The notes beneath the pieces are model-generated. The model did no database searches. It had not been told where the DNA came from and saw only the letters and a list, made by a program, of their open reading frames with translations. From Fibrobacterota bacterium (GTDB lineage Bacteria; Fibrobacterota; Fibrobacteria; UBA11236): a stretch of 35,411 nucleotides of DNA. Made by a program: the position numbers and the translations under genes. Positions 1 through 35,411 of this stretch are shown here, one piece after another. The stretch spans positions 1-35,411 of the forward strand of contig JAHFCH010000046.1 of assembly GCA_023249635.1 (NCBI GenBank), given 5' to 3'. Every line of letters begins with the position of its first letter. The stretch's first letter is position 1.

Positions 1-776
1 TCCTGGCAAACGTCGCAGCCGAACATCCAGCCCCCGAATTTATCCGGGAGGGTATCGGGCAACTCGCCTTTGCCTTCGATGGTCCAGTAGGAAATGCATT
101 TGTTGGCGTCCAGGCGCCCGGGCGCCACGAAGGCCTCGGTGGGGCATTGGTCGATGCAGCGGGTGCATCCGCCGCAGAAGTCCTCCACCGGCGTGGCAGC
201 CGGCAAGGCTACATCGAGAAAGAATCCGGCCAGATGGAAGGCCGAACCGGCAGTGCGATTGAGCGTGCAGCAATTCTTGGCGCGCCAACCCAGGCCCGCC
301 TCCGAGGCCAGGTCCCTTTCGAAAACGGGCGCTGTGTCCACGAAGCCGTAGAAACACGCATCGGCCATGTTCGGCGTGGCCTTGAGCCCCGCTTCCATCG
401 TCGCGAGGATTTCCTTGGCGGTGGCATGGTAATCGCCGCCTTGGGCATAGGCCGCTACGCGGTAGCCGGGACCGGGCTGGGCGAGGGGACGGGCGTAGGG
501 AATGGCGAAGATGACGGCCGATTCGGCCCAGGGGTGGAACACGCGGGGATCCATGCGTTCGGAAACCCGCGCGGCCATATACTCCATGCCGGCATGACGG
601 TCTTCATCTATCCATGAGCGTAGGAGATGGGAGCGGGGAGTCGGTTGGGCGGCGGCAACCCCCCAGTCGAGTACGCGCGGGTCCGCTTTGAAAAGAGCCC
701 TGAGGACAGCCATACAGCTGTCGGCGCGGGATCCGGAATCCGCCGCGCCGCCCGCGGGGGGGCGCCCTGCGGTCAT
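1..776 (-). CDS. queG: Epoxyqueuosine reductase QueG (C-terminus beyond left edge)
   Basis: QueG reduces epoxyqueuosine to queuosine in the tRNA wobble base, using cobalamin and two [4Fe-4S] clusters in the cytoplasm. About 258 residues are visible, read from the reverse strand. Seen: a mid-protein stretch with DTAPVFERDLA and GLGWRAKN, then a ferredoxin-like cluster motif CGGCTRCIDQCP followed by a second Cys after LDANK, the ISYWTIEGKG segment, and FGCDVCQ at the window edge, which begins the second cluster. This order is characteristic of QueG; the remaining cluster cysteines and C-terminus lie outside the window. The chosen ATG (776-774) overlaps the stop of the upstream gene as ATGA, the commonest junction type here. 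The first ~20 residues are Gly/Ala/Arg-rich, so a later Met (about residue 22) is possible. It is the third gene of a minus-strand operon. Confidence 0.93.
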   Translation of the reverse strand, partial: MTAGRPPAGGAADSGSRADSCMAVLRALFKADPRVLDWGVAAAQPTPRSHLLRSWIDEDRHAGMEYMAARVSERMDPRVFHPWAESAVIFAIPYARPLAQPGPGYRVAAYAQGGDYHATAKEILATMEAGLKATPNMADACFYGFVDTAPVFERDLASEAGLGWRAKNCCTLNRTAGSAFHLAGFFLDVALPAATPVEDFCGGCTRCIDQCPTEAFVAPGRLDANKCISYWTIEGKGELPDTLPDKFGGWMFGCDVCQ

Positions 777-2068
777 GTCTTGCGTTTCTTCTGCCGCGCC
801 GCGGGGTAGAGGACGTTGTTGAGGATGAGGCGGTAGCCGGGGGAATTCTTGTGGAGGGAAAGGTCGGTGGGAGAGTCGCCCACGGCGTGGGAATAATCCT
901 CCGGATCATGGCCGCCGTAATAGGTGAACTGCCCCTGGCCAAGGTTGCCGTGCATGTATCGCACCGCGTCCTGCCCGTTGGCTTCGCCTAAGATGGTCAC
1001 CGATTTCTTGATCAGCGCCTTGGGGAAGGAGGTGGCCAATCCGAAAAAACCTTTCACAAGATCGGTATGGTTCTGGCAAAGCATGGCGGGCACGGGGTCG
1101 TATTTGGGGGAGAAATCGAACAGGACGAAATCGTTGGCGGGCTTCCGTTTCAAGGGGCCGGCATTCACCTGGTTGTAATCGAGATCGCCGTGGGAAGGCG
1201 ACATGGGATCGGTATCCACATGGAATCCGGTGAAGGCAAGGGAAAGGTTGTAGTCCAGTTCCTTGGCCAGGTGGGGGCTGGGCGGCGTGCCGTCGAAGAT
1301 CGCGTCCACGGCATCGGTCTTGGCCTCGGCCAGGGCCATGTCGAGGGTATTGCAGGCGAGGCACATGGCGAACAGGAAGCCGCCCTTCTCCACGTAGTCG
1401 CGGATGGCGAGCACCACCGCCTTCTTGAGCACCACGTTGTTTTTGAAGCCCAGCTCTCCCGAAAGCTTTTCGCTGGCAGCCACCTGGTTCACGTACCAGG
1501 GGGCGGTATGGAAGGAGGAAAAGAATTTGGAATACTGCCCGGTGAAATCCTCATGGTGCAGGTGCAGCCAATCGTATTGGGATAATTTGCCTTCGATTAT
1601 CTCGCGGTCGTAGATCTTGGTGTACGGGATTTCGGAGTAGCTCATGGCCAAGGTCACGGCATCGTCCCAGGGTTGCTTGGTAAGCGGGGTATACACGGCG
1701 ATGCGCGGGGCCTTTTCCAGCAACACCTTATCCATGTTGCCGGCTTCGATCTCGGTGTAGATACGGTCCACATCGGCGTCGGTGACGGGTTCGAAAAGGA
1801 CGCCGCGCTTGGCCGATTCGCGCTTGACGGTCACCACGTCGTCGAGCAGAAAGCTGCCCCCGCGATAATTGAGAAGCCATTCCACCGGATGCCCGCCCGC
1901 CACGGACAGGTAGGCGATTCCGTAGGCCTTGAGGTGATCGGTCTGGGACAGGTCCATGGGAATCAGCAGCTTGTCCGCGCGTGCGCCCCCGATCAGGAGC
2001 AGGCAGGCAATCAAAAGGGTAGGGAGGCGCATGGGGATAAGATACGCAATCCGGTGCGGGCGGGGCAT
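773..2068 (-). CDS. Exported 'asparagine synthetase B-like' family protein
   Basis: 431 residues. I recognise the family as the conserved secreted protein often labelled 'asparagine synthetase B' in Bacteroidota genomes. Seen: a hydrophobic signal-like segment ending in GGARADK, then KLLIPMDLSQTDHLKAYGIA, a WLLNYRGGSF motif, APRIAVYTP, LPWDD-like PWDDAVTLAMSY, YDWLHLHHEDFTGQY, GGFLFAMC, YYGGHDPEDYSH and the end motif SPGYRLILNNVLYPAA. No N-terminal nucleophile Cys, class II amidotransferase domain or PP-loop synthetase domain is present, so the asparagine synthetase name is unsupported. GGFLFAMC recalls the nucleophile elbow of class I glutamine-amidotransferase folds, which is inference only. 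The start at 2068 overlaps the upstream stop as TGATG; an internal Met at 2032 gives a more usual signal peptide. Function unknown. Confidence 0.85.
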   Translation of the reverse strand: MPRPHRIAYLIPMRLPTLLIACLLLIGGARADKLLIPMDLSQTDHLKAYGIAYLSVAGGHPVEWLLNYRGGSFLLDDVVTVKRESAKRGVLFEPVTDADVDRIYTEIEAGNMDKVLLEKAPRIAVYTPLTKQPWDDAVTLAMSYSEIPYTKIYDREIIEGKLSQYDWLHLHHEDFTGQYSKFFSSFHTAPWYVNQVAASEKLSGELGFKNNVVLKKAVVLAIRDYVEKGGFLFAMCLACNTLDMALAEAKTDAVDAIFDGTPPSPHLAKELDYNLSLAFTGFHVDTDPMSPSHGDLDYNQVNAGPLKRKPANDFVLFDFSPKYDPVPAMLCQNHTDLVKGFFGLATSFPKALIKKSVTILGEANGQDAVRYMHGNLGQGQFTYYGGHDPEDYSHAVGDSPTDLSLHKNSPGYRLILNNVLYPAARQKKRKT

Positions 2069-3285
2069 CAGGAAACCACTTCTTCGCCGTCCACCATCAC
2101 CATCAGCACGTCCCTGGCCTCGGCGACGATCTCCTCGTAGAGGTCGAATTCCGGATGATGGCGCAATGCCACAGCGATAAGATCCGCTTTGGCGCCCGGC
2201 CGGAGGCAGCCCAGCTCGCCCGGCAGCCCCAGGGCCTTGGCCGCGTTCACGGTCGCCATGGCCAGGATTTCTTCCCCGGTGGCGGCGGGATGTTCGCGCT
2301 TGAACTCGGCCATCTCGTCGAACAGGCTCAGGCCCTCGTTGGAGGCCAGGCTATCGGTGCCCAGGCACAGGTTCACCCCCGCCGCGCGGAAGGCAGCCAG
2401 GGGAAAGCCGCCGTGCCCGAAAAAGGCGCGGCTGCGCGGGCAATGTACCACCGAGGTTTCCGTAGCGGCCAGGATACCTATGTCAGCCGCGTCCGCGTGA
2501 TTGCAATGGGCGAATAGGGAACCGCGCGGGATAAGCCCGTTGCGGCCCAGAAAGGCGATGGGGCTCTCGCCGGACCGCGGTTCCAGCGCGGGATAGATAC
2601 GGCGGCAGAATTCCAGCAACGCTCCCCGGCCCTCGCGGAACATGGCGGATTCCTCCGCGCTTTCGGCGACATGCAAGGTGTAAGGCCCGCGCCGCAGGCC
2701 CGCGGCCTCGGCCACGCGACGCAGCAAATCGGGCGAACAGGAGTACGGGGCATGGCAGGTGACCCCGGGCCGGAAACGATCGCTGGCCGATGGGGCCGCG
2801 GCCAGACGAGTTTCGGCATCGGCGCAGCGCGCGGCGGCGAGGGCGGGATCAAGACCGATAACCTCGAGGTAGGGGAAGGAGCGGATGGGCAACTCCGCCA
2901 GTTCCTTGAGGGCTTCCCCGGTATTGCCTACGTCCACCACGGTGGTGGTTCCATGCTTGAGGCATTCCAGGGCGCCCAGGCGGGAAGCCTGCCGGTACTG
3001 TTCCGGGCCCGCGCCTTCCAGCGCCTTCCGCAGCCGGGACACCCACATGGGGAAGGCCTCGCCGCGGGGTAGTAGTCCCCGGGCCATGCCCAGCTCAAGG
3101 TGGCAATGGGAATTGATGAGGCCGGGCAAAAGGACCGCATCGGGGATATCGCGGAGCGTTTCCCCGCGGGAATCCATATCGTCCAAGGCGCCTACCTGGA
3201 CGATGCGATCGCCCCGTACGCGCACGCAGCCCCCTTCCAGAGGGGCCCCTGCCATGGTCACGACGTATCGGGCGCGGTAGATCAA
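2068..3285 (-). CDS. TRZ/ATZ-type amidohydrolase, possibly an aminodeoxyfutalosine/nucleoside deaminase
   Basis: 405-residue metal-dependent hydrolase of the cytosine-deaminase/TRZ-ATZ branch. Seen: N-terminal small beta-domain (1-50), PGLINSHCHLELG with metal-binding His60 and His62, HAPYSCSP, HVAES (third metal His region), HCNH, a catalytic-Asp motif GTDSLASN, and a C-terminal return to the beta-domain with GAKADLIAV. Known members deaminate S-adenosylhomocysteine, 5'-methylthioadenosine, guanine or 6-amino-6-deoxyfutalosine. The last would belong to the futalosine menaquinone route, and a UbiD-family decarboxylase elsewhere in the window (21047-22903) is compatible with that, but substrate cannot be read from the sequence. 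First gene of the operon with the AsnB-like protein and queG; a TATAAT lies 23 nt before its ATG. Confidence 0.85.
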   Translation of the reverse strand: MIYRARYVVTMAGAPLEGGCVRVRGDRIVQVGALDDMDSRGETLRDIPDAVLLPGLINSHCHLELGMARGLLPRGEAFPMWVSRLRKALEGAGPEQYRQASRLGALECLKHGTTTVVDVGNTGEALKELAELPIRSFPYLEVIGLDPALAAARCADAETRLAAAPSASDRFRPGVTCHAPYSCSPDLLRRVAEAAGLRRGPYTLHVAESAEESAMFREGRGALLEFCRRIYPALEPRSGESPIAFLGRNGLIPRGSLFAHCNHADAADIGILAATETSVVHCPRSRAFFGHGGFPLAAFRAAGVNLCLGTDSLASNEGLSLFDEMAEFKREHPAATGEEILAMATVNAAKALGLPGELGCLRPGAKADLIAVALRHHPEFDLYEEIVAEARDVLMVMVDGEEVVS

Positions 3286-3287
3286 GG

Positions 3288-3316
3288 TTCGTTTACTTCC
3301 CCGTGGGAATTATAGT
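3288..3316. promoter_or_regulatory. Putative divergent promoter pair (overlapping -10 elements)
   Basis: The 100-bp gap between the minus-strand amidohydrolase and the plus-strand glycosyltransferase holds overlapping -10-like boxes: TATAAT on the minus strand (3314-3309) and TATAGT on the plus strand (3311-3316). The plus box has TTCGTT 17 nt upstream, a poor -35; no good minus -35 was seen. Assignment rests on position and the -10 match only. Confidence 0.4.
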
Positions 3317-3385
3317 ATCCTCATCTTTGGTTTCGGGAAGGGAAGGAACGGCCCCGCGCCCTTGCGCGACGGGGCTCCCGGCACG

Positions 3386-4546
3386 ATGGCTGTAAAACCG
3401 CTGCTCCTGGTGGAAGCGCTCGCGACCCGGAACGATTCCGGGCTGGGTAATATGGCGCGGCTCTACGTGGACGCCCTCCGCGGCCTGGCCGATGCGGCCG
3501 AAATCCTGGTGCTCTTGCCAAAAGGCGGGAGCTACCGTCCGGGCCCCCATTGCCGCGTACTCGAAGTCGATCCCCGCCCCTTGCGCCCCTGGACCCAGAC
3601 CGCCTTCCCCCTCTTGCTCCACAAACATCATCCGGCCGCGGTCCTATGCCTCGGGCAGCATCTTCCCTGGTTCCGTCCGCGAGCGCGTTATGCCCTGGCC
3701 ATCGCCGATGCGGGTCCGCTGGAGAACCTGGGCTGGGCCACCTCCTCCCATGATCCCTATAATCGCCGCTGGTTAAAGAGCAACGCGCCGAAGGCGGATA
3801 TCATCCTGACCATTTCGGCCTTCACCCGGGCGCGCTTGCAGGCGTTGCTCGGCATCGACGGGGAACGCATCAAAATCGTGCTGCCTATCCGGCCGCCGTC
3901 GTTGGGGTCTTCGCCACCGGGAAACGCCTTGACCGCGGGCGTAAGCGGGTCCGTCGCCACCGGCGAATCTGGGATCGGCTTGGGGCAGGCGCCTGAGGGT
4001 GAGTATTTCCTCTCCATGGGAAACGTCGAACCGCGCAAGAATTATCCCGGACTGGTCGCGGCCTACGCGGCACTCAAGTCCCGCCGGCCGGACGCGCCGC
4101 CGCTGTACATCGTCGGGCACAAAGCTTGGGGTATTTCCGAAGCCGAAACCGCTATCGCGCTCCATGGGTTGGCGCACAGCGTTTTCCTCACCGACTACCT
4201 CACCGACGCCGACCGGTCGGCCTATTTGCGGGGGTGCACCGCATACGTTTCCAGTTCCTTGTACGAGGGTTGGGGATTGCCCCTATTCGAAGCCCTGGCG
4301 ACGGGCAAACCCTCGGCATACCATGCGGGGTCCAGCCAAGATGAATTCGCGCGCGGTCTTGCTTTGTCCGTCGATTGCGCCGACGCCGGCGCGCTGTCGC
4401 GGGCGATGGAGACGTTATGGTGGGACGATAAAGAGCGCCATCGCCTGATGGCCGCGGTCGCGACGGGATTCCCGATCATCCGGAACCATGATGTGGAGGG
4501 GGCGATGCGCGCCGCGCTGCTGCCGCTGCTGCGGCCGCCGGCCTAA
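3386..4546 (+). CDS. Family-4-like glycosyltransferase (GT-B fold)
   Basis: About 386 residues; transfers a sugar from an activated donor, acceptor unknown. Seen: N-terminal Rossmann half starting LLLVEALATRNDSGLGNMAR, a central linker with many Gly/Ser, then the GT4 hallmarks GNVEPRKNYPGLVAAY and, near the C-terminus, SSLYEGWGLPLFEALATGKP (the EX7E region contacting the donor nucleotide sugar) followed by a SSQDEFA segment. No signal peptide, so a cytoplasmic enzyme for glycan or surface polysaccharide assembly is likely. Start is uncertain: I chose the ATG at 3386; a TTG at 3362 in the same frame has GGAAGGAA 13 nt upstream. It stands alone on the plus strand, and its TAA overlaps the stop of the convergent lipoprotein gene by 4 bases. 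Confidence 0.88.
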   Translation: MAVKPLLLVEALATRNDSGLGNMARLYVDALRGLADAAEILVLLPKGGSYRPGPHCRVLEVDPRPLRPWTQTAFPLLLHKHHPAAVLCLGQHLPWFRPRARYALAIADAGPLENLGWATSSHDPYNRRWLKSNAPKADIILTISAFTRARLQALLGIDGERIKIVLPIRPPSLGSSPPGNALTAGVSGSVATGESGIGLGQAPEGEYFLSMGNVEPRKNYPGLVAAYAALKSRRPDAPPLYIVGHKAWGISEAETAIALHGLAHSVFLTDYLTDADRSAYLRGCTAYVSSSLYEGWGLPLFEALATGKPSAYHAGSSQDEFARGLALSVDCADAGALSRAMETLWWDDKERHRLMAAVATGFPIIRNHDVEGAMRAALLPLLRPPA

Positions 4547-5238
4547 CGCTTCCGGGAAACCGGCACAGAATCCACGTGGCTCACGCCCCCGCAGGAATCG
4601 CCCGGAGCGGCGGGCTCCAGGCGCATCCAGGAAAAGGTAACCTTGAGCGTATCTCCCTTCTCCTTTTCGAACTGCGCCTGGTTAAAACGCAGGCAAGGGC
4701 CGATGGTATCGGTGAAGAGGAAACGGGCGGCCAGGGAAGAGGAATCGCGGAACGTGAGCTTGCCCGCGGAGAATGTCGTGCTGGTACCGGGAATGCCGCG
4801 GATGGAATCGTAGACGAAGGCTCCGCGGGCCACGCGGGCCGAATCGCAGATCTTGCCGCGCGAGTTGGCCAAGCGCACAGTCGAGGCATCCCGAAACACG
4901 CGGGTTACCGTGGTATCCCGTCCCGATGAATCAAAGGCGCAATCGGAACCGCCGGGAAGGCGGATGCGGCTGAAGGGTTGGTAGGCGGGCGGGAATCCCG
5001 AGACCACCGAATCCACCCCCAAGGCGAGTACCTGGGAACAATCGTAACCCTTGTGGACCTTGAAGAATCGTACCCCCGTGGCCGAATCCTGGCGGATGTA
5101 AAGGCTGCCGTAGGGAAGCAAGCGTACCGAGTCGATGTCTATATCCTCCGCCACCGTGCCGGCGCGGTGGGAATCGGGCTCGAGGCTGCAGGCGGCCAGC
5201 GAGGCAATCAGGGTAAGGACAAAAAGCTCGCGCATCAT
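4543..5238 (-). CDS. Hypothetical lipoprotein
   Basis: 231 residues, function not recognised. Seen: type II signal peptide with lipobox SLAAC, lipidated Cys17, no Asp at +2 (SLEPD follows), which by the usual rule favours outer-membrane sorting. The mature part has further cysteines (YDCSQ, SDCAF, KICDS, GPCLRF, DSCGG), which could form disulfides after export, and is rich in Ser/Asp/Val as in beta-sheet extracellular proteins. Two ATGs are in tandem (5238 and 5235). It directly abuts the stop of the Minf_1886 gene and is the last member of the minus-strand operon that starts with the STAS-PEGA protein, suggesting an envelope-linked role for the operon. Confidence 0.78.
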   Translation of the reverse strand: MMRELFVLTLIASLAACSLEPDSHRAGTVAEDIDIDSVRLLPYGSLYIRQDSATGVRFFKVHKGYDCSQVLALGVDSVVSGFPPAYQPFSRIRLPGGSDCAFDSSGRDTTVTRVFRDASTVRLANSRGKICDSARVARGAFVYDSIRGIPGTSTTFSAGKLTFRDSSSLAARFLFTDTIGPCLRFNQAQFEKEKGDTLKVTFSWMRLEPAAPGDSCGGVSHVDSVPVSRKR

Positions 5239-5583
5239 TCAGGCTCCCGGGAACGCGCCGTAGGCAGCGTATTCGTCCTGTTGCTCGCCGTCGCGTAATT
5301 CCAGGCATCCTTGGCGGGCCAACAGGAAAACCGCCCGTCCCAGATCCGCCCCGGCGGTGATGCCGAAACCCCGCAAGGCATCGGCCGTGAAATCCCCGAA
5401 ATCTTCCGCGGTCGAACGCGCGAAGTGCGCGCACAATTCCGTGGGAGAGAGATCGCGGTGCCCTTTGCCCTGGAAAGATACCCGCTGGACCAGCCGGAAA
5501 AGGTACTCCAGCGCGGCGGGGGAAAAATCCCCTGCGCCTTCGCGTCGCATGGCCAGGTAGGCGGTACGTAAATCACCGGGCAT
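5239..5583 (-). CDS. Minf_1886 family protein (TIGR04138-like)
   Basis: 114 residues. The pattern matches the small Minf_1886 family, known mainly from Verrucomicrobia and Planctomycetes, function unknown. Seen: FSPAALEYLFRLVQRVSF, a Leu/Ser linker, then DLSPTELCAHFARSTAEDFG and RGFGITAGADLGRAVFLLAR, corresponding to the family's conserved order (Y-x-F-alpha-beta segment, 'tgqELl...a.e.FG', 'WGi....DfG.iVf.Lv'). The natural start is the ATG at 5583; the frame stays open upstream to 5784, but that part lies inside the preceding gene in another frame and has no resemblance to the family. It overlaps the preceding gene by 11 nt and abuts the lipoprotein gene. Confidence 0.8.
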   Translation of the reverse strand: MPGDLRTAYLAMRREGAGDFSPAALEYLFRLVQRVSFQGKGHRDLSPTELCAHFARSTAEDFGDFTADALRGFGITAGADLGRAVFLLARQGCLELRDGEQQDEYAAYGAFPGA

Positions 5584-6553
5584 GGGCGAGTTCCCCTTCC
5601 CCGGGCAGGCCCAGGAAGGCGATGGGATCGAGGGACAGGCCGTCCTTCTCGATTCGCAATCGCAAGCCCGCGGAATCATCCGCCAGCCAACCCAGGGTAT
5701 CACCGACGTTAACCATGGCCCCGACCCGCACCAGCGTGTCCAGGCGCGCGCATCCCCGGTAATATGAAAACAGGTTTCCGCCATGATGCAGCTTTATCCA
5801 CTGGTCAGCATGCTCCGCCGTCGGTAGGCTCACTACCCGGCCGCGTAATATGGAACGGACGGGACCGGGCTTTCCGCCCTCCAATACGGCGACGGACGGA
5901 ATCGGCTCCCCAAAATCTTGCGCGGTTCCGGAATCGGATTCCCGCGTCACCCGACGGATGGTTTCCAGTGGGCGCTGGGCGGGAAGGTCATCCAGGCAAA
6001 GACCCGGAGCGCAAAGGGTCCGCGAAGCTTTTCCGGCGACAGGGATGAACACCAGGTTTTGCCGCGTGCCGCTCAGCTCCAGCCGCTGCACTTGCCAACC
6101 CGACTCATCCGGGATCCCGGCTCCGGAAACCGGGTTGGTCATCTCGGCGCGGAATCCGATGGCGGTATCCAGTCCTGATCGGATTTCACCCTTGCCGATC
6201 AGCTCGCGGAGAGGCCCCGCAACCGATGCGCGCAAAAGACCTTCGGCACCCAGGCAGGCTTCCGGACTTGCGGGACACTCCAGCGTTACCGCTTGTGAAT
6301 CGGGGCTCCAACTTTGCGCCAGGGGAGAGGTAACCGCGCTTGCGGCCTTCGGATGGAACAGTCCGGTTAACAACCGGCCCGGGTCCTTAAAGCGCTGGAG
6401 GGCGGGGGAGGCTGCGATGGAATCGAACTTGAGGTAAATCGCCATCCCGAGGATGGCTAGGAAAAGGATTCTCAGAGTGGGCCGCCGCTTAGGAGGTTGG
6501 TTGACGTATTTGGAACGCCGCGGCGGCCGGAAATCCCTATGGGCCAGTTTCAC
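5573..6553 (-). CDS. Membrane-anchored degenerate LytM/M23-fold protein
   Basis: 326 residues. Seen: basic N-terminus, one membrane segment at about residues 27-45 (RILFLAILGMAIYL), a Pro/Ser-rich periplasmic middle, and a C-terminal domain (about 235-318) with the M23 peptidase core pattern: SILRGRVVSL, WIKLHHGGNLFSYY, VRVGAMVNVGDTLGWL, then LRLRIEKDGLSLDPIAFL. In active LytM peptidases the position of LRLRIE is HLHFE and a His-x3-Asp precedes it; both are missing here, so zinc binding and peptidoglycan cleavage are unlikely. Comparable degenerate LytM proteins (EnvC, NlpD) act as activators of amidases, a known precedent rather than proof. Start is GTG, overlapping the STAS-PEGA stop as GTGA. 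Confidence 0.72.
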   Translation of the reverse strand: MKLAHRDFRPPRRSKYVNQPPKRRPTLRILFLAILGMAIYLKFDSIAASPALQRFKDPGRLLTGLFHPKAASAVTSPLAQSWSPDSQAVTLECPASPEACLGAEGLLRASVAGPLRELIGKGEIRSGLDTAIGFRAEMTNPVSGAGIPDESGWQVQRLELSGTRQNLVFIPVAGKASRTLCAPGLCLDDLPAQRPLETIRRVTRESDSGTAQDFGEPIPSVAVLEGGKPGPVRSILRGRVVSLPTAEHADQWIKLHHGGNLFSYYRGCARLDTLVRVGAMVNVGDTLGWLADDSAGLRLRIEKDGLSLDPIAFLGLPGEGELAHAR

Positions 6554-8709
6554 TGCAAGGTCAGATGCAATGCCTTGTTCTTGCCTTCGTTGACCAATTG
6601 ATCAACGGAAGCCTTCTGCCCGCTCTTGCTCATCTCGATGCGATGCTGACCGGAAGGCAGCTCGATCTTGGCCGGAGTCTTCTTGCCGGTATTCTTTCCG
6701 TCGATGACGATATCGGCGCGCGCCGGGCTGCTCGAGAGGAAGATGATTCCGATCGGGCCGTCGCCGGGAGTCGGGGCCGAGGCCGAATGTTTGGGCTCCG
6801 GAGCGGGTTCGGGCTCACGCTCGCGCTCACGCTGGGGCGCCTGTGCCTTGATGGGAAGGTCTTCCGGCTCCTTGTAATTATCCTCTTCCGGCTGCTTGGG
6901 TTCGGGCTTCGGTTCCACGCGGCGTTCCGGTTCGGGCTTGGCCTTGGCTGCGGGTTCCGAGGACTCTTCCTTTTCCAAATCCACTTGGAGGTCATGCTCC
7001 GGGCTATTCTTGGGCAAGGTGGTTTCGAAACGTTTATAACCGGCCAGACGCACGATGATCTTGTTGGAATTATTGCTCAAGCTCACGTCGAGGGGCGTGG
7101 ATCCCTTCTTCGAGAAGTTCACGAGCACTTCGGCGCCCGAGGGCTCGCTGGTGATATGCAGCATGCCGGGCTTGGGTGCCGGTGCGGTTTCCTCGGGGGA
7201 GGGAGCCGGCTTCTCGGGTTTCTCGGCCCGCGGCGGTTTTACCTGGGGCTTCGGATGGATCGCCGCAACCTTGGGCGGCTTCGGCTCCGGCTTGGGTGTC
7301 GGTGCCGGGGGCTTGGGCGTTTCCGCGATCGGCTTGGGTTTGACTTCGGGAGCAGGCGTAGGTGCGGGCGCGACGGGGGCGACCGGAACCGAGGGCGCCG
7401 GTTGCACGGCGGTAGGGGCGGGCGTAACAGGCACCGCAGGCTCGGGGGTTCCGGGCACGACAGGAGCGGGCGCAGGTGTAACTGCCTCGGGAGTCTGGGG
7501 AGCCGGGACCGAAGGCGTCTCGATGGGCGTGGTCTCGGGCTGGGTATTGTTATGGAGGTAATACCAGATACCGGCAGCCGCCGCAACCACGAAGATCATG
7601 AGCACGATCAGCTTTGCGGGTCCGCGCGCCTCTTCGGCTAGGCTGTTGGGGGTGGCAGGAGGCAGATTGTATCCGCCGAACTTGTCCCCTTGGGACGGCG
7701 CTTCCTGGATTTTCTCTTCGGCGTATACCGGAACGTTTTCGTCATCTTGACCCGGGAACTCGCGACCGCCAACGCGGCGGCCCTGCTGCTTGCGGGCGTT
7801 CGGGCTGCGCATCCGATCCTGGGACGACTTGCGCTGGCGCGGATCGGAATCGGTATCCGGATCGTAGCCTGCCGGGGGCGCGGGCGGGGTCGGGGTGCCG
7901 TGATTGGAGGACTGGGGCGCGGTAGGCGCCGTAGGCTGGGAGAGATTGCCGAACTGACCCACGGGCAATTGCACGGTGGGGAAATCGAAATTGGCCTGGG
8001 GCTGCCCGAAGCCTTGTTGCCCCTGGTTGGGGAAAGTGGGCGCGGCATTGCCCATGCCGAAAGGCTGGTTGTTGTAATTGTAGGCGGGCGCCGGTTGCCC
8101 TTGGGGGAAACCCGGAGCGGGCTGTTCGCCCAAAGACTGATTACCGAAGCCGGGAGGATTGAAAGCGGGATACGCGGTTTCCGCCGGAGCGACCGGTGCT
8201 TGGTACGACGGGGTGGCGGGGCCGTTCTGCGGCACGCCCAATTGGTACTGGGGCAACTCGTTATTGTCGAGTTTCGATCCCAAGCGCTGTCCCATCTCGG
8301 CCTTGAACTCGTCGAACTCGGTCTTGGGAATGGCCGGTTGCTCGGCAGGTTGATTGGAAATCTTTTGCAACTCTTCGATGCGGTAGCTGGAAGTCTGGCG
8401 CAGGATCTCTTTGGAGTCGGCGATCATTTCCGCTTCGGAACGATAGATGCGCATGATATTGTCGAGCCCCGCGCGCTTGAGAATGTCCTGCACCTTGGGA
8501 TGTTCGGTGAGGATGGCGATGCGGCCGCTGACCTCGAGCATATGCCGGTTGGAAGCGATGAATGCGTTGATGGTGTCGCTGTAGAGGTACTCGAGATTGC
8601 CCAGGTCGATGACCACATTGCGCATGTCGTTCTCGATCAGGAACCGCACCGTATTCTTCAGTTTCGCCGAATCGAAAACCTCTCCGTCGGCCAAACGCGC
8701 GGAAACCAC
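6550..8709 (-). CDS. STAS - transmembrane - double PEGA domain protein
   Basis: 719 residues from the GTG at 8709. Domain order: N-terminal STAS (anti-sigma-factor-antagonist-like) domain, residues 1-95, with VVIDLGNLEYLYSDTINAFI where SpoIIAA has its DSSG loop; a Gln/Pro/Gly-rich cytoplasmic linker (about 110-360); one membrane helix (about 363-387, LIVLMIFVVAAAAGIWYYL); a long Pro/Ala/Lys-rich spacer; PEGA domain 1 (about 513-580, TSEPSGAEVLVN...STPLDVSL); a charged Pro/Glu-rich stretch; PEGA domain 2 (about 647-719, SSPARADIVIDGKNTGKKTP). PEGA domains are typical of surface or S-layer-associated proteins. The protein would link a cytoplasmic STAS module to an envelope-binding tail. The STAS fold needs a first strand encoded upstream of 8709, so the true start is probably the ATC at 8745 (see separate entry). 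Operon head for three envelope genes. Confidence 0.85.
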   Translation of the reverse strand: MVSARLADGEVFDSAKLKNTVRFLIENDMRNVVIDLGNLEYLYSDTINAFIASNRHMLEVSGRIAILTEHPKVQDILKRAGLDNIMRIYRSEAEMIADSKEILRQTSSYRIEELQKISNQPAEQPAIPKTEFDEFKAEMGQRLGSKLDNNELPQYQLGVPQNGPATPSYQAPVAPAETAYPAFNPPGFGNQSLGEQPAPGFPQGQPAPAYNYNNQPFGMGNAAPTFPNQGQQGFGQPQANFDFPTVQLPVGQFGNLSQPTAPTAPQSSNHGTPTPPAPPAGYDPDTDSDPRQRKSSQDRMRSPNARKQQGRRVGGREFPGQDDENVPVYAEEKIQEAPSQGDKFGGYNLPPATPNSLAEEARGPAKLIVLMIFVVAAAAGIWYYLHNNTQPETTPIETPSVPAPQTPEAVTPAPAPVVPGTPEPAVPVTPAPTAVQPAPSVPVAPVAPAPTPAPEVKPKPIAETPKPPAPTPKPEPKPPKVAAIHPKPQVKPPRAEKPEKPAPSPEETAPAPKPGMLHITSEPSGAEVLVNFSKKGSTPLDVSLSNNSNKIIVRLAGYKRFETTLPKNSPEHDLQVDLEKEESSEPAAKAKPEPERRVEPKPEPKQPEEDNYKEPEDLPIKAQAPQREREREPEPAPEPKHSASAPTPGDGPIGIIFLSSSPARADIVIDGKNTGKKTPAKIELPSGQHRIEMSKSGQKASVDQLVNEGKNKALHLTLQ

Positions 8710-8742
8710 ATCGAAAATTCCAACGGAGCGGATGTCGAATTT

Positions 8743-8756
8743 GATAACTACCTCCC
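8743..8756 (-). promoter_or_regulatory. Shine-Dalgarno with probable ATC start for the STAS-PEGA gene
   Basis: GGGAGGT at 8756-8750 is the strongest Shine-Dalgarno near this gene. Five bases after its GGAGG comes ATC (8745-8743), in frame with the STAS domain, followed by AAA TTC GAC ATC. Between the upstream in-frame TAA and the GTG at 8709 there is no ATG, GTG or TTG. Starting at ATC adds 12 residues (KFDIRSVGIFD after the initiator) that look exactly like the missing first beta-strand of a STAS domain. Confidence 0.5.
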
Positions 8757-8791
8757 GGTGAATCCCGGCATCAGGGGCGAATTACACCCTC

Positions 8792-8815
8792 CCCCGACAA
8801 TCAATATTGTCGGGG
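8792..8815. repeat. Perfect 10-bp inverted repeat (hairpin or operator)
   Basis: Arms CCCCGACAAT (8792-8801) and ATTGTCGGGG (8806-8815) flank a 4-nt CAAT loop. It lies about 47 nt upstream of the STAS-PEGA start, within the 5' leader or promoter zone, and about 185 nt from the divergent zinc-ribbon/STAS gene. No T-tract follows on either strand, so an intrinsic terminator is unlikely; an operator or leader hairpin is the better reading. Confidence 0.6.
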
Positions 8816-8968
8816 ATTGTCCCATAATAAGCTCCCACAAAAGTTACAAAAAAACGCAGGGTCGGAAGTATATTTAGGGAAATTTTTCGCCTTTTTAGCC
8901 TGTTTTTGCGACCTTGGAGCTCGCTCAACTAAGGTTCGAACCGGCTCGGCTTTTCCCCTTCGGAAGGC

Positions 8969-8994
8969 TATAATCCCCGGGTAACCACAAGGAG
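8969..8994 (+). promoter_or_regulatory. -10 element and Shine-Dalgarno for the zinc-ribbon/STAS gene
   Basis: TATAAT at 8969-8974 matches the consensus -10; no convincing -35 lies 17 nt upstream. AAGGAG at 8989-8994 is 7 nt before a TTG codon (9002), which decides the TTG as the start of the gene. Confidence 0.6.
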
Positions 8995-9001
8995 CGTCCA
9001 T

Positions 9002-9478
9002 TTGCGGGACGAAGACAAGTTTCCCACCGTACGCTTCCATAAATGCCGGGCCTGCGGCCATGTCTACACGGGTTCCCTATCGGGTGATAATACCTGTCCC
9101 AGCTGCCATATGCCCTACGTTCGCGATGAACCGGCCGCAAGCCGGATTACCAGGCAGGATGTGGGGGGGCATGTCCTTTTCACCGTGCGGGGCAGCCTGC
9201 ATAAGATTCAGGAGCTGGAGGATTTACGGTCCCAAATCGATGCGGCGTTATTAGCCGATGTCCTCTCCATCGCCTTCGTTTTCGAAGCCTCGTCCTTCCT
9301 CAACAGCAGCACCATCAATCTCCTGGTCAAGACCATGCAAACCCTGTCGGTGCATGGACGACCTACCTTCATCATCACCAATGAAGCCGAGGTACTTGAA
9401 AGTTTGCAGATGATGGACCTGGACCGGGTGATGCGCATTCTGCCGGGGCTGGAACAGTACAAGGCCGCCTTGGTCTGA
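9002..9478 (+). CDS. Zinc-ribbon plus STAS domain protein
   Basis: 158 residues, TTG start with a strong Shine-Dalgarno. Residues 12-40 form a four-cysteine zinc ribbon (C15-x2-C18, C32-x2-C35, as CRACGHVY and CPSCHMPY). Residues about 45-150 form a STAS domain: VLFTVRGSLHKIQELEDL, IAFVFEASSFLNSSTINLLV, which keeps a Ser-Ser pair at the loop phosphorylated in SpoIIAA-type antagonists, and a C-terminal DLDRVMRILPGLEQY close to the LDNIMRIYRSEAEM segment of the divergent STAS-PEGA protein. STAS proteins usually bind anti-sigma kinases or act inside signalling scaffolds; no kinase of that type is in the window. The zinc ribbon suggests a nucleic-acid or protein contact. No membrane segment; cytoplasmic. 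Confidence 0.78.
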   Translation: MRDEDKFPTVRFHKCRACGHVYTGSLSGDNTCPSCHMPYVRDEPAASRITRQDVGGHVLFTVRGSLHKIQELEDLRSQIDAALLADVLSIAFVFEASSFLNSSTINLLVKTMQTLSVHGRPTFIITNEAEVLESLQMMDLDRVMRILPGLEQYKAALV

Positions 9479-9498
9479 GACCCGCGCGGGTGCGCGGT

Positions 9499-10761
9499 TT
9501 ACTGCCCCTCTTCGTCGTTCTCCAGGATTTCCTTTTCGCCGCCGGCGGGCGCCGGTTTCGGCGGTTCCACGGTCGCAGGCACGCCACCCGAGGGAGCGGC
9601 AGGGGCCGCAGGTTGGGATTCAAGGGATTCAGGCACCTGACCTGCGGGGGCGCTTTCCGGGGATTCCAGGGTAGGGGAGATGGATTTGCCGAGGGGTGCC
9701 CGGGGGGCCGGCGATGGGCCTCCGCGGTGCCGGTAACCCAACCCGTTGAGCTTGGGAAAGGCGGGCGTGAGCTGCAGGGAAACCCGATGGGTCGAGAGGA
9801 GATCGGGATGCGGCGTAAAGCTATAATCCACCGCCAAAATATGCCGCCAATCATACCCGATTCCGAATGCGGCAGTGGAGGTGACGGCCTTGGTCGCGAA
9901 CTCATTGAGCCCCGCGCGCAAGCTGAGGCCGAAATCGAATAGGAACTCCAACCCGGCATTGCTTGCCGCGAGGAAATCCATGGGACGCTCAATCGGGTCG
10001 GCGGTATTCAATTGCCGGGTGGACTTGCCTTGTCGGGCGAACAGGCCTTCGCTTTGCCAGGCGACTTCCAGGTTGCCGTAAAAATACGGGGCCGGGAAAC
10101 GCGCAGCCCCTCCGATGAACAGGTCCGGCAATTCGTATTCGGTATAACCCGATTCCCAATGCGCGCTCGATGGAATAAGGCCCTTCGCGAGGGCGCTGAC
10201 GCGGTAGCGGCCGTTCCAGGTGTACTGCCCCATCGCGTCCCCGCGGATGCCGAGACCGTCCTGATCGAGATGGCGGTAAAGCAGGTCGAGATGAAACCCC
10301 ATATCCAGGCCTCCCCATCTGCGCGCGAAGGCGCCGGCCACCAGGTAGTCGGCGATCGAGAAGACCCCTTGGGGCTGGGATTGCAGGGGGTTTCCGCCCT
10401 CGGGCCGCAAGTCGATTCCGCTCACGCCGTAGCGTGAGATACCTACCCCGAGGGTACTATTGGCTTCGAACGGGAGCAGGAAGGCGAAATCATCGAACTG
10501 GGCCGCACCGAATTTTTCCGCATGAGCGGTCGCGAAGGTGAAATCGTCCACGTCATTCATGGCCGCGGGGGCGTTGATGACCGCGTCGGCGCCGCGCTGG
10601 AAGGTCGCGAAGGTGATTCCCATGCCCGATTGACGCGCCCCGAACCCCTCATCGACCGTGAGATTCACGCCTGAGGCCTGGTTGACGCCATCGAAATCTT
10701 CGGCGGGAATGGGCGCGGCCGAGGCGGCGGCCAGCAGGTAAATCAAGGTTCCGCGGAACAT
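9499..10761 (-). CDS. PorV/UPF0164-like outer-membrane beta-barrel protein
   Basis: 420 residues. Seen: short signal peptide (LIYLLAAASAAPIPA), then a DEGFGARQSGMGITFATFQRGADAVINAPAAMN segment, the usual entry of the PorV/PorQ/UPF0164-type barrels (gARa.aMG.a......d..a...NPA), followed by alternating aromatic/polar strands (YGVSGIDLR, GLDMGFHLDLLYRHL, GYDWRHILAVDYSFTPH, THRVSLQLTPAF). In Bacteroidota, PorV-like barrels serve the type IX system or unknown export functions; role here unknown. The last ~80 residues are Pro/Ala/Glu-rich and disordered, unlike typical barrels that end at the last strand, so the tail probably extends from the barrel. A TATAAT ends 8 nt before the ATG, implying a leaderless message. 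Confidence 0.75.
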   Translation of the reverse strand: MFRGTLIYLLAAASAAPIPAEDFDGVNQASGVNLTVDEGFGARQSGMGITFATFQRGADAVINAPAAMNDVDDFTFATAHAEKFGAAQFDDFAFLLPFEANSTLGVGISRYGVSGIDLRPEGGNPLQSQPQGVFSIADYLVAGAFARRWGGLDMGFHLDLLYRHLDQDGLGIRGDAMGQYTWNGRYRVSALAKGLIPSSAHWESGYTEYELPDLFIGGAARFPAPYFYGNLEVAWQSEGLFARQGKSTRQLNTADPIERPMDFLAASNAGLEFLFDFGLSLRAGLNEFATKAVTSTAAFGIGYDWRHILAVDYSFTPHPDLLSTHRVSLQLTPAFPKLNGLGYRHRGGPSPAPRAPLGKSISPTLESPESAPAGQVPESLESQPAAPAAPSGGVPATVEPPKPAPAGGEKEILENDEEGQ

Positions 10762-10769
10762 CAGGGCAT

Positions 10770-10775
10770 ATTATA
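10770..10775 (-). promoter_or_regulatory. -10 element of a probable leaderless transcript (beta-barrel gene)
   Basis: Reverse-strand TATAAT at 10775-10770 is separated from the ATG at 10761 by 8 nt. Since transcription starts about 6-7 nt after a -10 box, the mRNA would begin at or within 2 nt of the start codon. No Shine-Dalgarno can fit. Confidence 0.5.
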
Positions 10776-10817
10776 ACAAGAAGGCCATGACGGGCCCCCC
10801 GCTTTCCGGGGACTTCT

Positions 10818-10823
10818 TATATT
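10818..10823 (+). promoter_or_regulatory. -10 element of a probable leaderless transcript (Lon-domain gene)
   Basis: TATATT at 10818-10823 is 6 nt before the ATG at 10830, which places the predicted transcription start on the start codon. The 6-nt gap is TGCGGC, with no ribosome-binding site. No -35 match was seen in the C-rich segment upstream. Confidence 0.45.
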
Positions 10824-10829
10824 TGCGGC

Positions 10830-11435
10830 ATGACCCTAGGGACCTATCCGGTATTTCCGTTACGCAATCCATGCTTTCCCGGACACAAAATCCCCGTGCG
10901 GGTTTTCGAGGATCGCTACATCCAAATGCTCAAGGATGTGGAGGATAAACCCTATTTCGTCATCGCCATGATCAGTTCCGGCGAAGAGGTGGGGGGGATG
11001 GCCACTCCATACCGGGTCGGGACCTTGGTGGAGTTCGATCTCATCGATCGTCAGGGCGACTTCCAATTCATCAAGCCCAAGGGACGCAAACGCGTCTACC
11101 TGGAAACCTTCGATAGGGAAGCCAAGCCGTACCTGATAGCCGGCTGCCGCGATTACGCGGATGACCCCGTTGAGGCCCAAGCGACAGCCGATCGGCTGCC
11201 GGAATTGGAAGCCAAGATCCTGAACATGGTCACCGTGCTCGGTCCCGAAGAAAGCCGCGGCATCCGCGACGTGCTCGAAGGCGTGCGCATCGACCTTAAT
11301 CGCGAGAGCTATTCGCTTTTCCTATGCGGATGCCTGCATCTGCCGCCCATCTACCTGCAACGCCTGTTGGAATCCAAATCCCTGGCCTACCGGATGGACA
11401 ACGCCCTCAACCTGCTTTCCCAGCGGGGAGAATGA
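10830..11435 (+). CDS. Lon substrate-binding (LON-N) domain protein
   Basis: 201 residues, the normal size of stand-alone Lon N-terminal domain proteins. Seen: opening strand YPVFPLRNPCFPGHKIPVRVFEDRYIQML, equivalent to the 'lPLf.Lp.vvlfPg..lpL.IFE.RY..m' signature, then VIAMISSGEEVGG, the VGTLVEF strand, IKPKGRKRVYLE (matching the 'l...G..Rf.i' strand), and a C-terminal helical bundle with LFLCGCLHLPPIYLQRLLES. No AAA+ or protease domain, so it cannot degrade proteins itself; in other bacteria such proteins are uncharacterised or adaptor-like. First gene of a plus-strand operon; its stop overlaps the HAD-NUDIX start as ATGA. Confidence 0.88.
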   Translation: MTLGTYPVFPLRNPCFPGHKIPVRVFEDRYIQMLKDVEDKPYFVIAMISSGEEVGGMATPYRVGTLVEFDLIDRQGDFQFIKPKGRKRVYLETFDREAKPYLIAGCRDYADDPVEAQATADRLPELEAKILNMVTVLGPEESRGIRDVLEGVRIDLNRESYSLFLCGCLHLPPIYLQRLLESKSLAYRMDNALNLLSQRGE

Positions 11436-12487
11436 ACGTCGTTTTCGATTGGGCCGGGACACTGGCCGACGACCAGGAGCTGACCTGGCGTCTTACCGAT
11501 GAGGTGATCCGCGCGCGCGGCGCCCCCGGGGTCGATTTCGAAACCTACCGCCACGAGTTCACTTTGCCCGCTGACGGCTTCTACGCCGCCCATTGTCCCG
11601 GTGTCCCCTTCTCCGATATCGAATCGGACTTTGCGGCACTGTGCCGCCGCCGTTATCCCGAGGCCGCGCGGCTTTGGCCGGGCGTCGCCGAAGCATTGCA
11701 ATGCCTGGCCTGCAAGCATGGTCTCTACCTGCTTTCCACTCTCGATCAGGCGATGCTGGAAGCGGCCTTGGACCGGCTCGGTTTGCGGCAGCGCTTCCGC
11801 GCGGTGAAGGGATCATCGGGCGACAAAACGCGCGCGCTGCCGGAACTTTTGCGGGCCCTCGGCCTGGCCCAGGATGAGACCGTCATGATCGGGGATACCG
11901 CCCACGACATGTCGGCGGCACTGGCGGCGGGCGTGGCCGGCGTCGCGGTCACCTACGGCTACGGAAGCGCGCGGGATTTGGAATCGGCCGAGACCCGATG
12001 CGGCAGCTTCCCCGAAGTCGTACGCTGGCTGGACAAAGCGGCTTCGGCTGCGAACCGGTATTTTCCCGTCGCGACGGTGGGCGGACTCATCCGGGATGAT
12101 GCCGGCAACCTCCTGCTGGTGCGCACGCGGAAATGGGGCGGGCGCTTCGGCATCCCCGGAGGCAAGATCGATTACGGGGAATCCATGGAATCGGCCTTCC
12201 GGCGCGAAACCCGCGAAGAGACGGGACTGGAAATCCGGGACGTGGAATTCGTGATGAACCAGGATTGCGTCGAGCACCCGGAGTTCTACCGGCCGCGGCA
12301 TTATATCCTGGTGAATTACGCCGCGCGGACGGCGGGGATCAAACCGGCCGTGCGCTTGAACCATGAATCCGATGACTTCGCCTGGACCGCGCCGGCGGAA
12401 GCCTTGGGCATGGATTTGAACGGGCCTACGCGGGTATTGCTCGAAAAGGTGATGGCGACGGAGCAGGGAAAGAACGGAGAAGCCTGA
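11432..12487 (+). CDS. HAD-family phosphatase fused to a NUDIX hydrolase
   Basis: 351 residues from the ATG at 11432; the frame is open further upstream, but that part lies inside the previous gene. Residues 1-210: HAD hydrolase with motif I FDWAGTLAD (nucleophile Asp6; the second Asp is Ala, as in phosphonoacetaldehyde hydrolase), motif II LLSTLDQ, motif III Lys in KGSSGDKT, motif IV VMIGDTAHDM, and a helical cap between. Residues about 215-350: NUDIX domain with GGLIRDDAGNLLLVR and a full Nudix box (GKIDYGE, then the REx2EExG part at about 260), coordinating Mg2+ for pyrophosphate bond cleavage. A bifunctional protein could hydrolyse a nucleoside diphosphate derivative and then dephosphorylate a product. 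Neighbouring folB suggests a pterin triphosphate step, which is inference. Overlaps folB as TGATG. Confidence 0.85.
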   Translation: MNVVFDWAGTLADDQELTWRLTDEVIRARGAPGVDFETYRHEFTLPADGFYAAHCPGVPFSDIESDFAALCRRRYPEAARLWPGVAEALQCLACKHGLYLLSTLDQAMLEAALDRLGLRQRFRAVKGSSGDKTRALPELLRALGLAQDETVMIGDTAHDMSAALAAGVAGVAVTYGYGSARDLESAETRCGSFPEVVRWLDKAASAANRYFPVATVGGLIRDDAGNLLLVRTRKWGGRFGIPGGKIDYGESMESAFRRETREETGLEIRDVEFVMNQDCVEHPEFYRPRHYILVNYAARTAGIKPAVRLNHESDDFAWTAPAEALGMDLNGPTRVLLEKVMATEQGKNGEA

Positions 12488-12846
12488 TGGGAGTGCTCAA
12501 TATCGAGGATCTGAAGGTCCGATGCATCGTGGGAGTGTATACCCACGAACGCAAAGTGGAACAAGACCTGTTCGTGGACGTACGGCTGGAATTCGATTTC
12601 AGCGAAGCGGCCCGGACCGATCAGATAGCGCATACCCTGGACTATACCCGCCTCGCTGCCATGCTCGAGGAGTGGATGCAGCGAGAGAAGTTTCAACTGA
12701 TCGAAACGCTGGCCGAGCGCGCCTGCGCATTGATCATCGAAGCCTTTCCCCAGGTGCGTCATTGCCGCGTGGGGATCAAGAAGCCGGCCGCGTTGGCCGA
12801 AGCCCGCCACGCCAAGGTCACATCGGAAATGGCGGTGGGCAGGTGA
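12487..12846 (+). CDS. folB: Dihydroneopterin aldolase
   Basis: 119 residues, the family's usual length. Converts 7,8-dihydroneopterin to 6-hydroxymethyl-7,8-dihydropterin and glycolaldehyde in folate synthesis; forms a cytoplasmic oligomer. Seen: start LNIEDLKVRCIVGVYTHER with catalytic Glu21 in the conserved GVYxxER segment, a dimer-forming strand DLFVDVRLEFD, DYTRLAAMLEEWM, the substrate-anchoring ETLAERAC, and Lys99 in GIKKPAAL at the expected catalytic Lys position. Coupled to the HAD-NUDIX gene by TGATG and followed directly by a pteridine-reductase-like SDR gene, which supports a pterin role for the neighbourhood. Confidence 0.93.
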   Translation: MGVLNIEDLKVRCIVGVYTHERKVEQDLFVDVRLEFDFSEAARTDQIAHTLDYTRLAAMLEEWMQREKFQLIETLAERACALIIEAFPQVRHCRVGIKKPAALAEARHAKVTSEMAVGR

Positions 12847-12848
12847 AA

Positions 12849-13739
12849 ATGTCCAAGGCGAAACTGAAATCGCAATTGAAGGAGAAGCCGGCGGCCAAGG
12901 GGAAATCGAAACGCAAGGATGCGGCGGCCACGGAAACCTTCAACGCAGGCGAGCCAATTGCAGGCGACATTGCCAGGGCGGCAGTTGCCGCGGAAGGCCG
13001 GGTCGCATTGGTCACCGGTTCGGCCAAGCGCCTTGGGCGCGAACTCGCGCTTCGGCTGGCCGCCGATGGCTATTTCACCTGGGTCCATTACCTCACTTCC
13101 CGCGCGGAAGCCGAAGCGGTGCTTAGCTCAATCCAGGATGCCGGGGGCGCGGGCGCAATCGTAAAAGGGGACATGGCTTCGCGCAAGGACGTAGCGGCCA
13201 TCGCTTCCCGCATCGGGAAAGTATCGGGACGCTTGGACGTGCTGGTGAATAACGTGGGCATCTACCGCACCGGTGATCTGGAGGGCTATCGCGTCGAAGA
13301 CTTCGCGGCCACGCTTCAGTCCAATCTCATCGGCGCATTTGATCTGATCCAGCGCACGCGCGACCTGTTCCCCAGGCGAGGCGGTAGCATCATCAACATA
13401 GGCTATTCCGGCGTGGGAAGCCTTGCCGGCTCGACCCACAATACCGCCTACCTCATCTCCAAGACCGGATTGCTGGTATTGACCAAGTCGCTGGCCCAGG
13501 CCCTGGGACCCCGGGGCGTACGCGTGAATATGGTTTCGCCGGGCATTCTCGATAACAGCGTGGAGCTGCCCCGCCAACCGCGCGACTACGTTCCCCTGGG
13601 CCGCTTGGGCCGCTGCTCCGACGTTTGCGATGCGGTCGCATTCCTGGCTTCCGCCTCGGCGGGTTACGTGACCGGCGTGAATCTGGACGTGGCGGGCGGG
13701 TATATGCTGGGGCTGAAGGAATTGGATCTGGAACGCTAG
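12849..13739 (+). CDS. Short-chain dehydrogenase, pteridine-reductase-like, with Lys-rich N-terminal extension
   Basis: 296 residues. Residues 1-50 are a basic, Lys/Ala-rich extension absent from ordinary SDRs. Then a classical SDR: cofactor loop VALVTGSAKRLGRELAL (a TGxxKRLG pattern typical of NADPH-dependent pteridine reductases such as PTR1 and FolM), VHYLTSRAEAE, GDMA, LVNNVGIY, active-site Tyr-x3-Lys in AYLISK, and the C-terminal VNMVSPGILDN / GYVTGVNLDVAGGYML. A role reducing dihydrofolate or dihydromonapterin fits its place next to folB; this is inference from motif and context. ATG at 12849 has AGG five bases upstream; a GTG at 12843 overlapping the folB stop as GTGA is equally possible. 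Confidence 0.85.
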   Translation: MSKAKLKSQLKEKPAAKGKSKRKDAAATETFNAGEPIAGDIARAAVAAEGRVALVTGSAKRLGRELALRLAADGYFTWVHYLTSRAEAEAVLSSIQDAGGAGAIVKGDMASRKDVAAIASRIGKVSGRLDVLVNNVGIYRTGDLEGYRVEDFAATLQSNLIGAFDLIQRTRDLFPRRGGSIINIGYSGVGSLAGSTHNTAYLISKTGLLVLTKSLAQALGPRGVRVNMVSPGILDNSVELPRQPRDYVPLGRLGRCSDVCDAVAFLASASAGYVTGVNLDVAGGYMLGLKELDLER

Positions 13740-13758
13740 GATCCCGGGCGGGCCGGCT

Positions 13759-14069
13759 TCATCCTCCCGCCAGCCCTTTCACCTTCTCCAGCAACGCGTC
13801 CACCTTGAAGGGCTTCGCCAGGTAGTCCACCTTGGAGTTGGTCTCCAAGCTGTCGGGGACATGCTTGCCCGGGTATCCGCTGATGAAGAGTACCCCCATC
13901 CCGGGACGCAAAGCCGTGAGGCGCGTCGCAAGCTCATGGCCAAGGCGTCTTCCCCGTGGCCGGCTTCCAGGATCTGGTAGTCCTTAAGGCCCAGTATGCC
14001 GGCGATGAGGCGCCGTACCGGCGCTTCATCCTCCACCAGCATGACGGTGAGCGGGTTCATATTATCCAT
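13759..14069 (-). pseudogene. Disrupted stand-alone receiver (response regulator) with deletion of the phospho-acceptor segment
   Basis: Starting at 14069 (or ATG 14060) the reverse strand reads a clear receiver N-terminus: LTVMLVEDEAPVRRLIAGIL, YQILEAGHGEDALA. The frame then continues as nonsense-like RRASRLCVPGWG. In another frame, starting right at the same bases, it reads HELATRLTALRPGMGVLFISGYPG and continues through VDYLAKPFKVDALLEKVKGLAGG to a TGA at 13761. Compared with the receiver next door (14137-14547), about 25 codons plus a frame change are missing exactly between these two parts, removing the strand with the phosphorylated Asp (the TDVMMP-type motif). The remaining Thr/Ser (FISGY) and Lys (AKPF) motifs are out of frame. 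Non-functional unless the deletion is an assembly artefact. Confidence 0.85.
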
Positions 14070-14086
14070 TAACCTTAAAGGTTAAT
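14068..14086. promoter_or_regulatory. AT-rich palindromic operator, copy 1
   Basis: ATTAACC, 5-nt centre TTAAA, GGTTAAT. It lies directly upstream of (or across) the start of the disrupted receiver gene: the ATG at 14069 overlaps it, and the ATG at 14060 is 7 nt downstream. The sequence matches copy 2 at 15960-15980 at 18 of 21 aligned positions; all three differences are in the centre. Likely the DNA site of the HigA/XRE protein encoded between the two copies (inference). Confidence 0.6.
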
Positions 14087-14136
14087 AAATGATCTGAGAA
14101 ATAAAGGGATTGGGATCGCAGCGGCGTATTGCAGCC

Positions 14137-14547
14137 TCAAGGCTTGCGTAGGCCGTCTAGAACACTGCGGACCTTGGCGTGGAATTGGGATGCCGTGAAA
14201 GGCTTGGGGAGCCAGTCGGTTTGATCCTCGCACACGTCGTTGGGCCAAAGGTCGGCCCGGTTGTATCCCGAAATGAACAAAACCTTGATGTCGGGGCGCA
14301 AAGCGCATAATCGATCGGCCAACTCCTTGCCGTTCATCAGCGGCATCATCACGTCCGTTATCAGCAGGTGGATGATTCCGGAGAATCCTTCGCTTAGGGT
14401 CAGCGCCGCTTCCCCGTCCGCGGCCACGAACACCTTGTGCGGAGTATGGGAAAGTTGCTCGGCCAGGTACTTGCGCATGCCCGGTTCGTCATCGACAAAC
14501 AGAATGGTCGCGCCTTCGGCGCCGGGGGATGCGGACGCCGCACTCAT
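14137..14547 (-). CDS. Stand-alone receiver-domain response regulator (co-operonic with the toxin-antitoxin genes)
   Basis: 136 residues, a single REC domain with no output domain. Seen: acidic pair in ATILFVDDEPGMRKYL, phospho-acceptor Asp in LLITDVMMPLMNGKEL, switch Ser in VLFISGYNR, and conserved Lys in WLPKPF. The spacing and 'LFISGY...KPF....VR.VLD' ending resemble receivers found at the tail of hybrid histidine kinases. No kinase is in the window. Its ATG overlaps the stop of the metallopeptidase reading frame as ATGA, so it is the last gene of the higB-higA-immA operon. It may relay a phosphorylation signal to or from another protein; target unknown. Confidence 0.87.
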   Translation of the reverse strand: MSAASASPGAEGATILFVDDEPGMRKYLAEQLSHTPHKVFVAADGEAALTLSEGFSGIIHLLITDVMMPLMNGKELADRLCALRPDIKVLFISGYNRADLWPNDVCEDQTDWLPKPFTASQFHAKVRSVLDGLRKP

Positions 14548-14894
14548 GGCGGGGCCAACTTGAAAAGGCGTTTAAGGTCGTTGTGTTCGGAATCTTTCAG
14601 CAGGCAAGCTTGCTGGAGCAGCCCGACCAGGACCCCTGGAGCCACACGGTTATCGGCAGCGAAGCGTTTTATTTCTTCCCGCGTCGGCGGAACCTGCCGG
14701 GGAAAGCGGGCCAACCCGTCTTTGGGAAGCAATTGCTGGGACGCGAACGAATCGGCGGCGGCTTCCTTGGCGCGGCTTTGCACCTCTGATTCCAGGAATA
14801 CGTCACGTTTGCCGTGCAATTGGATATGTCCGGCTTCATGGAAGAAGGTGAGCCAGAATTGATCGTCGGTCGTATAGCGGAGGCTGATCTGCAT
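14544..14894 (-). CDS. ImmA/IrrE-type metallopeptidase half of a split HigA antitoxin
   Basis: 116 residues. Seen: FFHEAGHIQLHGKR with zinc-binding His19 and His23 and catalytic Glu20, then the third ligand region in EAAADSFAS, and a C-terminal helical part. Known ImmA/IrrE-type enzymes cleave a repressor partner; the fused HigA form carries this domain after an XRE helix-turn-helix. Here the helix-turn-helix half is in the preceding gene in the other frame, and the two read together only if one base is restored or a -1 shift occurs. The ATG at 14894 overlaps the previous stop as TGATG, so separate translation by re-initiation is possible. Without residues from the upstream half the fold would lack its N-terminal strands. 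Confidence 0.75.
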   Translation of the reverse strand: MQISLRYTTDDQFWLTFFHEAGHIQLHGKRDVFLESEVQSRAKEAAADSFASQQLLPKDGLARFPRQVPPTREEIKRFAADNRVAPGVLVGLLQQACLLKDSEHNDLKRLFKLAPP

Positions 14895-15631
14895 CAGGGC
14901 TTTGAAGGGGTGAGCCAGCGCGTGGCTCCGCTGATGCTTAAGCGCGGTGGTTCCGGCAGGAACACCAAGGCCACCCCGGAGGCGGCGCAGATGCGCGTGA
15001 GTTCCTTGGCGTAGCGGGATGGGGGCTTAAGGGTGAGCCTGCGGATTTCGACCAGGGAGCCGGCGAAGCGCGCCGAATCGTAGGGGGCGCAGGGCATCCC
15101 GCGCGCCTTGATTTCGCCGACACGCAACCAGCCGGCCAACAAGGCGGGATCGTTGCGGAAGGCTTGCGAGCGGCGGAAGGCAACCTTAGGCCCGAGCCAG
15201 ATGCGTTTCCAGACCTCGGGAGAGGCGACCCCGAAGAATCCCAGCACAGCTTGTAATTGCAAAACCTTATCGGTGTGCGCTTTGATCCAGCCCAGCTTTA
15301 CCATATCCCGGATGGGAAGCGTGTCCAGCCATCCCGTCTTGGACCGCAAGCGTTCAATCTCCTGGCGCTGGGCCTGGTATTCGCGGTAATGGTAGTCGCG
15401 ATTGCTCCAGAATCCCGCGGAAATGCCTAGTACCCTTTCGAGTTGCAGAGCGGTATCCGGCGTCAAGGCGGCTTTGCCTTTGATGATCTCGTTGATGGTT
15501 TTCTTGGGCCGGCCCATGCGGTCGGCGAGTTCGGCCTGGGACATGCCCAGGGCTTCCAGGGTCTCGCGCAAGGTTTCCCCCGGCGGGGAAACCACGTCAG
15601 GCGCGTACTGGTTATGGACTTGGTTTCGCAT
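14894..15631 (-). CDS. HigA-like XRE antitoxin with N-terminal part of an ImmA/IrrE domain (frame ends early)
   Basis: 245 residues. Residues about 19-70 form an XRE helix-turn-helix: LRETLEALGMSQAELADRMG then RPKKTINEIIKGKAALTPDT, matching HigA-type antitoxins that bind and repress their own promoter. After a Tyr/Arg-rich helical linker (FWSNRDYHYREYQAQ) the protein reads into ImmA/IrrE-like sequence (LTRICAASGVALVFLPEPP, SGATRWLTPSK) and stops at TGA. The expected continuation (ALMQISLRY, then HEAGH) is in the -1 frame, in the next gene. It overlaps the toxin gene by 20 nt. Palindromes at 15960 and 14068 are its likely operators. Confidence 0.85.
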   Translation of the reverse strand: MRNQVHNQYAPDVVSPPGETLRETLEALGMSQAELADRMGRPKKTINEIIKGKAALTPDTALQLERVLGISAGFWSNRDYHYREYQAQRQEIERLRSKTGWLDTLPIRDMVKLGWIKAHTDKVLQLQAVLGFFGVASPEVWKRIWLGPKVAFRRSQAFRNDPALLAGWLRVGEIKARGMPCAPYDSARFAGSLVEIRRLTLKPPSRYAKELTRICAASGVALVFLPEPPRLSISGATRWLTPSKP

Positions 15632-15950
15632 CTGCCCCGCGCAGTCCCAGGATGATGATTGAATCTATCTTATTCCAATCGTTTCCCCCATCGGCCACCA
15701 CCGGTCCGACGGGCCGGAAAAGCAGCTTGAAGGGCTGCCCCAGGTCGAGAGCCAGTTCACCATTGCCGGAGGCGGGACCGGTGATGCTTAGATGCGGCAT
15801 GGACCGCATGTCTCCAAGCACCTCCGCGTTGAAAAGTTCATCCAACCGTTGCCTGAGCACGCGGGCGCGGTTCGCCCCCAGCCGCCGCACCAGGGTTTCC
15901 TGATTGTTGCAATCGTTCTTGAGGCTTTCGTTCGCGAATACGATTTTCAT
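15612..15950 (-). CDS. HigB-like (RelE/ParE superfamily) toxin
   Basis: 112 residues, the normal size of HigB-family toxins, which cleave mRNA in the ribosome. Seen: opening strand MKIVFANESLKNDC, helices with LVRRLGANRARVLRQRLDELFNAEVLGDM, then HLSITGPASGNGELALDLGQPFKLLFRP, and a final segment DWNKIDSIIILGL, corresponding to the family's DW..I..I.I. strand. Toxin precedes antitoxin, the gene order typical of hig loci. The ATG is 10 nt downstream of palindrome copy 2, and no Shine-Dalgarno is visible. The C-terminal tail is short and its stop is inside the antitoxin gene. Confidence 0.8.
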   Translation of the reverse strand: MKIVFANESLKNDCNNQETLVRRLGANRARVLRQRLDELFNAEVLGDMRSMPHLSITGPASGNGELALDLGQPFKLLFRPVGPVVADGGNDWNKIDSIIILGLRGADAKPSP

Positions 15951-15959
15951 ATAAGGATG

Positions 15960-15980
15960 TATTAACCTTTGGGGTTAATA
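15960..15980. promoter_or_regulatory. AT-rich palindromic operator, copy 2
   Basis: Arms TATTAACC (15960-15967) and GGTTAATA (15973-15980) with a TTTGG centre, 10 nt upstream of the higB ATG. The position is where a HigA-type autorepressor would bind. It is almost the same as copy 1 at 14068-14086. Confidence 0.65.
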
Positions 15981-16259
15981 ACATAAATATTCGTTTGCGC
16001 CTACCGCGGTTTTTCGCGGGAAAATCGCCGAATAAGGGGCAGGCCGCGTTCGCCAAGGGTCCGCGCGCCTGCCTGGATCTGGAAGCAACGGTATTCGGGT
16101 ATCCGGCGTCGGCGGAGGGGGTCCCGGTTTCCGGGCGGTTTGGTTCCGTGCCCATACCCGACCCTGGCGTGTTCACGGAGTATTTGCGCGGTATGTCGGA
16201 AATTATTTTCTTCAGGATTGGACTCGGTGGGGTTGTCTATTAAGACGAAGCAGGCGAAC
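15981..16259. other. Intergenic stretch without a supported gene
   Basis: Between the hig operator and the plus-strand receiver. The left 20 bases are AT-rich (ACATAAATATTCG), the probable promoter area of the toxin operon. The rest is GC-rich; the short frames across it have no family resemblance, and I saw no RNA gene or convincing hairpin. Confidence 0.55.
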
Positions 16260-16652
16260 GTGGCGAATACCCTGGAAACCATCCTGGTTGTCGATGACGA
16301 GGCGTACATCCGGGAACTTGTCGGGGCCATCCTTTCCGTGGAAGGATATCGCATCCTTGAAGCCGGGGACGGTGAGCATGCCTTGAAAGTGGGGGCCAGA
16401 CATGCGGGCCCCATCGATCTATTGCTTACCGACGTGGTGATGAACCCCATGGGCGGCGGTGAATTGGTGCGGCGCATCATTCCTGTCCGTCCCGCCCTCA
16501 AGGTCCTTTTCATTTCAGGATACCCGGACGATCCTTCCGTTCGCTATGGCGTTGATCACGGGCATTCGTCCTTTCTCGCAAAGCCTTTTTCCCCCAAGGT
16601 CCTGGTCCGGACGGTACGCGCGGTACTGGACTCCATTACCGTCACATCCTGA
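16260..16652 (+). CDS. Stand-alone receiver-domain response regulator
   Basis: 130 residues from the GTG at 16260. Seen: ETILVVDDEAYIRELVG (acidic pair), phospho-acceptor Asp in DLLLTDVVMNPMGGGEL, switch Ser in VLFISGYPDD, and Lys in FLAKPFSPKVLVRTVRAVLD. No output domain. It belongs to the same sub-type as the receivers at 14137-14547 and 13759-14069: the shared VLFISGY and KPF segments and the ending point to recent common origin. Start is uncertain: AGG precedes the GTG by 5 nt, and in-frame TTG (16233) and GTG (16227) lie upstream. It is on the other strand from the toxin operon and has no visible palindrome of its own. Confidence 0.85.
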   Translation: MANTLETILVVDDEAYIRELVGAILSVEGYRILEAGDGEHALKVGARHAGPIDLLLTDVVMNPMGGGELVRRIIPVRPALKVLFISGYPDDPSVRYGVDHGHSSFLAKPFSPKVLVRTVRAVLDSITVTS

Positions 16653-16810
16653 TTCCCCGCATTGATTCCCCTCCCTTACGGCTTCCATCTCCGGATCATC
16701 CGCGACCCGGATGAACCGATTTTTCCGCGACTTGAATTATGTTTAACCACCGGTCGGACGATTAGGGGCGCGCAGCGGCGCCGGCTATACGTCCCGGGGA
16801 GGAGACAAGG

Positions 16811-18007
16811 ATGGCGGAAGCACGGCTTCCTGCGATCTGGGGTTATATCGAAGGCTACTATGGCCGCCTGTTCGGCTGGGAAGAACGGTCCGCATTGGTG
16901 GATCGCCTCGGGGGACAAGCGAAAGCGGGCCGCCGAGGGGAAACCACGGCGGCATACCTGTATGCCCCCAAGGAAGATTCCCTCCACCGCCGCGATTGGC
17001 GCATCCGGTACCCATCCGCCTGGCGGAAGCATTTCCGCGACCTCGCCGCACGGGGGGCCAATCGCGGAGTGGATGTGATTCCCGGCATGGCCCCGGGCCT
17101 TTCCTACGACTACCTCGCCGCCGACGATTACCGGGTTCTGCTGAGCAAGTTGCGTGATTTCCAAAGGCTGGGCTGCCGGACTTTGGCCTTGCTCATGGAC
17201 GATATCCCCGTGACCCTGCCGGGCAACTGCCGAAAATCCTTTACCAGCCTGGGCGAAGCCCATGGACTGCTGCTGCGCCGGCTTTTCAAGGATCTGCGGG
17301 CCTTGCGCAAGGATGCGCGGCTTTGGTTCTGCCCCACGGTTTATACCGATCAGTTCGCATCCGGTCCCATTGCCAAGGACGCCTACCTGAAGGACCTGGC
17401 CGCGACCATGCCCCGGGAAATCACCCTGATGTGGACCGGGCCGTGCATCATCGCTGAGCGGCTCGACGGGCCCGCGTTGACGGGAGTATCGGCAATGTTC
17501 CGTGGGAATGTGGTGCTGTGGGACAACCTTTACGCCAACGATTATTGCCCGACCAAGATTTTCCTGGGACCGATGACCGGGCGCGATCACAAGCTTTGGT
17601 CCTTGACTCGCGGCCTGTTGCTCAATCCTTCCGGTCTGCCGGCTACCGATGCCATGCTCCTCGATCTCCTCGCGGCCTTCCGCCGCGGAGAACCGCCGCA
17701 AAAGTCCTGGCGCGCTGCCATGGCTAGCCATAATGTCCCCAAGGAATTCCTGGCGGTGGCTCCGTTCCTCTCCTCCCCTTTCTTCCGTCCGGGAGCGGCC
17801 GATCTCTCCCCGCGCTGTGTCGCGGCCATGCGCGTCGCGCTGAAGAAGCTGATCTGGGACTGGAAAGGAAGCTTGCACCAGGAATGGTATCCGTACCTGT
17901 TCATGCTGGACGCGGATTTGAAGGCCTCGGAAAGCGGCAAAAAGGACGCGGAGTGGGTGCGGAAACGGTATAGCCCCCTGGTAGCACGGTTATTGTTGAA
18001 GGGGTAG
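16811..18007 (+). CDS. GH84-family beta-N-acetylglucosaminidase / O-GlcNAcase-like protein
   Basis: 398 residues. GH84 enzymes remove O-linked N-acetylglucosamine by substrate-assisted catalysis with a neighbouring Asp pair. Seen: start WGYIEGYYGRLFGW, YLYAPKEDSLHR with Lys54, a barrel strand, the catalytic pair Asp130-Asp131 in LALLMDDIPV, CPTVYTDQF, TLMWTGPCII, and LWDNLYANDYCPTKIF, the Asn/Asp-rich substrate-contact segment, followed by GR. These appear in GH84 order. There is no signal peptide, carbohydrate-binding module or coiled coil, so this is a minimal, probably cytoplasmic, catalytic domain. ATG at 16811 has GGAGG nearby upstream. Alone on the strand with no obvious operon partner; substrate is unknown. 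Confidence 0.86.
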   Translation: MAEARLPAIWGYIEGYYGRLFGWEERSALVDRLGGQAKAGRRGETTAAYLYAPKEDSLHRRDWRIRYPSAWRKHFRDLAARGANRGVDVIPGMAPGLSYDYLAADDYRVLLSKLRDFQRLGCRTLALLMDDIPVTLPGNCRKSFTSLGEAHGLLLRRLFKDLRALRKDARLWFCPTVYTDQFASGPIAKDAYLKDLAATMPREITLMWTGPCIIAERLDGPALTGVSAMFRGNVVLWDNLYANDYCPTKIFLGPMTGRDHKLWSLTRGLLLNPSGLPATDAMLLDLLAAFRRGEPPQKSWRAAMASHNVPKEFLAVAPFLSSPFFRPGAADLSPRCVAAMRVALKKLIWDWKGSLHQEWYPYLFMLDADLKASESGKKDAEWVRKRYSPLVARLLLKG

Positions 18008-18089
18008 CTCCCCCCGGGAGGGGATTAGCGGCGGGCGAGTTTTCTACTTTTCCGCCTGTCCACCCCCCATCCTTCCCGGAGCGAAGCAC

Positions 18090-18470
18090 ATGGAAAGAAA
18101 GAACATATCCACCGGTTCCAAGTGGGAACCCATCATCGGTTATTCGCGCGCGGTTCGCGTCGGGAACCAGATTTTCGTTTCCGGGACCACCGGTACGGAT
18201 GCCACCGGAAAAGTGGCCGGCGATACCTACGCGCAGACCAAGCAGGCCCTCGCCAACATCGCGGCGGCTTTGGTCCAGGGGGGCGCGTCGATCGAGAACG
18301 TCGTGCGCACCCGCCTATTCATGACCGACATTTCCCAATGGGAAGCGGCGGCCAAGGCACATGGCGAGGTTTTCGGGAACATCCGCCCGGCCACCACCAT
18401 GGTGCAGGTTGCGAAGCTCATCGATCCGGCCATGCTGGTGGAGCTCGAGGCCGACGCCGTCATCGCATGA
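18090..18470 (+). CDS. RidA family protein (enamine/imine deaminase)
   Basis: 126 residues, typical length. RidA hydrolyses reactive enamines and imines formed by PLP enzymes such as threonine dehydratase; acts as a trimer. Seen: [46 protein letters not shown], and [12 protein letters not shown], holding the conserved Arg that binds the substrate carboxylate, then [12 protein letters not shown]. Some branches have other functions, and the specific subgroup is not resolved. Shine-Dalgarno GGAG is 8 nt before the ATG. It overlaps the following ABC ATPase gene as ATGA, a surprising partner. Confidence 0.9.
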
Positions 18471-19468
18471 TCAAGGCCCGCGGGCTCTCCAAGACATTCC
18501 GCGTCCATAAGAAGGAAGCGGGCCTGAAGGGGTCCTTACGGGCCCTTTTCGTCCGCGACTGGAAAACCGTCCATGCCCTGAAGGGGGTGGACCTGGACGT
18601 AGGGGCGGGGGAGATCGTGGGATTGGTGGGTGCCAACGGCGCCGGCAAAACCACCCTGGTCAAAGCCTTGGCCGGCATTCTCCATCCCACCGGCGGCACG
18701 GCGGAAGTCCTGGGGCATGTGCCCTGGCGCCGCCACAATGAATTCCGGCGCCAGATAGCCTTGATCATGGGGCAAAAGGCACAGCTCTGGTGGGACCTCC
18801 CTGCGGGCGACGGTTTTCTATTGCTGCGGGAAATCTACCAGGTGCCCGGAGACCGCTTCGCGGCCAATCTGAAAACCCTGACCGAAGCCCTGCAGATCGG
18901 CGACAAGCTGAATATCCAGATCCGCCGCCTATCGTTGGGGGAGCGGATGAAGATGGAGCTGATCGCGGCGCTGTTGCATAACCCCAAGGTACTGTTCCTT
19001 GATGAACCTACCATCGGGCTGGACCTGGCTGCCCAGCGCGCCATCCGGGAATTCATCCTCGACTACCGGCGCCGCGAGAATCCGGCCATGATCCTCACTT
19101 CCCATTACATGGAGGACATCGAGAAGTTATGCGAGCGCATCGTACTCATCCGCGATGGGGAGCTGGTGTACGACGGCGGCCGGGAAAAACTGTTGGCCTC
19201 GTACGCGCTGCACAAGGTATTGACCGCGCATTTGCGTGCGGGGGAAGCTCCGGCCGAAGGTCCGGCGCGGCCGCAAGGCGACTCTGGGGTTCCCGGGGAA
19301 ATCCTGGAGTGGAACGGGACGCAGGTTAAGCTGAAAGTGCCGCGGTCCGAGGCCGCCGCGGCCGCCTCACACCTGCTGCAATCCTATCCGGTAGCGGATC
19401 TGAGCATCGAGGAAGAGGATATCGGTACCGTCATTGAAGCGATGATGAAGCGGGACAAGGCCGCATGA
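18467..19468 (+). CDS. ABC transporter ATP-binding protein (exporter partner of two DUF990-type permeases)
   Basis: 333 residues from the ATG at 18467; the frame is open upstream to 18122 but overlaps RidA and is not coding there. Seen: N-terminal [19 protein letters not shown], the long loop typical of the COG4586-like ATPases, Walker [11 protein letters not shown]-loop in [11 protein letters not shown], signature [11 protein letters not shown], Walker [13 protein letters not shown], and H-loop in TSHYMED. The last ~80 residues are an extra domain. With the two permeases it forms an exporter whose substrate is not known; homologous systems are annotated as uncharacterised. Coupled on both sides by ATGA overlaps. 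Confidence 0.92.
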
Positions 19469-20259
19469 ATATCGCTTGGATCTTCTATCTCCAGGGCGTG
19501 AAGGCGGCTTTGTCCTACCGCGCCGAATTCTGGATCAACTTCGCCGGCAGCGTCGGGAGCCAGTTCTGCGTGGCCTTCTTTCTCTGGAAGGCCGTTTTTC
19601 TCGCGCGCGGGACGGATACCCTGCAGGGATTCACCTTCGCCGGCTTAATGCTGTATTCGCTACTGGTGCCGCTGGTGGAACGTTCCGTGATGGCGCCGGA
19701 TATGATGGGAATCGCGGGGGAGATCTACGACGGCGGCTTGAGCCGTTACCTGCTGTACCCGTTGGCCTACTTCCAGGTGAAGTACGCCTCCAGCCTCGCC
19801 CAATCAACCTTGTATCAAGGCCAGACGGCCGTCATCCTCGCCGTATACGCCGCCGTATTCGGAAGCTCGGGTATCACGCCGGTTTCCCTGATGATGGGTC
19901 TCACCGCCATCGCCTTCGCCGGTTGGCTGGGATTCTGGCTGCTGGCCAACCTCGAGATGTTGGCCTTCTGGGCCGACAACGTGTGGAGCCTGGCGGTGAT
20001 GAACCGGATGGCGGGATGGTTGTTGGGCGGAGGCATGATCCCCCTGGCGTTTTTCCCGGCTTGGGCCCGGTCGGCGCTGGAATGGCTGCCGTATATCCGC
20101 CTGCTTTCCTTTCCAATCCGCTGCCTGCTGGGCCAGGTGGGCTGGTCCGAATGGCTGTTCGGTCTAGTTATGACGGTGGCATGGTCCTTGGTATTCGCGG
20201 GCACGGCTTCGTTGCTTTGGCGCAAAGGGTTGCGCGTCTACGCCGGCGTGGGCATCTGA
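19465..20259 (+). CDS. ABC exporter permease 1 (ABC-2/DUF990-like)
   Basis: 264 residues with about six membrane segments (for example [65 protein letters not shown]). The N-terminus [24 protein letters not shown] and the [20 protein letters not shown] loop match the family pattern, with the 'l..Yl..P' segment that contacts the ATPase. Pairs with the next gene to form a heterodimeric channel. ATG overlaps the ATPase stop as ATGA. Confidence 0.88.
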
Positions 20260-21047
20260 TGATCCGCTACTTGCGCCTCTACGCGCATTTCATGCGCTTC
20301 TCGATCAGCAAGGCGCTGGAATTCCGCCTGGATTTCTTTTTCCGCATCTTCATGGACCTGGTTTACTACGGTATCCAGATCGGATTCTATCAGGCCATCT
20401 TCATGCAGACGCCTTTGCTGGGGGGATGGAGCCGGGATCAAAGCCTGGTCTTCATGGGCGGCTACCTGGTCGTGGACGCGATCTCGATGACCCTGTTCTC
20501 CAACAACATGTGGATGTTACCGGTCGCGATCAACCGGGGCGATTTGGATTATTACCTGGTGCGGCCGGTCTCCTCGCTGTTCTTCCTGAGCCTGCGGGAC
20601 TTCGCCGCCAATTCCCTCATCAATCTCGGCTTCGCCGTCGGTATCCTCGCCTGGACCGTACTCAGGTTGCCGGAACCCCCGCATGCCGTTTCCCTGCTGC
20701 TGTTCCTGGCCATGCTGCCCTTCGGGGCCGTGCTGCATTACCAGATGCATCTGGTGAGCCTGCTGCCGGTGTTCTGGATGGGATCGGGCTCGAACCTGCA
20801 CGGAATCTTCTACAGTTTCGCGCGCTGCATGGAACGGCCGGATCGGATTTTCACCGGCTGGATCCGGCGCCTGCTCGTTTCCGTCCTCCCTTTCTGCCTG
20901 ATGGCTTCCTTCCCGGCCCGCGTTTTCCTGGAGGGCCCGCATTGGCCGATCCTCCTGCATTTCGCTGCGGTTATCACGGCGTTTTTCCTGTTCATCATTT
21001 TCATCTGGAACCGGGGGTTGCGGGCGTATTCGTCCGCTTCCAGCTGA
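20259..21047 (+). CDS. ABC exporter permease 2 (DUF990-like, PF06182 type)
   Basis: 262 residues with about six membrane segments. Seen: YLRLYAHFMRFSISKALEFRLDF at the N-terminus, the NRGDLDYYLVRPVSSLFFLSLR loop, equivalent to the GDLD..L..P motif of the family and homologous to the [13 protein letters not shown] loop of permease 1, and a C-terminal hydrophobic end. Start ATG at 20259 overlaps the permease 1 stop as TGATG; its own stop overlaps the UbiD start in the same way, so the three transporter genes and the decarboxylase are translated as one block. Confidence 0.88.
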   Translation: MIRYLRLYAHFMRFSISKALEFRLDFFFRIFMDLVYYGIQIGFYQAIFMQTPLLGGWSRDQSLVFMGGYLVVDAISMTLFSNNMWMLPVAINRGDLDYYLVRPVSSLFFLSLRDFAANSLINLGFAVGILAWTVLRLPEPPHAVSLLLFLAMLPFGAVLHYQMHLVSLLPVFWMGSGSNLHGIFYSFARCMERPDRIFTGWIRRLLVSVLPFCLMASFPARVFLEGPHWPILLHFAAVITAFFLFIIFIWNRGLRAYSSASS

Positions 21048-22903
21048 TGGCGTACGCGTCCTTGCGCGAAGCGGCGGTAGATCTGGAGCGCACCGGGCGA
21101 TTGCTCAGGGTGTCCGAGGAGGTCGATCCCCATTTGGAGATGGCGGAGATCCAACGGCGCGTTTACGCCGCGGGCGGTCCCGCGCTGCTCTTCACCAATG
21201 TGAAAGGCTCGTCCTTCCCTTGCCTGTCCAATATCTACGGCACCCGGGAACGTACGCGTTACCTTTTCCGGGAGACCCTGGGCCCGGCCAAAGCCCTGCT
21301 TGGGCTTAAGGCCGATCCCATGGCATGGGCCAAATCGCCCTTGATGGCCTTGGGGGCCGTCGGAGCGGCCCTATACGCCTTGCCTAAGCGGGTCGGCTCT
21401 CCGGCGGTGGGGGAATGCGAAACCAGTCTGGGCAAGCTGCCGCAAATCGTCTCCTGGCCCAAGGATGGCGGGGCCTACGCGACCTTACCCCAGGTTTACA
21501 CCGAACATCCCGACAAACCCGGCTTGCGGCATTCCAACCTGGGCATGTACCGCATCCAGCTTTCCGGCGCCCCCTTCCTTCCCGACCGCGAGGCCGGTTT
21601 CCACTACCAGATCCATCGCGGCATCGGCGTCCACCACCACGCGGCCATCGCCCGCGGGGAGAAACTCAAGGTAAGCGTATTCCTGGGGGGCCCTCCGGCG
21701 CACGCCCTGGCCGCCGTGATGCCTTTGCCGGAAGGCATGCCGGAAATATTTTTCGCGGGATTGATGGCGGGCCGTCGTTTCCGCCATGGGTACCGCGGCG
21801 GTTACCTCTTGTCCGGCGACGCGGATTTCTGCATTACCGGTACTGTCGATCCTTCGCGCCTGTTGCCCGAGGGGCCTTTCGGCGATCACCTGGGCTATTA
21901 CAGCTTGGCGCATCCCTTCCCGGTGCTCGAGGTTGAAAAGGTCTACCATCGCCGCGATGCCATCTGGCCTTTTACGGTAGTCGGCCGTCCGCCCCAAGAG
22001 GATTCCCACCTCGCCGAAATCATCCATGAGTTGGCAGGACCGGTGCTTCCTTCCGAGATTCCCGGCCTGCATGCCGTACATGCCGTGGAGGCGGCCGGGG
22101 TACATCCGCTGTTGCTGGCCTTGGGCAGCGAACGCTACGTGCCCTATGCGGAGCGCAAGCCCCGCGAGCTGTTGACCTTGGCCAATGCGGTGCTGGGCTT
22201 CGGACAATTGTCGCTGGCCAAATTCCTGTTCATCGCGGCCAAGGAAGATGCGCCGGGCCTGGACATCCGCGACGTGGGCGGATTCCTGCGCCACGTCCTG
22301 GCGCGCGCCGATTGGAGCCGGGATTTGCACTTCCAGACCCGAACCACCATGGATACCCTGGACTACAGCGGCACGGGGCTCAACGAAGGCTCCAAGCTGG
22401 TGATAGCCGCGGCGGGCGCCAAGCGGCGGGAACTCGCGAAAGACGTTCCCTCGTCGTGGGCGCAAAGGCTCCCCGCCGGTTTCACCCAAGCGGAAACGGC
22501 CTTTCCCGGGGTGATGGTGGTATCGGCCCCCGGCTACGGCGACCGGGAAAGCGGACGCGGCGATATGCAACGGCTGGCCGCGGCCTGGGAATCCCTGCTG
22601 GGTTCACCGGAGGATGCGGAGCGCGCGGGCTTCCCGCTCATCGTCGCGGTGGATGATGCCGCATTCTGCGCGCGCAACCTCGGGAATTTCCTGTGGACCG
22701 CTTTTACCCGATGCGATCCCGCCCGCGATGCCTACGGGTTGTGGGCCTTCACCGAGGACAAGCATTGGGGATGCCGCGGGCCTTTGTTGTTGGATGCGCG
22801 CTCCAAGCCGCATCATGCCCCGGCCCTGGAGGCCGATACGGAAACGGCGCGCAGGGTGGACACCATGGCGGCGCCCGGCCGCGGTTTACACGGGATATGC
22901 TAG
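21047..22903 (+). CDS. UbiD family decarboxylase (prFMN-dependent), menaquinone type possible
   Basis: 618 residues. UbiD enzymes reversibly decarboxylate unsaturated acids with prenylated FMN supplied by a UbiX partner, which is not in this window. Seen: [47 protein letters not shown], the cofactor-side [22 protein letters not shown], and [13 protein letters not shown], which contains the catalytic Glu. The length exceeds E. coli UbiD (about 500) because of a C-terminal extension (after EGSKLVIAA), as in the ~600-residue UbiD relatives from Bacteroidota annotated for menaquinone synthesis. A role in the futalosine pathway would fit the amidohydrolase at 2068, but the two are far apart and this is inference. 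Confidence 0.88.
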
Positions 22904-22913
22904 ATTTTCCCCC

Positions 22914-23645
22914 ATGGGCGAAAGCATAGCAGAAGCCGTGGCGACCGAAGCCATCGATCCCAAGCTGGAACCTTCCTGGAAGGAAAAACTGGCCGGGGAA
23001 TTCCGCCAGCCCTACTTCGCGCAACTCAAGGCATTCCTGAAAGATGAAAAAGCCGCGGGCCAGGTGGTCTATCCGCCCGGGCCGCTCATCTTCAACGCCT
23101 TCAACAAAACCCCCTTCGACGCGGTCAAGGTCGTCATCCTGGGGCAGGATCCTTACCATGGCCCGGGACAAGCGCACGGGTTGTGCTTTTCGGTGCAGCG
23201 GGGCGTGAAGCCGCCGCCCAGCCTGGTCAATATCTACAAGGAGCTGCGCGCGGACACCGAAGCGGTGCCGCAAGCCGGCGGATTCCAAATGCCTGATCAT
23301 GGGTATTTGCAAGCATGGGCGGAACAGGGAGTACTCCTCCTCAATGCGAGCCTTACCGTGCGCGCGGGCCAGCCGGCCTCCCATCAAGGCAAAGGCTGGG
23401 AACTCTTCACGAGCGCGGCCGTAAAGGCCCTCAATGATGGCAAGGAAGGCCTGGTATTCCTGCTCTGGGGCCGGCCAGCCCAGGAAAAAGGCTCCATCAT
23501 CGACGCTTCCCGTCACCACGTGCTGCGGGCTGCGCATCCCAGCCCCTTTTCCGCGGATCGCGGTTTCTTCGGATGCCGCCATTTCTCCAAGGCGAACGCG
23601 CTTTTGGCCAAGTCCGGCCGCGCTCCGGTAGACTGGCGCCCTTAG
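22914..23645 (+). CDS. ung: Uracil-DNA glycosylase, family 1
   Basis: 243 residues. Removes uracil from DNA by cleaving the N-glycosidic bond, starting base-excision repair. Seen: water-activating GQDPYHG (Asp79, His82), the following [22 protein letters not shown], uracil-binding [10 protein letters not shown] with the catalytic-site Asn, [10 protein letters not shown], and the DNA-intercalating loop [17 protein letters not shown]. All family 1 motifs are intact. The first ~20 residues are longer than in E. coli Ung. It starts 10 nt after the UbiD stop, in a row of unrelated genes. Confidence 0.95.
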
Positions 23646-23700
23646 ACGTCCCGCCCGCCAGGGACCCCAGGGTGCCGGTGTACTACATTTGATATCCCCA

Positions 23701-24897
23701 ATGAAAGACGCCCTGAATACCGAGTACGATTTCGTGATCATCGGCGCCGGCCCGGCCGGCCTGCTGGCGGCGGTGACGATCGGTCTTGAGAACGCGAAGC
23801 GGCAGAGACCCTACACGGTCGCGCTGCTCGACAAACGCGATCCCTGGCGCGAACCCGTGTCCTGCGCCGAAGCGGTCTCGACGCGCGGGCTCCGGGAAAT
23901 CGTCCCCAAGGTGGAGCCCGCCTGGATCCGCGAGCCCATCGACGGGGTGGTCTTCATCTCTCCCAACGGAACCCAGGTCACCTTTCGCCAGCCGGGCAGC
24001 GGCGTGCTCATCGACCGGGCCTTGATGCATAAGAACCTGGCCGAATCCGCGCAGCAACTCGGCGCGCATTGCCATTTCCGTGCCCGCGCCACCGCGGTCT
24101 CGCGCTACGAGAACGGGCGTCGTACCGTCAAGGTCGAAGGCGAGATCAATCTTGAGATAAAAGCTCGCGTCGTCATCGATGCCAGCGGACCAGGCGCGGG
24201 ATTCGGTAAAGGCGAGAACATCACGCAGGGTGATTTCGACGTGGAGCCCGCGCTATTCGCGCTCGTATCGGGCCTGGAATACCCGGTCAACTACATCCAG
24301 ATGTTCTTCGGCCGCAACTACGCGCCGGGCGGCTACGCCTGGCTCTTCCCCCGCGACAAACATGTGGCGAACGTGGGGTTGGTGATCGGAAAAAAGTTCG
24401 CGAAGGAGGCTCCGGCCCGCAAGGCGATGCAGGACTTCCTGGCCAAGACCTATCCCGGCGCCAAGGTGGAGAATTTCCACGGCGGCGCCATCCCTTGCGG
24501 ATATACCCAGGATCCCCTGGCGGTGGAAAACCTCTTCAAGGCCGGCGATGCGGCCAACATGGTCAATCCCATCAGCCGTGCAGGCATCCTGGAAGCCATG
24601 AAGGGCGGGCAATTGGCGGCCCGTGCCGGGATGCAGGTGATCGAACTGTCCGGGGAACCGCAGAAGGTGCCGCATTATCGCGCCTACAAATCGGGTTGGG
24701 ACGAAGCCTACGGCAAGGCCAACATGCGCATCCATCGCGCCAAGGCTCCGTTCATGGACATCCAGGACGCGACCTTCGACAAGGCCGCGCGCAGCCTGGC
24801 GAAGATTCCGCCGGAGAAGATCACGATGTCGAGGATTTTCCTGACGACGCTGTGGAGCACGCCGTCGTTGATCTGGAAGATGCGGAGCCTGATCTAA
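23701..24897 (+). CDS. Geranylgeranyl-reductase-family FAD-dependent oxidoreductase
   Basis: 398 residues. Seen: dinucleotide-binding FVIIGAGPAGLLAAVTI at 11-27, CAEAVSTRGL near residue 60, matching the C-x-E motif of the geranylgeranyl reductase family, DASGPGAGFGKG, GGYAWLFPRDKHVANVGLVIG, and the second FAD motif GDAANMVNPISRAGILEAMKGG (partly listed). Family members saturate isoprenoid chains of lipids, chlorophyll or quinones. With a UbiD gene nearby a quinone or isoprenoid lipid role is possible, not shown. The ATG at 23701 is preferred over an in-frame TTG at 23689. Confidence 0.85.
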   Translation: MKDALNTEYDFVIIGAGPAGLLAAVTIGLENAKRQRPYTVALLDKRDPWREPVSCAEAVSTRGLREIVPKVEPAWIREPIDGVVFISPNGTQVTFRQPGSGVLIDRALMHKNLAESAQQLGAHCHFRARATAVSRYENGRRTVKVEGEINLEIKARVVIDASGPGAGFGKGENITQGDFDVEPALFALVSGLEYPVNYIQMFFGRNYAPGGYAWLFPRDKHVANVGLVIGKKFAKEAPARKAMQDFLAKTYPGAKVENFHGGAIPCGYTQDPLAVENLFKAGDAANMVNPISRAGILEAMKGGQLAARAGMQVIELSGEPQKVPHYRAYKSGWDEAYGKANMRIHRAKAPFMDIQDATFDKAARSLAKIPPEKITMSRIFLTTLWSTPSLIWKMRSLI

Positions 24898-24918
24898 GCC
24901 TGCGGCCCCAAACCCCGG

Positions 24919-26475
<1,557 letters not shown>

Positions 26476-26504
26476 CGCGTTTTCCCGGTTCGTGTGGGTG
26501 AGAA

Positions 26505-26512
26505 TTTATAAT
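26505..26512. promoter_or_regulatory. Bidirectional -10 region shared by zwf and the methyltransferase gene
   Basis: The AT-rich core reads TATAAT on the plus strand (26507-26512) and TATAAA on the minus strand (26510-26505); the two boxes overlap by four bases. Predicted leaders are about 15 nt to the methyltransferase ATG and about 23 nt to the zwf ATG. Overlapping -10s would make simultaneous initiation impossible. Confidence 0.5.
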
Positions 26513-26533
26513 TTTCCGCAAAGATTCCCTAAA

Positions 26534-27526
26534 ATGCAAGCTCCGCGGATGGATTTGTCAAGATTTGGAAAAGCCCTCGCTGCCGCGTGGGAACGTCGTA
26601 CTGCATTGCGCGTACGCACCGATGCGTACCGATTGCTGAACGGCGCCGCTTCGGGCACTCCCGGCCTCATCATCGATAGCTTCGCCGGACATCTCGTGGC
26701 CTATGCGTATGAGAAGGACCCATGGGTGTTACAACCGGGATTCGCGGATGCGCTGGCCGCGACGACGGGCGCGCAAAGCATGGCTTTGATCGATCGCGGC
26801 GCCAAGGATGAATCGGGCCGGGAAGGCGGACGCATCCTCTTCGGGGACGTCCCGGAAAAGGCGGAAGTGCGCGAAGGACCCTTGCGCTTCCGCGTCCATC
26901 CGCGCCATCCGCGGAATGTCGGATTGTTCCTGGACACGCGCAGGTTACGTGAGTGGCTGAGCGGGGAATGCGTCGCTCAGGATGCGCTCAACCTGTTCAG
27001 CTATTCCTGCTCTTTGGGGATCGCCGCAGGCTACGGCAACTCCGGCAACGTCGTTAACGTGGACGTTTCCGCCCGCTACCTGGGTTGGGGCAAGGAAAAC
27101 CTGGCCTTGAATTCCTTGCCCGAAGAGCGGATGCGTTTCGTGAAGATGGATAGCGGTAAATACCTGGACTGGGCCGCCAAGAAAGGGTTGGGCTTCGATG
27201 TGGTGATCCTGGATCCCCCGAGCTTTTCCCGTTCTGAAGCGGGGACATTCTCGTTCGCTAAGGATTATTTCCGCCTCGCCGGCGCTTGCGTACGCCTGCT
27301 GCGTCCGGGCGGCCGTCTTTTCGCGATGACCAACTATGGTGGTATCACCCCGGATCGCTTTCGCGCCCAGTTGGAAACCGCTATCGCCACGGAAGGCCGG
27401 CGAATCCAGGCGTTCGCGCGCGTGCGTTTGCCCGAGGATTTCGACGGCGCCGAAGACGCGGGTCCTTCCGCATCGACACCCGCGGTGGAGGGGACGCTGC
27501 TCGGTTTCGAAGCGCGCCTGGTTTGA
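26534..27526 (+). CDS. RlmI/PUA-lacking class I SAM-dependent methyltransferase
   Basis: 330 residues from the ATG at 26534; the frame is open upstream to 26240, but that part is antisense to zwf. Seen: an N-terminal segment TDAYRLLNGAASGTPGLIIDSFAGHLVAY typical of RlmI-like (COG1092) 23S rRNA (cytosine-C5) methyltransferases, FRVHPRHPRNVGLFLDTR, SAM-binding ALNLFSYSCSLGIAAGYG with acidic VNVDVS, and the catalytic DPPSFSRS motif. The N-terminal PUA domain of E. coli RlmI is absent. Likely an RNA base methyltransferase, target not known. No Shine-Dalgarno is visible in the short leader. Confidence 0.85.
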   Translation: MQAPRMDLSRFGKALAAAWERRTALRVRTDAYRLLNGAASGTPGLIIDSFAGHLVAYAYEKDPWVLQPGFADALAATTGAQSMALIDRGAKDESGREGGRILFGDVPEKAEVREGPLRFRVHPRHPRNVGLFLDTRRLREWLSGECVAQDALNLFSYSCSLGIAAGYGNSGNVVNVDVSARYLGWGKENLALNSLPEERMRFVKMDSGKYLDWAAKKGLGFDVVILDPPSFSRSEAGTFSFAKDYFRLAGACVRLLRPGGRLFAMTNYGGITPDRFRAQLETAIATEGRRIQAFARVRLPEDFDGAEDAGPSASTPAVEGTLLGFEARLV

Positions 27527-27671
27527 CCATACCGGCTTTCACGCGAATTCGGCCACATTAAGTTTGCGGTATTTCAGGATCCCTCCGTCAGGCATGCGGA
27601 TCCGAGGGTCGCGACCATGGGTATTCCCGCCCTTTTAGTTATTTTCCCCTCAGCTTCTTTCGGAGATTCGG

Positions 27672-29054
27672 ATGTCCTTTCAAGTGACATTGAACTCTCG
27701 CAACGTGCTCGTCCCGCTCTCGCTGGAAGATCACCAAGGCGAGCGGATGCTTGGCGCGTTATCGCGCCTGGATACGGCTACCGCCATGGTCATCCAGGTT
27801 TCCGCATCGGGAAGCTTCACCCAGGAATTCGTTCCCCTGCGCATCCGCCAGGAGACCACGCGCGGATATGCGGGCGGGGAATGGGAACTGTGGGTGCAGA
27901 AAGCCTCAGGCGATCTGCACGTATACTACCTCGGCATACCAGATGGCTTCTTCGCGACGGGATCTTCAGGGGAGCCACCTCGATCGCTTTCCATAGAAGT
28001 GGTCGGCACCTCGCCGCTCAGCGGCCGTGAAGAATTCACGGGCGGTGTGGACGTGACCTTGCAAGCGCAGGTCGAACCGCCTTTGATCCCCGGTTTCCTG
28101 GGGCTGGCCGAACGTTTCTTCCCCACATTGCTTCCGCATAATTTCATCGATCGCCATGTGGCCGCCGAGTTCGAATTCGGGGGCAAGCGCAGCCTGCTCC
28201 TGCTCGTTTCGCTGCAGATGGACGAGGCCGACCGCGTTCCGGTAAGCCTCGGCAAACATTGGGACGCCAAGAATTGGATTCAGGCCGTCGTTGAGAACCT
28301 TGCGCCGGTTCCCGCTTCCGATTCCGGGGAAAAGGCCGCTTGGTTCGCCATCCAGGGCGGTTGCTTCTACGGCCGCAACGGCAAGCTCTCCCATTGGTTC
28401 GGTGGCGGTATCGGTCTCGAAGAGAAGGGTTTCCGTCAGGCGGCAACGGAGCGGATCCGCACCCTTGGCGAGGGCGGGACCGGTGCGTGGATCTTTTGGC
28501 TGGAGCCGCAAGGCGCCGCCGATGGAGTTTACGAACTGATGCGGAATCCTGCTGCGGCAGCGCGCCGCCGCATCTCCATTCGCCATCCCATGTTGCAGCG
28601 CTTGCTGGCCCCGGCCGCCGCGCTCGCCAAAGCCGAGGCCGGCCAGCCCACCCTTGCCGAAGAATTACCTGTCGGGGAAGCGGTTGCCGCCCTCGCGCAG
28701 GTGGCCGGAATCCTTATCCGCCATCAGGATACCTTGCAACGCGCCTTGGCCGAACCCACGCATGCCGCGTGGTCCGAGCGCGCCAATCCCGCCGCCGCGG
28801 CCCTGCTGGCCCTGGAAGGCCGTCCCGAATCGCTGCCCGCTGCGCCGGGTTCCCAAGACGGATTGGCTTCGGACATACGCGATCTCTATGCCACACGCGG
28901 AGAAACCCTGCGCGCCCTGGAAGCCCTGTTCGACGAGACCTTCGGGTACTCGGCCTGGGACGCGGTGGGCAACCCCATGCGCGATTTGCTGAGCGGATTC
29001 CTTTCCGGGCAGGATGCGAAATCCAAATCCGCGGAGTCGCGCGCGTCCGCCTGA
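27672..29054 (+). CDS. Unrecognised 460-residue protein sharing an N-terminal domain with the next gene
   Basis: No family recognised. Residues 1-110 (MSFQVTLNSRNVLVPLSLED, QVSASGSFTQEFVPL, GGEWELWVQKASGDLHVYYL, GIPDGFF) form a beta-rich domain that aligns over its full length with the protein of 29068-29520. Residues about 125-300 form a second predominantly alpha/beta part (VAAEFEFGGKRSLLLLVSLQ, SHWFGGGIGLEEKGF); the rest (300-460) is helical, Ala/Leu/Arg-rich, with IRHPMLQRLLAPAAALAKAEA and a DLLSGFLSG ending. No signal peptide or membrane helix. Shine-Dalgarno GGAG precedes the ATG by 7 nt. It and the next gene are convergent with the kinase-like gene. Confidence 0.75.
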   Translation: MSFQVTLNSRNVLVPLSLEDHQGERMLGALSRLDTATAMVIQVSASGSFTQEFVPLRIRQETTRGYAGGEWELWVQKASGDLHVYYLGIPDGFFATGSSGEPPRSLSIEVVGTSPLSGREEFTGGVDVTLQAQVEPPLIPGFLGLAERFFPTLLPHNFIDRHVAAEFEFGGKRSLLLLVSLQMDEADRVPVSLGKHWDAKNWIQAVVENLAPVPASDSGEKAAWFAIQGGCFYGRNGKLSHWFGGGIGLEEKGFRQAATERIRTLGEGGTGAWIFWLEPQGAADGVYELMRNPAAAARRRISIRHPMLQRLLAPAAALAKAEAGQPTLAEELPVGEAVAALAQVAGILIRHQDTLQRALAEPTHAAWSERANPAAAALLALEGRPESLPAAPGSQDGLASDIRDLYATRGETLRALEALFDETFGYSAWDAVGNPMRDLLSGFLSGQDAKSKSAESRASA

Positions 29055-29067
29055 GGCGCGACGGACC

Positions 29068-29520
29068 ATGAGCTATATCGTTCTCGCCAACAGCACGCGG
29101 GTCATCCTCCCCCTGCGCACCCGCCTGGAAACCCCGGACCGCCTGCCCGTGCTCGGAGGCATCCTGGTCTCCCAGGCCAAAGGCTCCGGCCATTGCCAGC
29201 AATCCTACATCGAACTCGGCGAAGCCGGACTGCCGCGCCCTTTCCAGGGGGAACGTTGGTGTTACGAGTGGCGCAGCGAAGGCGAGGAGAACCTGGTCGC
29301 CTGTTGGCTCGGGTTCCCCAACGTGTTTTTTTCGGGAGGCATCGATCCCAACCTGCGCGTTTCCGTGGAGGCCCTGGGCCGTTTCGGATCGGGTCCGGGA
29401 ATGCTGCGATCGCTGTCGCGGATAGCGGTAACCGTAAAAGACGGCGGCCTGGTGCCGGCGGGCTCGAAACGGATGGCGTGGATGCCGGAAGATTCCCCGA
29501 AGCCGTTCCCCGCTTCCTGA
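29068..29520 (+). CDS. Unrecognised 150-residue protein, paralogous to the N-terminus of the preceding gene
   Basis: No family recognised. MSYIVLANSTRVILPLRTRL aligns with MSFQVTLNSRNVLVPLSLED; LGGILVSQAKGSGHCQQSYIEL with the QVSASGSFTQEFVPL region; GERWCYEWRSEGEENLVACW with GGEWELWVQKASGDLHVYYL; GFPNVFFSGG with GIPDGFFATG; and LRVSVEALG with LSIEVVG. This is a single-domain version of the same fold, with a C-terminal Lys/Pro tail. It starts 13 nt after the preceding stop and has GACGGACC upstream, a weak ribosome-binding site. No signal peptide. Confidence 0.72.
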   Translation: MSYIVLANSTRVILPLRTRLETPDRLPVLGGILVSQAKGSGHCQQSYIELGEAGLPRPFQGERWCYEWRSEGEENLVACWLGFPNVFFSGGIDPNLRVSVEALGRFGSGPGMLRSLSRIAVTVKDGGLVPAGSKRMAWMPEDSPKPFPAS

Positions 29521-29521
29521 C

Positions 29522-31717
29522 CTATTTCAGCTTATCCCGCAACTTCAACGCGAACCCGTTCTTAGGGTTGATCGCCAGGATCTTGTTCACCGCGTCTACC
29601 GCCTGATCGCGCATGCCCATGCTCTGGAAGGTGACGGCCATCCCGCCCAACGCGGCGATTTTCTGCTTCTCGCTGCCGCCGCTGGCCGCGACGGCCTTGG
29701 AGTAGGCCAGATTGGCTTCCGCGGTCTTACCGAGATCATTCAAGTCGTCGGCGGCTTTGAGGCGTTCGGCGGCGGAGTTGGGCCAGGTCCGCGTCTGCAC
29801 CATGGCCATCAGGCTGGCTTCGCGTTCCGGGGTAACATGGGCGTTACCCTGATAGGCGGCTTTCGGGGTTTTCGCGGTCGCAGCAGGGTTGGCAGCGGGT
29901 GTTTCCGGCGGCGACCCGGGGCGCGGAGGTTCCACTGGCATGGGGGGCTCGGAATAACCGGTCTCTTCCTTGGGCGCGGGGGTGGCATGGGCCACGACCT
30001 GCGGCGCCGGCGTGGTGGGGGCTTCCGGGGCTGCGACATCGGGGTAGGGCTGGCCGGCGGGAGCGGGCGTGGTCGCAGGGTGCGATTCCACGGCCGGTGG
30101 TGCCACCGGTTCCGGAGCCGGACCCGGATCCGCTGCTATCGGAGCGTCGGCGACGGGCGCCTCAGTCGTGCCTCCGGGACGCGCTTTCTCGGCGGCATTG
30201 CCGCGCAGGAAAATGAAGAGCCCGACCATGCCCAACAGCAGCACGAGCACGCCCGCGGAGATGAGCAGTATCCGCAGCTTGGCCTTGGCCGCCGCAGCCT
30301 TGCCGTCGGGGTTGTAGATACCGGTGCGGTTATCCCCGGCGCCTTGGAATCCGTAGGCGGTGAAGCCGGCGGGCTCGGAACCAGAGCCGGCCATTTCCAT
30401 CGGATCCTTTTCCAAGGAAGAAAGGCTTACGGGCATCGACTTCGCGACCGGAGGCGGTTCGGCGCGCGGCGTTGCCTTGGGCGAAGAGAATAACGGGGCT
30501 TGCGCGCCGAATACGGTCCCGGAATCTTCGAGTTCGCTGAGGGCTGATCGCGGAGGGGGAGGCGGCGTGGGCTCGCGGCGGACGGGTTCGGGCTTGGGCG
30601 CTTGGTAACCTGTCGGGCGGACCGGAGGCGCTCCGAACAAGGTATCGCCGCCGGGCTTGGGCGTCTCGTATTGCTCAGGCTCATGAAAGGACGGTGCCTT
30701 CACGGCCGGCTTGGGCGCGGGCGCGGCGTCGGCCGCCGGGAAGAAGTTGAAAAAGGAATCGTCGTCCTGGGCGGGTTTGGCTTCGGCGCCGAACAACGTC
30801 GGCTCTTTGGCGGGAGTGGCCTGGAAAGGATCAGCCTGCCGCGGGGGCGGAGGCGCGACCGGCTCCGGCGCGCGTGCGACGGTACCGCCGCGCGGGGCCT
30901 TCTCCTGTAGGCGCTTCATCGCGCCTTGCAGTTCCCACAATCCGTCCGCGAATGCGCCGGCTTCCTGGAAGCGTTCTTCCGGCTTGGGATGCATGGCTTT
31001 GGCCAGGAATGCCGCCACATCCCGATCCATCGATCGCGCTTCGTTGAGGGTCTGGGCGGGATTGGAAGAGGGGTGCTCGCCCTTGACGAGCCGGTACAGC
31101 AATCCGGCGATGGCGAATAGATCGGTGCTGGGGTAGCTCAGGAAACCGCCGCGGCCCGCCGCTTCCGGAGCGCGGTAACCCTGGTATTCGGGGCGCAAGG
31201 GTAGCGGATCCGGGGTCATCTCCGTGTTACCCAGGGCGCGCGGATCCCAATCGCAGAGCTTGGCCACCAGCGGGCCCACCATCACGTTGCCGGGATGGAT
31301 GTTCAGGTGGCGGGTGCGCTCATGCAGCAGGGTCAGCCCTTGGCATGATTGCCATAACAGTTCCATCCCGCGGGCGTAGTAGTTGCCTTCGCCGCGGTTC
31401 TTGCGCACCCATTCCTCGAAGGACATGCCTTCGGCGAAGGCGCGGGCCACGAAAACCATCCCCATCTCTTCCTGCACGTCTATGCAACCGCACAAGTTGT
31501 CGTGGTCGACCTCGGTCATCACTCCGGCTTTGAGGAAGAAGTCGGGCGCGGCCAACAACTTGGCCGAGATTTCCTGCCGATAGATCTTGATGCAGAGCTT
31601 ACCTGCATTCCCGTTGGCGATGAAGGTGCGGGCCGCGGGGGATTCGCCGGCGAGGCCCTCCACGACGTACTTGTTCGCGATGACTTCGCCTTCGGCATAT
31701 TGGGGGTTTGCGGCCAT
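29522..31717 (-). CDS. Kinase-fold protein with altered catalytic motifs, TM segment and TPR-like tail
   Basis: 731 residues from the ATG at 31717; the longer frame to 32293 is antisense to the divergent gene. Residues 15-260 are a protein-kinase-like domain: VAIK-type Lys44 (LCIKIYR), HLNIHPGN in place of HRDxKPxN (Asp to Asn139), DWD156-158 in place of DFG, YRAPEA activation segment end, and DLFAIAGLLYRLVKGEHP. The glycine loop (GLAGESPAAR) also lacks its GxGxxG pattern. Then a Pro-rich linker, a transmembrane helix (LRILLISAGVLVLLLGMVGL, about 500), a Pro/Ala-rich periplasmic stretch and a C-terminal TPR-like helical pair (AEANLAYSKAVAAS, QAVDAVNKILAINPKNGFAL). Likely a pseudokinase scaffold in the envelope; activity unproven either way. 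TATACT 7 nt before ATG. Confidence 0.82.
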   Translation of the reverse strand: MAANPQYAEGEVIANKYVVEGLAGESPAARTFIANGNAGKLCIKIYRQEISAKLLAAPDFFLKAGVMTEVDHDNLCGCIDVQEEMGMVFVARAFAEGMSFEEWVRKNRGEGNYYARGMELLWQSCQGLTLLHERTRHLNIHPGNVMVGPLVAKLCDWDPRALGNTEMTPDPLPLRPEYQGYRAPEAAGRGGFLSYPSTDLFAIAGLLYRLVKGEHPSSNPAQTLNEARSMDRDVAAFLAKAMHPKPEERFQEAGAFADGLWELQGAMKRLQEKAPRGGTVARAPEPVAPPPPRQADPFQATPAKEPTLFGAEAKPAQDDDSFFNFFPAADAAPAPKPAVKAPSFHEPEQYETPKPGGDTLFGAPPVRPTGYQAPKPEPVRREPTPPPPPRSALSELEDSGTVFGAQAPLFSSPKATPRAEPPPVAKSMPVSLSSLEKDPMEMAGSGSEPAGFTAYGFQGAGDNRTGIYNPDGKAAAAKAKLRILLISAGVLVLLLGMVGLFIFLRGNAAEKARPGGTTEAPVADAPIAADPGPAPEPVAPPAVESHPATTPAPAGQPYPDVAAPEAPTTPAPQVVAHATPAPKEETGYSEPPMPVEPPRPGSPPETPAANPAATAKTPKAAYQGNAHVTPEREASLMAMVQTRTWPNSAAERLKAADDLNDLGKTAEANLAYSKAVAASGGSEKQKIAALGGMAVTFQSMGMRDQAVDAVNKILAINPKNGFALKLRDKLK

Positions 31718-31724
31718 GGGTGAA

Positions 31725-31730
31725 AGTATA
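31725..31730 (-). promoter_or_regulatory. -10 element of a probable leaderless transcript (kinase-like gene)
   Basis: Reverse-strand TATACT at 31730-31725 is followed by 7 nt (TTCACCC) and then ATG at 31717, placing the predicted transcription start at the start codon. It also decides the start: the upstream extension of the frame would be untranscribed. Confidence 0.55.
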
Positions 31731-31816
31731 CATTTTCGCCTTCCGACCTTACTTCCCATGACAGCGGCTTTCCAGCCCGGACGGGGGCGCCAGGGCTTTT
31801 TTATATATTTTTCCGG

Positions 31817-31822
31817 TATATT
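31817..31822 (+). promoter_or_regulatory. Putative -10 element of the TPR gene
   Basis: TATATT in an AT-rich run (TTATATATTTTT just upstream) about 45 nt before the ATG at 31868. A short hairpin-like AGCCC...GGGCT followed by six Ts (about 31772-31802) lies just upstream and is more likely part of this AT-rich promoter than a terminator. Confidence 0.4.
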
Positions 31823-31867
31823 CCAGACAGCCCCTTCAGGCCCGGGGGCCATTTTCCACAGGTGTTG

Positions 31868-33277
31868 ATGACATCGAAACCTCCCGCCTCGTCCGACCGC
31901 AGCCGTAAGACGGCATTCGTCCTTTCGCGCGTCGTTCTGTGCGGGCTCCTCTTCGTCGGGGCGGCCTCCGCCCGCAAAGATCGCGAACTCAGCGAAGATT
32001 CCCTCCAAGCCATGGTTTCCCGCGAGCCGGAAAACCCCATTCACTGGATGAAGCTCGGTTCCCTGGCGGCTCGGAACAACAATATCGATCTGGCCAAGGG
32101 CTATTTCGATGAAGCCATCAAACTTTCCGGAAACCAGGGGAAGACCATCCTCGAGGTCGGAGACGTCTGGCTTTCCCAAGGGCGAATCCGCACCAGCCTC
32201 CCATACCTGATGCCCAATCTTGGGCATCTCGATCCCGCCCGACTGGACCAGCTCCAGAACGGGCTCGAGAAGGAAAAGCTGTTGTCTGCGCAATTACTGG
32301 TACTTCGCAACCTGGGCGGCCGCACCCAGGCCTACCAGCCGGTCAACCGCCGCTTGGCCGTGCTCGCCTTCCGCATGGGGGACTACTCCCTGTGCCAGTC
32401 GACCTTGGCCCGCTTCGGCGATCAATTGGATTACGAAAGCGCCCGCAACCTGTTGCTGGTCAACTTCTTCCTCGGCGGCACGCTGGAGCCCAAGATCATC
32501 GCCGGATTGCAGAAGCGCTTCAGCCAGGGGGAGATGGGGTATTTGGCCAATCTCAATTACGCCCAACAGGGGAAGTGGCGTGAGGTCAAGGACTTCCTCA
32601 AGCGGGAGGCCAATTCACCGTCCTATCGGGATTATTACCATCTGATGCGCGCCATGGAGGCGGCCGGGGACGATCGCAGCGAGGAGGCGGCGGAGGCCTA
32701 CCAGCGGGCACTGGAGACGGGATGGGACCGCCTGAAGGTTCTCATCAACGCGGATCTCTACCATCTATACTCGAGCACGGGCAACAAGTTCAAATCGGAT
32801 CAAACCTGGGATCAGCTCAAAGAGGATTACCAGGACGTGGATCCGGATTTGCAGGAATTCATGGCGCGCCAGATGCAATTGCGGAACTACGAAAAGCAGT
32901 CCAAGTATTTCTACCGCGTAGTGCTCCGGCGCAAGCCCGGCAACGTTGCGGCCCTGACCGCGCTGTGGGAAGATCTCATGTCCAACGAGGATTACCAGAC
33001 CATCTCGGACAATCTCAAAGTGCTCTTGGACCGGGATCCGCTCTCCTGCGAAGGCAACACCCTGGCGATGGAGTTCCACTACCGCCAGAAGAACGACAAG
33101 GAACTGCTGCCGTATGGCCGCAATGCCACCGTCTACTGCTACGATTCGCTGGATCCGTATCTGGTCTTGGGAACGACTCTGCTCAACCTGAGCAAGCCGG
33201 AAGAGGCCCGTTCCTACTTCTCGACTTACATCCGCAAGGGCGGGGACGCCAACAAGGTCCCCATCAGTCTGCGCTGA
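31868..33277 (+). CDS. TPR-repeat protein with N-terminal signal anchor
   Basis: 469 residues from the ATG at 31868 (GTG 31862 and TTG 31865 are in frame; AGG is 5 nt before the ATG). Seen: basic start then a hydrophobic segment (FVLSRVVLCGLLFVGAASA) that is a signal peptide or anchor, then repeated helix pairs of TPR type: NPIHWMKLGSLAARNNNIDLAKGYFDEAIKL, DRSEEAAEAYQRALETGWDRL, YRVVLRRKPGNVAALTALWEDL, DPYLVLGTTLLNLSKPEEARSYF. TPR domains bind partner proteins; target unknown. Divergent from the kinase-like gene, whose tail also has TPR-like helices, so the two may belong to one envelope assembly (inference). Confidence 0.8.
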   Translation: MTSKPPASSDRSRKTAFVLSRVVLCGLLFVGAASARKDRELSEDSLQAMVSREPENPIHWMKLGSLAARNNNIDLAKGYFDEAIKLSGNQGKTILEVGDVWLSQGRIRTSLPYLMPNLGHLDPARLDQLQNGLEKEKLLSAQLLVLRNLGGRTQAYQPVNRRLAVLAFRMGDYSLCQSTLARFGDQLDYESARNLLLVNFFLGGTLEPKIIAGLQKRFSQGEMGYLANLNYAQQGKWREVKDFLKREANSPSYRDYYHLMRAMEAAGDDRSEEAAEAYQRALETGWDRLKVLINADLYHLYSSTGNKFKSDQTWDQLKEDYQDVDPDLQEFMARQMQLRNYEKQSKYFYRVVLRRKPGNVAALTALWEDLMSNEDYQTISDNLKVLLDRDPLSCEGNTLAMEFHYRQKNDKELLPYGRNATVYCYDSLDPYLVLGTTLLNLSKPEEARSYFSTYIRKGGDANKVPISLR

Positions 33278-33292
33278 CGGGAACGGCGGGCC

Positions 33293-33538
33293 TCAGCCTT
33301 CGCCGTCTTCCTCGATTGCCAGCGCCCCTTGCTTGAACTGTTCCAGTAGGGCCTCGGCTTCGCCGACCTGGGACAAATCCACCAGCACATCCACGCCTTC
33401 GGCCACATCGAGCATGGGCAGTACCCCATTGGCATCGTCGGAGCGCAAGCTCGCCTCGATGCCCGCGTCCTGGAGCATGTTGCGGATGATGGTGGCGTGG
33501 GTGGCGTTTTCGGCTTTGAATACGGGAACGAGGCTCAT
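33293..33538 (-). CDS. DUF2007 family protein
   Basis: 81 residues, the usual size of DUF2007 (putative signal-transducing protein), function not established. Seen: LVPVFKAENATHATIIRNMLQDAGIEASLRSDD, the family's opening 'v..f....eA..i...Le..GI.a.l..d', then GVDVLVDLSQVGEAEALLEQF, which matches 'V.V...d...A..ll'. Soluble. ATG overlaps the stop of the preceding exported-protein gene as ATGA. Confidence 0.82.
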   Translation of the reverse strand: MSLVPVFKAENATHATIIRNMLQDAGIEASLRSDDANGVLPMLDVAEGVDVLVDLSQVGEAEALLEQFKQGALAIEEDGEG

Positions 33539-34593
33539 GGTTTGCCCTCCGCGGTCAAATGGACCGTTCCCCGGTAATATAAATTCACGGCCATGGTGAG
33601 CCCCGGATCTTCGCTGCGTAGGGCCGGAAGGTATTCGCCCGGATCCCGCTGGCGCCGCACAAGGGGCAGGAATTCGTTGAAAGAGACCTCTCCGCCCCGG
33701 AAATCCTGGATTTGCCAGGAGGGCCAGGTAAAGGCCGCGGGAAGCCGTTGCGCCAGCTTAACCAGGAAAATCTGTCCTTCCCCCATTAACATCCGCGACA
33801 AGTCCTTGGCATATTCGACCTGGGAAGCGTCCGGAATCTTGACGATGGCGCTGCGGATTTCGGCCAAGGAAGCGGAATTCTCCTCTTCATGCCAAGCCTG
33901 CAAGGCCATGGGTTTGCGGCTATCGATGCGTATCAGCCAATGGGCATCGTCCCCGGGGCTGAAGCATTCCGGTTTGGCCGTGGGGGCTTTGGCCTTGGCT
34001 TTGAGGGAGACGCCGGCCGCCGCTCCGGGCATATCCTTACAGGGAACATGCAACCATTGCGAAGAGGAATCCAGGAAAGCGAACAGGGAGGCGCCCAGGC
34101 GTAACGGACCGGTTACGGGGGCGTGGGGGATGGGCGCGTCCGCGCGGAACACCAGGAAATAGCGGCCCCGCTCCAGTCCCGATCCCAGCCAACCGCGTTC
34201 TCCGCCGAAACCCTTGAGGGTCCACTCCTGCTGTAATCCGGGGTAGGCCTTGATAAGACGGGGATCGAGGGCTTCCATGGTCTCGTGCCAGGCCGCACCG
34301 TTCCCGTATTCCGAAGTAAGCACGGAGAAGCTGTCCGATTCGATTTCGTCGGGTTGATCGATGCGGACGGCGGCAATGCCGGCCTTGTCCCATTCCAAGC
34401 GCAAGGCGTTGGAATCGCCGCGGGCCTTGCGGTAGAAGCCCTGGATGCGGCCGTTCTTGCGTTCGGCGACCTTCCAGGACTTCTTGAGCTCGAGGGTATC
34501 GGGGAAATGGATGGCGCCCGCGACCGCGGGAAGCATGAGCATCGCAAGGCCGACGAGGGCGCCGGCCCCGCGATCAGGCCGGTTCGCCGCCAT
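33535..34593 (-). CDS. Unrecognised exported protein
   Basis: 352 residues from the ATG at 34593; the frame is open upstream to 34794, but that part is antisense-like, inside gyrA, and Pro/Arg-rich, so not coding. Seen: signal peptide (GALVGLAMLMLPAVAGA) and a mature protein with no recognised family: LKKSWKVAERKNGRIQGFYR, GLQQEWTLKGFGGERGWLGSGLERGRYFLVF, LDSSSQWLHVPC, DDAHWLIRIDSR, FTWPSWQIQDFRGGEVSFNE. Overlaps the end of gyrA by 20 nt. Its position after gyrA is probably chance operon placement. Periplasmic or secreted beta-rich protein by composition. Confidence 0.75.
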   Translation of the reverse strand: MAANRPDRGAGALVGLAMLMLPAVAGAIHFPDTLELKKSWKVAERKNGRIQGFYRKARGDSNALRLEWDKAGIAAVRIDQPDEIESDSFSVLTSEYGNGAAWHETMEALDPRLIKAYPGLQQEWTLKGFGGERGWLGSGLERGRYFLVFRADAPIPHAPVTGPLRLGASLFAFLDSSSQWLHVPCKDMPGAAAGVSLKAKAKAPTAKPECFSPGDDAHWLIRIDSRKPMALQAWHEEENSASLAEIRSAIVKIPDASQVEYAKDLSRMLMGEGQIFLVKLAQRLPAAFTWPSWQIQDFRGGEVSFNEFLPLVRRQRDPGEYLPALRSEDPGLTMAVNLYYRGTVHLTAEGKP

Positions 34594-35411
34594 CGGAGGG
34601 CGCGTCCCCTTCGCTTTCCGCATCGCCTTCGGCAGAGTTCTCGCCCTCAGGAGCGGCCTCTTCGCCCTCCTCGGGCAGGGAGGCGGAGGCGCCCGCGCCG
34701 GTGACGACCTTCTGGCTTTCCGCGGACTCCAGGGTATCCGGATCCACGTCTTCGCTCTCCACCACGGCCACGTCGGTGACCAGGTCGGTTTCATTCAAGC
34801 GGATTACGCGCACGCCCTGCGTGTCGCGGCCGATGATGCTGATCTCGGCCACGCCGAGGCGGATGACGTTGCCTTCCTTGGTGATGACCAGGATTTCCTG
34901 GCCTTCGCGCACGGATTCGATGCAAACGGCCGGTCCGTTCTTATCCGTAACCTTGATGTTACGGACGCCCTTGCCGCCGCGGTCCGTGATGCGGTACTCC
35001 TCGGGGTCGGTACGCTTTCCGTATCCCAATCCGGTGATGGTAAGAACGGTGCTGCCCTTCTCCGCGATGATCATGCCGATGACCTTGTCGCCTTCTTCCA
35101 AGGTGATGCCCTTGACGCCGCGCGAGCCGCGGCCGGTCTGGCGGAACTTGCCCATGGGGAAGCGGATGGCCTGGCCCAGCTGGGTCCCGATCATGACATC
35201 GTCGGCCTCGGAGGCGAGTACCACCTTGGTCAGGGTATCGGCCTCGTCCAGGGTGATGGCATTGATGCCGTTGGCGCGGGGGCGCGAAAAGGATTCCAGC
35301 GAGAACTTGTTGATGATGCCGTGCTCGGTGACCAGCACCAGATGCCGGGCGTCCTCGAAGTCCTTGACGGGTACGAAGGCGGTGACCTTCTCGCCTTCCT
35401 GCAGGTTGATG
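34574..35411 (-). CDS. gyrA: DNA gyrase subunit A, C-terminal part (N-terminus beyond right edge)
   Basis: About 279 codons visible, read from the reverse strand; the N-terminal catalytic domain lies outside the window. GyrA with GyrB introduces negative supercoils into DNA. Seen: beta-pinwheel DNA-wrapping repeats with the repeated 'ltitglGyGKRt.....yr.tdRGGkGV..ik' pattern (LTITGLGYGKRTDPEEYRI, DRGGKGVRNIKV; GRGSRGVKGI; GRDTQGVRVIRL), typical of the GyrA C-terminal domain and shared with ParC at lower conservation. The protein ends in an acidic, Glu/Ser/Ala-rich tail of about 50 residues (TGAGASASLPEEGEEAAP onward), longer than usual. GyrA rather than ParC is inferred from the number and regularity of these blades. 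Confidence 0.9.
   Translation of the reverse strand, partial: INLQEGEKVTAFVPVKDFEDARHLVLVTEHGIINKFSLESFSRPRANGINAITLDEADTLTKVVLASEADDVMIGTQLGQAIRFPMGKFRQTGRGSRGVKGITLEEGDKVIGMIIAEKGSTVLTITGLGYGKRTDPEEYRITDRGGKGVRNIKVTDKNGPAVCIESVREGQEILVITKEGNVIRLGVAEISIIGRDTQGVRVIRLNETDLVTDVAVVESEDVDPDTLESAESQKVVTGAGASASLPEEGEEAAPEGENSAEGDAESEGDAPSDGGEPA

Follow-up and report, generated by a model that had tools for sequence, protein, structure and literature searches.

What is a phospho-receiver gene doing in a block of toxin-antitoxin genes, and is the block that contains it still an addiction module? These two questions are raised by a locus in a 35,411-nt stretch of DNA from a member of the Fibrobacterota, which is referred to below as the window. 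The initial annotation described here a four-gene operon that encodes a HigB-like toxin, an XRE antitoxin, an ImmA/IrrE half and a stand-alone receiver, through which a two-component signal might reach the addiction module. We propose, with a probability of about one half, that a HigB/HigA-ImmA module of the HigBA/PD-lambda-2 type has been domesticated here and would operate as a receiver-linked regulatory switch rather than as an addiction module. This reading draws on the putative toxin, which has kept its HigB fold and other conserved residues but lacks the active-site residues, the HTH and peptidase motif of HigA-ImmA, the linkage of REC1 to the module and the predicted operator copy at REC2, all of which were deduced from sequences and structure models. 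The features concerned are listed in Table 1.

Table 1. Features of the HigB/HigA-ImmA/receiver locus (window coordinates)
Feature	Position	Strand	Description
REC2, second receiver, pseudogene in the window	13759..14069	-	intact in four sister genomes
Second operator palindrome TTAACCTTAAAGGTTAA, adjoining the REC2 start codon	14069..14085	.	0 mismatches
REC1, single-domain receiver	14137..14547	-	136 aa; Response_reg 4.2e-17; five orthologues aligned
ImmA/IrrE (M78) peptidase half of HigA-ImmA	14544..14894	-	116 aa; HEAGH at about 14826-14840
HigA-type XRE DNA-binding half of HigA-ImmA, severed by a frameshift	14894..15631	-	245 aa; TIGR02607
HigB/RelE-like gene, predicted RNase-dead	15612..15950	-	112 aa; fold match to P. 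vulgaris HigB
Operator palindrome TTAACC-N5-GGTTAA, 5' of the HigB-like gene	15962..15978	.	0 mismatches
REC3, divergent receiver, probably accessory	16140..16652	+	Response_reg 7e-20

The evidence comes from five genomes of one genus, namely the window's own genome (G000) and four congeneric sisters (G002, G003, G004 and G005) that carry the module, while a sixth congeneric genome (G001) serves for comparison; the named relatives are metagenome-assembled Fibrobacteres/Fibrobacteria genomes. Four minus-strand open reading frames are indeed found in the window where they were first placed, and they overlap one another by 20, 1 and 4 nt. However, they represent three genes and not four, accompanied by further receivers. 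In the four sister genomes, the second and third frames constitute a single gene, which has an open frame of 372-373 codons and encodes a fused HigA-ImmA product that, counted from the aligned start, is 362-363 aa long. Relative to all four sisters, one base is missing from the window just before position 14894; thus, the 1-nt overlap that had been read as a gene junction arises only because the gene is frameshifted at an internal methionine. In the fused protein, the residue at the apparent start of the window's ImmA half is an internal one, Met in three of the sisters and Leu in G004. A programmed frameshift joining the two frames was also considered; no convincing -1 slippery heptamer could be recognized by eye (TCA AAG CCC TGA), and since the gene is in frame in all four sisters, we treat the frameshift as a mutation or an assembly error. 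In the window copy, divergence from the sisters seems greater in the ImmA part than in the HTH part, a small effect that looks as if constraint had been relaxed once the gene was frameshifted. REC2 carries a 70-nt out-of-frame deletion in the window that removes its phospho-Asp segment. Thus, unless these changes are assembly errors, which are possible in a single assembly, the window copy appears damaged in two genes.

The HTH frame matches the HigA profile TIGR02607 above its cutoff (61.4 bits, cutoff 47.7), REC1 matches Response_reg, and the first gene has a HigB-like fold, whereas the Peptidase_M78 match of the ImmA half falls slightly under its cutoff (21.1 bits vs. 22). Residues H265, E266, H269 and E290, which form the HExxH motif and the downstream Glu ligand, are invariant in 28 aligned proteins, as is the HTH, and HExxH is present in 85 out of 87 members of the HigA-ImmA family. 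Based on these residues, HigA-ImmA is a predicted M78 metallopeptidase. The structure model of a sister HigA-ImmA is confident (pLDDT 86), and the top PADLOC match of this protein is PD-Lambda-2_B (PDLC03982; 8.1e-25; residues 14-343 of the sister protein, the window copy being frameshifted).

The conserved block in the congeneric genomes includes the HigB-like gene, HigA-ImmA, REC1 and REC2, usually together with the divergent REC3. The four frames stand as part of the block, but its extent had been drawn too narrowly: it continues past position 14137 into REC2, REC3 diverges upstream, and both perfect palindromes had been missed. The block occupies one chromosomal site in five of the six congeneric genomes, between SDR, FolB and HAD-NUDIX genes on one side and NAGidase and RidA genes on the other, where the contig permits (in G005, NAGidase lies on another contig). 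The same site is empty in G001, where a gap of 47 bp that contains neither toxin-antitoxin nor receiver genes separates the SDR match from the NAGidase match (L154 1325-1372). With respect to gain versus loss of the block, the NAGidase tree leaves all inner branches open. In the window, the HAD-NUDIX neighbor (11324-12487) is a fused HAD-phosphatase and NUDIX protein that adjoins the FolB-like and SDR genes in a pteridine-type neighborhood conserved in the genus; the window also encodes a STAS-PEGA domain protein (6550-8709) with a separate STAS-domain ORF nearby (8999-9478).

The order HigB, HigA-ImmA, REC1 recurs in five genomes of one genus and is not confined to the window's genome, as it would have been had the proposed operon been peculiar to it, and the retention of the block in relatives argues that the arrangement is not due to chance. 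A REC1 profile searched against 168 genomes of the phylum gives E-values of 1e-74 or lower in exactly the five module-bearing genomes, while the best score elsewhere is 1e-39 and comes from REC2 and hybrid-kinase receivers. REC1 lies tightly 3' of HigA-ImmA in five genomes and occurs nowhere else among the 168, which bears out the assignment of the receiver to the module. A scan of species genomes yielded 80 HigA-ImmA relatives in Cyanobacteria, Deltaproteobacteria, Nitrospirae, Chloroflexi and other groups. Searching all retrieved HigA-ImmA loci with a receiver HMM revealed adjacent receivers at only three loci, all from Fibrobacteria, and none at the other 77; the sole further match, a weak one in L030, is located about 3 kb away. 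The idea that receivers generally belong to the HigA-ImmA family was therefore rejected. No downstream gene is conserved across this family, which in its wider form is a two-gene module, also plasmid-borne, annotated as a HigA-family antitoxin and a killer suppression protein. Pairwise dN/dS values reach at most 0.26 for REC1 and 0.20 for REC2, stay below 0.2 for the ImmA half, and range over 0.06-0.22 for the HTH half and 0.15-0.29 for the toxin; these figures are only rough because dS is high or saturated in several pairs. Judged by these sequence comparisons, receiver and module are genuinely linked, and the linkage is conserved and maintained by purifying selection, yet restricted to one lineage. 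In the literature searched, which omits many subscription papers, we found no description of a toxin-antitoxin module that includes a single-domain receiver.

Conservation of the flanking gene order across the genus could also suggest that the genes of the block are merely neighbors co-inherited at one site without any functional link. We regard this as very improbable, since it is the block as a whole that G001 lacks, the HigA operator occurs within the block a second time, and the genes nearly overlap, with REC1 found only alongside the module; moreover, G003 is without REC3 while REC1 and REC2 have stayed.

The first gene of the block has kept its fold and apparently lost its catalytic residues. 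The window toxin itself has no Pfam match; the HigB-like_toxin profile is matched by 23 out of 29 aligned family members, and the profile of the toxin family matches solved HigB/GraT chains. The AlphaFold model of the toxin (pLDDT 85) has as its best match P. vulgaris HigB, with a probability of 1.00 and TM scores of 0.60/0.71, at an E-value of only 0.03. Thus, as far as the model indicates, a toxin gene of the RelE/HigB fold occupies the first position. In the alignment with 62 relatives, the central active-site His, which belongs to the RCHEL motif, is present in all 62 and the C-terminal His, the equivalent of His92, in 61, whereas neither residue is found in any of the five toxins of the genus. 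Toxin homologs from the same order and class keep both histidines, so their loss seems specific to this genus. Among the positions kept are N15, G25, A29, R35, L39, L45, P52, D91 and W92. The active site of GraT/HigB has been located around His92 (PMC6393540), and the pre-cleavage structure of HigB was made with a His92-deleted form, according to the title of PDB entry 4ypb; as a caution, GraT itself is without the RCHEL-type His. In view of the residues lost in all five proteins, we consider the toxins of the genus quite probably RNase-dead, contrary to the assumption of a toxin that still cuts RNA, and since the HigB active-site residues are absent, the locus is classed as HigBA-derived and not as a functional HigBA system. 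The addiction function attributed to it is likewise not supported.

A His directly after Pro52 is common to all five toxins of the genus and might have assumed a catalytic role. Its conservation, together with the PADLOC match described above, would agree with a still-working toxin-antitoxin or PD-lambda-2-type anti-phage system, in which the receiver has replaced the third component and toxicity is due either to HigA-ImmA itself or to a HigB active site that has been rearranged. PD-lambda-2 comprises a HigB-like protein A, a HigA-peptidase B and a third gene C that is required for defense; protein B is toxic alone, and the HigB-like protein rescued this toxicity (Vassallo 2022, PMC9519451). 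Nevertheless, such a system appears improbable here, considering that both active-site histidines of the family are gone, that the third gene encodes a receiver and not a P4-antitoxin-like PD-lambda-2C, and that the window genome tolerates a frameshifted HigA-ImmA alongside an intact toxin ORF. In addition, no defense genes were recognized among the annotated neighbors.

A search of the window for the palindrome TTAACC-N5-GGTTAA gave five matches with up to 3 mismatches, versus 0.56 expected in shuffles. The motif is located upstream of the toxin gene in the window and in the sister genomes. Outside the genus, a site with at most 2 mismatches is present within 100 bp of the toxin start in 62 of 62 testable relatives, and in 57 of the 62 it has at most 1 mismatch; in random windows of the same loci, the corresponding frequencies are 0.34% and 0%. 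Both the published HigA operator (PMC10805311) and the published GraA operator (PMC6393540) have the same TTAAC/GTTAA half-sites. A terminator or an RNA hairpin is a disfavored explanation of the palindrome, because in many phyla it precedes toxin genes, as an operator would. Thus, TTAACC-N5-GGTTAA is the predicted operator of the HigA-ImmA family across many phyla (upstream of the toxin genes of L026-L103). In its HigA-type HTH and its putative palindromic operator ahead of the toxin gene, the locus resembles HigBA systems.

The second perfect palindrome overlaps or abuts the REC2 start in the window and in G002, G003 and G004, that is, in four of the five genomes, and is absent from this position in G005. 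Genome-wide, the palindrome occurs twice in each of G002, G003, G004 and G005, three times in G000 and not at all in G001. Both copies are located at the block in G002, G003 and G004, two of the three in G000, and one of the two in G005 (the toxin site, the other being unrelated). From the operator copy at REC2 and the near-exclusive genomic placement of these sites, we strongly infer that REC2 is controlled, presumably repressed, by HigA-ImmA.

REC1 displays the sequence features of a single-domain, CheY-like response regulator. Its phospho-Asp is D65 (about 14353-14355 in the window), and in the alignment of five orthologs D76, S104 and K126 are invariant and the acidic pair is retained. The REC1 start has an ATGA-type overlap with the end of HigA-ImmA in the window and three sisters, and lies about 16 nt downstream of it in G004. 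In addition, REC1 contains in all five genomes an invariant 12-residue stretch, CEDQTDWLPKPF (about 14197-14232 in the window), which presumably adjoins the usual partner-binding face of receivers and therefore suggests that REC1 has a fixed partner. REC2, which is lost in the window, is intact in four sisters with its acidic pair, phospho-Asp, Ser/Thr and Lys retained. REC3 is present in G002, G004 and G005 and missing from G003, an absence that rules it out as a core part of the block. No cognate histidine kinase was found nearby among the Pfam-scanned ORFs of the window. A minus-strand gene at 29522-32293 encodes a 923-aa protein with a Ser/Thr kinase-like domain. All three receivers resemble the receiver domains of hybrid kinases, which are numerous in these genomes, so their partners could be encoded elsewhere. 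Outside the block, the receiver domains most similar to them are parts of hybrid kinases encoded at other sites, and which kinase matches best differs between genomes.

This resemblance also agrees with the main rival explanation, in which independent receivers, placed much as HigX is, have come to be controlled by HigA. HigA would have gained control of the neighboring receivers, of REC1 by read-through and of REC2 by the operator copy, and the receivers would serve two-component signaling only, never touching HigB or HigA-ImmA. Caulobacter HigX offers a precedent, since it functions independently of HigBA (PMC13384398), and P. aeruginosa HigA is reported to regulate genes outside its own operon. 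Unlike HigX, however, REC1 is never found without the module, and both its tight junctions with HigA-ImmA and the invariance of CEDQTDWLPKPF hint at a partner of its own, without indicating which one. Thus, we consider a purely independent role of the receivers rather doubtful.

With its RNA-cutting residues apparently lost and its genes kept together with two receivers, the locus looks like an addiction module turned signaling switch. For such a domesticated module we propose a circuit of four steps, given in order of decreasing certainty. First, HigA-ImmA would repress its own operon and REC2 via the two palindromes. Second, the inert HigB-like protein may persist because, as a partner of HigA-ImmA, it tunes or restrains that protein; since the toxic protein B of PD-lambda-2 is rescued by the HigB-like protein A (PMC9519451), a restraining role of this kind can be imagined and has a precedent by analogy. 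Third, a hybrid histidine kinase encoded at another locus would phosphorylate REC1, which would then contact HigA-ImmA and alter its DNA binding or peptidase activity, a direct control that we put forward as a hypothesis. Finally, derepression might raise the level of the receivers, and REC2 could return the signal into two-component networks. As judged from the frameshifted HigA-ImmA and the deleted REC2, this putative circuit is damaged in the window's own genome. A stronger version, which we advance only tentatively, regards the phospho-receiver as a built-in subunit of an autorepressor-peptidase of toxin-antitoxin origin, whose state it gates: phosphorylation of REC1 would switch HigA-ImmA between an operator-bound and a released or proteolytic state, with the RNase-dead HigB as a co-regulator and the second receiver gene as the regulated output.

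The recruitment of chromosomal toxin-antitoxin modules into host regulation has long been debated. Here, one clade exhibits signs of several such steps together, namely a toxin gene that remains under purifying selection although its active-site residues are lost, a DNA-binding site repeated at a further gene, and the fixation of two receivers next to the module; a relative with an empty site is available for comparison. The conserved operator covers the whole HigA-ImmA family, including close relatives of the PD-lambda-2 protein B; it is apparently usable for predicting the HigA-ImmA regulon, and the regulation can be tested in culturable bacteria, for example Nostoc.

Among the known systems, PD-lambda-2 shares with this locus the A-B-C gene order, the fused HigA-peptidase B and a third gene downstream. 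It differs in that the third gene here encodes a Response_reg receiver and not a relative of the P4-antitoxin-like PD-lambda-2C, that the HigB active-site residues are lost, and that the block includes an extra receiver with its own operator. The combination of an Xre-COG2856 fusion with a RelE-type toxin was predicted to be a three-component toxin-antitoxin system (Makarova 2009, PMC2701414). As far as the accessible text of that study goes, the likeness extends to a peptidase-HTH fusion beside a RelE-family gene and to the proposal of a protease-controlled repressor circuit, whereas neither a receiver nor a second operator was found there for that system, and the toxin is degenerate here.

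The classical HigBA/GraTA systems of P. vulgaris, P. aeruginosa and P. putida likewise have the toxin gene first, a HigA HTH, the RelE fold and a TTAAC...GTTAA operator; in contrast to these systems, the antitoxin here carries a peptidase domain, the active-site residues are missing and receivers are part of the block. In Caulobacter HigBA-HigX, a regulator gene also lies directly downstream of HigBA (PMC13384398); however, HigX is an ancestral transcription factor that mostly occurs without HigBA, whereas REC1 is a single receiver domain that occurs only with the module. Finally, CprRS-higBA of P. aeruginosa provides a case of a two-component system acting on a HigBA module (PMC10805311), in which CprR is a DNA-binding regulator and not a single-domain receiver, whereas in this genus of Fibrobacteria the locus itself encodes the receivers.

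Follow-up and report, generated by a model that had tools for sequence, protein, structure and literature searches.

Two adjacent genes encode proteins with a common N-terminal domain

To elucidate what a pair of adjacent genes in a Fibrobacterota bacterium encodes, and whether its two products belong together, we analysed the window, i.e. the whole 35,411-nucleotide stretch of DNA, which is an entire contig (G000:C283) of a 6.75-Mb genome. The first gene (27672..29054, + strand) is present as an open reading frame and encodes P0001, the large protein of the pair, with 460 residues. The second (29068..29520, + strand) encodes P0002, a small one-domain protein of 150 residues, in which the domain shared with P0001 (residues ~1–106) is followed by a variable tail. 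The mechanically called reading frame of P0002 is longer (168 residues, start at 29014); six aligned orthologues instead favour the ATG at 29068, which is GTG in one relative. The gap between the two genes is 13 bp in the window and 2–14 bp across the six genomes that carry them, a spacing that suggests coupled translation. By hydropathy only, neither a signal peptide nor a membrane helix is present in P0001 or P0002, and both proteins look cytosolic.

The earlier note had aligned P0002 end to end, by eye, with the beginning of P0001. Residues 1–112 of P0001 and 1–104 of P0002 share 28% identity (BLASTP, E=3e-7). The profile–profile alignment (hhalign), which had been set beforehand as the refuting test, is significant: the six-sequence profiles of P0001 and P0002 align over columns 1–98 with a probability of 94% and E=1.4e-7, scoring 53 versus 13.5 for the reversed-profile control and 22.9 for the best of 60 column-shuffled profiles. 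Additionally, none of 500 residue shuffles reaches the pairwise score in any of the six genomes. All 12 domain sequences, six from each protein, agree at 16 positions (S2, V5, N8, S9, V12, P15, R25, V40, G47, Q51, G68, W71, G88, P90, F94, and G112 in P0001 numbering), which fall inside the motifs noted earlier and beyond them. As judged from these alignments, the N-terminal domains of P0001 and P0002 are homologous. The end-to-end description holds for the domain and fails for the 150-residue protein as a whole, since the homologous stretch covers ~100–112 residues and the last ~40 residues of P0002 form a more variable tail (62% versus 84% mean identity). The P0002 profile finds no similarity in the middle region of P0001, and the large protein therefore has a single copy of the shared domain, joined to other regions, and does not repeat it.

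Searches of Pfam, NCBIfam, PHROGs, PADLOC, and PDB sequences returned no credible match for either protein. The best library matches involve single family members at E 0.017 to 0.74 (NNH1, GCSF, RcnB, and others), none of which covers the family or recurs across its members. A PilZ-like motif was considered and rejected by eye, as the RxxxR and D/NxSxxG signature is missing from the alignment. A literature search gave nothing useful on this genus. The claim of novelty thus stands at the level of sequence: the shared domain is new there, and none of the libraries searched appears to describe the family. Orphan pairs of this paralogous-domain type are common.

The pair is conserved and syntenic within one genus

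The pair is found in all six genomes of the genus, with the two genes adjacent, on the same strand and in the same order, and with exactly one copy of each gene per genome. Orthologues from the five congeneric genomes are 54–69% (P0001) and 70–82% (P0002) identical to the window proteins. In comparisons with the window, third codon positions vary ~2–4 times more than second positions, and the ratio is higher in closer pairs; by this codon pattern, both genes are real and under amino-acid constraint in all six genomes. The flanking order, namely UDG, FAD reductase, zwf, methyltransferase, the pair, a kinase-like gene, a TPR protein and, after further genes, gyrA, is the same in the six species as far as the contigs reach, with local insertions.

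Outside the genus, profiles of P0001 and of the shared domain detected no other credible copy in 168 Fibrobacterota genomes, among them four from the sister genus within this family and one genome from the same order. A scan of GTDB genomes by exact peptide patterns, which reach close relatives only, gave RYN_349 as the sole match; this metagenome-assembled Fibrobacteres bacterium is the nearest named relative. Collections of phages, plasmids, and viral contigs yielded no relatives of the pair. Weak matches of the A1/A2 profiles within the phylum (G090, G068, G002:C13, and G005:C60) were treated as chance. Specifically, the G090 match lies in a frame that differs from the reading frame called there, and the G068 match runs through four stop codons. 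Those in G002 and G005 are short stretches of 43–49 residues (E 0.14–0.6) of a large membrane/coiled protein, and the 12-sequence domain profile did not retrieve them. As far as searched, the pair appears restricted to a single Fibrobacterota genus.

The best explanation of this distribution is that the pair belongs to the core of the genus and is inherited vertically, as opposed to being mobile or serving in conflict. A small gene beside a large one, both without known relatives, could recall a toxin–immunity or other conflict pair; we regard this as most improbable, because the genes are single-copy, syntenic, and conserved in all six species, unlike typical conflict genes, because neither PADLOC, Pfam, and PHROGs nor the phage and plasmid collections gave a match, and because the homology of P0002 to the N-terminus of P0001 would be unusual for an immunity protein.

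P0001 joins the shared domain to a conserved middle region and a C-terminal part predicted to be helical

P0001 was described in the earlier note as multi-domain, which is borne out by its conservation blocks (residues 1–136, 137–282, 333–370, and 395–451) with weakly conserved linkers between them. The N-terminal block (residues 1–136; 27672..28079, + strand) contains the shared domain, whose homology to P0002 is clear over ~1–112 and which is predicted to be beta-rich. The middle region (residues 137–282; 28080..28517, + strand) shows the strongest conservation within P0001, at 70% mean pairwise identity; it carries the motifs LLPHNFI, DRxPVSLxKHW, GGCFYGRN...HWFG, and GAWxFWL, and parts of it reach a pLDDT of 70–87 in the AlphaFold model. 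The C-terminal region (residues 333–451; 28668..29024, + strand) is delimited by conservation and by predicted helices at 334–350, 395–423, and 435–451, and shows 62% identity in the helices versus 28% in the intervening linker.

AlphaFold predictions of the full-length proteins have mean pLDDT values of 54 for P0001 and 43 for P0002, and the shared domain itself lies at ~35–55 in both. Strands occupy corresponding places in the two separate, low-confidence predictions, which agrees with the beta-rich character proposed before, at a prediction confidence too low to settle it. This correspondence fits a common beta-rich fold in the models without identifying which one.

All listed structural matches of the P0001 model fall on residues 1–136. 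Viral jelly rolls match this low-confidence model with Z up to 7.8, and those of picornavirus capsids rank above the C-terminal carbohydrate-binding module of AlgX (PDB 4knc, 7ula), also a jelly roll. The AlgX module is weakly matched by both N-domain models (P0001: Z 6.5, rmsd 3.5, 99 residues aligned; P0002: Z 3.1, rmsd 3.7, 76 residues aligned; domain pLDDT ~35–55 in each case). Values of Z < 8 are common for unmatched models, and both kinds of match lie within that range; since the mean pLDDT values are only 43 and 54, we take them as leads only. Given that the AlgX module recurs among the matches of both models, the shared domain might be a carbohydrate-binding-like jelly roll lacking an export signal, which would sense or bind glycans or glycan precursors in the cytosol. 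We consider such a function highly unlikely: the domain is modelled at low pLDDT, the viral jelly rolls outrank AlgX for P0001, and no carbohydrate-binding (CBM) family matches either protein in the libraries, Pfam among them. AlgX takes part in the modification and secretion of alginate and acts outside the cytosol, whereas P0001 and P0002 look cytosolic and, by hydropathy, have no hydrophobic segment at the N-terminus.

Two conserved elements precede the pair

Upstream of the pair, a conserved non-coding element lies at 27555..27576 (+ strand), reading ACATTAAGTTTGCGGTATTTCA in the window and CCACTTTAAGTTTGCGGAATTTCA in the relatives, with GTTTGCG and TTTCA invariant in all six genomes. A second one, AGYTATTTTC (27637..27646, + strand), ends ~25 bases before the start codon, and its AG.TATTTT is likewise invariant in 6/6; the spacing between the two varies among genomes. 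We infer that the first element is a promoter or operator, and the second is possibly a core-promoter element. Together, the two suggest, from their conservation, that the pair has its own promoter. A scan with the sigma-70 consensus found no promoter at these elements, which match none of the promoter types scanned for. A shared regulon was rejected, as the other exact copies of CTTTAAGTTTGCG in the genomes adjoin unrelated genes, genome by genome. The leader shows no RNA structure better than shuffles (z 0.70) and matches no Rfam family.

Neighbouring machinery and the pair

Downstream, a kinase-like gene outside the pair (29522..31717, - strand; Pfam Pkinase, E=1e-9) converges on it. Its product contains one membrane helix, a low-complexity region before the helix, and a TPR-like C-terminus. 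The catalytic motifs are altered in all six genomes (HRD to HLN, HLD, or HLS; DFG to DWD or DPD), and the protein is possibly a pseudokinase or an atypical kinase, as judged from these motifs. The stop codons of the pair and of the kinase-like gene stand 1 bp apart (29518–29524); in the relatives the arrangement ranges from an 8 bp overlap to gaps of tens of bp. Because the genes converge so closely, the 3' ends of the two transcripts may overlap.

A type VI secretion system (T6SS) cluster shares the contig with the pair in three genomes, where tssC lies ~40–45 kb away, and in G003 tssK is 30 kb from the pair. Its genes include tssK, a large tssM-like reading frame, tssA, tssB, tssC, hcp, tssE, and tssF; names other than tssC were assigned by eye. 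In the syntenic G003 genome, the cluster lies 4–5 kb past the gene block that matches the left end of the window, and in the genome of the window it is located on contig C309, which probably adjoins the contig analysed here. A T6SS link had been prompted by the TssB-like look, by eye, of the P0001 middle region and was rejected, being unsupported by profiles or distribution. No literature on Fibrobacterota with type VI secretion was found.

These neighbours raise the possibility that the pair belongs, as an accessory or a regulator, to nearby machinery, either the membrane-anchored kinase-like protein, whose gene adjoins the pair in all six species, or the T6SS, whose single cluster lies on the contig of the pair in three genomes. 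We judge this quite unlikely. A kinase-like orthologue in the sister-family genome G010 adjoins a MiaB-like gene (by eye) and has no pair alongside; the kinase-like gene can therefore do without it. T6SS occurs widely across the phylum, in 50 of 168 genomes, but the pair only in the six genomes of one genus. Moreover, the pair stands outside the tss cluster, 30–45 kb off, and neither protein matches Tss families in Pfam or NCBIfam; the pair profiles find no match among the T6SS-cluster reading frames, and the upstream elements are absent from the T6SS stretches examined. Adjacency to either neighbour is little informative, because the neighbourhood is syntenic anyway.

Discussion

The earlier note had offered two roles for the pair, receptor/effector or subunit pair. 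The former finds no support, since hydropathy reveals no signal peptide and no membrane helix in either protein. The latter is favoured by the operon organisation and by the unbroken joint occurrence of the genes: a fixed gene order with gaps of 2–14 bp in six species is as expected for co-expressed subunits. We therefore prefer, tentatively and with somewhat less than even confidence, a cytosolic heteromeric complex of two operon-encoded paralogues joined through their related beta-rich domains. A two-gene operon would produce two cytosolic paralogues, one short and one long, whose related domains would bind each other to form a pseudo-symmetric heterodimer or a mixed oligomer. The small subunit may cap, limit, or regulate assembly, while the middle and C-terminal regions of P0001 would carry an activity or a partner-binding surface; its invariant motifs, such as GGCFYGRN...HWFG, would mark the corresponding site in the middle region. 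Tandem operons of paralogous-domain subunits are a general kind, in which a one-domain and a multi-domain protein are encoded adjacently and co-inherited, as are P0001 and P0002. The present sequence family is unrelated to the known families of such subunits, and for P0001 and P0002 an interaction is presumed.

What counts against a complex is the far divergence of the domain copies (~28% identity, with just 16 invariant aligned positions) and a model confidence too low to reveal an interface (pLDDT 54 and 43). Tandem duplicates often diverge toward separate action, and an old gene or domain duplication whose products are now independent, for instance binding two different ligands and sharing only expression through the operon, is the next reading to weigh, although we find it rather unlikely. 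It would account for copies that differ so much from each other and yet are each well conserved among species. Additionally, P0002 evolves more slowly than P0001 (~82% against ~70% identity versus the nearer relatives), which indicates that the constraints on the two proteins differ. Against independence, the genes are never separated in the six genomes, and their 2–14 bp gap suggests coupled translation.

For the heteromeric complex that we prefer, a more far-reaching version can be put forward, in which a genus-specific domain family, present as one short and one long copy, would scaffold a hetero-oligomeric machine of the cytosol whose middle domain has a new enzymatic or binding function; this extension is speculative and, in our estimation, unlikely. 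By itself the pair opens no known question. As a lineage-specific gene pair it is a clean case with clear bounds, core to its genus and conserved, yet invisible to the family libraries used, and structural work on Fibrobacterota would find in it a fair target.
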